From assembly GCA_027531255.1 (NCBI GenBank), contig JAPZRU010000006.1:1-64000 (forward strand): a stretch of 64,000 bases of DNA, in the 5' to 3' direction. Positions 1 to 64,000 of this stretch are shown piece by piece. Source of the DNA: Steroidobacteraceae bacterium. Lineage in GTDB: Bacteria; Pseudomonadota; Gammaproteobacteria; Steroidobacterales; Steroidobacteraceae. Below the pieces are notes generated by a model, which saw only the letters and a program-made list of their open reading frames with translations, did not search any database and was not told the DNA's origin. Within the stretch, counting starts at the first letter, position 1; the number at the start of each line of letters is the position of its first letter. A program made the translations under genes and the position numbers.

Positions 1-133
1 GGGGTGTGGGGGAATTCCTCCAAGAGTTCCTGGCCCCCCCCCAAATCGCCCCGCGCTGGTTCTGGGTGGGGGGGGGGGGGGGGCCCCCCCCCCCGCCGCG
101 ACCCGCGCTCGCGGCTCGCCGACCGGCTCGCCG
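1..133. other. Low-complexity sequence, probable contig end
   Basis: This stretch holds homopolymer runs found nowhere else in the window: nine C at 34-42, sixteen G at 68-83 and eleven C at 84-94. The reading frames across it are meaningless proline/glycine/arginine strings. It is best read as a low-quality contig end. No gene is supported before the cytochrome b561 stop codon. Confidence 0.6.
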
Positions 134-835
134 TCAGAACAGGATCAGCGAGTACTCCGGCGCGGTCCGCACCAGCCACCACAGCCCCGCCCCGAGCACC
201 GCGACGATCGCCGCGGCCAGCGCGACCCGATGACCGCCGATCGCGGCTGCCGCCGGCAGCCCGCGCCTGTAGCCCGTCACCATCGCACCGATCAGGTTCT
301 CGCGCTTCACCAGCAGGTAGAAGAACGCGGCCGCCACGTGCACGCCGACCGCGATCAGGATCCAGTCGGACAGCTGCCGGTGCAGGCGCGAGAGCACGTC
401 GCTCTGCTCCGAATCCACGTAGCCGTACAGCGGCCCCGCGTTGATGATCTCGTCGTTGGCGAACAGGCCCGCCGCGGCCTGCACGAGCAGGATCGCGAGC
501 AGCGCGAGCACCATCCAGCCGCCGAGCGGGTTGTGGCCGGCGACCGGCGCGGCGGGCTGCGCGCGCGAGAACAGTCCACGCGCGTAGGTCCACGCCGCGC
601 GCGGGCCGCGCAAGAAGCTGCCGAACCGCGCGTGCGCGGGCCCGACGAAGCCCCACACGAGCCGGAACGCGACCAGGATCAGCGTCGCGTAGCCGAACCA
701 CACGTGCCAGCGGAACGCCGTGGTGCCGATCTCGTGCGTGACGAACGAGCCGGCGACCGCGATCACGAGCCCCCAGTGGCACAGGCGCAGCGGCAGGTCC
801 CAGACCAGCTGGCGGGTATTCGCGGGTTCGGACAT
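134..835 (-). CDS. Cytochrome b561 family di-heme membrane protein
   Basis: This 233-residue protein is a b-type cytochrome of the Ni,Fe-hydrogenase/cytochrome b561 family (PF01292), which exchanges electrons between the quinone pool and periplasmic or membrane partners. The N-terminal VWDLPLRLCHWGLV segment is the family hallmark. Four hydrophobic helices carry His20, His44, His152 and His166, suited to binding two hemes. The ATG was chosen because a GGAG lies nine bases upstream and because the longer frame adds only an arginine-rich, non-membrane leader. A cytochrome c partner is often encoded beside such genes; none can be seen because the sequence ends just downstream. The physiological electron donor is unknown. 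Confidence 0.85.
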   Translation of the reverse strand: MSEPANTRQLVWDLPLRLCHWGLVIAVAGSFVTHEIGTTAFRWHVWFGYATLILVAFRLVWGFVGPAHARFGSFLRGPRAAWTYARGLFSRAQPAAPVAGHNPLGGWMVLALLAILLVQAAAGLFANDEIINAGPLYGYVDSEQSDVLSRLHRQLSDWILIAVGVHVAAAFFYLLVKRENLIGAMVTGYRRGLPAAAAIGGHRVALAAAIVAVLGAGLWWLVRTAPEYSLILF

Positions 836-919
836 CGAGCAGGACTCCGTGTCGTGATCGGTGACGGTTCGCGCCACGGCCGGCCGACGCCGCCGTGGCA
901 CCTTCGGCTGCGACCGACG

Positions 920-1378
920 TCAGTGCCGCTGGTTCACTTCGATGAAGTAGTCGTCGGGATCCCAGATCGACGCCGAGGTCATCGAAAGCCGCGTGCCGTC
1001 CGCGCCCGTCACCTCGAACGGGTGCGGCGCGGCGTAGATCCGCGCCCCGAACTCGACCGCCCGGGCGTGCACGCCCGCGACGTCGTCGGTCTGCATGACG
1101 AACACGACGTCGCCGATGCCGAGGCGCGTGCGTTCCGCGGGCGCCGGCAGCGGCGCGTCCACGAACTGCAGCAGGCCGATCATCCCGATCACCGGGTCCT
1201 GCGCCTTCATGATCACGAGCCGCGTGCGGTCGCCGGGGTTGCCGGCGGCGAGGCCGCGCCCGGACACCACGATCTCGTCGTCGTACCAGGTCGAGAAGCC
1301 GAGCACGTCGCGGTAGAAGACCTGCGAGCGCGCGACGTCGCGGACGATCAGCGTGGTGCGCTTGACGATCGTGGGCAC
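920..1378 (-). CDS. VOC (glyoxalase/dioxygenase-fold) family protein
   Basis: This 152-residue protein has two beta-alpha-beta-beta-beta modules typical of the vicinal oxygen chelate superfamily. The first opens with a KRTTLIVRDV strand and the YRDVLGF turn; the second ends in DYFIEVNQ, whose glutamate sits where VOC enzymes bind metal. The usual first metal histidine is not evident, so catalytic metal binding is uncertain and the substrate cannot be named. GTG is taken as the start because GGAG lies five bases upstream and everything before it is low-complexity. It lies upstream of the cytochrome b561 gene in the same direction with an 84-base gap and may be cotranscribed. Confidence 0.75.
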   Translation of the reverse strand: MPTIVKRTTLIVRDVARSQVFYRDVLGFSTWYDDEIVVSGRGLAAGNPGDRTRLVIMKAQDPVIGMIGLLQFVDAPLPAPAERTRLGIGDVVFVMQTDDVAGVHARAVEFGARIYAAPHPFEVTGADGTRLSMTSASIWDPDDYFIEVNQRH

Positions 1379-1550
1379 GGTGGCTCCGGGACGACGGGGA
1401 CCGCGGGATTCTAGGGCGTCCCGGGCTCGCCTGCGCAACGGTGCGCACTGCGGGCGCCCCGCAGGCACGCGAGTCGATTCCGGAGCGGCCGTGCCGATCC
1501 GGCCCGGCGCGTGTACCCTACGCGCCCTCGCCCGGGGATCCGCGAACGAC

Positions 1551-2495
1551 ATGTCCGGCATCGATCCCGTCGTCCTGTTCTTCCTGCTCGGCGTCCTCGC
1601 CGGGGCCCTGCGCTCGGACCTGAGACTGCCGGGCGCGATCTACGAGTTCGTCAGCATCGTGCTGCTGCTGTCGATCGGCCTGAAGGGCGGCATCGAGCTT
1701 GCCCGCCAGCCGGCCGAGGGGCTCGCGGTCGACATCGTCGCGGTGGTCGCGATGGGCTTCGTGCTGCCGCTGCTCGCCTACCCGGTGCTGCGCTGGGTCG
1801 GGCGCCTGCCGCGCCCGGACGCCGCCTCGATCGCCGCGCACTACGGCTCGGTCAGCGTCGGCACTTTCGCGGTCGCGGTCGCCTACTGCGCGCGGCTCGG
1901 CATCGACTACGAGAAGTACGCGCCGCTGTTCGTCGTGCTGCTCGAGGTGCCGGCGATCCTGGTCGGCATCGTGATCGCGAAGGGCCTCTCGCGCGACACG
2001 CACTGGGGCCGCCTGTCGCACGAGCTGTTCCTCGGCAAGAGCATCGTCCTGCTGCTCGGCGGGCTGGCGATCGGCTGGATCGCCGGACCCGAGGGCATCG
2101 TGCCGCTCGACGCGCTGTTCTTCGACCTGTTCAAGGGCATCCTCGCGATCTTCCTGCTGGAGATGGGGCTGATCGCGGCCCGGCACCTGTCCGACGTGCT
2201 GCGCCACGGCGTCTTCCTGGTGGCGTTCGGGCTCGTCGCGCCGCTGGCGTTCGCCGGCATCGGCAGCGCACTCGGCCACGCGCTCGGGCTCTCGACCGGC
2301 GGCGTGCTGCTGCTCGCGACGCTGGCCGGCAGCGCCTCCTACATCGCGGCGCCCGCGGCGATGCGCACCGCGGTGCCGGAGGCGAATCCGGCACTGTCGC
2401 TGACGGCCTCACTCGCGATCACGTTCCCGTTCAACATCCTGGTCGGCATTCCGCTGTACCACCGGCTGGCGCTGTGGTGGACGCAAGGACCCTGA
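1551..2495 (+). CDS. sbtA: Sodium-dependent bicarbonate transporter, SbtA family
   Basis: This 314-residue protein belongs to the SbtA family (DUF897, PF05982), sodium-driven bicarbonate importers of the inner membrane first known from cyanobacterial carbon-concentrating mechanisms. About ten hydrophobic segments fill its length. Family features include the SIGLKGG motif near residue 43 and, in the second half, SASYIAAPAAMR. It is shorter than the roughly 370-residue cyanobacterial protein, as is usual for proteobacterial forms, lacking most of the central hydrophilic loop. The gene ends one base before a P-II-like gene, the standard SbtA-SbtB pairing. The context suggests inorganic-carbon uptake, for autotrophy or anaplerosis. 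Confidence 0.88.
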   Translation: MSGIDPVVLFFLLGVLAGALRSDLRLPGAIYEFVSIVLLLSIGLKGGIELARQPAEGLAVDIVAVVAMGFVLPLLAYPVLRWVGRLPRPDAASIAAHYGSVSVGTFAVAVAYCARLGIDYEKYAPLFVVLLEVPAILVGIVIAKGLSRDTHWGRLSHELFLGKSIVLLLGGLAIGWIAGPEGIVPLDALFFDLFKGILAIFLLEMGLIAARHLSDVLRHGVFLVAFGLVAPLAFAGIGSALGHALGLSTGGVLLLATLAGSASYIAAPAAMRTAVPEANPALSLTASLAITFPFNILVGIPLYHRLALWWTQGP

Positions 2496-2496
2496 G

Positions 2497-2799
2497 ATGG
2501 CCACGCACCTCCGTCGCCTCGTGACCGTCGTCACCGAGGCTAACCTCGAACGCTCGCTGGTGGACGACCTCGAGCAGCTCGGTGCCCGCGGCTGGACGAT
2601 CACCGACGCCCGTGGCCGCGGCGCGCGCGGCCGCCGCACGTCCGGCTGGGAACAGGACGGAAACATCCGGATCGAGGTGGTCTGTGATCCGGAACTCGCC
2701 GACAAGCTGGTCCAGCACCTGCGGGCCCGGTACTACGACCATTACGCGATGATCGTCTTCCTGCACGACGTCGAGGTGCTCCGGCCCGACAAGTTCTGA
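2497..2799 (+). CDS. sbtB: P-II-like regulator of bicarbonate transport, SbtB family
   Basis: This 100-residue protein resembles SbtB, the P-II-like trimer that binds adenine nucleotides and controls SbtA. It keeps the ferredoxin-like alternation of strands and helices, with a segment RGRGARGRR around residues 39-47 in place of a long T-loop. The region NIRIEVVCD followed by YYDHYAMIVFL and the terminal VLRPDKF closely fits proteobacterial SbtB homologues. The start ATG follows the sbtA stop by one base, implying translational coupling. By analogy with cyanobacteria it probably blocks transport according to the cellular ATP/AMP/cAMP state; the ligand here is inferred, not shown. Confidence 0.85.
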   Translation: MATHLRRLVTVVTEANLERSLVDDLEQLGARGWTITDARGRGARGRRTSGWEQDGNIRIEVVCDPELADKLVQHLRARYYDHYAMIVFLHDVEVLRPDKF

Positions 2800-2907
2800 G
2801 CGTGACCGGCGGAGCGCCCGCCGGGACGCGCGGCCGCGCCGGTCGCCGTCGTCGCGGAACTCCGCGCCGCCCGCCGCGGTCACAGGCGCCCGGACCCGGT
2901 TCCAGCC

Positions 2908-3915
2908 ATGATCGAAGTCAACCACCTCACGAAGCGCTACGGCGACGTGCTCGCCGTCGACGACCTCTCGTTCGGCGTCGCGCCGGGCGAGATCCTCGGC
3001 TTCCTCGGCCCGAACGGCGCGGGCAAGTCCACGACGATGCGCATCGTCGCGGGCTTCGTCGCCCCGACCGCGGGTACCGCCCGCGTCTGCGGTCACGACG
3101 TTGCCCGCGCGCCCCTCGCCGCGCGACGCGCGCTCGGCTACCTGCCGGAGGGCGCGCCGAGCTACCCCGAGATGACGCCCCGCGCGTTCCTCGGCTTCTG
3201 CGCGGACGTGCGGGGCCTGGCGGGTGACCTGCGTCGGCGCCGCCTCGACGACACCGTCGAGCGCCTCGGGCTCGGTCCCGTGCTGGAGCGCCCGATCGAG
3301 ACGCTGTCGAAGGGCTTCCGGCGCCGCGTCGGGCTCGCGCAGGCGATCCTGCACGACCCGCCGGTGCTGGTGCTGGACGAGCCCACCGACGGCCTCGATC
3401 CGAACCAGAAGCACGAGGTGCGCACGCTGATCCGCGGGATGGCGGCCGGCAAGACCATCGTGATCTCGACGCACATCCTCGAAGAGGTGGATGCGCTCTG
3501 CACGCGCGCGGTCGTGATCGCCCGCGGCCGGCTGCTGGCGGACGCGCCGCCGCGCGAACTGGAAGCGCGCTCCCGCTACCACGGCGCGGTGACGCTGCGG
3601 CTCGCCGACGCCGGGCAGTTCGAGCGTGCGCGCGCCGCCCTCGCGGCACTGCCGGACGTGGCGGACGTGGAAGTGGACGCGCGCGAATCGCGGCTGACCG
3701 CCCTGCCCCGCGCAGGCCGCCCGATCCTGCCGGTCATCGGCGAGCTCGCGGCGCACGAGGGTCTCTCGCTCCGGGAGCTGCACCTCGAGTCCGGGCGCCT
3801 GGACGAAGTGTTCCGCGCGATCACGAACCCCGGCACGGACGGCCGTGCGCACGCCGCCGCCCCTGCCACCGCGAGCCCGCGCGTCGCGGACGCCACCGTG
3901 GAGACGCGGTCGTGA
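2908..3915 (+). CDS. ABC transporter ATPase, GldA-like
   Basis: This 335-residue ATP-binding subunit has a Walker A motif GPNGAGKST at 34-42, a Walker B VLVLDEPT at 153-160 and a switch histidine in STHILEE. The signature motif is LSKGFRRR (133-140) rather than LSGGQ, the form usual for GldA/CcmA-like exporters. A C-terminal domain of about 100 residues follows the nucleotide-binding fold, as in GldA. It overlaps the next gene, an ABC-2 permease, by four bases (GTGA) and is followed by a GldG-like and a DUF4340 gene, so it powers that membrane complex. The transported substrate is unknown. A 108-base gap separates it from sbtB. Confidence 0.88.
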   Translation: MIEVNHLTKRYGDVLAVDDLSFGVAPGEILGFLGPNGAGKSTTMRIVAGFVAPTAGTARVCGHDVARAPLAARRALGYLPEGAPSYPEMTPRAFLGFCADVRGLAGDLRRRRLDDTVERLGLGPVLERPIETLSKGFRRRVGLAQAILHDPPVLVLDEPTDGLDPNQKHEVRTLIRGMAAGKTIVISTHILEEVDALCTRAVVIARGRLLADAPPRELEARSRYHGAVTLRLADAGQFERARAALAALPDVADVEVDARESRLTALPRAGRPILPVIGELAAHEGLSLRELHLESGRLDEVFRAITNPGTDGRAHAAAPATASPRVADATVETRS

Positions 3916-4646
3916 CCGGGCTCGGCGCGGTGTACCGACGCGAACTCGCGAGCTGGCTCGCGACGCCGCTGGCCTACGTGTTCGTGGTGATCTTCCTCGT
4001 GCTGTCCGGCGCGTTCACGTTCTGGCTCGGCGGCTTCTACGAGCGCGGGCAGGCCGACCTCGCACCGTTCTTCAACTTCCACCCGTGGCTCTACCTGTTC
4101 CTCGTGCCCGCGATCGCCATGCGCCTCTGGGCCGAGGAGCGCCGCAGCGGCAGCATCGAGCTGCTGCTCACGCTGCCCGTGAGCCCGGGCGCGGCGGTGC
4201 TCGCGAAGTTCCTCGCCGCCTGGACCTTCGTCGCGTGCGCGCTCGCGCTCACGTTCCCGGTCTGGCTGACGGTCGCCTACCTCGGCGATCCCGATCACGG
4301 CGCGATCGTGACCGGCTACGTCGGCAGCCTGCTGATGGCGGGCGCGTTCCTCGCGATCGGCAGCTGCCTGTCGGCGACCACGCGCAGCCAGGTGATCGCG
4401 TTCATCCTGACGGTCGTCGTCTGCTTCCTGTTCCTGCTGGCCGGCTTCCCGCTGGTGCTCGACCTGTTCCGCGGCTGGGCGCCGGCCGGGCTCGTCGAAG
4501 CGGTCGCCTCGCTCGGCTTCCTGACGCACTTCCAGGCCCTGTCGCGCGGGGTTCTCGACCTGCGCAACGTCGTGTACTTCGCGACCACGATCGCCGTGTG
4601 GCTCTACGCGACCACGCTGGTGCTCGAGCGCGGGCGCTCGGAGTGA
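3912..4646 (+). CDS. ABC-2 type permease, GldF-like
   Basis: This 244-residue protein is an ABC-2 membrane subunit with six predicted helices. The N-terminal YRRELASWLATPLAYV and the cytoplasmic WAEERRSGSIELLLTLP segment are typical of the GldF/NosY-like subgroup. The GTG start overlaps the stop of the ATPase gene, so the two are probably made in equal amounts. In Bacteroidota the orthologous set supports gliding; in proteobacteria the same set occurs without gliding and its cargo is undefined. It is followed ten bases later by the GldG-like gene. Confidence 0.85.
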   Translation: MTGLGAVYRRELASWLATPLAYVFVVIFLVLSGAFTFWLGGFYERGQADLAPFFNFHPWLYLFLVPAIAMRLWAEERRSGSIELLLTLPVSPGAAVLAKFLAAWTFVACALALTFPVWLTVAYLGDPDHGAIVTGYVGSLLMAGAFLAIGSCLSATTRSQVIAFILTVVVCFLFLLAGFPLVLDLFRGWAPAGLVEAVASLGFLTHFQALSRGVLDLRNVVYFATTIAVWLYATTLVLERGRSE

Positions 4647-4656
4647 GGGGCCGCGC

Positions 4657-6543
4657 ATGAAGACGCCCGCCATCTCCTGGATCCGCGGCCTCGGCGCCTG
4701 GGCGTTCGTGCTGTTGGCCGTGCTGTTCGTCGCGGTCACGGTCGCCGCAGGGCACCTGCTGCGCGGTGCGCGCCTCGACCTGACCGAGAACCGTCTCTAC
4801 ACGCTGAGCCAGGGCACCGAACGCCTCGTCGCGCGGCTGCAGGAGCCGGTGAACCTGTATTTCTTCTATTCGCGCGAGGCGGCCCAGCCGGTGCCCGCGC
4901 TCGCGAACTACGCGGTGCGCGTGCGCGAACTGCTGGAGGAAATCGCCGCACGCTCCGACGGCAAGGTGGTGCTGCACGTGCTCGATCCCGAGCCGTTCTC
5001 GCCCGCCGAGGATCGCGCCGCGGAGTTCGGCCTGCGCGCCGTGCCGCTCGGGCCGGGCGGCGACATGCTCTACTTCGGCCTCGCCGGCACGAACTCCACC
5101 GACGGCCGTGCGCTGATCGACTTCTTCAACCCGCAGCAGGAGTCGTTCCTCGAGTACGACGTCGCGCGGCTGATCCAGGAGCTCGCGGCGCCGGAGCGCC
5201 GGGTCGTCGGTCTATTGTCCACGCTGCCTCTGGTGGCCGGGTTCGATCCGCTGGCCGGCGGCATGCAGCGCGGGCTCGTGATCGGCGAGCAGCTCGGCGA
5301 GCTCTTCGACGTGCGTACGATCCCGACGGACGCGACCGCGCTGCCGGCGGACCTCGACGCGCTGGTGGTCGTGCATCCGAAGGGGCTGTCGCGCGCCCTG
5401 CTATACGCGGTCGACCAGTACGTCGCGGCCGGCGGTCCTCTGCTGCTGTTCGTGGACCCGGACTCGCAGCTCGACCCGGGTGCCGCCCAGCGCGCGGCGC
5501 TCTACGCCGGCGGGGACCGCACCTCCACGTTCGAGCCGCTGCTCTCCGCGTGGGGCGTGGCCTACGACGCGACACGCGCGTTCGGCGACCTCGAGCACGC
5601 GCTGCTCGTCGGCAGCCCGGACGGTGGCGAGCCCGTGCGCCACCTGGCGTTCGCGGGCTTCGGCCCGGACGCGTTCGACCGCGACGACGTGGTGACCGGC
5701 GCGCTGGATGCCCTGAACGTCGGTACGCCGGGCTTCCTCGGCCGCAAGGCGCTCGACGGCGTGACGTTCACGCCGCTGATCACCTCGGGGCCGCGCTCGG
5801 CACCGATCACCGTCGAGAAGCTCGCGTTCGCGGCCACGCCCGAGAGCCTGCGCGCAGGCTTCGAGCCGACGGGCGAGCGCTACGTGGTCGCCGCGCGGTT
5901 GTCCGGCCGGCTCCCGAGCGCGTACCCGGACGGGCCGCCGGAGGGAGTGGCGCCGGTCGCCACGCCGCGACGTGTCGCCGAGGCTGCCAACGTCGTCGTG
6001 GTCGCGGATACGGACCTGCTGTCCGACCAGCTCTGGGTGCGCACGCAGAGCCTGCTCGGCCAGACCTACGTCGAGCCCTGGGCGAACAACGCGGACTTCG
6101 TGCTGAACGCGCTCGACCAACTCACCGGCGGCGCGGACCTGATCGCGATACGCGCGCGCGACGCGTTCGCCCGGCCGTTCACGCGCGTCGAGGAGCTTCG
6201 CGAACGCGCCGACGACCGGCTGCGCGCCAAGGAAGTCGAGCTGCAGCGCGAGCTGCAGGCCACCGAGCAGAAGCTGGTCGAGCTGCAGGCCGGCCGTACC
6301 GACGCGGGCTCGCTGGTGCTGACGCCCGAGCAGCAGGCCGAGATCCGGCGCTTCGAGGCCGAGAAGCTGCGGATCCGCCGCGAACTCCGCGAGGTCCGCC
6401 GCGGACTCGACGAGGACATCGAACGGCTCGGCACCTGGCTCAAGGCGCTGAACGTCGCGGCGGTGCCGCTCGCGCTGACCGTGGTCGCGCTCGCGGTCGC
6501 GTGGCTGCGTCGCCGCCGCCGTCGCGGCCCGACGCCCGCCTGA
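4657..6543 (+). CDS. GldG-like ABC transporter auxiliary protein (ABC_transp_aux)
   Basis: This 628-residue protein carries a GldG/ABC_transp_aux domain (PF09822). An N-terminal membrane segment (about 13-32) is followed by LDLTENRLYTLS, the signature of this family, then a large periplasmic alpha/beta domain. Residues about 510-590 form a charged coiled coil (many Glu, Arg, Leu, Gln), and a second membrane helix near 596-615 is followed by an Arg-rich tail. A GAGGGG ribosome-binding site precedes the ATG. The protein probably partners the ABC permease as an extracytoplasmic component. Function beyond that is not established. Confidence 0.83.
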   Translation: MKTPAISWIRGLGAWAFVLLAVLFVAVTVAAGHLLRGARLDLTENRLYTLSQGTERLVARLQEPVNLYFFYSREAAQPVPALANYAVRVRELLEEIAARSDGKVVLHVLDPEPFSPAEDRAAEFGLRAVPLGPGGDMLYFGLAGTNSTDGRALIDFFNPQQESFLEYDVARLIQELAAPERRVVGLLSTLPLVAGFDPLAGGMQRGLVIGEQLGELFDVRTIPTDATALPADLDALVVVHPKGLSRALLYAVDQYVAAGGPLLLFVDPDSQLDPGAAQRAALYAGGDRTSTFEPLLSAWGVAYDATRAFGDLEHALLVGSPDGGEPVRHLAFAGFGPDAFDRDDVVTGALDALNVGTPGFLGRKALDGVTFTPLITSGPRSAPITVEKLAFAATPESLRAGFEPTGERYVVAARLSGRLPSAYPDGPPEGVAPVATPRRVAEAANVVVVADTDLLSDQLWVRTQSLLGQTYVEPWANNADFVLNALDQLTGGADLIAIRARDAFARPFTRVEELRERADDRLRAKEVELQRELQATEQKLVELQAGRTDAGSLVLTPEQQAEIRRFEAEKLRIRRELREVRRGLDEDIERLGTWLKALNVAAVPLALTVVALAVAWLRRRRRRGPTPA

Positions 6544-6553
6544 GTCGGCGCCC

Positions 6554-7522
6554 ATGACGCCCCGTCGTTTCCTCGTACTGCTGACCGGCGCGCTCGCGAT
6601 GATCGGCCTCGCGCTCTGGCTCAGCTCGCAGCGGTACCTGCCCCGCGACGCCGACTTCGGTGCCGCCGCCCTGCCCGGCCTCGCGGGCCAGCTGGACGCC
6701 GTGACCGGCGTGCGGCTCGTGGGACCGGGCAATGCGACGCTCGTCTCGCTCGCGAAGACCGGCGACGGCTGGCGAGTCGAGGAAGCCGGCTATGCCGCGG
6801 ACGCGGGGCGCGTACGCGGACTGCTCGTCGCGCTGGGCGAGCTCGAGGTCGTCGAACCCAAGACCGCGATCGCAGCGAACTACCCGGTGCTCGGCGTCGA
6901 GGACGTGGCCGCCGTGTCGGCGGGCGGCGTGCGCATCGAACTCCAGGGCCTGCGCGAACCGCTCGCGCTCGTCGTCGGACGCAGTCCCGGCCCGCGCTCC
7001 ACGTTCGTGCGCCGGGCCGATGCCGCGCAGGCACTCGAGGTGCGGCCGGCGCTCGAGGTCCCGCGGGAACCGCGTGCCTGGCTGGACCGGCGGGTCGTCG
7101 ACGTCGCGGCCGAGCGCATCGCTTCGATCGAGATCGACGGCGAGCGCCACGCTCCCGACGCCGTGCCAGGGCAGTCCGGCACGCTCGGCAACCTCGAGTT
7201 CGACGCCGTGGAGCGCGCCAGCGACTTCGCGGCGACCGGAGCGCCGAGGGTCGCGACCTGGCGCACGCGGGAGGGACTGGTGCTGCGCTTCGAAGGCTAC
7301 GATGTCGGCTCGGATCGGTGGCTCGCCTTGACCGCGAGCGCCGAGGCGCCGGCCGGGAACGAAAGGCCCTCCGGAACGCCAGCCGGTACGTCGGGCGAGG
7401 CTCCGGACGCAGCGGCCGAGGCCGAACGCCTCGCGGCGCGCGCGCGCGACTGGCGATATCGTGTACCCCAGTTCCGCTGGGAGGCGATCTTCCGCCGCCC
7501 CGACGCCGCGGAGGCCCCGTGA
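6554..7522 (+). CDS. DUF4340 domain membrane-anchored protein
   Basis: This 322-residue protein has one N-terminal membrane helix (about 9-22) and a periplasmic repeat domain of the DUF4340 type (PF14238), rich in short beta-strands. Genes of this kind almost always follow GldG-like genes, as here with a ten-base gap. The family's role is unknown; it is inferred to belong to the same envelope complex as the ABC subunits upstream. The stop codon overlaps the GTG start of the RDD gene. The C-terminal 50 residues are Pro/Ala/Glu rich and probably a linker. Confidence 0.78.
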   Translation: MTPRRFLVLLTGALAMIGLALWLSSQRYLPRDADFGAAALPGLAGQLDAVTGVRLVGPGNATLVSLAKTGDGWRVEEAGYAADAGRVRGLLVALGELEVVEPKTAIAANYPVLGVEDVAAVSAGGVRIELQGLREPLALVVGRSPGPRSTFVRRADAAQALEVRPALEVPREPRAWLDRRVVDVAAERIASIEIDGERHAPDAVPGQSGTLGNLEFDAVERASDFAATGAPRVATWRTREGLVLRFEGYDVGSDRWLALTASAEAPAGNERPSGTPAGTSGEAPDAAAEAERLAARARDWRYRVPQFRWEAIFRRPDAAEAP

Positions 7523-8079
7523 CACTCCCGTCGCCCGAACCCGCCGCACCCGACGCCGCTGCGCCAGCCCCGGCCGCCCCACCCGTCCTCGCCGGTACGT
7601 TCCGGCGCCTCGCGGCCGCGGTCTACGATTCACTGCTGCTGCTCGCGCTGCTGATGCTCTTCACGGCGCTGCTGCAGGTGTTCACCGACGGCGAGGCGAT
7701 CTCGTTCGAGACCGTCGGCGCCTGGGAGTACGCGTTCCAGGCCTCGATCCTCGGCGTGATCGTCCTGTACTTCGGCACCGCGTGGACCCGCCGCGGCGAG
7801 ACGCTCGGGATGAAGGCCTGGAAGATCCGCGTCGAGCGCGACGCGGGCGGCCTGCCCGCGTGGCCCGACGTGCTGCGCCGGCTCGCGTTCGCGGTGCCGC
7901 TGTACGGTCTCGCGATCGCGGGCCTGCTGCTCTTCATGGCGCGCCAGGCGGGGGGCGTCGTCGCGCTCGCCATGTCCCTGCCGCTGATCGCGAGCTTCGC
8001 GTGGCACGCGGTGCGAGGTCGAGGCACGCTGCACGACCTCGGCTCGCGGACGCGGGTGCTGCGGATCGCGAAGACCTGA
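7519..8079 (+). CDS. RDD family membrane protein
   Basis: This 186-residue protein has the RDD signature FRRLAAAVYDSLLLL near residue 35, three to four membrane helices, and a middle GETLGMKAWKIRV segment typical of RDD proteins (PF06271). A Pro/Ala-rich N-terminal tail precedes the domain. GTG was chosen as start because GGAGG lies just upstream and it overlaps the preceding stop by four bases. Some RDD proteins are proposed ion transporters, but function is unproven. It closes the ABC/GldG cluster and converges with lptG. Confidence 0.82.
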   Translation: MTLPSPEPAAPDAAAPAPAAPPVLAGTFRRLAAAVYDSLLLLALLMLFTALLQVFTDGEAISFETVGAWEYAFQASILGVIVLYFGTAWTRRGETLGMKAWKIRVERDAGGLPAWPDVLRRLAFAVPLYGLAIAGLLLFMARQAGGVVALAMSLPLIASFAWHAVRGRGTLHDLGSRTRVLRIAKT

Positions 8080-8103
8080 GACGGGGCGCCTCACCGCGCC
8101 GCC

Positions 8104-9183
8104 TCAACGCACCCGCCAGATCAGCCCGAACGTCACGAGCGCGAGCAGCGCAGCGGGCCCCCAGGCGACCAGCAGCGGCTCGAGACCGTACACCTCCCCG
8201 GTGTTCTCGAGCGTGCGGTTGACGAGGAAGTAGGTCACGCCGATCAGGATGCCGATCACCGTGCGCGAGCCCGCGCCGGACGAACGCAGCGGGCCCAGCA
8301 CGAACGGCACCGCGAGCATGCAGAGCAGAATCGTCGAGAAGCCGCGGGAGATCCGCGACCACAGCGCCGTCTCGGCCGAGCGGGACTCGACCCCATTGGC
8401 CCGCAGCAGCTGCACGTAGCGCACGAGCCCGCGCACCGGGAGCGCCGCGGGGTCCGTCATCCCGATCGAGATGAACGCCGGGTCGATCCGGCTCTCGACC
8501 TCGAATCGATCCAGCTGGCGGGTCACCACGCGCTCCGGCGTCACCGCGGACTCCGTGTAGCGCCAGAGCAGCCAGCGGCCCTCGCCCACGCGTTCGGCCT
8601 GCTCGGCGCGCCCGAACGCCGCGAGGCGCCGGGTGCCGTCCGCGCGCGGCTCCAGCACGTACACGTACAGGCCGCCGAACACGTTGTCCGCGCTCTGCTG
8701 CTGCACGCTGACGATGCGGTCGCCCTCCTTGACCCACGCACCGCCGCCGCCCGCGAAGCGCTGCTCGGAGAACTTGCCGAAGGTCTTGAGCTGCTTGGCG
8801 TAGGCCTCGAGCGGCGGCGCGAGGAACTCGCCGACCGCCATGCCCGCGACGAACAGGCCGGTGCCGGCCAGCGCCGCCGCGCCCGCGAGCCGCAGCGTCG
8901 AGACGCCGGCCGCGCGGATCACCACGAGTTCGCTGCCGCGCGCGAGATTGCCGAGCCCGATCAGCGCGCCGAGCAGCGCGCCGATCGGCAGCAGCTGGAA
9001 GAACTGCTGGGGCACGTTCAGCGCCGTGAAGAACAGCGCGTCGCCCATGTCGTACGTGCCGGTGCCGACGTCGTCCTGCTGGCCGAGGAACAGGAACAGC
9101 GCCGACAGCGTCATCAGCACCGCCATCACCAGCAGCGTGTACCAGAGGATCTGGCGCGCGAGGTAGCGGTCGAGCAGCGTCAT
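8104..9183 (-). CDS. lptG: LPS export ABC transporter permease LptG
   Basis: This 359-residue inner-membrane protein is one of the two permeases of the LptB2FG machine that extracts lipopolysaccharide from the inner membrane and passes it to LptC. It starts TLLDRYLARQILWYTLLV, matching LptG, with six predicted helices and a central periplasmic beta-jellyroll (about 100-260). The ATG overlaps the lptF stop by four bases, the normal lptFG arrangement. Length fits E. coli LptG (360). It ends 24 bases from the convergent RDD gene. Confidence 0.93.
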   Translation of the reverse strand: MTLLDRYLARQILWYTLLVMAVLMTLSALFLFLGQQDDVGTGTYDMGDALFFTALNVPQQFFQLLPIGALLGALIGLGNLARGSELVVIRAAGVSTLRLAGAAALAGTGLFVAGMAVGEFLAPPLEAYAKQLKTFGKFSEQRFAGGGGAWVKEGDRIVSVQQQSADNVFGGLYVYVLEPRADGTRRLAAFGRAEQAERVGEGRWLLWRYTESAVTPERVVTRQLDRFEVESRIDPAFISIGMTDPAALPVRGLVRYVQLLRANGVESRSAETALWSRISRGFSTILLCMLAVPFVLGPLRSSGAGSRTVIGILIGVTYFLVNRTLENTGEVYGLEPLLVAWGPAALLALVTFGLIWRVR

Positions 9184-10301
9184 CGCGTCGCCCACGCCGG
9201 CGGCGACTGCCGGAACCAGAGCCACGCGGCGCCGGCCAGCACCACGAGGTGCGTCCACCAGAGGCCGAGCGCCGGGTCCAGCGTGCCCTTCTCGACCCAG
9301 GTCTTCGCGGCCGACAGCAGGTTGGCGTAGACGAAGTAGACGAGGATCGCGAGGCCGATGCGCCCGTAGCGTCCCTGGCGCGGCTGCAGTTCGGCGAGCG
9401 GCACGGCCAGCAGCGTCAGCACCAGCGCCATCAGCGGCAGCGACAGGCGCCACTGCAGTTCGGCGTGGCTCGCGGCGTCGGCGGCGCGCAGCAGCTCCGT
9501 GGTCGGGCGCGCCTCGATGCGGAGCGGCCCGGACTCCGGGTCCGTCACGCGCACCGGCAGCCCGTGCTCCTCGAAGAAGATGCGCCGCAACTGGGGCTGG
9601 CCCGGCAGGCCCTCGTAGCGCTCGCCGTCGTAGAGCACGAGCACGTGCAGGGCACCGCCCTCCTCGACCACGTGCCGGGCGCGCGCCGCGAGCACCAGTT
9701 CCACGCGGTCCTGCGCCCGGCGCTGCACGAAGACGTTGCGGAACGTGCCGTCCGGATCCCGCGACTCCGCGTAGAAGACGGCGTCGCCGCCGGCGAACGA
9801 GTGGAACCGGCCTGGCTCGAGCACCCCGAACTGGGCCTGCCGCAGCGCCTCCCGGCGGATCTCCTGGGCTTCCGCATAGGCCCGTGGGCTCGCGTCGAGC
9901 GCGAGCCAGGCGAGCAGGCCGGTGACCACCGCCGCGAGCACCCCGACCGGCCGCAGCAGCCGCGACAGGCCGACCCCGCACGCGCGGATCGCGGCCATCT
10001 CGCTCTCGTGGTAGAGCCGCCCGAGCGCCAGCACGATGCCGAGCAGCAGGCCGACCGGGATCAGGACCGTCAGGTTCTGGAGGCTCGTGAAGCCGATCAG
10101 CCCGACGATCACGGACCGGGGGTAGCCGCGCTCCGCCGCCTGGCCGAGCACCGCCGCCAGCTGGTTGGCGACCAGGATCAGCAGCAGCACGCCCGTGACC
10201 GCGAGCCACGACAGGGCGACCTCGCGGAGGACGTAGCGATCGAGCGTGGCCAATGCGTCTCCGGTCGGGGGTCGGTCGGCGACCCCGACGAGGCGGGGCA
10301 T
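9180..10301 (-). CDS. lptF: LPS export ABC transporter permease LptF
   Basis: This 373-residue protein is the LptF half of the LPS export permease: three N-terminal helices, a periplasmic jellyroll domain, and three C-terminal helices. The segment TLDRYVLREVALSW is typical of its N-terminus. That segment begins at an in-frame TTG (10253), so the true start may be there rather than at the ATG used here; the 16 extra residues are unlike other LptF proteins and neither start has a clear ribosome-binding site. It is transcribed divergently from pepA, the conserved gammaproteobacterial arrangement. Confidence 0.92.
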   Translation of the reverse strand: MPRLVGVADRPPTGDALATLDRYVLREVALSWLAVTGVLLLILVANQLAAVLGQAAERGYPRSVIVGLIGFTSLQNLTVLIPVGLLLGIVLALGRLYHESEMAAIRACGVGLSRLLRPVGVLAAVVTGLLAWLALDASPRAYAEAQEIRREALRQAQFGVLEPGRFHSFAGGDAVFYAESRDPDGTFRNVFVQRRAQDRVELVLAARARHVVEEGGALHVLVLYDGERYEGLPGQPQLRRIFFEEHGLPVRVTDPESGPLRIEARPTTELLRAADAASHAELQWRLSLPLMALVLTLLAVPLAELQPRQGRYGRIGLAILVYFVYANLLSAAKTWVEKGTLDPALGLWWTHLVVLAGAAWLWFRQSPPAWATR

Positions 10302-10323
10302 CTAGTACACTCACGCGTCTATC

Positions 10324-10355
10324 GCGCCGGCCGAAACTTCAACGCCGGCCGGCGC
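10324..10355. promoter_or_regulatory. Inverted repeat between lptF and pepA
   Basis: A perfect 9-bp inverted repeat (GCGCCGGCC at 10324-10332 and GGCCGGCGC at 10347-10355) with a 14-base AT-richer spacer lies between the divergent genes. A TATCTT box (10357-10362) directly after it could be the pepA -10, placing the palindrome over the expected -35 region. Alternatively a TACACT at 10306-10311 is the -10 and the palindrome is in the leader. Either way it is placed to act as an operator or leader hairpin. Confidence 0.45.
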
Positions 10356-10403
10356 TTATCTTGAACCCACGGGTCGGACAACTCAATCGAGGAACGGGAA
10401 CGC

Positions 10404-11885
10404 ATGGAGTTCTACGCAGAGTCGCGGGCGCTGGCCCGCGTGCGCACGGACTGCGCGGTGGTCGGCGTGCACGAGGGCGGCGAACTGGGCCCGGCAGCCG
10501 CGAACCTGGATGCGACGCTCGGCGGGCGTGTCGCGCGGATCGTCCGCGGCGGCGACTTCGCGTGCCGTCTCGGCGAGACGCTGCTGCTGCCGGACCTCGG
10601 CCGCTCGATCGGCCGCGTGCTGCTGGTGGGGCTCGGGGCGCGCAAGGGCTGGAACCGCCGTTCGTATCGCCGCGCGCTGAACGCCGCCGCGGGCGCGCTC
10701 CTGAAGTGCGGCGCGAAGGACGCGCTCTTCCTGCTGGGCAGCGAAGCGGTGCCCGAAGTCGACGCCTACTACCGCGCCCGCTTCGTCGCCGAGGCGATCG
10801 GCAACGCGACCTACCGCATCCCCGACCTCAAGACCGGCAAGAAGCCGCCCGCGCCGAAGCTCGCCCGCGTCGGCGTCGCCACCGAACGCGCGGGAGCCGC
10901 CCACGTGAGCCGCGGGCTCGAGCACGGGCAGGCCGTCGCCGCCGGCACCGCGGTGACCCGCGACCTCGGCAACCTGCCGGCCAACGTCTGCACGCCGACC
11001 TATCTGGGCAACTACGCGAAGAAGCTCGCGCGCGAGCACCGCGGGCTGCGCGTGCAGGTGCTCGGCGAGCCCCAGATCCGCCGGCTCGGCATGGGGTCGT
11101 TCCTGTCGGTCACGGCCGGCAGCGAGCAGCCGCCGCGGCTGATCGTGATCGAGTACCGCGGCGCCGGCGCGGGCACCGCACCGGTCGTGCTGGTCGGCAA
11201 GGGCATCACGTTCGACACCGGCGGCATCTCGATCAAGCCGGCCGCCGGCATGGACGAGATGAAGTGGGACATGGGCGGCGCCGCCAGCGTGTTCGGCACG
11301 CTCGCCGCGCTCGCCACGCTCGGGGCCGAGGTCAACGCGGTCGGCATCGTGCCGGCCTGCGAGAACATGCTGAGCGGCCGCGCGACCAAGCCAGGCGACG
11401 TCGTGAAGTCGATGTCCGGCCAGACGATCGAGGTGCTGAACACCGACGCGGAGGGCCGCCTGATCCTCTGCGACGCGATCACCTACGCGCGCCGCTACAA
11501 GCCGGCGGCCCTGGTCGACATCGCGACGCTGACGGGCGCCTGCGTCGTCGCGCTCGGCCCCACGTGCACTGGGCTCTGGAGCAACGACGACGTGCTCGCC
11601 GACGCGCTGGTCGCGGCAGGCCAGCGCACCGGCGACGTCTGCTGGCGCATGCCGCTGCTGGAGGAGTACCAGGAGCCCCTGAAGAGCAACTTCGCGGACT
11701 TCGCGAACGTCGGGGGCCGCGAGGGCGGTGCCTGCGTAGCGGCGGGCTTCCTCTGGAAGTTCACCGACGGCCTGCGCTGGGCGCACCTCGACATCGCCGG
11801 CACCGCGTGGCTCGGCGGCGCGAACAAGGGCAGCAGCGGCCGGCCGGTGCCGCTGCTGTTCGACTTCCTGATGCGGCGCGCCTGA
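10404..11885 (+). CDS. pepA: Leucyl aminopeptidase PepA (M17)
   Basis: This 493-residue cytosolic enzyme removes N-terminal residues from peptides using two metal ions. The C-terminal catalytic domain has VGKGITFDTGG (metal-binding Lys and Asp), SIKP (catalytic Lys), KWDMGG and NTDAEGRL (Asp, Glu, Arg), all intact. The N-terminal domain (about 1-170) matches PepA, which in E. coli also binds DNA at carAB and cer. It heads the conserved pepA-holC-valS operon; its stop overlaps the holC start by one base (TGATG). A second, more divergent M17 gene lies at 52.4 kb. Confidence 0.95.
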   Translation: MEFYAESRALARVRTDCAVVGVHEGGELGPAAANLDATLGGRVARIVRGGDFACRLGETLLLPDLGRSIGRVLLVGLGARKGWNRRSYRRALNAAAGALLKCGAKDALFLLGSEAVPEVDAYYRARFVAEAIGNATYRIPDLKTGKKPPAPKLARVGVATERAGAAHVSRGLEHGQAVAAGTAVTRDLGNLPANVCTPTYLGNYAKKLAREHRGLRVQVLGEPQIRRLGMGSFLSVTAGSEQPPRLIVIEYRGAGAGTAPVVLVGKGITFDTGGISIKPAAGMDEMKWDMGGAASVFGTLAALATLGAEVNAVGIVPACENMLSGRATKPGDVVKSMSGQTIEVLNTDAEGRLILCDAITYARRYKPAALVDIATLTGACVVALGPTCTGLWSNDDVLADALVAAGQRTGDVCWRMPLLEEYQEPLKSNFADFANVGGREGGACVAAGFLWKFTDGLRWAHLDIAGTAWLGGANKGSSGRPVPLLFDFLMRRA

Positions 11886-12301
11886 TGCCGGAACGCGTCG
11901 ACTTCTACGTGCTCGGCACCGCCGACGACCGCGCGCGCCTCGTCTACGCCTGCCGACTCGTGGAGAAGGCTTATCTCCAGGACCACACGGTCTACGTGCA
12001 CCTGGCCGGCCCCGCCGAGGCCGAGGCCTTCGACGAACTGCTGTGGACCTTCGCGGACGGCAGCTTCGTGCCGCACGAACTCGCGGCCGGCGACCCGAAA
12101 TCGCCGGTCGTGGTCGGCTGCGGGCAGCCGGCGCCCGCACAACTGCTCGTGAACCTCGCGCCGGAACCGCCCGCCTTCTACGCGGACTACGCGCGCGTCG
12201 CCGACTTCGTCGACGCGGAACCGGCCCGCCGCGAGGCGGGCCGCCGCCGCTTCGCCTTCTACCGCGACCGCGGCCACAAGCCCGAAACGCACAACGTCTG
12301 A
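11885..12301 (+). CDS. holC: DNA polymerase III chi subunit HolC
   Basis: This 138-residue protein is the chi subunit of the clamp loader, which links polymerase III holoenzyme to single-stranded-DNA-binding protein. The N-terminal RVDFYVLG, the central CRLVEKAY and the DELLWTFADGSFVPHEL segment are characteristic. It is slightly shorter than E. coli HolC (147). Its ATG overlaps the pepA stop by one base and valS follows 33 bases later, the conserved order in gammaproteobacteria. No holD is seen in the window. Confidence 0.92.
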   Translation: MPERVDFYVLGTADDRARLVYACRLVEKAYLQDHTVYVHLAGPAEAEAFDELLWTFADGSFVPHELAAGDPKSPVVVGCGQPAPAQLLVNLAPEPPAFYADYARVADFVDAEPARREAGRRRFAFYRDRGHKPETHNV

Positions 12302-12334
12302 ACAGCGGCGCGCGGCGCGCGCCCACGTGATTCC

Positions 12335-15157
12335 ATGGACAAGACCTACACGCCCCGCGACATCGAAGCCCGCATCTACGAACGCTGGGAGAGCCAGGGC
12401 TGGTTCGCGCCCTCGGGCCGCGACGGCGCGGCCTACTGCATCGTGATCCCGCCGCCGAACGTCACCGGCACGCTGCACATGGGCCACGCGTTCCAGGACA
12501 CGATCATGGACGCGCTGACGCGCTTCCACCGGATGAACGGCGCGAACACGCTGTGGCAGCCGGGCACCGACCACGCCGGCATCGCGACCCAGATGGTGGT
12601 CGAGCGGCAGTTGAACGCGGAGGGCAGGACGCGTCACGACCTCGGTCGCGAGGCCTTCGTCGCACGCGTCTGGCAGTGGAAGGAGCAGTCCGGCGGCACG
12701 ATCCAGCGCCAGATGAAGCGTCTCGGTGCGAGCGTCGACTGGAGCCGCGACCGCTTCACGATGGACGACGGCCTGTCGCGCGCGGTCACCGAGACCTTCG
12801 TGCGCCTCTACGAGGAAGGGCTGATCTACCGCGGCCAGCGGCTCGTCAACTGGGACCCGGTGCTGCACACGGCGCTGTCCGATCTCGAGGTGCTGTCCAC
12901 CGAGGAACAGGGCAGCCTCTGGCACTTCCGCTACCCGCTCGCGGACGGCGCCGTGGCCGGGCCTGACGGCACGACCACGACCCACCTCGTCGTCGCGACC
13001 ACGCGGCCCGAGACGATGCTCGGCGACACCGCGGTCGCGGTTCACCCGGAGGACGAGCGGTACCGCCACCTCGTCGGCAGGAAGATCCGCCTGCCGCTGG
13101 TCGGGCGCGAGATCCCGATCGTCGCCGACGACTACGTCGACCGCGAGTTCGGCACCGGCTGCGTCAAGATCACGCCGGCGCACGACTTCAACGACTACGA
13201 ACTCGGCCAGCGTCATGCGCTGCCGCTCGTGAACGTGTTCGACCGGAACGCGAAGCTGAGCGAGAACGCGCCCGAGGCCTACCGCGGCCTCGACCGCTTC
13301 GAGGCGCGCAAGCGCGTGGTCGCGGAGCTCGAGGCGCTCGGGCTGGTCGAGAAGATCCAGCCGCACACGCTGATGGTGCCGCGCGGGGATCGCAGCAACG
13401 CGGTGATCGAGCCGTGGCTCACGGACCAGTGGTACGTGAAGGTCGAACCGCTGGCGAAGCCTGCGATCGAGGCGGTCGAGACCGGCCGCATCCGCTTCGT
13501 CCCCGAGAACTGGGACCGCACCTACTTCGAGTGGATGCGCAACATCAAGGACTGGTGCATCAGTCGCCAGCTCTGGTGGGGTCACCGGATCCCGGCGTGG
13601 TACGGGGAGGACGGCACGATCTACGTCGGCCGCTCGGAGGCCGAGGTGCGCTCGAAGCACGGGCTCGGCGCCGCCGTCCCGCTCCGCCAGGACGACGACG
13701 TGCTCGACACGTGGTTCTCCTCGGCGCTCTGGCCGTTCTCGACGCTCGGCTGGCCGGACGAAACGCGCGAGCTGAAGACCTTCTACCCCACCTCGGTGCT
13801 CGTCACCGGCTTCGACATCATCTTCTTCTGGGTCGCCAGGATGATCATGATGGGCCTGAAGTTCATGGGCGACGTGCCGTTCCGCGAGGTCTACGTCCAC
13901 GGCCTGATCCGCGACGGCCAGGGCCAGAAGATGTCGAAGTCGAAGGGCAACGTCCTCGACCCGCTCGACCTGATCGACGGCATCGAACTCGAGACGCTGG
14001 TCGCGAAGCGCACCACGGGCCTGATGCAGCCCCACCTCGCCGCGGGCATCGAGAAGTCCACGCGCAGGGAGTTCCCGGAGGGCATCGCGGCCTACGGCAC
14101 CGACGCGCTGCGCTTCACGTTCTGCTCGCTGGCCACGCTGTCGCGCGACATCCGCTTCGACGTCGGCCGCATCGACGGCTACAGGAACTTCTGCAACAAG
14201 CTCTGGAACGCCTCGCGCTTCGTGCTGATGAGCGTCGAGGGCCAGGATCTCGGCCCCGTATCGGCGCGCGACGCCGCGGGCCTGCACGCGGTTCCCGCCG
14301 AGGCTTCCGACGCGGACCGCTGGATCCGCTCGCGCCTCGGCGCCGCGATCGAGGGCGCGCGCGCGGGCTACGCGCAGTACCGCTTCGACCTCGCGGCGCA
14401 GGCGCTGTACGAGTTCACGTGGTACGAGTTCTGCGACTGGTACCTCGAACTCGCCAAGGCCGTACTGCAGTCCGAAAGCGCGAGCGAGGCGCGGAGGCGT
14501 GCGACGCGCCGCTCGCTGGTGGACACGCTCGAGGCGTTGCTGCGCGCGCTGCATCCGCTGATGCCGTTCGTCACCGAGGAGATCTGGCAGCGCGTCGGCC
14601 CGCTCGCGGGCCGGCGCGGCGCCACCGTGATGCTCGAGCCCTACCCCGTCGCCCCGCCGCGCGATCCCGCGGTCGAGGCGGAGCTGCGGTGGGCGATGGA
14701 CTTCGTGCTCGGCATCCGGCAGATCCGCGGCGAGATGGACATCGCGCCGGCGAAGCGCTTCGACGTGCGGCTCGCGAACGCGTCCGCGGCGGATCTCGCC
14801 CGGCTGGCCCGCCTGCGGCCCTACGTCGAGCGGCTCGCGAACGTCGGCACGATCGTGCCGCTCGCCGCAGGCGAGGCCGAGCCCGAGTCCGCGGTCGCGC
14901 TGCTGGGCCAGCTCCGGATCCTCGTGCCGATGGCGGGCCTGATCGACGTCGCCGCCGAGATCGCGCGGCTCGACAAGAAGCTCGCGAAGGTGCGGCAGGA
15001 GATCGCGAAGGCGAGCGCCAAGCTCGGCAACGCCAGGTTCGTCGACGGCGCGCCGGCCGAGGTCGTCGCGCAGGAGCGCGGGCGACTCGCCGACTTCTCC
15101 CGCGAGGCCGAGCAGCTCGAGGCGCAGCTCGGCAAGCTGCGGCGCCTGCAGGGCTGA
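12335..15157 (+). CDS. valS: Valyl-tRNA synthetase
   Basis: This 940-residue class I synthetase charges tRNA-Val. The HIGH-type motif TLHMGHAF is at about residue 46, the KMSKS loop ([10 protein letters not shown]) near 530, and the CP1 editing insertion lies between. The C-terminus, from about 875, forms the Arg/Lys/Glu-rich coiled-coil arm that contacts tRNA. Size agrees with E. coli ValS (951). It is the last gene of the pepA-holC-valS operon and is followed by a GC-rich stem-loop. Confidence 0.97.
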
Positions 15158-15161
15158 AGGG

Positions 15162-15201
15162 CCCGTGGCGCGCAGGCGGAACGCCGGGGACGCGCCACGG
15201 G
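15162..15201 (+). terminator. Stem-loop after valS (no U tract)
   Basis: Five bases after the valS stop, an 11-bp perfect inverted repeat (CCCGTGGCGCG and its complement) encloses an 18-base loop, with two more pairs possible beyond a mismatch. It lacks a T run, so it is not a classical intrinsic terminator, but it could protect the 3' end or work with Rho. The remaining bases up to moxR show no further strong signal. Confidence 0.4.
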
Positions 15202-15368
15202 GCCGGGACCGCGCCGCAGCGCCGCGGGCGCAGCGCCTCGCGCGTCCAGGGCGGCGCGGCGTGACGCCGGTCGCGCCGGCCGCCCTGCGCATCGGCTAAC
15301 GTGCGGGCCCCGCCATTTGCCGTAATCCGGTGCGCCCGCGGAGGCGCACCCGGAGGAGCCTCGCCCCG

Positions 15369-16304
15369 ATGAGCATCGCCGCCCAGGCCCGCCGCCAGCT
15401 CGAGCCGGCCGTCGCGCAGCTGAACTCGATCCTGCTGGGCAAGGACCGCCAGGTGCGGCTCGCGGTCGCCTGCGTGCTCGCGCGCGGCCACCTGCTGATC
15501 GAGGACCTGCCAGGCGTCGGCAAGACCACGCTCGCGCAGGCGCTCGCCCGCACGCTCGGGCTCGACTACCAGCGCGTGCAGTTCACGAGCGACCTGCTGC
15601 CGGCCGACGTCCTCGGCGTGTCGGTCTACGACCGCGACGCGAACCGCTTCGAGTTCCATCGCGGGCCGGTGTTCACGCAGCTGCTGCTCGCCGACGAGAT
15701 CAACCGCGCGACGCCGAAGGCGCAGAGCGCGCTGCTCGAGGCGATGGAGGAACGTCAGGTCACGGCGGACGGCAGGACGCTGCCGCTGCCCGAGCCGTTC
15801 TTCGTCGTCGCGACGCAGAACCCGAGCTACCAGCTCGGCACCTACCCGCTGCCCGAGTCGCAGCTCGACCGCTTCCTGATGCGCATCGAGCTCGGCTACC
15901 CGGGCACTGCCCTCGAGCGCGAGCTGCTGAAGGGTCGCGACCGCCGCACACTGGTCGCGGGCCTGCAGCCGGCGCTGAAGCCCGATGCGCTCGTCGCGCT
16001 GCAGCGGCACGTGCCGGAGGTGCACGTCGCCGAGCCCCTGCTCGACTACCTGCAGGCGCTGGTGCGCCACACGCGCGAGTCCGGCCATTTCGAGGCGGGC
16101 CTGAGCCCGCGCGCGACCATCGCGTGGCTGCGCGCCGCGCAGGCATGGGCACTGCTGCACGGCCGCAGCGGCGTGCTGCCGGAAGACGTGCAGGCCGTAC
16201 TGAAGCCCGTTGCCGGTCACCGTCTGCAGCCGCGCGAGGCGGTCGAGGGCGCGCGCGCGCCGGATCTCGACCGGCTGCTGCTGAAGGCCGTGCCGGTCGC
16301 CTGA
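15369..16304 (+). CDS. MoxR-family AAA+ ATPase
   Basis: This 311-residue AAA+ chaperone-like ATPase has Walker A DLPGVGKTT (46-54), Walker B LLLADEINRATPK around 100-112, and sensor regions typical of MoxR (PF07726). The ATG follows a GGAGGAG ribosome-binding site. With the DUF58 and transglutaminase genes that follow it forms the common MoxR/DUF58/TgpA set, thought to act on metal insertion or complex assembly at the envelope. The client is unknown. Confidence 0.9.
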   Translation: MSIAAQARRQLEPAVAQLNSILLGKDRQVRLAVACVLARGHLLIEDLPGVGKTTLAQALARTLGLDYQRVQFTSDLLPADVLGVSVYDRDANRFEFHRGPVFTQLLLADEINRATPKAQSALLEAMEERQVTADGRTLPLPEPFFVVATQNPSYQLGTYPLPESQLDRFLMRIELGYPGTALERELLKGRDRRTLVAGLQPALKPDALVALQRHVPEVHVAEPLLDYLQALVRHTRESGHFEAGLSPRATIAWLRAAQAWALLHGRSGVLPEDVQAVLKPVAGHRLQPREAVEGARAPDLDRLLLKAVPVA

Positions 16305-16315
16305 AGGCCGCCGCC

Positions 16316-17335
16316 GTGGCCGTCGTCCCGGACACCCCGTCGCGCGCGCGCACCGCGCCGGTGCGCCCTCCCGGCTGGCGCGACCGCCTGAACGAGCGCG
16401 CGATCGGCTGGGCGCGCCGCCGCCACGGCGACGACACGGGCGCGGTGACGATCACGCGCCGCCGCGTCTACATCCTGCCGACCGGCCTCGGCGTGGCATA
16501 CGCGCTGATGCTGTTCGCGATGCTGCTCGGCGGCCTGAACTACGGCAACAACCTCGCGCTGGTGCTGACCTTCCTGCTCGCCGGCGGCGCGTGGGTCGCG
16601 ATGCACGAGTGCCACCGGAACCTCGTCGGCGTCACCGTCGCACCGGCCGGCACGCGGGCACCTTTCGCGGGCGACCCGGCGGAATTCGGCTTCCGCCTGA
16701 CCGCCGACCGCCCGCGGCACGACCTGCTGCTGCGCGCGGGCGATTACGCGAGCCCGGCGGCCGGCATCCCCGCGGACGGCGACCTGGCGACCCACGTGCA
16801 GGTGCCGACCGAGCGCCGCGGCCGCGTGAAGCTCGCGCGCCTGCGCGTCGAGAGCACCTTCCCGCTCGGGCTCTTCACCGCGTGGACGTGGATCCACCCG
16901 GAACTCGCGGCGGTCGTCTATCCCCGCCCGGCCCCGCGCGGCGTCGAGGGCCCGCCCCCCGCCGCCGAAGCAGGCGCGGCACAGGACGGCCGCGCGCGCG
17001 GCGAGGAGGATTTCGACGGCCTGCGCGAATTCCGCGAGGGCGACCCGCCGCGCCGCATCGCGTGGAAGGCCTACGCGCGCGGCGGCGCACTGGTCGTCAA
17101 GGAATACGTCGGCAGCGCGCGCACGCCCGTCACCTTCGACCTCGACACGGTTCCGGGCCGCGACCTCGAGGCGCGGCTGCAGCGGCTCGCGCGCTGGATC
17201 GTCGACGCCGAGGAGCGCGGCGACCGCTACGGGATCCGCCTCGGCAGCGTCGTCGTGCCCGCCGGCAGCGGCCTGCCCCACCGGAACCAGTGTCTCGCCC
17301 GGCTCGCGACCTACCGGCTCGGGGGCCCCACGTGA
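16316..17335 (+). CDS. DUF58 domain protein
   Basis: This protein of about 339 residues has two close membrane helices (about 55-95), a beta-rich stretch, and the DUF58 motif DFDGLREFREGDPPRRI with WKAYARGG about 245-270 (PF01882). A von Willebrand-like fold is usual for this family. GTG at 12 bases after the moxR stop is the preferred start because sequence before it overlaps moxR; no strong ribosome-binding site decides the matter. It overlaps the transglutaminase gene by four bases (GTGA), so the MoxR partner genes are coupled. Confidence 0.84.
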   Translation: MAVVPDTPSRARTAPVRPPGWRDRLNERAIGWARRRHGDDTGAVTITRRRVYILPTGLGVAYALMLFAMLLGGLNYGNNLALVLTFLLAGGAWVAMHECHRNLVGVTVAPAGTRAPFAGDPAEFGFRLTADRPRHDLLLRAGDYASPAAGIPADGDLATHVQVPTERRGRVKLARLRVESTFPLGLFTAWTWIHPELAAVVYPRPAPRGVEGPPPAAEAGAAQDGRARGEEDFDGLREFREGDPPRRIAWKAYARGGALVVKEYVGSARTPVTFDLDTVPGRDLEARLQRLARWIVDAEERGDRYGIRLGSVVVPAGSGLPHRNQCLARLATYRLGGPT

Positions 17336-19374
17336 ACGCGCTCGCGTGGCGGGTGACACGCTGGCGTGCGATAGAGCCCGGGTTCGCGCGGCTGCTCGCG
17401 ACGCTCGGCGCGCTGACGCTCGCGCTGCTGCCGCACGTTGCCCGGCTGTCCGTCTGGATCACGGCCGGCCTCGCGGTCGCGATGGCGGCGCGGCTCGCGG
17501 CGGAGCATCGCGGCTGGGCGCTGCCGCCGCGCTGGCTGCGGTGGACCGCCGCGCTGGCCGCAACCGCCGGCGTGCTCGTGAGCTACCGCACGCTGAACGG
17601 TCTCGAGGCCGGCACCGCGCTGCTCGCGGTGATGGCGGGCCTGAAGCTCGCCGAGACGCGCGCGCCGCGCGACCACGCGGTACTCGTGTTCATCGGCTAC
17701 TTCCTCTGCCTCGCCGCACTGCTGCAGGAGCAGAGCTTCGTGCAGCTGGCGTACGCCGTGGCCGCGTGCTGGGCGCTGACTGCGGCGCTCGCGCGCGTAC
17801 ACCGTCCGATCGAAGCGAACACGCCCGTGCGCCCGTTCCGCCTCGCCGGGCGCGTGCTGCTGCTCGGGCTGCCGCTGGCGGCGATCCTGTTCGTGTTCGT
17901 GCCGCGCATCGAGGGCCGCTTCTGGGCGGTGCCGACCGCGGCGGACCGCGGCACGACGGGTATCGACGAGGAGATGAGCCCGGGCGACGTCGCGGCGCTC
18001 GGCCTGTCGGACGACCCCGCCTTCCGCGCGTGGTTCACGAGCCCGGTGCCGGCGCCCGAGGATCGCTACTGGCGGATGCTCGTGCTCGAGCAGTTCGACG
18101 GCCGCACGTGGCGCCGCGCGCGCGACGACGGGCGCCGCGAGGCTTCGCTCGACGTGCGCGGACCGACCATCGACTACCGCATCGCGCTCGAACCCACGCA
18201 GCGGCAGTGGCTGCCTGCGCTCGACTACGTGACGACGTGGCCGGAGTCGGCGGCGATCCGCACGCGCGGCCTGCAGCTGATCCGCTGGGACTCGCGTCTG
18301 ATGGAGGCGCCGCGAGTCACCGAGCGCTTCGTCTACACCGCGCGGTCGGCGCCGCAGGCGCGCTGGATGGCGGACGAGCTGCCGCCCGACCTCGCGCTCC
18401 GCAATCTCGCGCTCCCCGAGGGTCGCCACCCGCGCACGCGCGCTCTCGCCGCGGAACTGCGGGCCGCGAGTCCGGAGCCGCGCGAGATCGTCGCCCGTGC
18501 GCTGGAGCGCTTCCGCTCGGAGCCGTTCGAGTACGTGCTGGAGCCGCCACCGCTCGGGGCGGACCCGGTGGACGAGTTCCTGTTCGAGACGCGCGCCGGC
18601 TTCTGCGAGCACTACTCCTCGGCGTTCGCGGTGCTGATGCGTGCAGCCGGCGTTCCGACGCGGGTCGTCACCGGCTACCAGGGCGGCGAGTCGAACGCCT
18701 ACGGCGGCTACCTGCTGGTCCGGCAGTCCACGGCGCATGCGTGGAACGAGGTGTGGATCGCAGGCGAAGGCTGGGTGCGGGTGGATCCGACCGCCGCCGT
18801 CGCGCCGGAGCGCGTGCGCCGCGGCCTGCTCGACGGCGCGAGCGTGCGCGGCGACGTGCCGGGCGAACTGTACGCGGAGGTGCCGTGGCTCGCGAACCTG
18901 CGCTCCGCCTGGGACGCCGCCCGGACCGCCTGGTACGACAAGGTCGTCGGCTTCAGCGGCCGCACGCAGCAGGCACTGCTCGAGAGACTCGGGCTCGGCG
19001 AGCGCGGCTGGCAGGGCCTCGCGATCGCGCTGGCCGCGAGCTTCGGCATGGCGGCGCTGCTGATGGCGGCGTGGCTCGCGTGGGAGTTCCGCCCGCCGCA
19101 CCGGGATCCGGTCGAGGTCGCCTGGGAGCGCGTGGGTGAACGTCTCGCCGCGCTGGGCTGCGGACGCGCGCCACACGAAGGCCCGTTCGACTACGCGCGT
19201 CGCGCTGCACGGGAGGTGCCGGCGGTGGCGCCGCGGCTTCGGGACCTGGTCGACGCCTACGTCGGGGTTCGCTACCTGCCCGGCGGCACGTCCAGCGAGC
19301 GCGACCGTTTCCTCGCGCTCGCGCGCGAGTTCGTCGCGCGGCCGACGATCGACGGCCGGAGACCCGACGCGTGA
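17332..19374 (+). CDS. Transglutaminase-like membrane protein, TgpA family
   Basis: This 680-residue protein has about six N-terminal membrane helices, a DUF3488 region, a periplasmic transglutaminase-core domain and a C-terminal membrane helix followed by a cytoplasmic DUF4129-like segment. The catalytic triad is intact: Cys425 (GFCEHYS), His469 (STAHAWNEVW) and Asp485 (VRVDPTAA). The best-studied homologue, TgpA of Pseudomonas aeruginosa, is essential for growth, with an undefined envelope role. GTG overlaps the DUF58 stop and the stop overlaps the mtfA start, so four genes form one coupled operon. Confidence 0.9.
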   Translation: MNALAWRVTRWRAIEPGFARLLATLGALTLALLPHVARLSVWITAGLAVAMAARLAAEHRGWALPPRWLRWTAALAATAGVLVSYRTLNGLEAGTALLAVMAGLKLAETRAPRDHAVLVFIGYFLCLAALLQEQSFVQLAYAVAACWALTAALARVHRPIEANTPVRPFRLAGRVLLLGLPLAAILFVFVPRIEGRFWAVPTAADRGTTGIDEEMSPGDVAALGLSDDPAFRAWFTSPVPAPEDRYWRMLVLEQFDGRTWRRARDDGRREASLDVRGPTIDYRIALEPTQRQWLPALDYVTTWPESAAIRTRGLQLIRWDSRLMEAPRVTERFVYTARSAPQARWMADELPPDLALRNLALPEGRHPRTRALAAELRAASPEPREIVARALERFRSEPFEYVLEPPPLGADPVDEFLFETRAGFCEHYSSAFAVLMRAAGVPTRVVTGYQGGESNAYGGYLLVRQSTAHAWNEVWIAGEGWVRVDPTAAVAPERVRRGLLDGASVRGDVPGELYAEVPWLANLRSAWDAARTAWYDKVVGFSGRTQQALLERLGLGERGWQGLAIALAASFGMAALLMAAWLAWEFRPPHRDPVEVAWERVGERLAALGCGRAPHEGPFDYARRAAREVPAVAPRLRDLVDAYVGVRYLPGGTSSERDRFLALAREFVARPTIDGRRPDA

Positions 19375-20174
19375 CCGCACTGCTGATCGCGTTCGGCTTC
19401 GGCCTCGCGATCATCGCGTGGCTCGTCGCCGGTCCCTGGTGGCGACGCCGCGCCCGCGCCCGCCTCGCCGCCGACCCGCTGCCGCCGGACTGGCGACGCG
19501 AGCTCGAGCGCTGGCCGCTCTACGCGCGCGTACCGGCCGAATTCCGGCCGAGGCTCGACGGCCTCGTGAAGATCTTCCTGGCCGAGAAGGAATTCGTCGG
19601 CTGCGGCGGCCTCGAGATCACCGACCCGATCCGCCTCGCGATCGCCGTGCAGGCCTGCCTGCTGGTGCTGAACCGCGACGAGCACGTGTTCGACGAACTG
19701 CACTCGATCCTGGTCTACCCCGACGAGTTCGTCGTGCCCGAGACCTGGGACGAGGACGGCGTCGTCACCGAGGGCGAGCGTGTGCTGGCCGGCCAGGCGT
19801 GGGACACGAGCCGCATCATCCTGTCGTGGCGCGACGTCGCCGAGTCCGGCGACGGCTACAACGTGGTCATCCACGAATTCGCGCACTACCTCGACGAGGA
19901 GTCGGGCGGCATCAACGGCGCACCGCGCCTGGCCACCGACGCCGACCACGAGCGATGGGCGGCCGTGATGCAGCAGGCGTTCGACGAACTGCAGGCGCGG
20001 GCGGAGGCCGGCGAGGAAACGCTGCTCGATCCGTACGGTGCCGAGGACGAGGCGGAGTTCTTCGCGGTCGCGACCGAGACCTTCTTCGAACTGCCGCGCG
20101 AACTGCGCGACGAGCACCCGGAACTCTATGCCGAGCTGAAGGCCTGCTACCGGCTCGATCCCGCCGAGTGGTGA
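19371..20174 (+). CDS. mtfA: M90-family metallopeptidase MtfA
   Basis: This 267-residue protein matches MtfA (DgsA anti-repressor, PF06167), a zinc peptidase that in E. coli binds Mlc and relieves repression of glucose uptake. The zinc motif is HEFAH in VVIHEFAHYLDEESGG near residue 165, with the downstream acidic region DEAEFFAVATE supplying the third ligand. The first 20 residues form a membrane anchor, unlike the soluble E. coli protein. The GTG start overlaps the transglutaminase stop by four bases. Confidence 0.9.
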   Translation: MTALLIAFGFGLAIIAWLVAGPWWRRRARARLAADPLPPDWRRELERWPLYARVPAEFRPRLDGLVKIFLAEKEFVGCGGLEITDPIRLAIAVQACLLVLNRDEHVFDELHSILVYPDEFVVPETWDEDGVVTEGERVLAGQAWDTSRIILSWRDVAESGDGYNVVIHEFAHYLDEESGGINGAPRLATDADHERWAAVMQQAFDELQARAEAGEETLLDPYGAEDEAEFFAVATETFFELPRELRDEHPELYAELKACYRLDPAEW

Positions 20175-20244
20175 GGCTGCCGCCGCACGGCCCGGCGGCG
20201 TGCGCCGGAACGCCGGCCCGCGGCTGCGCGCAGGCCCTGGCCGC

Positions 20245-21555
20245 TCACCGCCGCGGCTCCGCCGGCACCTTCGCCAGGAAGAAGGCCCCGACCACGAACA
20301 GCACCACGACCGACACGATGCCGAGCCGCGGGTCGCCGGTGACGACCGCGACCGTGCCCGTCAACAGCGGCCCGACGATCGCCGCGGCCTTGCCCATCAT
20401 GTTGTAGAAGCCGAAGAACTCGCCGGCCTTGCCCTCGGGCACCAGCCGGCCGTAGAGCGCGCGCGACAGCGACTGGATGCCGCCCTGGACGAGGCCGATC
20501 GTCACCGCGAGCGCGTAGAACTCGGCCTCGGAGTCGAGGAAGTACGCGTAGACCGACACCGCCGCGTACACCGCGATCGCGACGAAGATCCCGGTGCGCG
20601 CGCCGATCCGCTGGCCGAGCCAGCCGAACGCGAGCGCGGACGGGAAGCCGACGAACTGCGTGACGAGCAGCGCGGTCATCAGCGAGGCCTGCTCGAACCC
20701 GAGCGAGAGCCCGTAGTCCACGGCCATCTTGATGATCGTGTTCACGCCGTCGATGTAGAACCAGTACGCGAGCAGGAACCACAGCAGCGTGCGGTCGCGG
20801 CGTACGTGGGCGAACGTGCCGGCCAGCTCGCGGAAGCCTGCGCGGACGGCCTGCGCGGGCGGCAGCGGCGCCTCCGCACGCCGCTCCCGGACGAACAGCA
20901 GCAGCGGCACCGTGAACAGCAGCCACCACGCGCCGACCGTCACGAACGCCACCCGCACCGCCTGCGAGGCGTCCGCGATCCCGAACGCGCCCGGGTTCAG
21001 CACCATGAGCACGTTCACCGCGAACAGCACGCCGCCGCCGAGATAGCCGAGCGCGAAGCCGAAGCCGGACACGAGTTCGTACTCGCTCGGCTGCGCGACG
21101 TCGGTCAGCAGCGAGTCGTTGAACTGGTTGCCGCCCCAGAAGCCGAGCGAGGCCGCCGCGTAGAGCAGCGCCGCCGCCAGCCACTCGCCCTGCTGGACGA
21201 GATAGAGGCCGGCGGTCATCGCCGCCCCCAGCACCGTGAACAGCGCCAGCAGCTTGACGCGCGCGCCGCTCTTGTCCGCGATCGCGCCGATGACGGGCGC
21301 GAGCAGTGCGACGACGAGGCTCGCGACGCCGTTGGCGACGCCGAGCCTGAACGTGCTCTCGGTCGCCTCGACGCCGGCGTTCCAGTACTGCTTGAAGTAG
21401 ACGGGAAAGAACCCCGCCATCACGGTGGTCGCGAACGCCGAGTTCGCCCAGTCGTAGAGCGCCCAGCTGAACACGGGCCGGCGGAACAGCGGCGTCTTGC
21501 CCAAGCTCACCTCTGAAGGCGGTCGACCGTGCAGCCCGGGGCCAAGCTTAGCCAT
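20245..21555 (-). CDS. UMF1-family MFS transporter
   Basis: This 436-residue protein has twelve membrane helices and the YDWANSAFATTVMAGFFP motif near residue 33, the hallmark of the UMF1 subfamily of the major facilitator superfamily (related to yeast Atg22). Substrates of bacterial members are mostly unknown. The ATG has an AAGGGG ribosome-binding site five bases upstream. It lies downstream of prfC in the same direction, separated by 181 bases that contain a long palindrome, so it probably has its own transcription unit. It converges with mtfA. Confidence 0.9.
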   Translation of the reverse strand: MAKLGPGLHGRPPSEVSLGKTPLFRRPVFSWALYDWANSAFATTVMAGFFPVYFKQYWNAGVEATESTFRLGVANGVASLVVALLAPVIGAIADKSGARVKLLALFTVLGAAMTAGLYLVQQGEWLAAALLYAAASLGFWGGNQFNDSLLTDVAQPSEYELVSGFGFALGYLGGGVLFAVNVLMVLNPGAFGIADASQAVRVAFVTVGAWWLLFTVPLLLFVRERRAEAPLPPAQAVRAGFRELAGTFAHVRRDRTLLWFLLAYWFYIDGVNTIIKMAVDYGLSLGFEQASLMTALLVTQFVGFPSALAFGWLGQRIGARTGIFVAIAVYAAVSVYAYFLDSEAEFYALAVTIGLVQGGIQSLSRALYGRLVPEGKAGEFFGFYNMMGKAAAIVGPLLTGTVAVVTGDPRLGIVSVVVLFVVGAFFLAKVPAEPRR

Positions 21556-21630
21556 GCCAGCCCCTTCCCCACCACCTCACCGCCGAGCACCACGCCGGAG
21601 GACGGTGCCACGACGCGCGACCACGGGGGC

Positions 21631-21721
21631 CGGGCCGGGCAGCAGCCCGCGCAGGCCTTCAAGGACGTGGCGGCCGGAGGCTGCCCATCGTCCGGGCCTG
21701 CGCGGGCTGCCGCCCGGCCCG
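21631..21721 (-). terminator. 27-bp inverted repeat downstream of prfC
   Basis: Arms at 21631-21657 and 21695-21721 are complementary at 26 of 27 positions, with a 37-base loop. The first arm begins CGGGCCGGGC and ends GCGCAGGCC. It starts 16 bases after the prfC stop in the direction of transcription. No T run follows, so it would be a non-canonical terminator, an mRNA-stabilising hairpin or a REP-like element. It is the longest palindrome seen in the window. Confidence 0.5.
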
Positions 21722-21736
21722 GCCGCCGCGGGAGCG

Positions 21737-23335
<1,599 letters not shown>

Positions 23336-23344
23336 CCCGCCATT

Positions 23345-23866
23345 CTAGCGTCGCAGGCCGTCCGGCGAGGGCGTGCGCTTCTCGGACCAGGCGTCCAGGT
23401 CGAGCCGGTAGACGAGCGCGTCCTCGCGGCCGCCGACCGCCTGGTAGTAGCCGCGCCGGATGCCGACCGGCTCGAACCCCAGCGATTCGTAGAGCAGGAT
23501 CGCGGGCCGGTTCGACGGCCGCACCTCGAGGAACGCCCAGCCCTGCCCCGCGTCGCGCGCCTGGTCGAGCAGCCACGCGAGCAGGCGGCGCCCATAGCCG
23601 TGGCCACGCAGGTCCGCGCGGATGCAGATGTTCAGGATGTGCGCCTCGCCCGCGCCCATCGACATGATGCCGTAGCCGCCGAGCCCGTCCGGCGTCTGCA
23701 TCACGCGGCAGACGTAGCCCACGCGCAGGCAGTCGCGGAAGATGCCCTCGCTCCACGGGAACAGGTAGGCCGCGCGCTCCAGCGCGATCACCGCGGAAAC
23801 GTCGGTGTCCTGCATCCGGCGGTGCGTGACGCGGTCCGCCGGGTGGTCGTCACGCGCGGTGGCCAC
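23345..23866 (-). CDS. rimI: Ribosomal protein S18 alanine N-acetyltransferase RimI
   Basis: This 173-residue GNAT acetyltransferase matches RimI. The first strand (THRRMQDTDVSAVIALE) is followed by AYLFPWSEGIF, typical for RimI, then the acetyl-CoA loop RGHGYGRRLL near 92 and the NRPAILLYESLGFEPVG motif near 120-136. The GTG start lies 17 bases inside the upstream glycosylase gene; a later ATG would cut into the first strand. E. coli RimI has 148 residues; the extra length is split between both ends. Confidence 0.9.
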   Translation of the reverse strand: MATARDDHPADRVTHRRMQDTDVSAVIALERAAYLFPWSEGIFRDCLRVGYVCRVMQTPDGLGGYGIMSMGAGEAHILNICIRADLRGHGYGRRLLAWLLDQARDAGQGWAFLEVRPSNRPAILLYESLGFEPVGIRRGYYQAVGGREDALVYRLDLDAWSEKRTPSPDGLRR

Positions 23867-24563
23867 GCAGGACCTCCCGGGCGTAGAGCAGGTCGGTCCA
23901 GGCCCTGCGCTTCTCGCCGGGCGAGCGCAGCAGGTAGGCCGGGTGGTAGGTCACGACCACGGGGATGCCGAACGGCGCGAGCGAGTGCACGCGGCCGCGC
24001 AGCTTGCCCAGCGGCGCGTCGGTGCCGAGCAGGTTCTGTGCGGCGATGCGCCCGACGCAGAGGATCAGCTTCGGCTGCGCGAGCGCGATCTGCCGCTGCA
24101 GGTACGGCTGGCAGGCCTCGACCTCGTGCGGCTTCGGATCGCGGTTGCCGGGCGGGCGGCACTTCAGCACGTTCGCGATGTAGACCGTCTCGCGCGAGAG
24201 CCCGAGCGCCCGCAGCATCGCGTCGAGCAACTGTCCGGCGCGGCCCACGAACGGCTCCCCGCGCTTGTCCTCCTGCTCGCCCGGGGCCTCGCCGACCACG
24301 AACCACTCGGCCTGCCGGTGCCCGACGCCGAACACGGTCTGCGTGCGCGTGGCCTCGAGCCCGCAGCGCGTGCAGGCCGCGACCGCGCGGGCGAGCGTGT
24401 CCCAGTCCATCGTCTCGACGCTCGCGGCGGCGAGCGCGGCCGCAGGCTCGACGGCGACTCCCGGCGCGACGAACGCGGGCGCCCCGAGGACGCGATCCGC
24501 GCGCGGCACGTAGCGGTCGATGCCGAGCGTCCGCAGGATCGCGTCGCGCCGCGGGTCGATCAC
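23850..24563 (-). CDS. Family 4 uracil-DNA glycosylase (Fe-S)
   Basis: This 237-residue enzyme removes uracil from DNA. It belongs to the family 4/5-like [4Fe-4S] group: Cys64, Cys67, Cys135 and Cys151 form the cluster pattern, the catalytic motif GEAPGEQED is at 91-99 with GEPFVG after it, and the second active-site motif is YHPAYLL near 206-212. The first 50 residues are a variable Ala-rich region. Its GTG overlaps the pssA stop by four bases and its end overlaps rimI by 17, so it is firmly inside the operon. Confidence 0.92.
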
Positions 24564-25396
24564 TGTCGCCGCGCTCCCGCGCCGGGCGGCTCCGCGGCAC
24601 CCGGCGGCGGGCGGCGCCGCGCGCGCCGCCACAGCCAGGCGAGCGGCGCGGACGCCGCGAACGCCCCGAACAGCGTCAGCAGCACGACCGGCGGGTTCGC
24701 GGCGATGATCACGAACGTGAGCGGCACGATCAGCGCGTAGCCGTAGCGCACGCGGCCCGTGAGCCTGAAGCCCTTGAAGCTCGAGTAGTAGAAGCGGCTC
24801 ACCATCAGCACGCCCGCGGTGGCCGTGACCGCGAAAGCGGCCACGAGCCCGCCGAACCCGCCGATGCCGTACTCCGCCGCGCACCAGATGAACGCGGCGA
24901 CGATCGCGGCCGCCGACGGCGACGGCAGTCCTTCGAAGAAGCGCTTGTCGACGACGGCGGTGCGCGCGTTGAAGCGGGCGAGCCGCAGCGCCGCGGCCAC
25001 CGCGTAGAAGAACGTGACGAGCCAGCCGATGCGGCCCCACGTGGCGTTGTACTCGGCGATCGCGGCGACGCCCCACTGGTAGACGACGATCGCGGGCGCG
25101 AGGCCGAACGCGACCATGTCGCAGAGGCTGTCGTACTCCTTGCCGAACGTGCTCTCGGTGCGGGTCCAGCGCGCGATGCGCCCGTCGAGCCCGTCGAACA
25201 GCATCGCGCCGAAGACCGCGATCGCGGCGCGGTCGAAGTTATGGTCGATCGCGGCGACGATGGCGTAGAACCCGGCGAACAGCGTGCCGGTCGTCAGCAG
25301 GTTCGGCAGCAGGTAGATGCCGCGGCGGCGCGGCCGCACGGGCGGCGCGGTCTGCAGGCCGTCCTGGGACGCGGTGTCGTCGTCGGGCGCGATCAT
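24560..25396 (-). CDS. pssA: CDP-diacylglycerol-serine O-phosphatidyltransferase
   Basis: This 278-residue integral membrane enzyme makes phosphatidylserine from CDP-diacylglycerol and serine, the committed step to phosphatidylethanolamine. The CDP-alcohol transferase motif is complete: Asp68, Asp71, Gly72, Ala75, Arg76, Gly85, Asp89 and Asp93. The segment RGIYLLPNLLTTGTLFAGF is typical of the type II (Bacillus-like) PssA, not the phospholipase-D-like E. coli enzyme. The ATG was chosen because upstream sequence is basic, low-complexity and unlike PssA. It leads the pssA-glycosylase-rimI-prfC operon and diverges from proS. Confidence 0.93.
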   Translation of the reverse strand: MIAPDDDTASQDGLQTAPPVRPRRRGIYLLPNLLTTGTLFAGFYAIVAAIDHNFDRAAIAVFGAMLFDGLDGRIARWTRTESTFGKEYDSLCDMVAFGLAPAIVVYQWGVAAIAEYNATWGRIGWLVTFFYAVAAALRLARFNARTAVVDKRFFEGLPSPSAAAIVAAFIWCAAEYGIGGFGGLVAAFAVTATAGVLMVSRFYYSSFKGFRLTGRVRYGYALIVPLTFVIIAANPPVVLLTLFGAFAASAPLAWLWRRARRRPPPGAAEPPGAGARRQ

Positions 25397-25582
25397 GATG
25401 GGGTTCGCCTGGGGTCGCTGCGGTCGGGCTCCGGCGCCCCCTCGGGCCCTCGCCGTACTGCGCCGGCGCAGTCCCGGTTCGGGCCAGCGTCGGCAGCGGG
25501 GAATCATAGGGCCTGCGGGAAGAACGCCACAACCGACGAGGGCCGTCCGCGACCGGGTGCACGAAGGGCTCGCGGCATCGCC

Positions 25583-25591
25583 TGCTAATAT
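25583..25591 (+). promoter_or_regulatory. Extended -10 promoter for proS
   Basis: TG at 25583-25584, one base, then TAATAT (25586-25591) makes an extended -10 element about 57 bases before the proS ATG. No good -35 hexamer is at the right distance, which is usual for extended -10 promoters. The short AT patch stands out in the 251-base divergent region between pssA and proS. Confidence 0.5.
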
Positions 25592-25647
25592 ACGCGACTC
25601 CGCGTGCCCGCCCCGGCGCGCACTCCGATCGCCAGACCGAGTCGCCC

Positions 25648-27363
25648 ATGCGCCTGTCCCAGTACCCGATAGCGAACATGAAGGACGTCCCGGCCGAGGC
25701 CGAGGTCGTCAGCCACCAGCTGATGCTGCGGGCCGGCCTGATCCGCCGCCTCGCCGCCGGGCTCTACACGTGGCTGCCGATGGGCCTGCGCGTGTTGCGC
25801 AAGGTCGAGACGGTGATCCGCGAGGAGATGGACCGCGCGGGCGCGCTCGAGGTGCTGATGCCGACGATCCAGCCGGCGGAACTGTGGCAGGAATCCGGTC
25901 GCTGGGACCAGTTCGGGCCCGAACTGCTGCGCCTCGACGACCGCCACGAGCGCGACTTCGTCTACGGCCCGACGCACGAGGAGGTCATCACCGACCTCGC
26001 GCGGCGCGAACTGCAGAGCTACCGGCAGCTGCCGGTGAACTTCTACCAGGTCCAGCTGAAGTTCCGCGACGAGATCCGCCCGCGCTTCGGCGTGATGCGC
26101 GCGCGCGAATTCCTGATGAAGGACGCGTACAGCTTCCACCTCGACGAGCCCTCGCTGGTCGAGGGCTACCAGAAGATGTACGAAGCCTACACGCGGATCT
26201 TCACGCGCCTCGGGCTGAAGTTCCGCGCGGTGCAGGCGGACACCGGCGCGATCGGCGGCACCGGCTCGCAGGAGTTCCACGTGCTGGCCGCGAGCGGCGA
26301 GGACGCGATCGCGTTCTCCGACGGCGACGAGTACGCGGCCAACATCGAGAAGGCCGAGGCCGTGGCCCCGGCCACACCGCGCGCCCCGGCCTCGCAGCAG
26401 CTCGCGAAGGTGCACACGCCGGGCGTGAAGACGATCGCGGAGCTCTGCCGCTTCCTGGGCGTGCCGGCCGAGCAGACGGTGAAGGCGATCGTGCTCGAGG
26501 GCGTCGACGGCAGGCCCGTGCTGCTGCTGGTCCGCGGCGACCACGAACTCAACATGATCAAGGCGGCCCGGCTGCCGCAGCTGAAGCAGCCCGTCACGTT
26601 CGCGACCGAGGCCGCGATACGCGAGGCCTTCGGCGCGAGCCCGGGCTCGCTCGGCCCAGTTGGCTTCGCGGGCGTCGTGATCGCCGATCACGCGGCCGCC
26701 CACGTCGCCGACGCCGTGGTCGGGGCGAACGCGGACGACCATCACTACGCCGGCTTCAACTTCGGACGCGACTGCCCGGAACCGTCGACCGCGGACCTGC
26801 GCAACGTCGTGGAAGGCGACCCGAGCCCGACGGGCAAGGGCCGGCTGTCGATCGCCCGCGGCATCGAGGTGGGCCACATCTTCCAGCTCGGCCGCAAGTA
26901 CAGCGAGTCGATGGGCGCGACCGTGCTCGACGAGCAGGGCAGGAAGGTCACGATGTGGATGGGCTGCTACGGCATCGGCGTCACGCGCGTCGTGGCCGCC
27001 GCGATCGAGCAGAACCACGACGAGCGCGGCATCGTCTGGCCCGAGCCGATCGCGCCGTTCGACGTCGTGCTGGTGCCGCTGAACTACCAGAAGTCCGCGC
27101 GCGTTCGCGATGCGGTGGAACAGCTCTACCGCGAGCTGCAGGCCGCGGGCTACGAAGTGCTGCTCGACGACCGCGACGCGCGCCCCGGCGTGAAGTTCGC
27201 GGATGCGGAGCTCTACGGCATTCCGCAACGCATCGTGGTCGCCGAACGCGGGCTCGACGCCGGCCGGCTGGAGTACCGGCACCGGCGCGCGGCGGCGAAC
27301 GAGGAGTTCCCGGCCGGCGAGGCCGTCGCGTTCCTGCGCGCGAAGCGCGCGGCGACGGTCTGA
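25648..27363 (+). CDS. proS: Prolyl-tRNA synthetase
   Basis: This 571-residue class II synthetase charges tRNA-Pro and is the bacterial type with an inserted editing domain (about 235-400), of the same size as E. coli ProS (572). The N-terminus [21 protein letters not shown], motif 2 around [16 protein letters not shown] and motif 3 ending in [14 protein letters not shown] are present. The C-terminal anticodon-binding domain begins near 475. It has its own promoter region shared with the divergent pssA. Confidence 0.97.
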
Positions 27364-27388
27364 CGCCGGGCATCCAGGGTCGAGCCCC

Positions 27389-28051
27389 GTGCACGCAGCG
27401 GGCACCGAACGCCGCCGGAACACGCCGCTGGCCTCGCCGTGCAGCGCGGCCGTGCTCGCGCTGGTGCTCGCACTCGCCGCGGTGCTCGCGCCCGCCCCCA
27501 CGTTGGCCACCGCACAGCGCGACGCGGAGCTCGGCCCGATCCTGCGCCAGGCCATCACGCATCAGGGCTGCGACGACCACCCGGATCACTTCGACGAGGA
27601 AGTGTTCTTCAAGCTGCACGAGCCACGGCTGCGGCGGCTCGTGCAGGAGCCGCAGCGCCGCATCGCGATCCTGCAGAGCGTCTACTGCGAGACGCACCGC
27701 GTGAAGCGGCGCTACCGCGACGAGAAGCGCTTCGAGCTCCGGATGACGCCGGAACTCGTGCTCGCGGTCATGGACGTCGAGAGCCGCTTCGATCCCTACG
27801 CGGTGTCTTCCGCCGGCGCGGTCGGGCTGATGCAGGTGATGCCGTTCTGGCCGCGCGAACTCGGCGTCGAGAACCGGCTGTTCGGGAGCATCGACTTCAA
27901 CGTACGGCTCGGCGTCGAGATCCTCGCCTACTACATGCACAAGGAGCGCAACGATCACGTGCGCGCGCTCGGCCGCTACAACGGCAGCCTCGGGCGGCGC
28001 AAGTATCCGGACCTCGTGCTGGGACGGCTGAACGCGCGCTGGGGCAGCTGA
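27389..28051 (+). CDS. Secreted lytic transglycosylase (SLT domain)
   Basis: This 220-residue protein has a signal-peptide-like N-terminus (Arg-rich then Ala/Leu/Val to about residue 38) and a C-terminal SLT family 1 lysozyme-like domain. The catalytic glutamate is in VMDVESRFDPYA (about 131), followed by GAVGLMQVMPFW and the RYNGS motif near 202, as in MltE/Slt-type enzymes that cleave peptidoglycan glycan strands. GTG is the only suitable start after proS, 25 bases downstream. Linkage of proS with such a gene is known in gammaproteobacteria. Confidence 0.85.
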   Translation: MHAAGTERRRNTPLASPCSAAVLALVLALAAVLAPAPTLATAQRDAELGPILRQAITHQGCDDHPDHFDEEVFFKLHEPRLRRLVQEPQRRIAILQSVYCETHRVKRRYRDEKRFELRMTPELVLAVMDVESRFDPYAVSSAGAVGLMQVMPFWPRELGVENRLFGSIDFNVRLGVEILAYYMHKERNDHVRALGRYNGSLGRRKYPDLVLGRLNARWGS

Positions 28052-28074
28052 CGCGACGCGCGGCGGGCCGCCTC

Positions 28075-28352
28075 TCAGCCGCGCGCGAACCCGTCGACGG
28101 CGGGCACCGGCTCCACCGCCTCGACGCGCACCTCCGTGACGCGTGCGAGCGGCGGTCCCTGCCAGAGCCACTCGAGCAGGCGCTCCACCGCGTGCGCCTC
28201 GCCCACCGCGAGGACCTCGACGCGACCGTCCGGCAGGTTGTGCGCGTAGCCGCGCAGGCCGAGTTCGAGTGCGCGGTCGCGCGTGGCACCGCGAAACCAG
28301 ACGCCCTGCACGCGCCCGACGACCCAGGCGCGCCGCGCGACCTTCGCCGAGG

Positions 28353-28356
<4 letters not shown>
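28075..28356 (-). CDS. acyP: Acylphosphatase
   Basis: This 93-residue enzyme hydrolyses acyl phosphates. It has the diagnostic phosphate-binding loop [10 protein letters not shown] (14-23, with catalytic Arg) and the [13 protein letters not shown] strand with catalytic Asn40. The start must be TTG, because no ATG or GTG exists before the first conserved strand; the TTG overlaps the stop of the upstream lipoprotein gene by four bases (TTGA), suggesting reinitiation-dependent translation. Confidence 0.92.
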
Positions 28357-29789
<1,433 letters not shown>

Positions 29790-30439
29790 GCCGGCGCTGC
29801 CGCGCGAGCGCGGCCCGGTCGAGCCGATCCAGCACCTCGCACAGCGCGGCGTAGTCGCGCGGCAGCCGCCGCGTCAGCCACTGCAGCGTGTCATCCGGCA
29901 GTTCCAGTCCGAGCGCCTGCGCACGCGCCTGCAGCGCCGGCGCGTGGTCCTCGTCGCCGAGCGACTTCAGGTTCCACACGACGGCGGCGGCGAGCCGCGA
30001 CGCGAGGTCCGGCAGCCGCAAGGGCACGGCCGCGGGCGCCGCGCCGGCGGCGATCACGAGATTGCCGCCGCGCTCGGCCAGTTCGTTGTGCAGCACGAAC
30101 AGCGCGCGCTCCCACCCGTCGCGGCCGGCGACCGCGTCGAGATCGTCGAGGCAGACGAGTTGCAGGCCCTCGAGACCCGCGAGCATCGCGGGCTCCAGCC
30201 AGCTCTCGGCGAGCGGCAGGTAGGCGCTGGCGCGCCGCAGGTCCCCGGCGCGCGCGCACGCGGCCTGCAGCAGGTGCGTGCGCCCCGCACCGGGAGCGGA
30301 CCAGATCCAGAGCGGCGGCAGCCCGCCGTCGCACGAGCGCGCCTCGAGCGCCGCGAGCAGCGGCGCATTCGCGCCGGCGTGGAACGAGGCCAGGGTAGCC
30401 GACGCCCGCAGCCGGACGCCGAGCGGCAGCTGCTCCATC

Positions 30440-31000
30440 TCAGGCCGCCGCGGCACGCGCGGCCTGGCGCGCCTTGCGCGACCAGGTCAGCACGTAGTCG
30501 ATGCCGCTCACCACCGTGGTCACGAAGGTGAGCGCCCCGAGCAGCGTCACGAGCGGATCGGGCACGCCGCGCCACGCGGCGTCAGCGATCACGGCCAGCA
30601 CGAACGACAGCTGCAGCAGGGTGTTCAGCTTGCTGACGCGCGTCGGCCCGCCGTCGAGCCGCCCGAAACGCAGGTGGTAGGCGGTGGCACCCCCGGCGAT
30701 CACGAGGTCGCGCAGCACCGCGGCGACCATCAGCCACACGGGCGCGAGCCCGAGCACCGCCAGCGTGACGAACGCGGTCACGAGCAGCAGCTTGTCGGCG
30801 ATCGGGTCGAGGATCTTGCCGAGTTCGGACGTCCAGCCGAAGGTCTTCGCCAGCCAGCCGTCGAGGCCGTCGGAGACCGCCGCGACCGCGAACAGCGCGA
30901 GCGTCAGCGCATAGTGGCCCTGCACCAGCGTGATCGCGACCGGCGCGACCAGCACGATCCGCGCGACGCAGATCGCGTTCGGCAGCCAGCGCAGGCTCAC
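30440..31000 (-). CDS. CDP-alcohol phosphatidyltransferase, PgsA-like
   Basis: This 186-residue membrane protein has the CDP-alcohol transferase motif: Asp44, Asp47, Gly48, Ala51, Gly61, Asp65 and Asp69, with LDPIADK at 64-70 typical of phosphatidylglycerophosphate synthase. Lysine 52 replaces the usual arginine after the alanine. The size fits PgsA (182 in E. coli). Genes in this position beside hda and DUF2066 are often a second CDP-alcohol transferase, so the product could be another phospholipid; the substrate is not certain. GTG overlaps the DUF2066 stop by four bases. Confidence 0.85.
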   Translation of the reverse strand: MSLRWLPNAICVARIVLVAPVAITLVQGHYALTLALFAVAAVSDGLDGWLAKTFGWTSELGKILDPIADKLLLVTAFVTLAVLGLAPVWLMVAAVLRDLVIAGGATAYHLRFGRLDGGPTRVSKLNTLLQLSFVLAVIADAAWRGVPDPLVTLLGALTFVTTVVSGIDYVLTWSRKARQAARAAAA

Positions 31001-32022
31001 GGCCGCAGCCGGAACCGCAGCACGCCATCGGCCGCGACCGGCTCCTCCGCGACGAGGCGGCCACTCGCGCCGGCGGCGCGCGCGAGCGCGTTCACGTCCC
31101 CCTGGAAGTTCAGCCGGAAGCGCGCGACGTCCCCGCGCGCCGCTTCCAGCTGCACGTTGCGCACGTTCGGCAGTGCCTGCAGCGCCGCCGTGGCCGCGGC
31201 GTACTCCGCGAGTCCGGCGACGCCCGCGATCTCGACGCCGAGCAGGGCGATCGCCCCGCCGCCACCCGCGCCGACCGCGAACTCGGCTGCCATGCGATCC
31301 GCCAGCACGTGCAGGGCGTCGGCAGGGGCCCCCTCGCCGGTCCGGGACTCGGCGGGTTCGACCACCCGCCACGAGCCGCCCACCGACCCGACGCGGGCAG
31401 CGAGCACGCGCTCGGCGCCGTAGCGCGCGGCGAACTCGCGCAGGGCCTCGACGCGACCCGACAGCACGTGATCGGTCACCGCCTGCGCGCCGGCGGCATC
31501 GAGTGCGCCCGGCCAAGCGAGCGGCACGCCGCGGGCGAGCGCCGCGCGTTCGACGGCGCGCTTGTCCTCGGAATCGGGGCCGCCCGCGAGCACGCGCGCC
31601 GGCGGGCGATCCACGACCAGCAGCACGAGCGTGGCCGGCCGTTCGCGGCTCCACACCGGCTGCCCGGCTCGCGCCAGCGCCGCATCGACCGCGCCCTGGT
31701 CGAAGCCGACGGTGACCTGCCCTCCCGCCGCCGGCTGGAAGGTCTGCGCGAACCGCCGGGCGTCCGCGTAGACCGCCGCGAGCGCGGGGTCGGTCGCGGC
31801 GGCCCGGCGGCCCGTGACCCGCACGGCCACCTGGCGCAACGCCTCTTCCGCGGCCCGCGCCCGAGCCGCTTCGGAGACGTCGCCGGGCACGGTGGCGGAG
31901 TACAGCCACTCGACGGTGGCCGCGCGCGCGGCGCCTGGCCATGCCACGAAGGCACAGGTCGACCACGCCAGAAGCCACAGGCGGGCGAGCACTTGGACCA
32001 TCGGGGCAGTGGGGGTTCGCAT
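30997..32022 (-). CDS. DUF2066 exported protein
   Basis: This protein of about 341 residues has a signal peptide ending near AARAATVEW and a mature part matching DUF2066 (PF09839), a family found between purM and hda in gammaproteobacteria. Arg-rich and Ala-rich repeats fill the mature part, with segments [20 protein letters not shown] and [15 protein letters not shown]. Two ATG codons 21 bases apart are possible starts; the second also gives a good signal peptide. The function is unknown. It diverges from purM. Confidence 0.75.
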
Positions 32023-32095
32023 CGGGGTGGGCGCGTTCGACCGCAGCGGGAGCCGCGGCCCGTGCGGGCCCGGCGCGAGGGCGGGCGTCGGCGTG

Positions 32096-32101
32096 TAAAA
32101 T
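32096..32101 (+). promoter_or_regulatory. -10 box for purM
   Basis: TAAAAT matches the sigma70 -10 consensus at five of six positions and lies 41 bases before the purM ATG, in the only AT-rich spot between purM and the divergent DUF2066 gene. No good -35 is seen, and no PurR-type operator was recognised. Confidence 0.5.
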
Positions 32102-32141
32102 ACCACAGCAACGGCGCCGCCTCGGTCAGGGTCCACCAGTC

Positions 32142-33191
32142 ATGCAAGATTCCGCCGGCGCGCCGCGCCGCCCGGTTACTTACCGCGACGCCGGCGTCGA
32201 CATCGACGCCGGCGACGCCCTCGTCGAACGGATCAAGCCGCACGTAGCGCGCACGATGCGGCGCGAAGTGCTCGGCGGCCTCGGCGGCTTCGGCGCGCTC
32301 GTGCGCGTGCCGCTCGACCGCTACCGCAGGCCCGTGCTCGTGTCCGGCACCGACGGCGTCGGCACCAAGCTGCGTCTCGCGATCGACACCGGCCGCCACG
32401 ACACCATCGGCATCGACCTGGTCGCGATGTGCGTCAACGACGTGGTCGTGCAGGGCGCCGAGCCGCTGTTCTTCCTCGACTACTACGCGACGGGCAAGCT
32501 CGAGGTGCCGGTCGCGGAACGCGTCGTCGCCGGCATCGCCGCGGGCTGCGAGCAGGCCGGCTGTGCGCTGGTCGGCGGCGAGACGGCGGAGATGCCGGGC
32601 ATGTACCACGCCGGGGACTACGACCTGGCGGGCTTCTGCGTCGGCATCGTCGAGGAAGACCGCATCGTCGACGGCCGCGCCACGCGCGCGGGCGACGTCG
32701 TGCTCGGGCTCGCCTCCTCGGGGCCGCATTCGAACGGCTACTCGCTGATCCGCAAGCTGCTCGCGCTGCAGGGCGCCGGCGAGTCCACGCAGGTCGATGG
32801 GCGGCCGCTGTACGACTGGCTGCTCGCACCCACGCGCATCTACGTCAAGCCGCTGCTCGCGCTGCTCGCCGACCTGCCCGTGCGCGGCTTCGCGCACATC
32901 ACCGGCGGAGGCCTGCTCGACAACATCCCGCGCGTGATCCCGGACGGCCTCGAGGTGCGGCTCGATCGCCGCAGCTGGCGGCGCCCGGCCGTGTTCGACT
33001 GGCTGCGCGACGCTGGCAGCCTCGACGAGACCGAGATGCATCGCACCTTCAACTGCGGCATCGGCATGACCGTGATCGTCGCTCCGGAGCACGCGGACCG
33101 CGCGGCGGCCCGCCTGCGCGAACTCGGCGAGACCGTGTCGGTCATCGGCGAGGTGCGGACCGGCGGCGGCGGTGTCGTTCTCGAGGGCTGA
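32142..33191 (+). CDS. purM: Phosphoribosylformylglycinamidine cyclo-ligase
   Basis: This 349-residue enzyme (AIR synthetase) closes the imidazole ring in purine synthesis. It begins [13 protein letters not shown] and has the ATP/substrate motifs GTDGVGTKL near 70, [11 protein letters not shown] near 147 and the [13 protein letters not shown] stretch near 252. Length agrees with E. coli PurM (345). It starts the purM-purN-DUF3108 operon. Confidence 0.96.
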
Positions 33192-33201
33192 GGCGCCCGG
33201 C

Positions 33202-33876
33202 GTGGCCTCGCGCCTGCCCGTGGCCGTGCTGCTGTCGGGACGCGGCAGCAATTTCGAGGCGCTCGCCGCGGCCGCGCCGACCGGGGGCTACGAGATCCGC
33301 GGCGTGGTCTCGGATCGCCCGGCGGCGGCCGGCCTCGAACGCGCCCGCGAACGCGGCGTCGCCGCGCACGCGCTGCCGCCCGGCCACTACCCCGATCGCG
33401 CGGCGCACGATGCCGCGCTCGCCGCCCGGATCGACGCGCTGGAGCCCGGCCTCGTGGTGCTGGCGGGCTACATGCGCATCCTGTCGCCACCTTTCGTCGC
33501 GCGCTACGCGGGCCGGCTGCTGAACATCCACCCCTCGCTGCTGCCGAAGTACCCTGGCCTGCACACGCACCGCCGGGTGCTCGAGGCCGGCGACCCGGAG
33601 CACGGCGCCACCGTGCACTTCGTCACCGACCAGCTCGACGGCGGTCCGCCGATCGCGCAGGCCCGCGTGCCGGTGCTGGCCGGCGACACGGTCGAGACGC
33701 TTTCAGCGCGGGTTCAGGGCGCCGAGCACAGGCTGTATCCCGCCGTAGTGGGCTGGTTCGCAGCCGGCCGACTCGCGTGGCGCGACGGGTGCGCGTGGCT
33801 CGACGGCCGGGTGCTGCAGGCACCGGTGCAGCTGGAGGATACGGATGAATCAGGTGGAGCGGATCGAGCGAGTTGA
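33202..33876 (+). CDS. purN: Phosphoribosylglycinamide formyltransferase
   Basis: This 224-residue enzyme transfers a formyl group from 10-formyltetrahydrofolate to GAR. It has the phosphate loop LLSGRGSNFEAL near 10-21, the catalytic NIHPSLLPKYPG (Asn and His) near 110-121 and the Asp-containing VTDQLDGGPPI near 142-152. The GTG start was chosen since GAGG lies nine bases upstream; another in-frame GTG lies 30 bases earlier inside purM. Its end overlaps the next gene by 32 bases. Confidence 0.94.
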   Translation: MASRLPVAVLLSGRGSNFEALAAAAPTGGYEIRGVVSDRPAAAGLERARERGVAAHALPPGHYPDRAAHDAALAARIDALEPGLVVLAGYMRILSPPFVARYAGRLLNIHPSLLPKYPGLHTHRRVLEAGDPEHGATVHFVTDQLDGGPPIAQARVPVLAGDTVETLSARVQGAEHRLYPAVVGWFAAGRLAWRDGCAWLDGRVLQAPVQLEDTDESGGADRAS

Positions 33877-34768
33877 AGGCGGCGTGCCGGCCGCAGGCGC
33901 GGGCGCGGGCGCGGGCGGCCTCGACGGGCGCGCGCGTGCGCCGCGCACGCTGTTTCGCGGACTCGCGGCGACGGCCCTCGGCGTCGCGATCGTCGTCGCC
34001 GCACTCGCCTCCCCCGTGCACGGCGCGCTCGCGAGTTCCACTACACCGCCCGTCGGCGCGCCGACCGCGACGCCGCCGGCCGTCGGCGTGCCCGGCACGA
34101 CCCGCGCCAACCCGCTGCGCCCGCACGTCGTGACCTACCGCGTGAACTTCAAGGGGATGGCCGGCGGCGTGCTCGTGCTGTCGCTGAAGCAGGACCCCGC
34201 GAGCGACGGCTGGATCTACGAGACGAACGCGAAGCCGAGCTTCCTGGCGCGGCTGGTCGTCAGCGCGAACTCGACCGAGCGCGGCTGGTTCGACCTGACG
34301 CCCGAGGGCGTGCGGCCGAAGCGCTACCTGCTCGAGGACGGCACGCGCGAGACGAAGCGCGACGCCGACCTGCAGTACGACTGGGGCGCCGGCCGCGTGC
34401 GCGGCTCCGCGCGTGGCGGCCCGCTGGACCTGCCCCTCGAACCGCGCACGCAGGACGCGATGTCGATCCGCGCGGCGCTGATCGCCGACCTGCAGGCCGG
34501 CCGCGAGCCCGGCACGATCCCGATGGTGGACGGTCGCGAGCTCAAGCACTTCGTCTACCGGCGCGAAGGCACCGCGAAGATCCCGACCGCGCTCGGCGAA
34601 CTCGACACGGTGATCTACACGAGCACGCGCAGGGGTGCGGACTCGCGCGCGCGGACGTGGAAGTACTGGTTCGCGCCGTCGCTCGGCTACGTGCCGGTGC
34701 GCATCGAGCAGCGCGAGGGCTCGGAGGCGCGGCTCACGTTCGCGATCCGGGAAGTCGACTGGCGGTGA
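33845..34768 (+). CDS. DUF3108 exported protein
   Basis: This 307-residue protein has a Gly/Ala-rich N-terminus, a hydrophobic segment at about 38-60 that could be a signal anchor, a Pro/Thr linker, and a DUF3108 domain (PF11306) from about 90, with VTYRVNFKGMAGG and KYWFAPSLGYVPVRIEQREG. DUF3108 genes commonly follow purN in gammaproteobacteria. A GGAGG ribosome-binding site inside purN supports this start, giving a 32-base overlap. Function is unknown. Confidence 0.85.
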   Translation: MNQVERIERVEGGVPAAGAGAGAGGLDGRARAPRTLFRGLAATALGVAIVVAALASPVHGALASSTTPPVGAPTATPPAVGVPGTTRANPLRPHVVTYRVNFKGMAGGVLVLSLKQDPASDGWIYETNAKPSFLARLVVSANSTERGWFDLTPEGVRPKRYLLEDGTRETKRDADLQYDWGAGRVRGSARGGPLDLPLEPRTQDAMSIRAALIADLQAGREPGTIPMVDGRELKHFVYRREGTAKIPTALGELDTVIYTSTRRGADSRARTWKYWFAPSLGYVPVRIEQREGSEARLTFAIREVDWR

Positions 34769-34783
34769 GGCGGCGCGCCCCGT

Positions 34784-35347
34784 TCAGGTCCTCGGCAGCG
34801 TGACGCCGGTCTGCCCCTGGTACTTGCCGCCGCGGTCCTTGTACGAGGTCTCGCAGACCTCGTCGCTCTCGAAGAACAGCATCTGCGCGACACCTTCGTT
34901 CGCATAGATCTTCGCGGGCAGCGGCGTGGTGTTCGAGAACTCGAGCGTGACGTGCCCTTCCCACTCGGGCTCCAGCGGGGTCACGTTGACGATGATCCCG
35001 CAGCGTGCGTACGTCGACTTCCCGATCGCGACCACCAGCGTGTTGCGCGGGATCCGGAAGTATTCGACGGTCCGCGCCAGCGCGAACGAGTTCGGCGGGA
35101 TGATACAGACGTCTGCGGCGACGTCGACGAAGCTCTGCGGGTCGAACGCCTTCGGGTCGACGATCGTCGAGTTGATGTTCGTGAAGATCTTGAACTCGTT
35201 CGCGCAGCGCACGTCGTAGCCGTAGCTCGAGGTGCCGTACGAGACGATCTTGCGGCCGTCGACGAAGCGGACCTGCTCCGCGTCGAACGGCTCGATCATC
35301 CCCTGCGCCGCCATGCGGCGGATCCACTTGTCCGACTTGATGCTCAT
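34784..35347 (-). CDS. dcd: dCTP deaminase
   Basis: This 187-residue trimeric enzyme deaminates dCTP to dUTP, supplying dTMP synthesis. The N-terminus [10 protein letters not shown], the SSYGYDVRC segment, the nucleotide-binding GKSTYARCG and the catalytic glutamate in [15 protein letters not shown] are intact. Size compares with E. coli Dcd (193). It lies downstream of mrp, 97 bases away, in the same direction; dcd and mrp are neighbours in many gammaproteobacteria. Confidence 0.96.
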
Positions 35348-35444
35348 GGCGACTCCGGCGACGGAGCCACCAGTATCGCGCAGCGCACGCCGCGGCGCGA
35401 GTGGCGCGCGCGCCGCAAACCCCTTGAAATCAGCCGCGCGCCGC

Positions 35445-36518
35445 TCAGTCGTCGCTGACCGACAGCGTCGGGAACGCGGTCGACGCGAGCCCCGTCGACA
35501 ACCGCGCGGCCGCGCGCCGCGCGATCGCGTGGTACGCCTGCGCGAGGCGCCCCTCCGGCTCCGCGACCACGGTGGGGCGCCCGCCGTCGGCCTGCTCGCG
35601 GATGCGGATGTCGAGCGGCAGCGAGCCGAGGAGCGGCACGCCGTACTGCGCGGCCATGCGCTCGCCGCCGCCGGCGCCGAACACCGGTTCCTCGTGGCCG
35701 CAGTTCGAGCACACGTGGGTCGCCATGTTCTCGACGATGCCGAGGACCGGCACCTCGACCTTCCGGAACATCTGCAGACCCTTGCGCGCGTCGAGCAGCG
35801 CGATGTCCTGCGGGGTGGTGACGACGATCGCGCCGGCGACCGGCACGCGCTGCGCGAGCGTCAGCTGCGTGTCGCCGGTGCCCGGCGGCATGTCGACGAC
35901 GAGGTAGTCTAGGTCGCCCCACCGCGTTTCGCCGAGCAGCTGCGTGAGCGCCTGCGTGACCATCGGGCCGCGCCACACCATCGGCTGCTCGGCGTCGATC
36001 AGGAAGCCGATCGACATCACCTCGACGCCGTAGTTGGCGAGCGGTTCGATGCTCTTGCCGTCGGGCGTGGTCGGCTGGCGGCCCTCGAGCCCCATCATCA
36101 GCGGCTGGCTCGGACCGTAGATGTCGGCATCGAGCAGGCCCACCTTCGCGCCCTGGGCGGCCAGCGCCAGCGCGAGGTTGGCGCTGGTAGTGGACTTGCC
36201 GACGCCACCCTTGCCCGAGGCGACCGCGATCACGTTCTTGATCGTCGGCAGCGGCTTCAGCTTGCCCTGCACCGCCTGAGGCACGATCTCGGCGCGGAGC
36301 CGCGCCCGCACCTCGCCGGACCAGCCGGCGGTGCGGAGCGCCTCGAGCAGCACGGGCTCGAGCGCCCGCTCGTGGCCGACCACCGGGAAGCCGAGCACGA
36401 CGTACACGGTCGCCGTCGTACCCTCGACCGCGACGCCGCGCACGGCTTCTCCGAGCGGCGCCCCGAGGGCGGGGTCCACGGCGGCAGCGGCGGCCGAGCG
36501 CAGGGCAGCTTCGTTCAT
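35445..36518 (-). CDS. apbC: Fe-S cluster carrier Mrp/ApbC
   Basis: This 357-residue P-loop ATPase (NUBPL/Mrp family) carries Fe-S clusters to target proteins. It has an N-terminal DUF59 (MIP18-like) domain (about 1-85), the deviant Walker [10 protein letters not shown] near 108-116, and the CxxC cluster pair in [17 protein letters not shown] near 264. Only the metG-side promoter region is unusual: mrp normally lies next to metG, but here a 5.3-kb block with a kinase and two PilT genes separates them. Confidence 0.95.
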
Positions 36519-36558
36519 GAGCGGCTATTCCGGAGCGAGTACGCGGGGCGAGCCCATC

Positions 36559-36564
36559 ATTGTA
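36559..36564 (-). promoter_or_regulatory. -10 box for mrp/apbC
   Basis: TACAAT on the minus strand matches the -10 consensus at five of six positions and lies 40 bases before the mrp ATG. It is back-to-back with the kinase-gene promoter about 50 bases away, so the 143-base gap serves both directions. Confidence 0.45.
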
Positions 36565-36613
36565 GCGGACGCGCCGGCGGCCCCGCCGCCGACCCCGGCA
36601 CGGCGCGCGCCTG

Positions 36614-36622
36614 TGGCATAAT
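36614..36622 (+). promoter_or_regulatory. Extended -10 promoter for the HEAT-kinase/pilT operon
   Basis: TG (36614-36615), one base, then CATAAT (36617-36622; five of six to consensus) forms an extended -10 element 39 bases before the TTG start. There is no recognisable -35. The same TGG-CATA arrangement precedes metG. Confidence 0.5.
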
Positions 36623-36661
36623 TTCAATTGGGGCCGTGCCGTTGCCACAGGTGTTCGAGTC

Positions 36662-39046
36662 TTGGGTTTCCTGACCGCGTTCCGGGGCGAACGGCTGCTG
36701 GCCGACATCAAGTCGGCCGGGGACCCGTCCAGCCCGCTGGCGCGCAAGGCGATCGAGAAACTCGTCGGGCTCGGTCCGAGCGCGATCCCGATGGTCCTCG
36801 AGGCGCTCGGCCAGGCGGACCGCAAGGAAACCGTCGCCTACGTCGAGGTGCTCGCTGCCCTCGCCGACCAGAAGAACCTCGCCGCCGTCGTGCGGGGCCT
36901 CGCGGACGGCAACTCGCGGACGGTCGCCGGCGTCGCGTGGGCGCTATCCACGAGCCGCAACTACGCGCCCTCCCAGTTGCTCGAGTACCTCAGGGATCCC
37001 GAGATCGCGACCTCGGCCCTCCTCGAGGTCATCGCGGCGCACAAGACCCGCATCCCGGTGCGCGAACTCGTGGCCGCCGCCTACGCGCAGGAATCCGGCG
37101 ACAAGGCGGCGCTGTTCAAGCTGATCGCGGACGTCGCCGACGAATCCGCGGTCCCGGACCTGCTGGCGCGCCTCGACGGCAAGGACGTCGCGGTGCGCAT
37201 CCACCTGATGGAGCTGCTGTCGCGCTTCCCGACCACCGAGGTCCAGCAGGCGCTGATCAACCAGCTGAAGGACTCGAGCAAGCTGGTCCGGCAGGCAGCG
37301 CTGGTGGCGCTGGCGCGGATGCCCGGGCTGCCGAGCGTGGCACCGGTCGCGAAGCTGCTCGCCGACCCCGACCTCGAGGTGCAGAACCGCGCGATCGACG
37401 TGCTGATCAAGGCGCGCGAACCCGAGACCGTGCGCTACCTGCTCCCGGTTCTGAAGGACGAGTCGGAGTACGCCCGGCGCGCCGCCGTCGAGGTGCTGAA
37501 CGAGGTCGGCGACGCCCGCTCGGTAAAGTACCTGCTGGCGGCGATCAAGGACGCGGACTGGTGGGTGCGGTCCCGCGCGGCCGACGCGCTGGGCAAGATC
37601 GGCGGTCCGAAGGTCGTCGACGCGGTGCTGCACCTCGTCCGCGACCCGGACGAGGAGATCCGTCGCTGTGCGATCGAGATCCTGAACCAGACGAAGGACG
37701 AACGCGCGATCGACTTCCTGCTCGCGGCGACGCGCGACCCCGACTGGTGGGTCAGCGAACGCGCGGTGGACGCCCTCGCGGAGATCTGGAGCCAGCGCGC
37801 CGTTCCGCGCCTCGTCGAGATGCTGAAGGGGCCCTCGCGCTCCGTGCCGGCGGCGATCCGTGCGCTCGCGAAGCTCGGCGACGCGGCGACCATCGACGTG
37901 CTCCTGCCGCAACTGGATCGCCCGGAGAAGGACATCCGCGTCGAGGCGATGAACGCGCTCGCCAGGCTCGCCGACGAACCGCGCGCCGAGCCCGTCCGCG
38001 CGCGCATCCACGCCGCCGCGCAGGCGGCGGGCGACGTGACGATCCACCAGGCGGCGAACCGCGCGCTCGAAAACCTGCAGGCGCGGTTCTCCACCACGCA
38101 GGTGCAGGCGAACCGCAAGGCGGCCGCGATGGCCCAGCCGGCGCGCACGATGCTGACCGACAACGCCGACATCAGCGCGATCGTCCGCGCCAACGAGCAG
38201 ACCCAGCGCCTCGACATCACCACGCTCAAGTCCGGCGAGGTGATCGAGGGCCGCTACCGCTTCATCGAGAAGATCGGCAAGGGCGCGTTCGGCACGGTGC
38301 TCCTGATGGAGGACACCGTGGTCGGCGAGCGGCTCGTGCTCAAGTTCCTGAACCCGACCGTCTCCCAGGACGAGGAGATGATGCAGCGGTTCGTGCACGA
38401 GCTGCGCTACAGCCGCAAGATCACGCACCGCAACGTGATCCGCATCTACGACTTCCTGTTCATCAAGGGCAACTACGCGATCTCGATGGAGTACTTCCCG
38501 AGCCACACGCTCGGCTCCGAGATCGTCAACGACGAGCCGCTCGCGGCGCCCCGCGCGGTCAAGCACGGCATCGACATCGCGACCGGCATGGCGGTCGCGC
38601 ACCAGGTCGGCATCGTGCACCGCGACCTGAAGCCCGCGAACGTGCTGATCAACGACGAAGGCCTCCTGAAGATCGTGGACTTCGGCGTCGCCGCGACGCA
38701 GCGCGAGGGCGATGCGCAGCTGACGAAGACCGGGTACGTGATCGGCTCGCCGAAGTACATGGCCCCCGAGCAGATCCTCGGCAAGCCCGTGGACCCGCGC
38801 GCGGACGTCTACAGCCTCGGCGTGATCCTCTACGAGATGCTGACCGGCGTCCCGCCGTACAGCCGGGGAGACCACATGGCGGTGATGTACCAGCACGTCC
38901 AGGGGAAGGTCAGGCCGCCGCTGGAACTCAACCCCGCACTCCCGCCCGCGCTGTCCGAACTCGTCGTCAAGGCGATGGCCGTGGACAAGCAGAAGCGCTT
39001 CCAGAGCATGGACGAGCTGCGGATCGCGCTCGAGAAGCATCTCTGA
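36662..39046 (+). CDS. HEAT-repeat and serine/threonine protein kinase fusion
   Basis: This 794-residue protein joins a long HEAT-repeat solenoid (about 10-475, with repeated helices such as DDSxxVRxxAAxAL-like units) to a C-terminal Hanks-type kinase domain (about 531-794). The kinase has a Gly-rich loop GKGAFGTV (540-546), Lys561, HRDLKPAN (653-660), DFG (673-675) and APE (701-703), so it should be active. No membrane helix is seen, hence a cytoplasmic protein. The start is TTG with an AGGTG ten bases upstream; no ATG or GTG precedes the first HEAT helices. It is followed by two pilT-type genes, suggesting a link with type IV pilus retraction or another surface function. The substrate is unknown. 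Confidence 0.9.
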   Translation: MGFLTAFRGERLLADIKSAGDPSSPLARKAIEKLVGLGPSAIPMVLEALGQADRKETVAYVEVLAALADQKNLAAVVRGLADGNSRTVAGVAWALSTSRNYAPSQLLEYLRDPEIATSALLEVIAAHKTRIPVRELVAAAYAQESGDKAALFKLIADVADESAVPDLLARLDGKDVAVRIHLMELLSRFPTTEVQQALINQLKDSSKLVRQAALVALARMPGLPSVAPVAKLLADPDLEVQNRAIDVLIKAREPETVRYLLPVLKDESEYARRAAVEVLNEVGDARSVKYLLAAIKDADWWVRSRAADALGKIGGPKVVDAVLHLVRDPDEEIRRCAIEILNQTKDERAIDFLLAATRDPDWWVSERAVDALAEIWSQRAVPRLVEMLKGPSRSVPAAIRALAKLGDAATIDVLLPQLDRPEKDIRVEAMNALARLADEPRAEPVRARIHAAAQAAGDVTIHQAANRALENLQARFSTTQVQANRKAAAMAQPARTMLTDNADISAIVRANEQTQRLDITTLKSGEVIEGRYRFIEKIGKGAFGTVLLMEDTVVGERLVLKFLNPTVSQDEEMMQRFVHELRYSRKITHRNVIRIYDFLFIKGNYAISMEYFPSHTLGSEIVNDEPLAAPRAVKHGIDIATGMAVAHQVGIVHRDLKPANVLINDEGLLKIVDFGVAATQREGDAQLTKTGYVIGSPKYMAPEQILGKPVDPRADVYSLGVILYEMLTGVPPYSRGDHMAVMYQHVQGKVRPPLELNPALPPALSELVVKAMAVDKQKRFQSMDELRIALEKHL

Positions 39047-39170
39047 GCGCCGGCCACGGCCACCCAGCGCAGCCGGGTGCATCCGCAGGCGCCTCGCGGC
39101 TTCGCCGCGCTCCGAACCGTGACGGATCCGGTGGATTCTCCCGGGATTATGTGATGTATTTCCCGCGGTC

Positions 39171-40265
39171 ATGCCGCGCATAGACGCGTTCCTGAAGCTC
39201 GGTTCCGCGCAGGGGTGCTCCGACGTGCACCTCGCCGTCGGCGTGCCCCCGATGCTCAGGATGAACGGCGACCTGATGCCGATCCGCTTCCGCAACCTCG
39301 GGGACTCGGAACTCGAGAGCTACGTCACCGAGATCCTCACGACGTCGCAGGTAGAGCACTTCAGGGGCGGCCACGACCTCGACTTCTCCTACGTCTCCGA
39401 GGATGGCGGCCGCTTCCGCGTGAACGTGTTCCGCAAGGACACGGGCGTCGGCGCCGTGTTCCGCGCGATCCCCTCGAGCGTGCCGACGCTCGCGAGCCTC
39501 AACCTGCCGCCGATCGTCACGAAGCTCCTCGACCACCACCAGGGGATGATCCTCGTGACCGGCGCCACCGGCACGGGCAAGTCGACGACGCTCGCGGCGA
39601 TGATCAACGAGCTGAACCAGACGCGCCGGCTCAACATCATCAGCCTGGAGGACCCGATCGAGTTCGTGCACCGGAGCAAGGAGGCGCAGATCATCCAGCG
39701 CGAGCTCGACACTCACCTGCCCTCGTTCGCCGAGGGCGTGCGCGCCGCGATGCGCGAGGACCCAGACGTCATCCTGGTCGGCGAGATGCGCGACGCCGAC
39801 ACGATCCGCATGGCGATGACCGCGGCGGAGACCGGCCACCTCGTCCTCGGCACGCTGCACACCACGAGCGCGGTCAAGACCATCGACCGCATCATCGACG
39901 CTCTGCCGATCGAGGAACGCGAGCAGACCAAGAGCTTCCTGTCGCAGAGCCTGATCGCGGTCGTCACGCAGATCCTCGTCAAGCGCGCCGACAGCCGGAG
40001 CCGCAAGGCGATCTGCGAGGTGATGGTCGTCAACCGCGCGATCGGCAAGCTGATCCAGACCGACCAGACGCACCAGGTGCCCGCGCAGCTGCAGACCGGC
40101 CGCGAGCTCGGCATGCAGCTGATGGACCAGGCGCTGCTGGCCGGCATCCAGGCCAAGGAGCTCGACCCGGACGACGCGTACAACTACGCGACCGACCGCA
40201 AGCTGTTCCAGCGCTTCGTCACGGACACGAGCCAGCTGCCCAAGCTGGACCTCGCGAGCGGCTGA
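39171..40265 (+). CDS. pilT: PilT-family retraction ATPase (first copy)
   Basis: This 364-residue hexameric secretion-type ATPase resembles PilT, which depolymerises type IV pili. It has Walker A GATGTGKST (131-139), Asp box SLEDPIE, Walker B PDVILVGEMRD (198-208) and a complete His box with His223 and His230 (TGHLVLGTLHT). The C-terminal retraction motif AIRNLIR of classical PilT is degenerate here (AIGKLIQ, 290-296). It follows the kinase gene by 124 bases, a stretch that includes a small CGCGGC/GCCGCG hairpin. It could be a PilT paralogue or PilU-like accessory motor rather than the main motor. Confidence 0.88.
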   Translation: MPRIDAFLKLGSAQGCSDVHLAVGVPPMLRMNGDLMPIRFRNLGDSELESYVTEILTTSQVEHFRGGHDLDFSYVSEDGGRFRVNVFRKDTGVGAVFRAIPSSVPTLASLNLPPIVTKLLDHHQGMILVTGATGTGKSTTLAAMINELNQTRRLNIISLEDPIEFVHRSKEAQIIQRELDTHLPSFAEGVRAAMREDPDVILVGEMRDADTIRMAMTAAETGHLVLGTLHTTSAVKTIDRIIDALPIEEREQTKSFLSQSLIAVVTQILVKRADSRSRKAICEVMVVNRAIGKLIQTDQTHQVPAQLQTGRELGMQLMDQALLAGIQAKELDPDDAYNYATDRKLFQRFVTDTSQLPKLDLASG

Positions 40266-40290
40266 GCGCCGCCCGCACTCCGAGCCCGCC

Positions 40291-41349
40291 GTGCCGCGCC
40301 TCGACGAATACCTCGCGGAAGTCGTGAACCGGAAGGGTTCGGACCTGCACTTCATCGCCGGCGACCCGGCGCGCCTGCGCCTGTACGGGGAACTGCAGCC
40401 GCTGCGCCCGGAGCCGCTGAAGGCGGACTTCGTGAAGGAGACGCTCTACGAGGTGATGCCGCCGAAGGCGATCGAGCGCTTCGAGGCGAAGGACGGCGCC
40501 GACTTCGCGCACACGGTACCCGGCGTCGCGCGCTTCCGCGTGAACGTGATGCGGCACCTGAACGGGATGGGCGCCGTGTGCCGCGCGATTCCGTCCACGG
40601 CGCTGACCCTCGACCAGCTGAACATGCCCGACGCGGTGCGCAGCCTGTGCCGCGTCAACAACGGGCTGATCCTGGTCACGGGCAAGACCGGTTCGGGCAA
40701 GTCCACGACGCTTGCCGCGATGATCGACGACATCAACTCGCGGACCAAAGGGCACATCCTCACGATCGAGGACCCGATCGAGTTCGTCCACCAGCGGAAG
40801 AACTGCCTGATCAGCCAGCGCGAGATCGGCACGCACGCCTCGTCTTTCGCGCACGCCGTGCACTCGGCGCTGCGCGAGGACCCGGACGTCATCCTCGTCG
40901 GCGAAATGCGCGACCTCGAGACCATCTCCGTGGCGGTTTCCGCCGCCGAGATGGGCATCCTCGTGATGGGCACGCTGCACACGAACGGCGCCGCGGCCAC
41001 CGTGGACCGCATCGTCAACGCGTTCCCGGCCGACAAGCAGTCGCACGTGCGCACGATGCTCTCGACCTCGCTGCGCGGCGTGATCTCGCAGCAGCTGATC
41101 CCGCGCGCGGGCCAGCCCGGCCGCGTGGCCGCGCTCGAGATCCTCGTGAACACGCCGGCGGTCTCGAACCTGATCCGCCAGGGCAAGCTCGACCAGCTCG
41201 AGAACTCGATGCAGTCGGGCGCCCAGCACGGCATGCGGACGATGGACATGGCGATCCAGCAGCTGCTGGACGCCCGGGCCATCACCGGCAAGGAGGCCTA
41301 CCGCAAGGCGATCAACAAGGCGCGGTTCGAGCAATTCCGGGACGGCTGA
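40291..41349 (+). CDS. PilT-family retraction ATPase (second copy)
   Basis: This 352-residue ATPase begins at a GTG 25 bases after the first pilT. Walker A is GKTGSGKST (131-139), Walker B is PDVILVGEMRD and the segment ILTIEDPIEFVH is classical. It keeps an AIRNLIR-like element (AVSNLIR, 290-296) but its His box lost the first histidine (MGILVMGTLHT: Ile223 in place of His). In the second position PilU is usual, but this protein is closer in motif to PilT than to PilU, and lacks the longer PilU tail. No pilus structural genes are nearby. A stem-loop directly follows the stop. Confidence 0.87.
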   Translation: MPRLDEYLAEVVNRKGSDLHFIAGDPARLRLYGELQPLRPEPLKADFVKETLYEVMPPKAIERFEAKDGADFAHTVPGVARFRVNVMRHLNGMGAVCRAIPSTALTLDQLNMPDAVRSLCRVNNGLILVTGKTGSGKSTTLAAMIDDINSRTKGHILTIEDPIEFVHQRKNCLISQREIGTHASSFAHAVHSALREDPDVILVGEMRDLETISVAVSAAEMGILVMGTLHTNGAAATVDRIVNAFPADKQSHVRTMLSTSLRGVISQQLIPRAGQPGRVAALEILVNTPAVSNLIRQGKLDQLENSMQSGAQHGMRTMDMAIQQLLDARAITGKEAYRKAINKARFEQFRDG

Positions 41350-41350
41350 A

Positions 41351-41369
41351 GGACGGCCGAGCGCCGTCC
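41351..41369 (+). terminator. Stem-loop after the second pilT gene
   Basis: A perfect 7-bp stem (GGACGGC and GCCGTCC) with a five-base loop starts two bases after the stop codon. It has no T run. It sits between this operon and the convergent KGG gene, so it may act on transcripts from the plus strand. Confidence 0.45.
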
Positions 41370-41427
41370 CGACGCCGCCCGGAACCCTCGCGAACCAGCG
41401 CCCTCCCCGCCGGGTTCCGCACCCCGC

Positions 41428-41757
41428 TCAGTGCCGGCGCTGCGAGCCGCCGCTGTCCGCGCCCGACCCGCCCGACGCGCCGGACGACCCGCCGGCGCCC
41501 TGCCCGGCGCTGCTCGCACTCGCCCCCCCGTGGGACTGCCCGCTGGCGCCGCTGCGCGCCGCGGCGGCTCGCGCGGCCCGGGAGCCGTGGCTCGCCATGC
41601 CGCCCTTGCGACCGGCGCTCGCGGCGAGCTCCGGATCCTTCGAGAAGCTGCGCTCGCTCGGCGGCACGCTCTGCCCACCCTTGCTGGCGATCGCGCGCTG
41701 CTTCGCCGGATCCATCGATGCGAAACCCCGGCTCGACGTCCTTCCCTGGTTCGCCAT
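41428..41757 (-). CDS. KGG-repeat stress-induced protein
   Basis: This 109-residue protein has two copies of the KGG repeat (PF10685): RGFASMDPAKQRAIASKGG (10-28) and RSFSKDPELAASAGRKGG (36-53), followed by a disordered Gly/Ser/Ala tail. Such small hydrophilic proteins, like plant and fungal con-10 or GsiB, are induced by stress and may act as hydrophilic protectants. A GGAGG ribosome-binding site seven bases before the ATG supports the start. It lies alone between the pilT operon and metG and is probably monocistronic. Confidence 0.88.
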   Translation of the reverse strand: MANQGRTSSRGFASMDPAKQRAIASKGGQSVPPSERSFSKDPELAASAGRKGGMASHGSRAARAAAARSGASGQSHGGASASSAGQGAGGSSGASGGSGADSGGSQRRH

Positions 41758-41854
41758 GTGCTCGACCTCCGTGTCGTAAAGGCGTAACGAGGATTTGCAG
41801 GATCCGTGCCGCTTCCCGCCCGATGGACGTTTCCCGGCGGGGGATCCGGGCGAC

Positions 41855-41863
41855 TGGCATACT
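41855..41863 (+). promoter_or_regulatory. Extended -10 promoter for metG
   Basis: TG (41855-41856), one base, then CATACT (41858-41863) forms an extended -10 element 33 bases before the metG ATG. It resembles the element before the kinase gene. Confidence 0.45.
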
Positions 41864-41896
41864 TTCGCGCTTCCCTACGCCCGCCATCGCCCGCCC

Positions 41897-44083
41897 ATGC
41901 GCCGCATCCTCGTCACGAGCGCCCTGCCCTATGCCAACGGGTCGCTCCATTTCGGCCACATCCTCGAAGCCGTGCAGACCGACGTCTGGTGCAGGTATCA
42001 GCGCCTGCGCGGACACGAGTGCTACTACGTCTGCGCCAGCGACACGCACGGCACGCCCATCATGCTGAAGGCCCAGTCCGAGGGCGTCGCGCCCGAGGAA
42101 CTGATCGCACGCATCGGCGCGGAGCAGCGTGCCGATTACGAGGGCTTCCTCGTCCGCCACGACTGGTTCCACTCGACCCACTCGCCGGAGAACCGCGAAT
42201 ACACCGAGCGCATCTTCCACGCGCTCGACGCCGCGGGGCACGTCGCGCGCCGCACGATCCGCCAGTCCTACGACGCGCAGGCCGGCATGTTCCTGCCCGA
42301 CCGCTACGTTAAGGGCACGTGCCCGGTGTGCCGCACGCCCGACCAGTACGGCGATTCGTGCGAAAACTGCAGCGCCACCTACACGCCCCTGGACCTGATC
42401 GACCCGGTTTCGGTCGTCACGGGTACGCGCCCGGTCGAACGCGAGTCGGAGCACCTGTTCTTCCGGCTCGGCGCGTTCGAGCCGATGCTGCGCGCGTGGA
42501 CGCGCAGTGGCGCGATCCACGAAGGCGTCGCGAACAAGCTCGAGGAGTGGTTCGCGGCCGGCCTCAAGGACTGGGACATCTCGCGGGACGCGCCGTACTT
42601 CGGCTTCGAGATCCCGGGCCATCCCGGCAAGTTCTTCTACGTCTGGCTCGACGCGCCGATCGGCTACATGGCCAGCTTCGCCGCGCTGTGCCGTGCGCGC
42701 GCGCTCGACTTCGACGCCTGGTGGTGCGCGGGCAGCGACGCGGAACTCCACCACTTCATCGGCAAGGACATCCTCTACTTCCACACGCTGTTCTGGCCCG
42801 CGGTCCTGGAAGGCAGCGGATTCCGCAAGCCGACCGCGGTCCACGCGCACGGCTTCCTGTCGGTCAATGGACAAAAAATGTCCAAGTCGCGCGGAACTTT
42901 CATCACCGCGCGACGCTACCTCGAGCGCCTGCCCCCCGAGCCGCTGCGCTACTACTTCGCGGCCAAGCTGGGCTCAGGCATCGAGGATCTCGACTTCTCG
43001 CTCGACGACTTCGTCGCGCGCGTCAACGCGGACCTCGTCGGCAAGGTGGTCAACATCGCGAGCCGCTGCGCCGGATTCGTCGCGCGGTCCGGCGGGCGCC
43101 TCGCGGAGCGCCTCCCGCAGCCGGCGCTCTACGACGAGTTCGCGGGCGCGCGCGAGAGGATCGCGGCGCTCTACGAGTCGCGCGACTTCGCGACCGCGAT
43201 GCGGGAGATCATGGCGCTCGCGGACCGTGCCAACCAGTACATCGACGCCGAGAAGCCCTGGAACCTCGCGAAGGATCCGGCCCGCACGCGCGAGGTCGTC
43301 GACGTCTGCACCCAGGGCATCAACCTCTTCCGGGTGCTGGCGTACTATCTCGCGCCCGTGCTGCCCGACCTCGCGGAACGCGCCGGCCGCTTCCTCGGGC
43401 ACCCGATCGCGCACTGGGACGAGGTCGCGCAGCCGCTGCTAGGCACTGCGCTCGCGTCCTACGAGCCGCTGGCGACGCGCCTCGACCCGAAGGTCGTCGC
43501 CTCGCTGGTCGAAGCGCAGCCGGACGCCGCGGACGGTGCCGCGTCGGTCTCCAGCGCGACGCAGCCGGCGGGCGCGACGAAGGCCGCTGCGACGGCGAAG
43601 CGTGGCGGAACGCCGTCCGTCCCGGCGGCGAAGACGACGAGCGATGGGGCACGCTCCAGCGAAGCGGCACCGACGGCCGGAGCGGCTCCCGGGGGCGCGG
43701 CCACCGGTGCGCAAGGCGGCGCGCCTGCCGCCCCGGTCACCGAAGCAGCCCCGACCGAGATCACGGTGGACGACTTCGCGAAGCTCGATCTCCGCGTCGG
43801 CCGCGTGCTCGAAGCGAAGCTCGTCGAGGGCGCGGACAAGCTGCTGGAACTGTCGGTCGACCTCGGCGCCGGCGACGTGCGTACGATCTTCGCGGGCATC
43901 CGCAGCGCCTACGCTCCGGACCGGTTGGTCGGTCGCCACGTCGTCGTGGTCGCGAACCTGAAGCCCCGCAAGATGCGCTTCGGCACCTCGCAGGGCATGG
44001 TGCTCGCGGCGGGCCCCGGCGGCACCGAACTGTTCGTCGTCTCGCCGGACGACGGCGTGCAGGCCGGCATGCGCGTGAAGTGA
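41897..44083 (+). CDS. metG: Methionyl-tRNA synthetase
   Basis: This 728-residue class I enzyme charges tRNA-Met. The HIGH element is HFGH near 18, the zinc knuckle uses [17 protein letters not shown] near 143-159, and the KMSKS loop is [10 protein letters not shown] near 333. A C-terminal EMAP-type tRNA-binding domain starts about residue 625 ([16 protein letters not shown]). It is longer than E. coli MetG (677) because an Ala/Thr/Gly-rich linker of about 75 residues joins the anticodon domain to the EMAP domain. The ATG was chosen as it opens the conserved [14 protein letters not shown]. Confidence 0.96.
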
Positions 44084-44099
44084 GACGCGCGAGCCCGCG

Positions 44100-44723
44100 A
44101 TGAGCACCGCGCTGGCCGACGAACTGGACGCGCTGCTGCCGCAGACGCAGTGCACGCGCTGCGGCTACGCGGGCTGCCGGCCCTATGCCGAGGCGCTGGC
44201 GGCGGGCCTCGCCGACGTGGACCAGTGCCCGCCCGGCGGGAGCGCGACCGCCGCGGCGCTAGCCGCCCGGCTCGGCCGCCCCGCGAAGTCGGTGAACCCG
44301 GTCCACGGCGTCGAGGGTCCACCGCGCGTCGCCGTGATCGACGAGTCGGTCTGCATCGGCTGCGCCAAGTGCCTGCCGGTCTGCCCCACCGATGCGATCG
44401 TCGGCGCCCAGAAGTTCCTGCACACCGTCATCGCCGCCGAGTGCACCGGGTGCGAGCTCTGCATCCCGGCCTGCCCCGTGGACTGCATCGCGTTGGCGCC
44501 GACCGCGCCGGCGCCGCTCCCGCTCGGCGAGATCCGCGCGCGCGCCGCGCGGTATAGGCCGCGCTACGTCGCGCACGTCGAGCGCGAGGCGGGGCGCGCC
44601 GCCGCGCGCGACGCGGCGCTCGCGGCGCGGCGGCCGGGCGCACGCAGCGGCGAGGCTGCGAACCCGCCGCCACGCGTCACCACGGACGTGGCGCCGCACG
44701 GCACGGGGCCCGCGTCCCGATGA
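44100..44723 (+). CDS. rnfB: RnfB-type electron-transport ferredoxin, lone subunit
   Basis: This 207-residue protein has an RnfB-type Fe-S domain (Cys18, 21, 26, 43) followed by two [4Fe-4S] ferredoxin clusters (Cys85, 88, 91, 95 and Cys115, 118, 121, 125). It lacks the N-terminal membrane helix of membrane-bound RnfB and has a basic Ala/Arg/Pro tail. The other Rnf/Rsx subunits (A, C, D, G, E) are absent here. The gene overlaps nth by four bases. Such orphan RnfB proteins occur beside nth in some proteobacteria; their partner is not known. Confidence 0.86.
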   Translation: MSTALADELDALLPQTQCTRCGYAGCRPYAEALAAGLADVDQCPPGGSATAAALAARLGRPAKSVNPVHGVEGPPRVAVIDESVCIGCAKCLPVCPTDAIVGAQKFLHTVIAAECTGCELCIPACPVDCIALAPTAPAPLPLGEIRARAARYRPRYVAHVEREAGRAAARDAALAARRPGARSGEAANPPPRVTTDVAPHGTGPASR

Positions 44724-45484
44724 GTCCCGCGAAGCGTCACGAGATGTTCGCGCGCCTGCGCGCCGCGAACCCCAACCCCACGACCGAGCTCGCGTGGTCG
44801 TCGCCGTTCGAACTGCTGGTGGCCGTGATCCTGTCGGCGCAGATGACCGACAAGGGCGTGAACGCGGCGACCGCGAAGCTGTTCCCGGTCGCGAACACAC
44901 CGCAGGCGATTGCCGCGCTCGGCCTCGACGGCCTGCTGCCGTACCTGCGCACGATCAACTTCTGCAACACGAAGGCCGCCAACGTGCTGGCGACCTGCAC
45001 GGCGCTGCTGGAGCGGCACGGCGGCGAGGTGCCGCGCGACCGCGAGGCGCTCGAATCGCTGCCGGGCGTCGGCCGCAAGACTGCGAACGTCGTGCTGAAC
45101 ACCGTGTTCCGCGAGCCGGCGATGGCGGTGGACACGCACATCTTTCGCGTCGCGAACCGCACCGGGCTCGCGCCGGGCGAGGACGTCCGCGAAGTCGAGG
45201 ACCGGCTCCTGAAGGTCGTGCCCGCCGAATTCCTGCTCGACGCGCACCACTGGCTGATCCTGCACGGGCGCTACGTGTGCAAGGCGCGCACGCCCGAGTG
45301 CTGGCGGTGCGAGATCCGCGACCTGTGCGCGTACCGGCCGAAGACGCCCGACCCGGCGGCGACGGTGCCACCGCCGCGAGCGAAGGCGGTGGCGAAGAAG
45401 CAGGCGTCGCGGGTCAGGACGGTGGCGAAGGTGGTGCGGTCGCGGGCCGGGGCGCCGGCCCGGCGCCGCAAGGAGCAGGCATGA
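44720..45484 (+). CDS. nth: Endonuclease III
   Basis: This 254-residue base-excision-repair glycosylase/AP lyase acts on oxidised pyrimidines. The helix-hairpin-helix is LPGVGRKTANVVL with catalytic Lys120, the aspartate is Asp138, and the [4Fe-4S] cluster uses Cys187, Cys194, Cys197 and Cys203, all at the same numbers as E. coli Nth. The last 45 residues form an extra basic tail rich in Lys, Arg, Ala and Pro that E. coli lacks. It overlaps rnfB and slyX by four bases each, so the three genes are coupled. Confidence 0.96.
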   Translation: MSPAKRHEMFARLRAANPNPTTELAWSSPFELLVAVILSAQMTDKGVNAATAKLFPVANTPQAIAALGLDGLLPYLRTINFCNTKAANVLATCTALLERHGGEVPRDREALESLPGVGRKTANVVLNTVFREPAMAVDTHIFRVANRTGLAPGEDVREVEDRLLKVVPAEFLLDAHHWLILHGRYVCKARTPECWRCEIRDLCAYRPKTPDPAATVPPPRAKAVAKKQASRVRTVAKVVRSRAGAPARRRKEQA

Positions 45485-45687
45485 GCGGCGATTCGCGCCT
45501 GGAGACGCTCGAGTTCAGGCTGACGCACCTCGAGCGCGCCGTGCAGGAACTGAGCGACGTGCTATATCGACAGCAGCAGCTGCTCGACGCGATGAGCGCG
45601 CGCCACGAGCGGCTGCTGGAGCGGGTCGAGGCCGCCGAACGCAAGGGCGAGGATCCGCCGGCGTTCGAGATACCGCCGCACTACTAG
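45481..45687 (+). CDS. slyX: SlyX family protein
   Basis: This 68-residue protein is nearly all coiled coil, with the pattern RLETLEFRLTHLERAVQEL followed by LYRQQQLLDAM and a C-terminal PPAFEIPPHY, matching SlyX (PF04102). Function is unknown; in E. coli slyX sits by slyD. It overlaps the nth stop by four bases (ATGA). It converges with lpdA across 184 bases with no convincing terminator. Confidence 0.88.
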   Translation: MSGDSRLETLEFRLTHLERAVQELSDVLYRQQQLLDAMSARHERLLERVEAAERKGEDPPAFEIPPHY

Positions 45688-45871
45688 CTTCTGCCTGGCG
45701 AGCGCAAGACGCACGAGGCGGATGCGCCACCCGAGACGCCGGGGCGTCCACGAAAGCGGGTCAAGTCCAGGTTCGTCGCACCGCTGGCCGCGTCGTTGGC
45801 GCGGGTCGCGGGTGACGGGTCGCAGGCTGCGCGCCGCAGGCTCCGCGCGCCAGAGGGCCTCGCCCCTCCCC

Positions 45872-47632
45872 TCAGCCCTTCTTCGGCACGTAGAGGTCGG
45901 TCAGCGTCCCCTCGAAGGCCTCGGCCGCGAACGCCACCGTCTCCGACAGCGTCGGATGCGGGTGGATCGTGAGGCCGACGTCGGACGCGTCTGCCCCCAT
46001 CTCGATCGCCAGCGCAAGCTCCGAGATCAGGTCGCCCGCGTTCGTGCCGACGATGCCCGCACCCACCACGCGGTGCGTGTCCGGGTCGAACAGCAGCTTC
46101 GTGAAGCCTTCCTCGCGATTCAGCGCGAGCGAGCGGCCCGACGCGATCCACGGGAACGCGCCCTTGCCCACCTTGATGCCCTGCGCCTGCGCCTCGGTCT
46201 CGGTCAGCCCGACCCAGGCCACCTCGGGGTCCGTGTAGGCCACCGACGGGATCACGCGCGCGTCGAACGCGCGCTTCTCGCCGGCCGCGACCTCGGCCGC
46301 GACCTTGCCCTCGTGGCTGGCCTTGTGCGCGAGCATCGGCGCGCCCGCGATGTCCCCGATCGCGTAGATGTGGGGCACGTTCGTGCGGAGCTGCCGATCC
46401 ACCGGCACGAAGCCGCGCTCGTCGACGCGCAGCCCCGCGGCCTCCGCGCCGATCGTGCGCCCGTTCGGGCGCCGACCGACGGCGACGAGCACGCGGTCGT
46501 AGAGCTGCGGCTCGGGTGCACCCGCGCCCTCGAACGTCACGCGGACACCCTCGGGCAGCGACTCGAGCTTCGCGACCTTGGTGCCGGTCAGGATCGCCTC
46601 GTACTTCGCGCGGATGCGCTTCTCGAGCGGCCGCACGAGGTCGCGGTCGCAGCCCGGCATCAGGCCGGGCGAAAGCTCGACGACCGAGATCTTCGTGCCG
46701 AGCGCCTCGTAGACGCATGCCATCTCGAGCCCGATGATGCCGCCGCCGATCACGAGCATCCGCTTCGGGATGCCCTGCAGTTCGAGGGCGCCGGTGGAAT
46801 CGACGATCCGCGGATCGTCTGGCTGGCCCGGCAGGCGGACCGGCTCGGAGCCGGCCGCGACGATGCACTGCTCGAAACCGACGATCGTCGTGCCGTTCGG
46901 CCCGCGCACCTCGATCCGATGTGGCGCGACGAAGCGCGCCTCGCCGCGCACGACCTCGACCTTGCGCTGCTTCGCGAGCGAACTCAGCCCCGAGGTGAGC
47001 CGGCTGACGACGCGGTTCTTCCAGGCGCGCAGCCGGTCCGGGTCGATCTGCGGCCGCCCGAACACGATGCCGAAGTTCGCCATCGACTCGGCGTCCTCGA
47101 TCACCTTCGCCGCGTGCAGCAGGGCCTTCGACGGGATGCAGCCGACGTTGAGGCAGACGCCGCCGAGCGTCGGCCAGCGCTCGATCAGGCCGACCTTCAG
47201 GCCGAGGTCGGCGGCGCGGAACGCAGCGGTGTAGCCGCCGGGGCCCGCACCGAACACGACGAGCGGGAACGTGACGTCGGCCGTCGGCTGGCCACCGGCG
47301 CCGGTCGCCGGCGTCGGCGTCGGCGCGGGCGCGGACGCGGACGCGGGTACGGGCGCGGGTGCGGGCTCGGCTGCCTCGGCGGCGACCGGGCCCGCGGCGG
47401 CGACGCGCGCGAGCAGCGTGCCCTCGTTGACCTTGTCACCCGGCTTGACCAGCAGCTCCGCCACGGTGCCGGCGAACGGCGCCGGCACGTCGATGCTGGC
47501 CTTTTCGCTCTCGAGCGTGACGAGCGGGTCGTTCTCGGCGACTACGTCGCCCGGCTTCACCAGCACCGCGATCACGGGGACGTCCTTGAAGTCCCCGAGC
47601 GCGGGCACACGCACTTCGCTCGGCGCGCTCAC
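45872..47632 (-). CDS. lpdA: Dihydrolipoyl dehydrogenase with N-terminal lipoyl domain
   Basis: This 586-residue flavoprotein is the E3 subunit of pyruvate dehydrogenase. Unlike E. coli Lpd (474) it has an N-terminal lipoyl domain (about 1-78, lipoyl Lys44 in ESEKAS) and a Pro/Ala linker (about 80-118). The E3 core has FAD motif GAGPGGYTAAFRA, redox disulfide Cys160-Cys165 (CLNVGC), and the catalytic His559 and Glu564 in HPTLSE. Such lipoyl-fused E3 proteins are common in gammaproteobacterial aceEF operons. The ATG overlaps the aceF stop by four bases. Confidence 0.95.
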   Translation of the reverse strand: MSAPSEVRVPALGDFKDVPVIAVLVKPGDVVAENDPLVTLESEKASIDVPAPFAGTVAELLVKPGDKVNEGTLLARVAAAGPVAAEAAEPAPAPVPASASAPAPTPTPATGAGGQPTADVTFPLVVFGAGPGGYTAAFRAADLGLKVGLIERWPTLGGVCLNVGCIPSKALLHAAKVIEDAESMANFGIVFGRPQIDPDRLRAWKNRVVSRLTSGLSSLAKQRKVEVVRGEARFVAPHRIEVRGPNGTTIVGFEQCIVAAGSEPVRLPGQPDDPRIVDSTGALELQGIPKRMLVIGGGIIGLEMACVYEALGTKISVVELSPGLMPGCDRDLVRPLEKRIRAKYEAILTGTKVAKLESLPEGVRVTFEGAGAPEPQLYDRVLVAVGRRPNGRTIGAEAAGLRVDERGFVPVDRQLRTNVPHIYAIGDIAGAPMLAHKASHEGKVAAEVAAGEKRAFDARVIPSVAYTDPEVAWVGLTETEAQAQGIKVGKGAFPWIASGRSLALNREEGFTKLLFDPDTHRVVGAGIVGTNAGDLISELALAIEMGADASDVGLTIHPHPTLSETVAFAAEAFEGTLTDLYVPKKG

Positions 47633-49425
47633 GGCACGGCCTCCAGCAGGCCGCGCACGTCGGCGAGCGCGGCCGCGAGCGCCGTCGTGAAGCGCGCCGC
47701 CGCGGCACCGTCGATCACGCGGTGATCGTAAGAGAGCGATAGCGGTAGCATCAGGCGCGGCACGAACTGGCCGTCCTGCCAGACGGGCTTCATGGCTGAG
47801 CGCGACACGCCGAGGATCGCGACCTCGGGCGCGTTGATGATCGGCGTGAACGCGGTGCCGCCGATGCCGCCGAGGCTCGAGACCGTGAAGCTGCCGCCCT
47901 GCATCTCGGCGGCAGAGAGCTTGCCGGCGCGCGCCTTCTCGGACAGCGCGCCGAGTTCGCGCGCGATCTCGTAGACGTCCTTCCGGTGTGCGTCGCGGAT
48001 CACCGGCACCACGAGCCCGCCCGGCGTGTCCGCGGCGAAGCCCAGGTGCACGTACTTCTTGAGGACCAGGTTCCCGCCCGCCGAGTCGAGCGAGGCGTTG
48101 AAGCGCGGGAACTGCTGCAGCACGCGCACGACGGCGCGCACGACGAACGCGAGGGGCGTCAGCTTGATGCCCTCGTCCAGCGCCTTCTGCTTGAGGCGTG
48201 CGCGCGTCTCCTCGAGGACGGTAATGTCCGCCTCGTCGAACTGCGTGACGTGCGGCAGGTTCACCCAGCTGGCGTGCAGGCGCGAACCCGAGATCCGCTG
48301 GATCCGCGACAGCGGCTCCACCTCGATCGCGCCGAACTTCGCGAAGTCCACCTCCGGCACGCGCGGTAGGGCGCCCCCGCCGGCGCTCGCGCCCGCGGCC
48401 GCACCATCGGCCAGCGCCCGCTTCACCCAGGACTTCACGTCCTCGTGGGTGATGCGGTCCTTGGGGCCGCTGCCCTTCACGCGCGCCAGGTCGACGCCGA
48501 GTTCGCGCGCGAGGCGGCGCACGGAGGGACTCGCGTGCGCGCGGGAAAAGCCCGCTTCCTCGATCGGACTCGCACCGGGCGTCGAATCGACGCCCGAGCG
48601 CGCCGGGCCTTCGCGACGATCCGCACGATCGACGGCGCGCCGTTCGGCGCTCGCGGCGGCCGCCGTGGCCGCGGCGGGTGCAGCCGGCGTCGGGGGTACG
48701 GCGCCCTGGCTACCGCCCAGGCCCGCGGTGCTCGCCGGCGGCTCGGGCGCTGGCGCCTGCTCGGGCCGCAAGGCGGGCTGACGCACGGTCGGCGCGTCGT
48801 CACCGACCGGACCACTGGTGCGGACGGTCGCGACCAGCGCACCGGTAGACACGCGGGCGCCCTTCTCGACGTGCACGGCGACCACGGTGCCGCCGACGGG
48901 CGACGGCACGTCCATCGCCGCCTTCTCGGACTCGAGCGTCAGCAGCGGCGCGTCCACGGCGACCGCGTCGCCCGGCCGCACGGCGACCTCGATGACCGCG
49001 ACCTCCTTGAAGTCGCCGAGGTCGGGGACGCGGACCTCGACCTCGCGCGTGGCGACCGTGGCAGGCGACCGGGTGGCACCCGGGGCCGCCGCCGCGCTGC
49101 CGCCGGCAGGCTCGCCCATCGGCCCCGCCGCGTTCGCCGGCGGTGCGGCGGCCGCAGGGGCATCCGCAACGGCGTCGCCCGCACCCTCGGCCTCGAGTTC
49201 GACGACCGGCGAACCGGTCGACACGCGCGCGCCCTTCTGCGCCACGACGCGCGCGACGCGACCCGCAGCCGTCGAGGGCACGTCCATCGTCGCCTTCTCG
49301 GTCTCGAGCGTGACGAGCGGCGTCTCGAGGGCGACCACGTCGCCCTCCTTCACCAGCACGTCGACGACCTCGACGTCCTTGAAGTCGCCGAGATCGGGAA
49401 CCACCACCGTCCGGTTGCTGGGCAT
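47629..49425 (-). CDS. aceF: Pyruvate dehydrogenase E2, dihydrolipoamide acetyltransferase
   Basis: This 598-residue E2 core subunit has two lipoyl domains (Lys44 in ETEKAT, Lys168 in ESEKAA), Ala/Pro-rich linkers, a peripheral-subunit-binding domain (about 298-335) and a catalytic domain with His568 and Asp572 (DHRVIDG). E. coli AceF has three lipoyl domains; here the third is effectively carried by the E3 subunit. It follows aceE by 18 bases and overlaps lpdA, so the complex is encoded as one operon. Confidence 0.95.
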   Translation of the reverse strand: MPSNRTVVVPDLGDFKDVEVVDVLVKEGDVVALETPLVTLETEKATMDVPSTAAGRVARVVAQKGARVSTGSPVVELEAEGAGDAVADAPAAAAPPANAAGPMGEPAGGSAAAAPGATRSPATVATREVEVRVPDLGDFKEVAVIEVAVRPGDAVAVDAPLLTLESEKAAMDVPSPVGGTVVAVHVEKGARVSTGALVATVRTSGPVGDDAPTVRQPALRPEQAPAPEPPASTAGLGGSQGAVPPTPAAPAAATAAAASAERRAVDRADRREGPARSGVDSTPGASPIEEAGFSRAHASPSVRRLARELGVDLARVKGSGPKDRITHEDVKSWVKRALADGAAAGASAGGGALPRVPEVDFAKFGAIEVEPLSRIQRISGSRLHASWVNLPHVTQFDEADITVLEETRARLKQKALDEGIKLTPLAFVVRAVVRVLQQFPRFNASLDSAGGNLVLKKYVHLGFAADTPGGLVVPVIRDAHRKDVYEIARELGALSEKARAGKLSAAEMQGGSFTVSSLGGIGGTAFTPIINAPEVAILGVSRSAMKPVWQDGQFVPRLMLPLSLSYDHRVIDGAAAARFTTALAAALADVRGLLEAVP

Positions 49426-49443
49426 GCTCGCTCTCGCGTCCCT

Positions 49444-52149
49444 TCAGGCCGTCGCAGGATTCGGCTTCGCGGGGTCGACGCCGAGCTTCTTGATCGCGCC
49501 GGTCACGGTCGCGACGTCGATCTTCCCCTCGTCGGCCAGCGCCTTCAGCGCCGCGATCGCGATGTAACGGCGGTCCACCTCGAAGTGCGAACGCAGCGCC
49601 GCGCGCGCGTCCGAGCGGCCGTAGCCGTCGGTGCCGAGCGTCACGTAGCGGCCCGGCACCCACTGGCGGATCTGGTCGGGCACCGTCTTCACGTAGTCGG
49701 TCGCGGCCACGAACGGTCCCTCGCGGTCGCGCAGGCACTCGCGCACGTACGGCAAGCGCGGCGGCTCCGTCGGGTGCAGCAGGTTCCAGCGCTCGGCGTC
49801 CAGCGCCTCGCGCCGCAGCTCCGAGAAGCTCGTGACGCTGTAGACGTCCGCCGGCACGCCGAACTCCTTCTCGAGCAGTTCCGCAGCCGCCAGGCACTCG
49901 CGGAGGATGGTGCCCGAGCCGAGGATCTGCGCGCGCACCTTGCCGCGGCCGCCGATCTGCAGCAGGTACATGCCCTTGACGATGCCGGAAGCAACACCTG
50001 GCGGCATCGCCGGCTGCGCGTAGTTCTCGTTCATCACCGTCAGGTAGTAGTAGACGCTCTCGTCCTCGGCGTACATGCGCCGCAGGCCGTCCTGCACGAT
50101 CACCGCGAGTTCGTAGGCGAAGCACGGGTCGTAGCTGACGCAGTTCGGGATCACGCTCATCACGAGCTGGCTGTGGCCGTCCTGGTGCTGCAGGCCCTCG
50201 CCGGCGAGCGTCGTGCGCCCCGCCGTCGCGCCGAGCAGGAAGCCGCGCGCGCGCAGGTCGCCGGCCGCCCACATGAAGTCGCCGACGCGCTGGAAGCCGA
50301 ACATCGAGTAGTAGATGTAGAACGGGATCATGTGCACGCCCTGGTTCGCATAGGCCGTCGCCGCCGCGATCCACGAGCACATCGCGCCCGCCTCGTTGAT
50401 GCCTTCCTCCAGGATCTGGCCCTTCTTGTCCTCCCGGTAGGACAGCAGCTGGTCGGCGTCCTGCGGCGTGTACAGCTGGCCCATCGACGAGTAGATGCCG
50501 ATCTGGCGGAACAGGCCCTCCATGCCGAACGTGCGCGCCTCGTCCGGCACGATCGGCACGACGTGCTTCCCGACGTTCTTGTCCTTGAGCAGGACGCCGA
50601 GCAGGCGCACGAACGCCATCGTGGTCGAGATCTCGCGGCCCTGCGTGGACTCGAGCAGCGGCTGGAAGGCCGTGAGCTCGGGCACCACCAGCGGCGGCGC
50701 GGTGGGCCGCCGCACGGGCAGCGAGCCGCCGAGCGCCGCGCGGCGCTCGCGCAGGTACTTCGCCTCTTCGCTGGCTTCGTCCGGCCGCGTGAACGGGAGC
50801 TTCGCGATCTCCTCGTCGGTGAGGGGAATGTTGAAGCGGTCGCGGAAGGCCTTCAGCGCCGCCTCGTCGAGCTTCTTCTGCTGGTGCGTCGGGTTCTGCG
50901 CCTCGCCGGCCTTGCCGAGCCCGAAGCCCTTGACGGTCTTCGCGAGGATCACGGTCGGCTGGCCCTTGTGCGCCATCGCCTGCGCGTAGGCGTTCCAGAC
51001 CTTGTGCGCATCGTGACCGCCGCGGTTCAGGCGCCAGATCTCCTCGTCGCTCATGTTCGCGACCATCTCGCGCAGCTCCGGGTACTTCCCGAAGAAGTGC
51101 TCGCGCGTGTAGGCGCCGCCCTTGGCCTTGAAGTTCTGGTACTCGCCGTCGACGCACTCGTCCATCAGCTTGCGAAGCGTGCCCTTCGTGTCGCGCGCGA
51201 GCAGCGGATCCCAGCGGCCGCCCCAGATCACCTTGATCACGTTCCACCCGGCGCCGAGGAACGCCGCCTCGAGCTCCTGGATGATCTTGCCGTTGCCGCG
51301 CACCGGGCCGTCGAGACGCTGCAGGTTGCAGTTCACGACGAACACGAGGTTGTCGAGCCTTTCGCGCACCGGCATCGTCAGCGCGCCCATCGACTCGGGC
51401 TCGTCCATCTCGCCGTCGCCGAGGAAGGCCCAGACCTTGCGGTCGGACGGTGCGACGAGGCCCCGGTGCTCGAGGTAGCGCTGGAAGCGCGCCTGGTAGA
51501 TCGCCATCAGCGGCCCGAGGCCCATCGACACCGTCGGGAACTGCCAGAAGTCCGGCATCAGCCACGGGTGCGGATACGAGGACAGACCCTGCCCGCCGAC
51601 TTCCTGGCGGAAGTGGCGCAACTGGTCCTCGGTGAGCCGTCCCTCGAGGTAGGCCCGCGCGTAGATGCCGGGGCTCGAGTGGCCCTGCATGAACACGAGG
51701 TCGCCCGGATGCCGCGCGCCGGGCGCGCGCCAGAAATGGTTGAAGCCGACCTCGTACAGCGTCGCGGACGAAGCGTACGTCGCGATGTGGCCGCCGTACT
51801 CGGAGCTCTGCTTGTTCGCCGCGACCACCATCGCGAGCGCGTTCCAGCGGATGTAGGCCTCGAGCCGGCGCTCCAGCGCGCGGTTGCCGGGATACGCCTT
51901 TTCCTGCGCCGGACCGATCGTGTTCACGTAGGCCGTGTTCGGCATGAACGGCAGGTACGCGCCGGCGCGGCGCGCGTGATCGATCAGCTTCTCGAGCAGG
52001 TAGTGCGCGCGGCCGGCACCGTGCACCTTCAGGACGGAGTCGATCGACTCGAGCCACTCCTGGGTCTCGAGCGGATCGACGTCCTCGACCTTCGCGGGCT
52101 CGGGCTTCTGGCCCTCCGGCTTCGGAACGTCGCGCAGCGATTCGGGCAT
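49444..52149 (-). CDS. aceE: Pyruvate dehydrogenase E1 component
   Basis: This 901-residue homodimeric E1 decarboxylates pyruvate with thiamine diphosphate and loads lipoyl groups on AceF. The thiamine-binding element is GDGEMDEPES with the later NCN about 30 residues on (VVNCNLQRLDGP). Other family stretches include GHSSPGIYARA and MFGFQRVGDFMW. Length agrees with E. coli AceE (887). The ATG starts PESLRDVPKPEG and has a weak purine stretch upstream; a longer frame reaching 52395 is arginine-rich and unlike AceE. It heads the aceE-aceF-lpdA operon. Confidence 0.96.
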   Translation of the reverse strand: MPESLRDVPKPEGQKPEPAKVEDVDPLETQEWLESIDSVLKVHGAGRAHYLLEKLIDHARRAGAYLPFMPNTAYVNTIGPAQEKAYPGNRALERRLEAYIRWNALAMVVAANKQSSEYGGHIATYASSATLYEVGFNHFWRAPGARHPGDLVFMQGHSSPGIYARAYLEGRLTEDQLRHFRQEVGGQGLSSYPHPWLMPDFWQFPTVSMGLGPLMAIYQARFQRYLEHRGLVAPSDRKVWAFLGDGEMDEPESMGALTMPVRERLDNLVFVVNCNLQRLDGPVRGNGKIIQELEAAFLGAGWNVIKVIWGGRWDPLLARDTKGTLRKLMDECVDGEYQNFKAKGGAYTREHFFGKYPELREMVANMSDEEIWRLNRGGHDAHKVWNAYAQAMAHKGQPTVILAKTVKGFGLGKAGEAQNPTHQQKKLDEAALKAFRDRFNIPLTDEEIAKLPFTRPDEASEEAKYLRERRAALGGSLPVRRPTAPPLVVPELTAFQPLLESTQGREISTTMAFVRLLGVLLKDKNVGKHVVPIVPDEARTFGMEGLFRQIGIYSSMGQLYTPQDADQLLSYREDKKGQILEEGINEAGAMCSWIAAATAYANQGVHMIPFYIYYSMFGFQRVGDFMWAAGDLRARGFLLGATAGRTTLAGEGLQHQDGHSQLVMSVIPNCVSYDPCFAYELAVIVQDGLRRMYAEDESVYYYLTVMNENYAQPAMPPGVASGIVKGMYLLQIGGRGKVRAQILGSGTILRECLAAAELLEKEFGVPADVYSVTSFSELRREALDAERWNLLHPTEPPRLPYVRECLRDREGPFVAATDYVKTVPDQIRQWVPGRYVTLGTDGYGRSDARAALRSHFEVDRRYIAIAALKALADEGKIDVATVTGAIKKLGVDPAKPNPATA

Positions 52150-52332
52150 GGGAGCTTCCCGGCTGGGTTCAGCGCTCCACCACGGAGCGGTGCGATCGAC
52201 CGGCCGGCGGGTGCCATCCACACGCGACGCGGCCGTCGCCTGCGGCACGCCGGCGGAGCTTCGTGGCGGCCGATGGGGTGCGGTCGTGGCAGCGCCACGC
52301 GCACGCTGCGCGGCCGCTGCATGAAACCGCGG

Positions 52333-52338
52333 TATGAT
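52333..52338 (+). promoter_or_regulatory. -10 box for the pepA-like/pyrC operon
   Basis: TATGAT matches the -10 consensus at five of six positions and lies 36 bases before the GTG start. It has no -35 and shares five bases with the aceE -10 on the other strand. Confidence 0.4.
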
Positions 52339-52362
52339 CCGCAACTGCCAATCGAGGGTCAA
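52334..52362 (-). promoter_or_regulatory. Sigma70 promoter for the aceE-aceF-lpdA operon
   Basis: On the minus strand TTGACC (52357-52362, five of six) is followed after 17 bases by GATCAT (52334-52339, four of six). Transcription would start near 52327, giving a leader of about 178 bases before aceE with short GCAGCG/CGCTGC palindromes. No PdhR-type operator was recognised. Confidence 0.5.
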
Positions 52363-52373
52363 GGCAACGCCCG

Positions 52374-53939
52374 GTGATCGAACTGCTGCCGCCACGCTCG
52401 CCGGTGGTCCTCGCGCGCGGCGCGGCGCGCCCGTCCGCGAACCCGCGCCTCGCCGAGGAGTTGGACGCGCTCGCGATCCTCGCGCCGGCGCACGAACCCG
52501 ATCTCGCGTCGCTCCCGCACGGCGACCTGCTGCTCGCCGAGCACGCGCGACGGCCGCGACGTGCCGGGGCCACGTATGCAGTCACGCTGCCGAACCGGCG
52601 CCGCACGCGGGTGCGCGTCGGCCTGCTGGGCGCCGACGCGGGCGCGTTCGAAGCCCTGACGCTCGCCGGTCGGCTCGCCAGGGAATTCGCCGCCGAACGG
52701 CCCGGGTCCGTCGGCCTCGCGACGCTCTTGCCCGAGGCGCAGGCGCCCGGCGCGATGGATGCGCTCGGCGCCGCAATGCTCGCGGCGACGCAGCGCGTGC
52801 CGACGGCGGCGGCCGCTCCCGAACCACCGTGGGCGCCCGGCCGCATCGCGCTGTACGGCCCGGCCGACCCCGCGCGGCTCGCCGCCGTCGAGCAGGGCGC
52901 CGGACTCGTCCGCTGGCTCACCGCGCTGCCGCCGAACGTGTTGACGCCGGGCGCCTATCGTCGCGCGGTGCGCACGCTCGCGCGCCGCCGCGGCTGGCGC
53001 GTGCGCGAATACGACGAGCGCGCGCTGGCGCGCGCCGGCTGCGGCGCGTTCCTCGCCGTGTCCCAGGGCAGCGCGACGCGCGACGCGGCCATCGTCCACG
53101 TCGCTTACCGCCCGAAGCGCGCCGCGCGCGGCGTCGCGCCGATCGCGCTGGTCGGCAAGGGCCTCTGCTTCGACACCGGCGGCACCAACCTGAAGCCGCA
53201 GAAGTCGATGCTCGGCATGCACACGGACATGGCGGGCAGTGCGGTCGCGCTCGGCATCCTGGACGCGCTTTCGGCCCTGGACTTTCCGCGCCCGGTCGAC
53301 GCGTGGCTCGCGCTCGCCGAGAACCGCATCGGGCCGGGCGCCTACAAGCCGAACGACGTCGTTCGCGCGGCCAACGGCACGACCATCGAGATCGTCCACA
53401 CGGACGCCGAGGGGCGTCTCGTGCTGGCCGACACGCTCGCGCTCGCGGCACGCACGAATCCCGCCTGCCTGATCGACTTCGCGACGCTGACCGGCGCCTG
53501 CGTGAGCGCGCTGACCGAGCGCTACTCGGGCGTATTCACGAACCGGCCGCGCCTGCGCGAGGTCCTCGAGTCCGCGGGCGCCGCGAGCGGCGAGCGCGTC
53601 TGGGGCTTCCCCGCGCCCGCCGACTTCGACGAGGAGCTGGAGAGTGCGTCGGCCGACGTGCTCCAGTGCCTGTCCGAGGGCAAGGGCGACCACATCTACG
53701 CGGCGCGGTTCCTCGGCCGCTTCGTGCCCGCCGCGATCCCCTGGGTGCACGTCGACCTGTCGAGCGCGCACCGCACCGGGGGGCTCGGCCACGTCGCCTC
53801 CCCGCTCACGGGCTTCGGCGTGCGGTTCGGCACCACGCTGCTGCTCGACTGCCTGCGCCAGTTCGAGGCCGCCGCCGGGCCCGTCCGGGCGACCCCACCC
53901 GCGTCCAGGCCGCGTGCCCCGCGCCGGAGTTCACGCTGA
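52374..53939 (+). CDS. Leucyl aminopeptidase-like M17 peptidase (second copy)
   Basis: This 521-residue protein is a divergent M17 aminopeptidase. The catalytic and metal residues are kept: [10 protein letters not shown] (Lys, Asp), NLKP (Lys), MHTDMAG (Asp) and HTDAEGRL (Asp, Glu, Arg, with His in place of the usual Asn). The N-terminal 170 residues resemble neither PepA nor its DNA-binding domain closely. It differs clearly from PepA at 10.4 kb. Its stop overlaps the pyrC start by one base (TGATG), so it is translated with pyrC. The GTG start follows a weak AAGG. Confidence 0.85.
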
Positions 53940-54991
53940 TGCAACTGACGATCACCCGCCCCGACGACTGGCACCTGCACCTGCGCGACGGCGCGCACAT
54001 GGCCGCCGTCGTGCGCCACACCGCCGAGCGCTTCGGCCGCGCGATCGTGATGCCGAACCTGAAGCCGCCGGTGACGACCGCCGCGCAGGCGCGCGCCTAC
54101 CACGACCGCATCGTCGCGGCGCTGCCGCCCGACTGCACGTTCCAGCCGCTGATGACGCTGTACCTCACCGACAACACGCCGCCGGCGGAGATCGACCGCG
54201 CGAAGACCGACGGTGTCGTGCACGCCGTGAAGTACTACCCGGCGGGCGCGACCACCAACTCGGACTCGGGCGTCACCGCGATCGAGCGCTGCTTCGCGAC
54301 GCTCGCGCGGATGGAGGAACTCGACCTGCCGTTCCTCTTGCACGGCGAGGTCACCGATTCGCACGTCGACGTCTTCGACCGCGAAGCGGCGTTCATCGAC
54401 CGGATCCTTGCCGACCTCGTGCGACGGTTCCCGCGCCTGCGGATCGTGTTCGAGCACGTGACCACGCGCGAGGCCGTGCAGTTCGTCGCGTCGTGCGGCC
54501 CGAACGTCGCGGCCACGATCACGCCCCAGCACCTGCTGCTGAACCGCAACGCGATGTTCCAGGGCGGCATCCGCCCGCACTTCTACTGCCTGCCGGTGCT
54601 GAAGCGCGAGCCGCACCGCGCGGCGCTGGTGGCGGCGGCGACCGGCGGCAGCCCGAAGTTCTTCCTCGGCACGGACAGTGCGCCGCACGCGAAGCACACG
54701 AAGGAGGCGAGCTGCGGCTGCGCCGGCATCTACTCCGCGCACGCGGGCATCGAGCTCTACGCGGAGGTCTTCGAGGCGGAGGGCCGGCTCGACCGACTGG
54801 AGGCGTTCGCGAGCTTCCACGGCCCCGACTTCTACCGGCTCCCCCGGAACCGCGACTCCATCACGCTCCGCAAGGAGCCCTGGTCGCCGCCGACGCACTT
54901 CGCGTTCGGCGGCGACGAACTGGTGCCGTTCCGCGCGGGCGAGACGGTGCACTGGCGGCTCGCCTCCGCGGCCTGCCCGAGCGCCTCATGA
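53939..54991 (+). CDS. pyrC: Dihydroorotase
   Basis: This 350-residue enzyme (class II dihydroorotase) interconverts carbamoyl-aspartate and dihydroorotate in pyrimidine synthesis. It has the zinc site HLHLRDG near 13-19, the carboxylated lysine segment [16 protein letters not shown], and later histidines in HGEVTD, FEHVTT and GTDSAPH. Length equals E. coli PyrC (348). It overlaps the peptidase gene by one base and rnt by four. Confidence 0.96.
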
Positions 54992-55725
54992 ACCAGCGAG
55001 CGTCCAACCCGGCCGATCCGCGCACCGGCACGAACTCGCCGATGCGCGAACGCTTCCGCGGCTTCCTGCCGGTGGTGGTGGACTGCGAGACCGGCGGCTT
55101 CAATGCGCAGACCGATGCGCTCCTCGAGATCGCCGGGGTGCTGCTCGAACTCGGCGAGGACGGCGTGCTCAAGCGCGGCGCCACGTGGCGGTTCCACGTA
55201 CAGCCGTTCGAGGGCGCACGGATGGACCCCGCCTCGCTCGCGATCAACGGCATCGATCCGTACCACCCGCTGCGACCAGCCCTGCCGGAGCGCGACGCGC
55301 TCGGCCGCCTGTTCAAGGAAGTGCGCACCGCGGTGAAGGACACGGGCTGCACGCGGGCGATCCTGGTCGGGCACAACGCCGCGTTCGACCTCGGCTTCCT
55401 GAACGCCGCGGTCGCGCGCTCGGGCATCAAGCGCAACCCTTTCCACCCGTTCAGCTGCTTCGACACCGCCACGCTCGCAGGCGTCGCGTTCGGCCAGACC
55501 GTGCTGTCGCGCGCGGTGATGGCCTCGGGCATGCGGTGGGAAGCGGACTCGGCGCACTCGGCCGTCTACGACGCGGAGCGCACCGCGGACCTGTTCTGCG
55601 AGATCTGCAACCAGTTCCGGCCGATCTACGAGACCTCGCGCGCGCGGCTGGCCGCACTCGGGCCGCTCGCACCGGAGCCGGGGAATCCGCTGGTGGACCC
55701 GGCACCGGAGGTCGAAGAAGGCTGA
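54988..55725 (+). CDS. rnt: Ribonuclease T
   Basis: This 245-residue DEDDh exonuclease trims tRNA and other small RNA 3' ends. The active-site motifs are [10 protein letters not shown] (first Asp, Glu), [10 protein letters not shown] (second Asp) and [14 protein letters not shown] (His, Asp). The size exceeds E. coli RNase T (215) by an N-terminal tail and a C-terminal Pro/Glu tail. ATGA overlap with pyrC; pyrC-rnt order is also known in Pseudomonas. It ends at a long palindrome. Confidence 0.94.
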
Positions 55726-55727
55726 GA

Positions 55728-55771
55728 GCGGACCGCGGCGGCGGACGTTCTCGCCCGCGGTCGCGGTCCGC
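55728..55771. terminator. Palindrome between convergent rnt and grxD
   Basis: A perfect 10-bp inverted repeat (GCGGACCGCG and CGCGGTCCGC) with a 24-base GC-rich loop sits between the two convergent stops. No T run flanks it. As a symmetric hairpin it could terminate or stabilise transcripts from both strands. Confidence 0.45.
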
Positions 55772-55783
55772 GCGATCGAGGGG

Positions 55784-56110
55784 TCAGGCCGCGCCGGCCT
55801 CGGTGAGCACCTGCTTCAGCTCGCCCTTGCGATACATGTCGAGGACGATGTCGCAGCCGCCGACCAGTTCGCCCTTGACGTACAGCTGCGGATAGGTCGG
55901 CCAGTTCGAGTACTGCTTCAGTGCCTCCCGGAGCTCCGGGTCCTCGAAGATGTTCACGGACTCGAACTTGGCGTTGCAGGCGCGCAGGGCCTGCACGGCC
56001 TGGTGCGAGAAGCCGCACTGCGGGAAGTCCGGCGTGCCCTTCATGAACAGCACGGCCGGTGCGGACGACAGGTGCTGCTTGATGCGTTCTACGACGTCGG
56101 CACTGCTCAT
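55784..56110 (-). CDS. grxD: Monothiol glutaredoxin Grx4
   Basis: This 108-residue protein is a monothiol glutaredoxin that binds a [2Fe-2S] cluster with glutathione and takes part in Fe-S trafficking. The CGFS active site is in PQCGFSHQAV (about 32), followed by the WPTYPQLYVKGELVGGCDI stretch. It compares with E. coli GrxD (115). In Pseudomonas a similar gene follows pyrC and rnt; here it is on the opposite strand. Confidence 0.95.
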   Translation of the reverse strand: MSSADVVERIKQHLSSAPAVLFMKGTPDFPQCGFSHQAVQALRACNAKFESVNIFEDPELREALKQYSNWPTYPQLYVKGELVGGCDIVLDMYRKGELKQVLTEAGAA

Positions 56111-56228
56111 CGGAAGACCTCGGGTGGCGGCGGCGCGGGGCCGCGGCGAATGGTAGCGGGTGGCCGGCCGCAGGGCGACCTGCCGGCGGTGATGGAGGCG
56201 AAGCGCGGCGGCAGCAAGCCCGGAGGTA

Positions 56229-56429
56229 TCAGAGCCTGGCCGCGGCCGGGCGCCGCTCGTGCGCCGCGCGGCGTTCCTCGCAGGCGCGCACGACGCTCCA
56301 CTGCTGCGCCGCAGTCATCCGGATCCAGCCGGCGATCTCGTCGCGCGTGCGGTAGCAGCCGCGGCAGTGACCCGTCGGGTCGAGGCTGCAGACGCTGATG
56401 CACGGAGAATTCGGCGCGACGGTCGACAT
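56229..56429 (-). CDS. DUF1289 small protein
   Basis: This 66-residue protein matches DUF1289 (PF06945): SPCISVCSLDPTGHCRGCYRT has four cysteines likely to bind zinc or Fe-S, and the following EIAGWIRMTAAQQ is typical. The family is widespread and its function unknown. The gene lies downstream of the divergent promoter region of the next plus-strand gene. There is a 118-base gap to grxD without clear signals. Confidence 0.85.
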   Translation of the reverse strand: MSTVAPNSPCISVCSLDPTGHCRGCYRTRDEIAGWIRMTAAQQWSVVRACEERRAAHERRPAAARL

Positions 56430-56465
56430 GGGACGGGCCCTCTCCGGCAGGCACGGCGCAACCGG

Positions 56466-56495
56466 TTGAAATTATGGGGGGCGAACGCCTATTCT
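56466..56495 (+). promoter_or_regulatory. Sigma70 promoter for the urate-oxidase-N gene
   Basis: TTGAAA (56466-56471, five of six) followed after 18 bases by TATTCT (56490-56495, four of six) gives a conventional promoter. Transcription would start near 56502 and give a leader of about 170 bases before the ATG. Confidence 0.45.
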
Positions 56496-56648
56496 TCAAA
56501 CGCAGTTCGCGCACCGCCGCCTCTCACGAGATCCGTCGCCGCGGCCGCGCTTCGCGCTGCGGCGTCGCCAGCGGACCCGGCGGCGGTCCAGTACGCGGAC
56601 CCATCGCCTGTCGGTAAATCCGCGTCGAATCTTTCATTTCGAAGAAGG

Positions 56649-56662
56649 GGGGCTTACGCCCC
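56649..56662 (+). promoter_or_regulatory. Leader hairpin abutting the ribosome-binding site
   Basis: GGGGC-TTAC-GCCCC forms a 5-bp hairpin whose last base directly touches the GGGGAG ribosome-binding site (56663-56668) of the following gene. It may affect access of the ribosome to the start; the effect is inferred. Confidence 0.35.
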
Positions 56663-56673
56663 GGGGAGTGTCG

Positions 56674-57294
56674 ATGAATCCTCTGTTGTCCGTTAAGGGC
56701 GCGATCGCCACCGGCTTCGTGCTCGCGATCGTGATCAGCGTGATCCTGACCGCCATCGTCGGCGTGCCGAAGGTCGGCGGCTTCGTCGGCCACGAGGCGG
56801 TGACGATCTGGCTGCACGTCGTCTCGGGCATCGTCTGGATCGGCCTGCTCTACTACTTCAACCTCGTGCAGATCCCCGGCCTCGCGGCCGCGACCGCCGA
56901 CAAGGGCGGCCCGGGCGGCGCCGGCATCTCCAAGTACATCGCGCCGCGGGCGCTGCTGTGGTTCCGCTGGGCCGCGGTCGCGACCTGGGTCACGGGCGCG
57001 GCCTACCTGGTTGCCAAGGGCGGCTTCGTCGAGTCGTTCCTGCTCGGCGCCACCACGGGCAACCCGTACCACACGGTGATCGGCCTCGGGGCCTGGCTCG
57101 GCACGATCATGCTGTTCAACGTCTGGGTCTTCATCTGGCCGAACCAGAAGAAGGTGCTCGGGATCGTGCCGGCGACGGACGAGGAAAAGGCCGCCGCGCG
57201 CAAGACGGCCACGCTCGCCTCGCGCACGAACTTCGTGCTGTCCGTGCCCATGCTGATGTGCATGATCGGCGCCCATCACTGGATGCCGTTCTGA
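56674..57294 (+). CDS. Urate oxidase N-terminal-domain membrane protein
   Basis: This 206-residue protein has four to five membrane helices and matches the Urate_ox_N domain (PF06181), the membrane part of PuuD-type urate hydroxylases. Here the C-terminal cytochrome c domain is absent, so it is a free-standing membrane domain. Typical segments are HEAVTIWLHVVSGIVWIGLLYYFN with conserved histidines and the ASRTNFVLSVPMLMCMIGAHHW end. Proteins like it are sometimes annotated wrongly as NusG. Function in this organism is unknown. ATG was chosen over the GTG six bases earlier because of spacing to GGGGAG. Confidence 0.8.
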   Translation: MNPLLSVKGAIATGFVLAIVISVILTAIVGVPKVGGFVGHEAVTIWLHVVSGIVWIGLLYYFNLVQIPGLAAATADKGGPGGAGISKYIAPRALLWFRWAAVATWVTGAAYLVAKGGFVESFLLGATTGNPYHTVIGLGAWLGTIMLFNVWVFIWPNQKKVLGIVPATDEEKAAARKTATLASRTNFVLSVPMLMCMIGAHHWMPF

Positions 57295-57355
57295 TCGGCT
57301 TGCAGTCGCCTGCCGGCGCCGCAAGCCCACGGACCGCGCCGCGCAACTCGCAAGG

Positions 57356-57384
57356 AAACCCGGCCTCGTGCCGGGTTTTCTTTT
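57356..57384 (+). terminator. Intrinsic terminator
   Basis: A 9-bp stem (AAACCCGGC pairing with GCCGGGTTT) with a five-base loop is followed by TCTTTT. It is the only classical intrinsic terminator seen in the window. It ends the urate-oxidase-N transcript 62 bases after its stop, before nadC. Confidence 0.85.
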
Positions 57385-57411
57385 GGCGCGTCCGGGACGA
57401 CACTGCGCGCC

Positions 57412-58263
57412 ATGAACCCGCTCCTGCCTGCCGACCTGGAAGAGACCGTCGAGCGCGCGCTCGCCGAGGACGTGGGGACCGGCGACCTCACGGCGCTGCT
57501 CGTGCCCGAGGGAGCGCGCTGCCGGGCGCGCGTGATCACCCGCGAAGCGGCCGTGCTTTGCGGCGCCGCGTGGGTGGACGCGGTGTTCCGGCGCCTCGAT
57601 CCCGCGCTGGCCGTGCGCTGGCACGCGCAGGACGGCGATGCGATCGCGCCGGACGCCCTGCTGTTCGAGGTCGAGGGACCGGCGCGCCCGCTGCTGACCG
57701 GCGAGCGCACGGCGCTCAATTTCCTGCAGACGCTGTCCGGCATCGCGACCGCGGCCCGGCGCTACGTGGACGCGATCGCGGGCACCGGCTGCACGCTGCT
57801 GGACACGCGCAAGACGGTGCCGGGACTGCGGCTCGCGCAGAAGTACGCCGTGCGCTGCGGTGGCGGGCGCAACCACCGCATCGGTCTCTACGACGGCATC
57901 CTGGTGAAGGAGAACCACATCGCCGCGGCGGGCGGCATCGCGAACGCGGTGCGGGCGGCGCGCGAGATCTCGCCACAGGTGCCCGTCGAGGTCGAGGTGG
58001 AGACGCTCGACGAGCTCGAGGAGACGTTCGCCGCCGGCGCCGACATGGCGCTGCTCGACGAGTTCACGCTCGTGCAGCTGCGCGAAGCCGTGCGCCGCAA
58101 CCGGGCGCGACCCCGCCCGCTGAAGCTCGAGGCCTCGGGGGGCGTGGACCTCGCCAACGTCCGGGAGATCGCCGCAACCGGCGTGGACTTCGTGTCGATC
58201 GGCTCGATCACGAAGCACGTGAAGGCCGTCGATCTCTCGATGCGGATGGAGCTGTCGGCGTAG
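57412..58263 (+). CDS. nadC: Nicotinate-nucleotide pyrophosphorylase (quinolinate phosphoribosyltransferase)
   Basis: This 283-residue enzyme makes nicotinate mononucleotide from quinolinate and PRPP for NAD synthesis. Motifs are DTRKTVPGLRLAQKYAV near 142-158, GGGRNHRIGL with the KENHI lysine, and the LEASGG loop near 240. Length fits E. coli NadC (297). It has its own transcript start after the terminator and converges with the c-di-GMP gene. Confidence 0.95.
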   Translation: MNPLLPADLEETVERALAEDVGTGDLTALLVPEGARCRARVITREAAVLCGAAWVDAVFRRLDPALAVRWHAQDGDAIAPDALLFEVEGPARPLLTGERTALNFLQTLSGIATAARRYVDAIAGTGCTLLDTRKTVPGLRLAQKYAVRCGGGRNHRIGLYDGILVKENHIAAAGGIANAVRAAREISPQVPVEVEVETLDELEETFAAGADMALLDEFTLVQLREAVRRNRARPRPLKLEASGGVDLANVREIAATGVDFVSIGSITKHVKAVDLSMRMELSA

Positions 58264-58315
58264 CTCGCGCGGCGCGCGCTCCTCGGTCGGGAGCGCAGCT
58301 CCGGCCGTGCGCCGC

Positions 58316-58346
58316 GAGCGGCGGTCGCCGGCCGCCCTCGCCGCTC
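58316..58346. terminator. Palindrome between convergent nadC and the c-di-GMP gene
   Basis: A perfect 8-bp inverted repeat (GAGCGGCG and CGCCGCTC) with a 15-base loop covers part of the stop codon of the minus-strand gene. No T run flanks it. It could act in both directions. Confidence 0.35.
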
Positions 58347-61056
58347 AGGTGTCGGCGCTGACGGCGAGATCCAGCGTGCCGCGCTGGATCTTCTGCGGCA
58401 TCGCCACGCCGTAGCCCTGCGCGTAGTCCACGCCGAGCGTGCGCAGCACCTCGATCACGTCCTCGTTCTCGGCGAACTCGGCGATCGTCTTCTTCTGCGT
58501 CAGGTGCCCGATCTCGTTGATCGAACGCACCATCTCGCGGTCGATCGGGTCGCGCAGGATGCCCTTCACGAAGCTGCCGTCGATCTTGAGGTAGTCGACC
58601 GGGAAGTGCTTCAGGTAGCCGAACGACGAGAGGCCGGTACCGAAGTCGTCGAGCGCGAAGCGGCAGCCCAGTTCCTTCAGCGCCTGGATGAACCGGTTGG
58701 CCTGGCTGAAGCTCGCGATCGCCGCCGTCTCCGTGATCTCGAAGCAGATCTTGCGCGCGTCGAGGCCGCTGCGGTGGAACTGCTCGATCACGAACGGCAG
58801 GAACTTGTCGTCGCCGAGGCTCTGGCCCGACAGGTTGATCGAGCACATGCCGAGCCTCTCGCGCTCGTCGCCGTCGGAAACGAGCCAGCGCAGCGTGTTC
58901 TCTATCACCCAGCGGTCGATCTGCGGCGTCAGGCCGTAGCGCTCCGCGGCCGCGATGAACTGGTCCGGCGAGACGGTCTTGCCCTGCTCGTCGCGCATGC
59001 GCAGCAGGATCTCGTAGTGCGCGCCCGGCTCGTCGGCCTGCAGCGGCAGGATCGTCTGCCGGTAGAGGTCGAAGCGGCCTTCCTCGAGCGCCGTGTTGAT
59101 GCGCGCCGCCCACTGCATCTCGCGGCGGCGGCGCATCAGGTCGAGGTCGTTCTCCTCGAAGCAGTGCACGCGGTTGCGGCCCTGCTCCTTGGCGGCCTGG
59201 CAGGCGCTGTCGGCCGCCGAGATCAGCGCGGCGACGTCCTCGGTGTCGGGCGTGATCGGCACCACGCCGATCGACGCGCCCAGCCGGAAGTTGCGGTCCT
59301 CCCAGACGAACTTGTAGTTGCGCACGGACTCGCGCAGGCCTTCCGCCGTGCGCAGCGCCTCGTCGAGCGAGCAGGCCTCTAGCAGGATGCCGAACTCGTC
59401 GCCGCCCAGCCGCGACAGCGTGTCGCGCCAGCGCACCTTCGACTTCAGCAGCTGGCCGACCTGGCCGAGCAGCGCGTCGCCGGCCGAGTGCCCGCAGCTG
59501 TCGTTGACGATCTTGAACTGGTCGAGGTCCACGTAGCAGAGCGCGTAGGAGGTCTCGCGCGCCTTGGCCGAACGCAGCGCGCGCTCCAGCCGGTTCTCGA
59601 ACTCGCGGCGGTTCACGAGCCCGGTCAGCACGTCGTGGCTCGCGTGGTACGACAGCCGGCGATTCAGCTCGCGCGACTCCGAGACGTCGTGGAACACCAG
59701 CACGCCGCCGAACACCTGCCCACCGCCGTCGCGGATCGGCGAGGCGGTGGCCTCGACGTAGATCTCGTTGCCGTCGCGGCGGATGACGAGCATCGGGCGC
59801 GCGGACTTCACGGCGCGCGTGCGGCGGATCGCGCCCACCAGCGGGTTCTCGAGCGGCTCGCACGTCTCCTCGTGGAAGACCCGGAAGATCTCGTCCAGCG
59901 GCCGGCCCATCGCGTCCTCGACCGCCCAGCCGGTCAGCTCCTCGGCCACCGGGTTCAGGTACTCGACCCGCGAATGCTCGTCGGTCGTGATCACGCCGTC
60001 GCCGATGGACTGCAGCGTGATCTGCGCGCTCTCCTTCTCGCGGAACAGCGCCTCCTCGTAGAGGCGCCGCTCGGTGATGTCGAGTTCGACGCCGACCAGG
60101 CGCAGCAGCCGGCCCTTGTCGTCGATCTTCGCCTTGGCGCGCGACATCACCCAGCGCCACTCGCCGTCGCGGTGGCGCAGCCGGTGCACGCTCTCGAACA
60201 GCGGCGACTTGCCGGACACGTGGTCGCGGATCAGCTGCGAGACGCGCGCCAGGTCCTCGGGATGGACGAGGCGGTTCCAGTCGGGCCCGCGCGTGAGTTC
60301 GTCCTCGGCGTAACCGAGCATCGTCTTCCACCGCGGCGAGAACCACGTGCGGTTCGTGGACGCGTCGTAGTCCCACAGGCCGTCGTTCGCGCAGTGGAGC
60401 GCCAGCACCTGCCGCTCGCGGAGGCTCTCGGCCTCCGCCTCCAGCGCGAGCCGCTCGAGGCCCGAGGCGAGGCTCGAGCCGATCAGCTTCAGCAGCAGGT
60501 GGAAATTGACGTCCCAGTTCGTGCACGGCTCGCAGGCCGCGAGCCCGAGGAAGCCGTGCATCCGGCCGCGCACGCGCAGGCCGACGAGCAGCACGGCGCG
60601 CATGCCGAGTTCACCGAGGCGCTGGGCCTCGCCGGCGTGCTCGGGACGCGCCCGCAGCGTGTCGCGGATCTCGAGCAGCCGCGTGTGCGTCAGCCGTTCG
60701 CGGATCCAGGGAAAACGGTCGAGCGACTCGCCGCGCAGCACCTCGGGCGAGCACTGCGCGAACAGGCCCTTCGCGGCCTCGACCGAGTCGATCGTCTCGC
60801 CGTCGGCGTCGAAGGCGGCGAGGAACACGGTGTCGAGGCCGGCCGCCTCGCGGAGCAGGTCCAGGTTGGCGCGGACGACCCGGATCGCCTCGCCGGCGGC
60901 GAGGTTCTGGAAATCGACGGCGATCTTGGTGCAGGTGACGTCGAGCCCGAACACGGCGCGGCTCGCCGTCGACGACCAGCGCTGCGGCGACAGGATGTCG
61001 GAAGCGGTGAATTCCCGATCCTGATCGCCTGGCACGATCGGCATGGCCGTCGTCAT
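58345..61056 (-). CDS. GAF-PAS-PAS-GGDEF-EAL c-di-GMP turnover protein
   Basis: This 903-residue protein senses signals through a GAF-like domain (about 55-200) and two PAS domains (about 215-345 and 345-465), and then has a GGDEF cyclase domain (about 475-640) and an EAL phosphodiesterase domain (about 665-895). The GGDEF motif is intact (551-555) and the inhibitory RxxD (542-545) precedes it at the right distance. The EAL motif reads EIL but the catalytic set (Glu682, EITET, DDFGTG, KIDGSFV, AEFAENED, AQGYG) is complete, so both activities are possible. No membrane helices. ATG choice between two in-frame codons 12 bases apart is uncertain. Confidence 0.93.
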   Translation of the reverse strand: MTTAMPIVPGDQDREFTASDILSPQRWSSTASRAVFGLDVTCTKIAVDFQNLAAGEAIRVVRANLDLLREAAGLDTVFLAAFDADGETIDSVEAAKGLFAQCSPEVLRGESLDRFPWIRERLTHTRLLEIRDTLRARPEHAGEAQRLGELGMRAVLLVGLRVRGRMHGFLGLAACEPCTNWDVNFHLLLKLIGSSLASGLERLALEAEAESLRERQVLALHCANDGLWDYDASTNRTWFSPRWKTMLGYAEDELTRGPDWNRLVHPEDLARVSQLIRDHVSGKSPLFESVHRLRHRDGEWRWVMSRAKAKIDDKGRLLRLVGVELDITERRLYEEALFREKESAQITLQSIGDGVITTDEHSRVEYLNPVAEELTGWAVEDAMGRPLDEIFRVFHEETCEPLENPLVGAIRRTRAVKSARPMLVIRRDGNEIYVEATASPIRDGGGQVFGGVLVFHDVSESRELNRRLSYHASHDVLTGLVNRREFENRLERALRSAKARETSYALCYVDLDQFKIVNDSCGHSAGDALLGQVGQLLKSKVRWRDTLSRLGGDEFGILLEACSLDEALRTAEGLRESVRNYKFVWEDRNFRLGASIGVVPITPDTEDVAALISAADSACQAAKEQGRNRVHCFEENDLDLMRRRREMQWAARINTALEEGRFDLYRQTILPLQADEPGAHYEILLRMRDEQGKTVSPDQFIAAAERYGLTPQIDRWVIENTLRWLVSDGDERERLGMCSINLSGQSLGDDKFLPFVIEQFHRSGLDARKICFEITETAAIASFSQANRFIQALKELGCRFALDDFGTGLSSFGYLKHFPVDYLKIDGSFVKGILRDPIDREMVRSINEIGHLTQKKTIAEFAENEDVIEVLRTLGVDYAQGYGVAMPQKIQRGTLDLAVSADT

Positions 61057-61092
61057 CCCCCGGTGAAGCGCCGGCAGTCTCGCAGCCACTCC

Positions 61093-61234
61093 CAGGTCCG
61101 GCCCGGACCTGCGACACAGTTCCGGAATGGCCTAGCGCTGCGGGTTTGCGCAGCATTCTGTCACGGTTTTGGAGGATTTCAAGCTAACCCTAGGGGTGAT
61201 ATGGAATTATTCCCTACCTCAGTTTATGTCGAAT
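61093..61234 (-). promoter_or_regulatory. Hairpin-bearing, AT-rich leader/promoter of the c-di-GMP gene
   Basis: Upstream of the ATG on the minus strand are an 8-bp perfect hairpin (61093-61111, CAGGTCCG and its complement around GCC) and a second hairpin GCTGCG/CGCAGC with a six-base loop near 61138-61155. Beyond them lies a stretch (61157-61234) that is far more AT-rich than the rest of the window, holding a TCGACA -35-like box and AATAAT. The 205-base gap to the next gene holds nothing else recognisable. Confidence 0.4.
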
Positions 61235-61261
61235 GGGCCGACCGGCGACCCGCGCGCGACC

Positions 61262-62956
61262 TCAGAGAGCCGGCCGGTAGTGACGGACCGTGGCGGCGCT
61301 GCCATGCGCGGCGCACGCCGGATCCGCGTGCGGTCCTTCGACGAGGAACCACTGCTGGCGCCCCGCCTCGCCGACGAGCCGCGCCGGTGCCGCGGCGAAG
61401 CAGGCTTCGCGATGCCCCGCGGACACCAGCAGCACGCGTCCGGGCGCCGCGTTCAGCCACCGTGCACCGTCGTGCACCTCCGCCATGCCTTCCTTCCAGC
61501 GCGCGTGGCCGAAATTCACGCTCGGCCGCGTGGACTGCAGCAGGAACTGCTCGCGGTAGGCGAGCAATCCGAACTCGCGATCCGCGGGCACCATCGACTC
61601 CGCACGCGCCATGAACGAGTGCGCGGAGCGCTCGTCGTCGATCATCGGATCGATCCAGAAGCCCTTCACGAGCCAGGCCGCGGCGAGCGTCGCGGCGAGC
61701 GCGTACGCGCCGCGGCGGAACCGGAACGCCGCGACGGCGACCAGCGCCACCGCGGCCACGGCCCACAGCGGTGCGAGCGAGACGACACCGTGCGTGTCGC
61801 GCAGCTCCGCGAGCAGTTCGGGTCGCAGCCTTGGCAGCAGCCCCGCGGCGGCGGCCAGCACGAGACCCAGCACGATCGCGAGCACGGCCGCGAGCCGCTG
61901 CACGCCGGCCCGCCGCCACAGTTCCGGAAGGAACGGCGCGAGCGCGAGCACGAACGCCGGCACCGCGGGCAGCACGTAGACGCCGCGCTTGCCGCTCGAA
62001 AAGGAGAAGAACAGCACCACGACCAACGCCCAGGCGAGGAACAGCAGCGCGCGGCCGTCGCGCCCGCGCCAGTGCTCGCGCCATCGCGGCACCGCCCACG
62101 GCAGCAGCGCGATCGCCGGCAGCCAGAGCGTGGGCAGCACCTCGGCGAAGTAGAACCAGAACGGCTTGTGGTGGTGCCAGGCCTGCGCGTAGCGGGTCAC
62201 CGTCTGCTTGAACAGGATCTCGTCGCGATACGCCGCGTAGGCGGGATCGCCGGAGGCGGCCACCTGGACGAGCATCGGCACGAACCACAGGCAGATGGCC
62301 GCGAGCGCGGCGAGCGGCGCCAGCGCCCAGCGCGAGCCGCCGCCCGGCGCGCGTCCGGGGAACGCCACGCCGGCCGTGCGTGCCAGGAGGCTGGCGACCA
62401 GCGGCAGCAGCAGCGGCAGGAAGCCAACGCCCTTCGTGATCACGCCGATGCCGGCCGCGAAGCCGCCGATCGCGTACCAGCGCCAGTCCGGCCCGAGCAG
62501 CAGGTGTCGCGCGATGCCATAGAGACCGAGCGTGGTCCAGAACACCAGGAAGCCGTCGATCTGCGCGGTCTTCGCCTGCAGCGTGAACTGCACGGTGAAC
62601 AGCAGCAGGCAGGCCGCGGCGATGCCGACGCCGTGCGACCACACGCGGCGCGCGAGGTCGTAGACGAGCCACAGCGTGCCGAGTCCGGCGAGCAGCGCCG
62701 GCAGCAGGAACGCGACCTGCAGCGAGCCGGTGAGCGCGAGCATCGCGGCGATCGCCCAGAAGAACACCGGGGGCTTGTCGGCGTAGAGGTCGCCGCCGGC
62801 CATCGGCACGAACCAGCTTCCGTTCGCGAGCATGTCGCGCGCGATCAGCGCGAACCGCGGCTCGTCCGCAGGCCATGGCTCGCGCATCCCGAGCCCGGCT
62901 CCCAGCAGCGCCACCGCGCCGAGCCCGAGCCAGGCGAGATCTCGTCGGCGGCTCAT
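61262..62956 (-). CDS. Family 39 (ArnT/PMT-like) glycosyltransferase
   Basis: This 564-residue membrane protein has about eleven helices and the N-terminal periplasmic acidic motif WPADEPRFALIARDML near 30-45, typical of ArnT/PMT-type enzymes (PF02366/PF13231) that transfer sugars from polyprenyl phosphates in the periplasm. A later SSGKRGVYVLPAVPAF is also typical. The C-terminal part holds a periplasmic domain. It overlaps the LAB_N gene by four bases. The sugar and acceptor are unknown; lipid A or a glycan is the likely target. Confidence 0.88.
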   Translation of the reverse strand: MSRRRDLAWLGLGAVALLGAGLGMREPWPADEPRFALIARDMLANGSWFVPMAGGDLYADKPPVFFWAIAAMLALTGSLQVAFLLPALLAGLGTLWLVYDLARRVWSHGVGIAAACLLLFTVQFTLQAKTAQIDGFLVFWTTLGLYGIARHLLLGPDWRWYAIGGFAAGIGVITKGVGFLPLLLPLVASLLARTAGVAFPGRAPGGGSRWALAPLAALAAICLWFVPMLVQVAASGDPAYAAYRDEILFKQTVTRYAQAWHHHKPFWFYFAEVLPTLWLPAIALLPWAVPRWREHWRGRDGRALLFLAWALVVVLFFSFSSGKRGVYVLPAVPAFVLALAPFLPELWRRAGVQRLAAVLAIVLGLVLAAAAGLLPRLRPELLAELRDTHGVVSLAPLWAVAAVALVAVAAFRFRRGAYALAATLAAAWLVKGFWIDPMIDDERSAHSFMARAESMVPADREFGLLAYREQFLLQSTRPSVNFGHARWKEGMAEVHDGARWLNAAPGRVLLVSAGHREACFAAAPARLVGEAGRQQWFLVEGPHADPACAAHGSAATVRHYRPAL

Positions 62957-63231
62957 GGCGCCGTGCCCTCGTTCTTCCGGACGAAATAGAGGTTCCGCAG
63001 GTACACGAACAGCCCGACGCTCTGGCCGAGGATGAACACCGGGTCCTCGCGGTGGATCGCGTAGGTCAGCAGCGTCGCGCCGCCGCACAGGCTGAACCAC
63101 CAGAACGCGACCGGCACGACGCTCTTGCGCTGCCGTTCGCTCGCGATCCACTGCACGATGAAGCGGAGCGAGAAGAGCGCCTGCCCGAGGAAGCCGACCG
63201 CGAGCCAGACGGCGGGAATGTCGAGGTCCAT
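62953..63231 (-). CDS. Lipid-A-disaccharide synthase N-terminal-domain (LAB_N) membrane protein
   Basis: This 92-residue protein has three membrane helices and matches LAB_N (PF07578), a small domain of the PQ-loop type that appears in LPS and glycolipid loci. SLRFIVQWIASERQRKSVVPVAFWW is characteristic. It lies between a family-2 and a family-39 glycosyltransferase, a common trio, in which it may help move or present the polyprenyl-linked sugar; this role is inferred. Confidence 0.88.
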   Translation of the reverse strand: MDLDIPAVWLAVGFLGQALFSLRFIVQWIASERQRKSVVPVAFWWFSLCGGATLLTYAIHREDPVFILGQSVGLFVYLRNLYFVRKNEGTAP

Positions 63232-63276
63232 GGAAACTCCAGACGGCGCGCGGCACGACGGCCGCCGCGCCCATGC

Positions 63277-64000
63277 TCAGTCTTCTTGCACCGCGAGGCC
63301 CGCGCGATAGCGCGCGGCGAGCCAGCGCACACCGAACAGGTCGACGATGCCGACCCACAGTCGGTCGAAAAGGCCGTACTTCGACTGGCCGCGGGTGCGC
63401 GGCCGGTGCGACACCGCCACCGAGACCACGCGGGCGCCGTGGCGCTGGAACAGCGCCGGCAGGAACCGGTGCATGTGGTCGAACACCGGCAGTTCGAGGA
63501 ACGTAGGCCGGTGGGCGACCTTGATGCCGCAGCCGGTGTCGGGCGTCGCGTCGTGCAGCAGCCGGCCGCGCACGCCGTTGGCGACCCGCGACTGCAGGCG
63601 CCTGAGCCACGTGTCGCGGCGCGTGACCCGGTTGCCCATCACCAGACGTACGTCGTCGTCGAGCAGCGCGGCCTCCACCAGCCGCGGCAGGTCCGCGGGG
63701 TCGTTCTGGCCGTCGCCGTCGAGGGTGGCTATCCAGTCGTGGCGGGCCGCCCGCACGCCCGTGACGAGCGCCCGGCTCTGGCCGCTGCGCCGCGAGTGGC
63801 GCAGCAGGCGGATCTCGGGCACGGTGATGCGCGCGGCCCGCACCGCCGCGGCGGTGCCGTCCGTGCTGCCGTCGTCGACGAAGATCAGTTCGAAGCGCGC
63901 ACGGCCGCGCAGTGCCGCCGCGACCTCGGCGGCCAGCGGAGCGACGTTCGGCTCCTCGTTGCAGACGGGAACCACGACCGACAGGCCGTCGATGGGCAGC
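63277..64000 (-). CDS. Family 2 glycosyltransferase (DPM1/ArnC-like), partial
   Basis: This family 2 glycosyltransferase of at least 241 residues runs off the window at its 5' end. It has VDDGSTDGT, the donor-binding DGDGQNDPADLP with the DxD-like acidic pair, and MGNRVTRRDTW, all typical of polyprenyl-phosphate sugar synthases. The C-terminus has a FDRLWVGIVDLFGVRWL stretch that may touch the membrane. It probably loads a sugar on undecaprenyl phosphate for the family 39 enzyme downstream. The start codon lies outside the window or near its edge. Confidence 0.88.
   Translation of the reverse strand, partial: LPIDGLSVVVPVCNEEPNVAPLAAEVAAALRGRARFELIFVDDGSTDGTAAAVRAARITVPEIRLLRHSRRSGQSRALVTGVRAARHDWIATLDGDGQNDPADLPRLVEAALLDDDVRLVMGNRVTRRDTWLRRLQSRVANGVRGRLLHDATPDTGCGIKVAHRPTFLELPVFDHMHRFLPALFQRHGARVVSVAVSHRPRTRGQSKYGLFDRLWVGIVDLFGVRWLAARYRAGLAVQED

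Follow-up and report, generated by a model that had tools for sequence, protein, structure and literature searches.

The motors of the PilT/VirB11 type are described as rings of a single protein (PMC5424180, PMC13142100, PMC6762196, PMC4237445, PMC6821130, PMC6153414, PMC6858323, PMC12607626), and their working symmetry is stated to be an open issue (PMC6858323). In the PilT of Geobacter metallireducens, the HIS box extends from Thr221 to His230, and it is His230 that contacts ATP; Thr221 and His230 meet between chains at the closed interface, and His230 has been proposed to hand a proton to Thr221 of the adjacent packing unit (PMC6858323). According to the same report, Arg296 of this protein is an open-interface residue, and R294E, a substitution of the equivalent residue, reduces twitching in P. 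aeruginosa (PMC6858323). Both histidines of the HIS box have been stated to be required for function, and a role in coupling to PilU has been suggested for the AIRNLIRE motif (PMC6762196). At the subunit interface of PilB, the residue that corresponds to Thr221 is held between those that correspond to His223 and His230 (PMC5424180). Several systems also carry more than one of these motors. For instance, PilT and PilU of V. cholerae are reported to form separate homohexamers (PMC6821130), the several pilT genes within a Geobacter or Bdellovibrio genome are reported to have specialised roles (PMC5065972, PMC4237445), and Neisseria PilT2 is an extra paralogue beside PilT and PilU (PMC10790696), which we liken to the present case by description only.

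The locus described here likewise carries additional PilT paralogues. It lies in a window of 64,000 nucleotides, the whole stretch of DNA that was analysed (positions 1 to 64,000 of contig JAPZRU010000006.1), from a Steroidobacteraceae bacterium whose assembly (GCA_027531255.1) comprises 4.2 Mb in 40 contigs with a completeness of 95.6%. Three genes follow one another on the forward strand, with the following features:

36662-39046, forward strand: HEAT-repeat Ser/Thr kinase gene (HEAT-kinase), the first gene of the trio, 794 aa, putative TTG start
38255-39007, forward strand: Pkinase domain, residues 532-782 of the HEAT-kinase (Pfam Pkinase match)
39171-40265, forward strand: PilT-A (P1), a PilT/PilU-family ATPase, 364-aa open reading frame
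39831-39860, forward strand: HIS box of PilT-A, with Thr221, His223 (39837-39839) and His230 (39858-39860) all present
40038-40061, forward strand: PilT-A counterpart of AIRNLIRE, AIGKLIQT, without Arg296 and mostly without Glu297
40291-41349, forward strand: PilT-B (P2), a PilT/PilU-family ATPase, 352-aa open reading frame, GTG start
40951-40980, forward strand: HIS box of PilT-B, with Met221 (40951-40953), Ile223 (40957-40959) and His230 (40978-40980)
41158-41181, forward strand: PilT-B counterpart of AIRNLIRE, AVSNLIRQ, with Arg296 present

The kinase gene is separated from P1 by 124 bases and P1 from P2 by 25. A metG-like gene begins at 41795, after P2, and divergent mrp-like and dcd-like genes lie upstream (names by reading); between P2 and metG, a small minus-strand open reading frame (41428-41757) has KGG-like repeats and is stress-protein-like by reading. 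No pilus genes were recognised on reading the open reading frames listed for 34000-47000, and a scan of 36400-41900 gave no promoters or terminators (shuffled sequences gave 0.3 and 2.0). The first gene product matches the Pfam families HEAT_2 (1.5e-71, in 7 stretches) and Pkinase (2.1e-49), and its catalytic motifs HRDLKPANV and DFG are intact by reading, so that it qualifies as a Ser/Thr kinase (PF00069). Its assignment to the PASTA-domain Stk1 kinases (NF033483) was rejected, as it reached 271.4 bits against a cut-off of 450, and with the kinase part only.

Both of the following proteins belong to the PilT/PilU family, scoring 409.8 (P1) and 439.3 bits (P2) against TIGR01420, above its curated cut-off of 319.1. 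We take the PDB chain 3jvu to be the PilT of P. aeruginosa, and the species of the chains 5zfq, 2ewv and 5fl3 are likewise assumed. Searches with phmmer relate P1 and P2 to the 3jvu chain at 1.5e-91 and 2e-98, with identities of 45% and 50% over 334 positions, and both resemble this canonical PilT in fold family, length, Walker A and B motifs, Asp box, arginines and His230; between themselves, they are identical at 150 of 352 aligned residues. PilU, like the window pair, provides a second PilT-family ATPase that accompanies PilT, and the chain 9n32, which is probably V. cholerae PilU to judge from its name and from PMC13142100, is 35% identical to P1 and 37% to P2. The HIS box of P1 has Thr221 and both histidines, as in canonical PilT, whereas P2 departs from this pattern at residues 221 and 223; the complete AIRNLIRE motif is found in neither, although the P2 version is close. 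Unlike canonical PilT, the two proteins are also encoded in tandem behind a HEAT-kinase. No such partner is mentioned for the Geobacter and Bdellovibrio PilT paralogues in the portions of the reports cited here (PMC5065972, PMC4237445), and, as a further difference from the window pair, the four Geobacter paralogues are reported to retain the conserved His-box histidine (PMC5065972). Among the literature matches listed, which were covered by titles and abstract openings and with most subscription papers outside the coverage, we found no paper describing a PilT together with a HEAT-repeat/kinase module.

The sequence-only reading of this locus had proposed that the two PilT paralogues lost different key elements, the first keeping His223 with a degenerate AIGKLIQ at residues 290-296 and the second having Ile223 with AVSNLIR, and that this complementary decay could have left them as a mixed motor or as a motor with an accessory. 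The residues were named correctly. The residue numbers, which are those of P1 and appear to be those of the Geobacter metallireducens PilT, judged by matching residues named in papers, make the ATP-contacting histidine of the HIS box His230 (PMC6858323), which is present in both proteins, and what was read as decay turned out to be a pair of fixed subfamily signatures. In fact, across 88 P1 rows and 82 P2 rows (sets that contain a few near-duplicates and some genomes twice, with 75 P1-P2 pairs non-redundant at 95%), His223 is present in every P1 row and substituted in every P2 row (80 Ile, 2 Val), while Arg296 is absent from all P1 rows and present in all P2 rows. Thr221, His223 and His230 occur together in 88/88 P1 rows, and Glu297 in just 4 of them; in the P2 rows, His230 is present in 82/82 and residue 221 is Met in 48, Thr in 32 and Val in 2. 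The Walker A Lys137, the Asp-box Glu164, the Walker B Glu205 and the arginines 81, 83 and 98 are present in all rows of both sets. These counts leave out a truncated P1 (L153) and five P2 that are partial or split (L093, L100, L108, L126, L138); Ile223 could also be read in four of these P2 (L093, L100, L108, L126). In two loci, the P2 frame is broken into two pieces (L100:2552-3739, L138:6981-8174) by a sequencing error or as a broken gene.

The departures from PilT are also not symmetric, which led us to reject the idea that each protein has lost one key element. In a set of 57 PilT-type rows, 83 positions reach at least 95% conservation; of these, PilT-A differs at 7 (132, 155, 189, 245, 254, 296 and 297) and PilT-B at 2 (132 and 223), where a position counts as different if fewer than 20% of the A or B rows have the PilT residue; the PilT-A changes include the loss of His155 and Arg254. 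By this comparison, PilT-B is near PilT except in the HIS box, and PilT-A is more divergent. Given that both box histidines are stated to be required (PMC6762196) and that the PilB equivalents of His223 and His230 enclose that of Thr221 (PMC5424180), Ile223 likely matters for PilT-B.

The association of the three genes is widely conserved. Of 247 genomes of the order, counting that of the window, 205 have a P1 orthologue (E <= 1e-105). Among 33 relatives in which P1 was found, 30 loci were fetched, and all 30 have the HEAT-kinase, P1 and P2 together. The mrp-like gene is present in 26 and the metG-like gene in 28 of these 30 loci, the absentees falling mostly at locus ends. In a draw from the class, P1 was found in 42 of 370 genomes, 37 of them outside the order, and in the best-scoring 25 of these 37 loci, P2 always adjoins P1 (25/25) and the kinase is present in 23. 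The two remaining loci, L108 and L109, have the P1-P2 pair with no HEAT-kinase recognised in the upstream stretch examined. A genome collection yielded 80 named loci. Of the 33 that are of P1 type, 31 have P2 and 32 have the kinase, each of the three absences falling at a contig end; the remaining 47 loci are mostly canonical PilT types together with a few distant A-B pairs. The closest P1 among the named loci come from MAGs and from Steroidobacter agaridevorans, which makes the order probably Steroidobacterales, in the class Gammaproteobacteria. Overall, A stands beside B in every examined locus whose contig extends far enough.

Phylogeny agrees with this picture. A first tree, built from 114 rows, has one clade for P1 and one for P2 (support 100 each), with the PilU references elsewhere. 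A tree of 69 rows, built without columns 221, 223, 230 and 290-297, again recovers a P1 clade (100/100) and a P2 clade (100/100), the latter inside a single clade of all 22 B rows from three phyla (95/89), with PilU outside. Both trees thus put P1 and P2 on the PilT side, and a PilU identity for either was rejected. The A rows of the 69-row tree lie near one another with weak support, two A rows from candidate division CSSED10-310 standing apart, and AU tests, on groups named after seeing a tree, rejected neither all A as one clade (p 0.51) nor A and B together as one clade (p 0.47). A single origin of A and B through tandem duplication is therefore allowed by these tests, not shown. Taken together, the alignments and trees identify PilT-A and PilT-B as separate, long-conserved PilT subfamilies, neither decaying copies nor PilU.

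The suggestion that the two proteins work instead of a PilT/PilU pair holds in that neither groups with PilU, and fails in that the genome also has that equipment elsewhere. It encodes six PilT-family proteins over the cut-off. Contig C35 has a tandem of a canonical pilT and two PilU-like genes, so the absence of a canonical pilT can be discarded and the window pair supplements the canonical set without replacing it. The sixth protein (G000:C13:25017-26036, L080) is encoded on a contig of its own and is placed by the tree near the PilU-type rows. Among 40 genomes, that of the window included, P1 and canonical pilT (called at E <= 1e-120) occur in 34 each, with 32 genomes having both, 4 neither and 4 only one (Fisher p 0.002, ignoring relatedness); P1 without a canonical pilT match at this threshold was found in two relatives, G001 and G026, which are 82-83% complete.

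Thermodesulfobacteriota and candidate division CSSED10-310 also have tandem pairs whose second member is of B type. When 395 genomes from the phylum of a Desulfomonilaceae MAG were searched, this MAG among them, 12 matches reached E <= 1e-160: 7 are A-B pairs in which B has Ile223, and the other 5 are His223 PilTs with no partner within their 4-kb locus. With L171, these 7 make eight Thermodesulfobacteriota pairs, and in all eight, A has Thr221 and His223 with Ser (4) or Ala (4) at residue 230, and B has Leu221, Ile223 and His230; these A proteins also lack Arg278 (Met in 5, Gln in 3). For reference, Thr221 and His230 are present in 57/57 PilT-type and 21/21 PilU-type rows (78/78, or 72/72 without the typed PDB rows), and His223 in 56/57 and 21/21. 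The sole exception is a Desulfobacterales PilT (L168:5962-7035) with Leu223 and no tandem partner recognised in its 13-kb locus. In the three CSSED10-310 pairs, A has Thr221, His223 and His230, and B has Thr221 and His230 with Ile, Thr or Ser at 223. Thus, the split is complete in Thermodesulfobacteriota and partial in the window lineage, where A has both Thr221 and His230. A draw from the window's phylum with a profile of B matched 111 of 199 genomes at 1e-140; among the places listed, P2 of the window alone scored as high as B proteins do, and the best 19 other loci all have His223.

Because the contact between Thr221 and His230 spans two neighbouring subunits, a Thermodesulfobacteriota ring made of A alone or of B alone would be expected to lack the T221-H230 pair at all its interfaces, and an alternating A-B ring to contain it at every other interface. 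The mixed motor of the earlier reading thus gains indirect support from the adjacency of A and B and from this division of His230 and Thr221 in eight of eight distant pairs, and none from the motifs first named. We also looked for covariation at 13 published inter-chain contact pairs across the 75 non-redundant A-B protein pairs. Most contact columns barely vary; A339-B124 (z 4.6) and A259-B339 (z 4.7) stood out, at levels reached by 0.010 and 0.0075 of entropy-matched column pairs, A271-B32 (z -2.0) and A277-B32 (z -1.8) went in the opposite direction, and the strongest A-B signals overall (z 13) resemble shared ancestry.

There are also signs of a connection between HEAT repeats and PilT-A. 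In the CSSED10-310 genome, G619, which has three tandem A-B pairs (L244:2348-11706, L245:8927-12746), two of the three A proteins have N-terminal HEAT repeats (open frames of 923 and 932 aa). When the HEAT part of one fusion was searched in the window's genome, only the HEAT-kinase matched (6.7e-42, with a second weak stretch in the same frame); in the reverse search with the whole window kinase, the two HEAT-PilT-A fusions were the best HEAT-confined matches (7e-42 and 3.5e-25), the others in that genome being 1.4e-10 or weaker. One of its A-B pairs is followed by a kinase and then by another HEAT-repeat protein, with gaps of 12 and 45 bases. This kinase may be there by chance, as the genome has 27 kinase-domain matches. 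Near the Thermodesulfobacteriota pairs, BLAST at 1e-4 found no relatives of the HEAT-kinase (some neighbours were also scanned with Pfam), which argues that the link is not general. Hence, HEAT repeats and A are linked in two phyla, through fusion or neighbourhood, and the kinase link is firm in Gammaproteobacteria only. In two phyla, response-regulator/HD-domain proteins, HD-GYP-like by reading, adjoin A-B pairs (L237:6555-7781, L245:7193-8914), and L184/L246 has a gene of similar appearance upstream of its pair; a link between A-B pairs and c-di-GMP is possible.

We put about even weight on the proposal that PilT-A and PilT-B act jointly as an extra motor, controlled by the kinase, that retracts type IV pili. 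They would form a second retraction motor beside canonical PilT, and the HEAT-kinase would control it, with its HEAT part serving as a dock onto A. A more specific form of this proposal, an obligate mixed ring with His230 from B and Thr221 from A, alternating productive and dead sites and a HEAT-kinase that docks on A and gates it, strikes us as rather unlikely. In such a ring, the productive ATPase sites would lie between B, with its ATP site and His230, and the neighbouring A, offering Thr221 across the interface, and the sites of the other kind would be weak or dead. F1-ATPase is a ring ATPase with alternating site types, and the proposed alternation between strong and weak sites would follow the same logic, but the families differ and this is an analogy only. 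Against the mixed ring stands the presence of Thr221 in those 32 of the 82 B rows and in the three CSSED10-310 B proteins. An A homohexamer could also work alone in the window lineage, as A has both Thr221 and His230 there, and the loss of His230 need not kill a ring, since P. aeruginosa PilT H229A is reported to be partly functional (PMC12607626).

The strongest competitor, to which we give a substantial chance though well short of an even one, is that A and B form two separate homohexameric motors that stack or alternate in turn like PilT and PilU, one engaging the platform protein and the other adding force or regulation. V. cholerae PilT/PilU offers a direct precedent (PMC6821130), the window lineage retains Lys137, Glu164, Glu205, Arg81/83/98 and His230 in both proteins, and the motif suggested to couple to PilU (PMC6762196) is mostly present in B and not in A. 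However, in all eight Thermodesulfobacteriota pairs a homohexamer of either protein would have one partner of the T221-H230 contact missing from all its interfaces, and the A proteins there also lack Arg278. It is less probable still, and in our view improbable, that the pair has no part in pilus retraction and works for a different type IV filament or in an unrelated process that a kinase controls. The order's trio does stand beside mrp-like (26/30) and metG-like (28/30) genes with no recognised pilus genes, and G001 and G026 have P1 with no canonical pilT match at the threshold used, but the kinship of both proteins to the solved PilT chain is close (1.5e-91 and 2e-98) and canonical pilT is also present in 32 of the 34 genomes with P1. 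Finally, complementary decay of two redundant copies is scarcely credible, for although the motif differences are real, they are constant throughout the order and in genomes outside it, both subfamilies are old clades, and the other tabulated catalytic residues are intact in the window lineage.

A natural pair that divides the interface residues His230 and Thr221 between its members would make it possible to test, through the mutation of one subunit type only, which interfaces hydrolyse ATP. The HEAT-kinase, if it is truly a partner, would connect Ser/Thr phosphorylation directly with pilus retraction.
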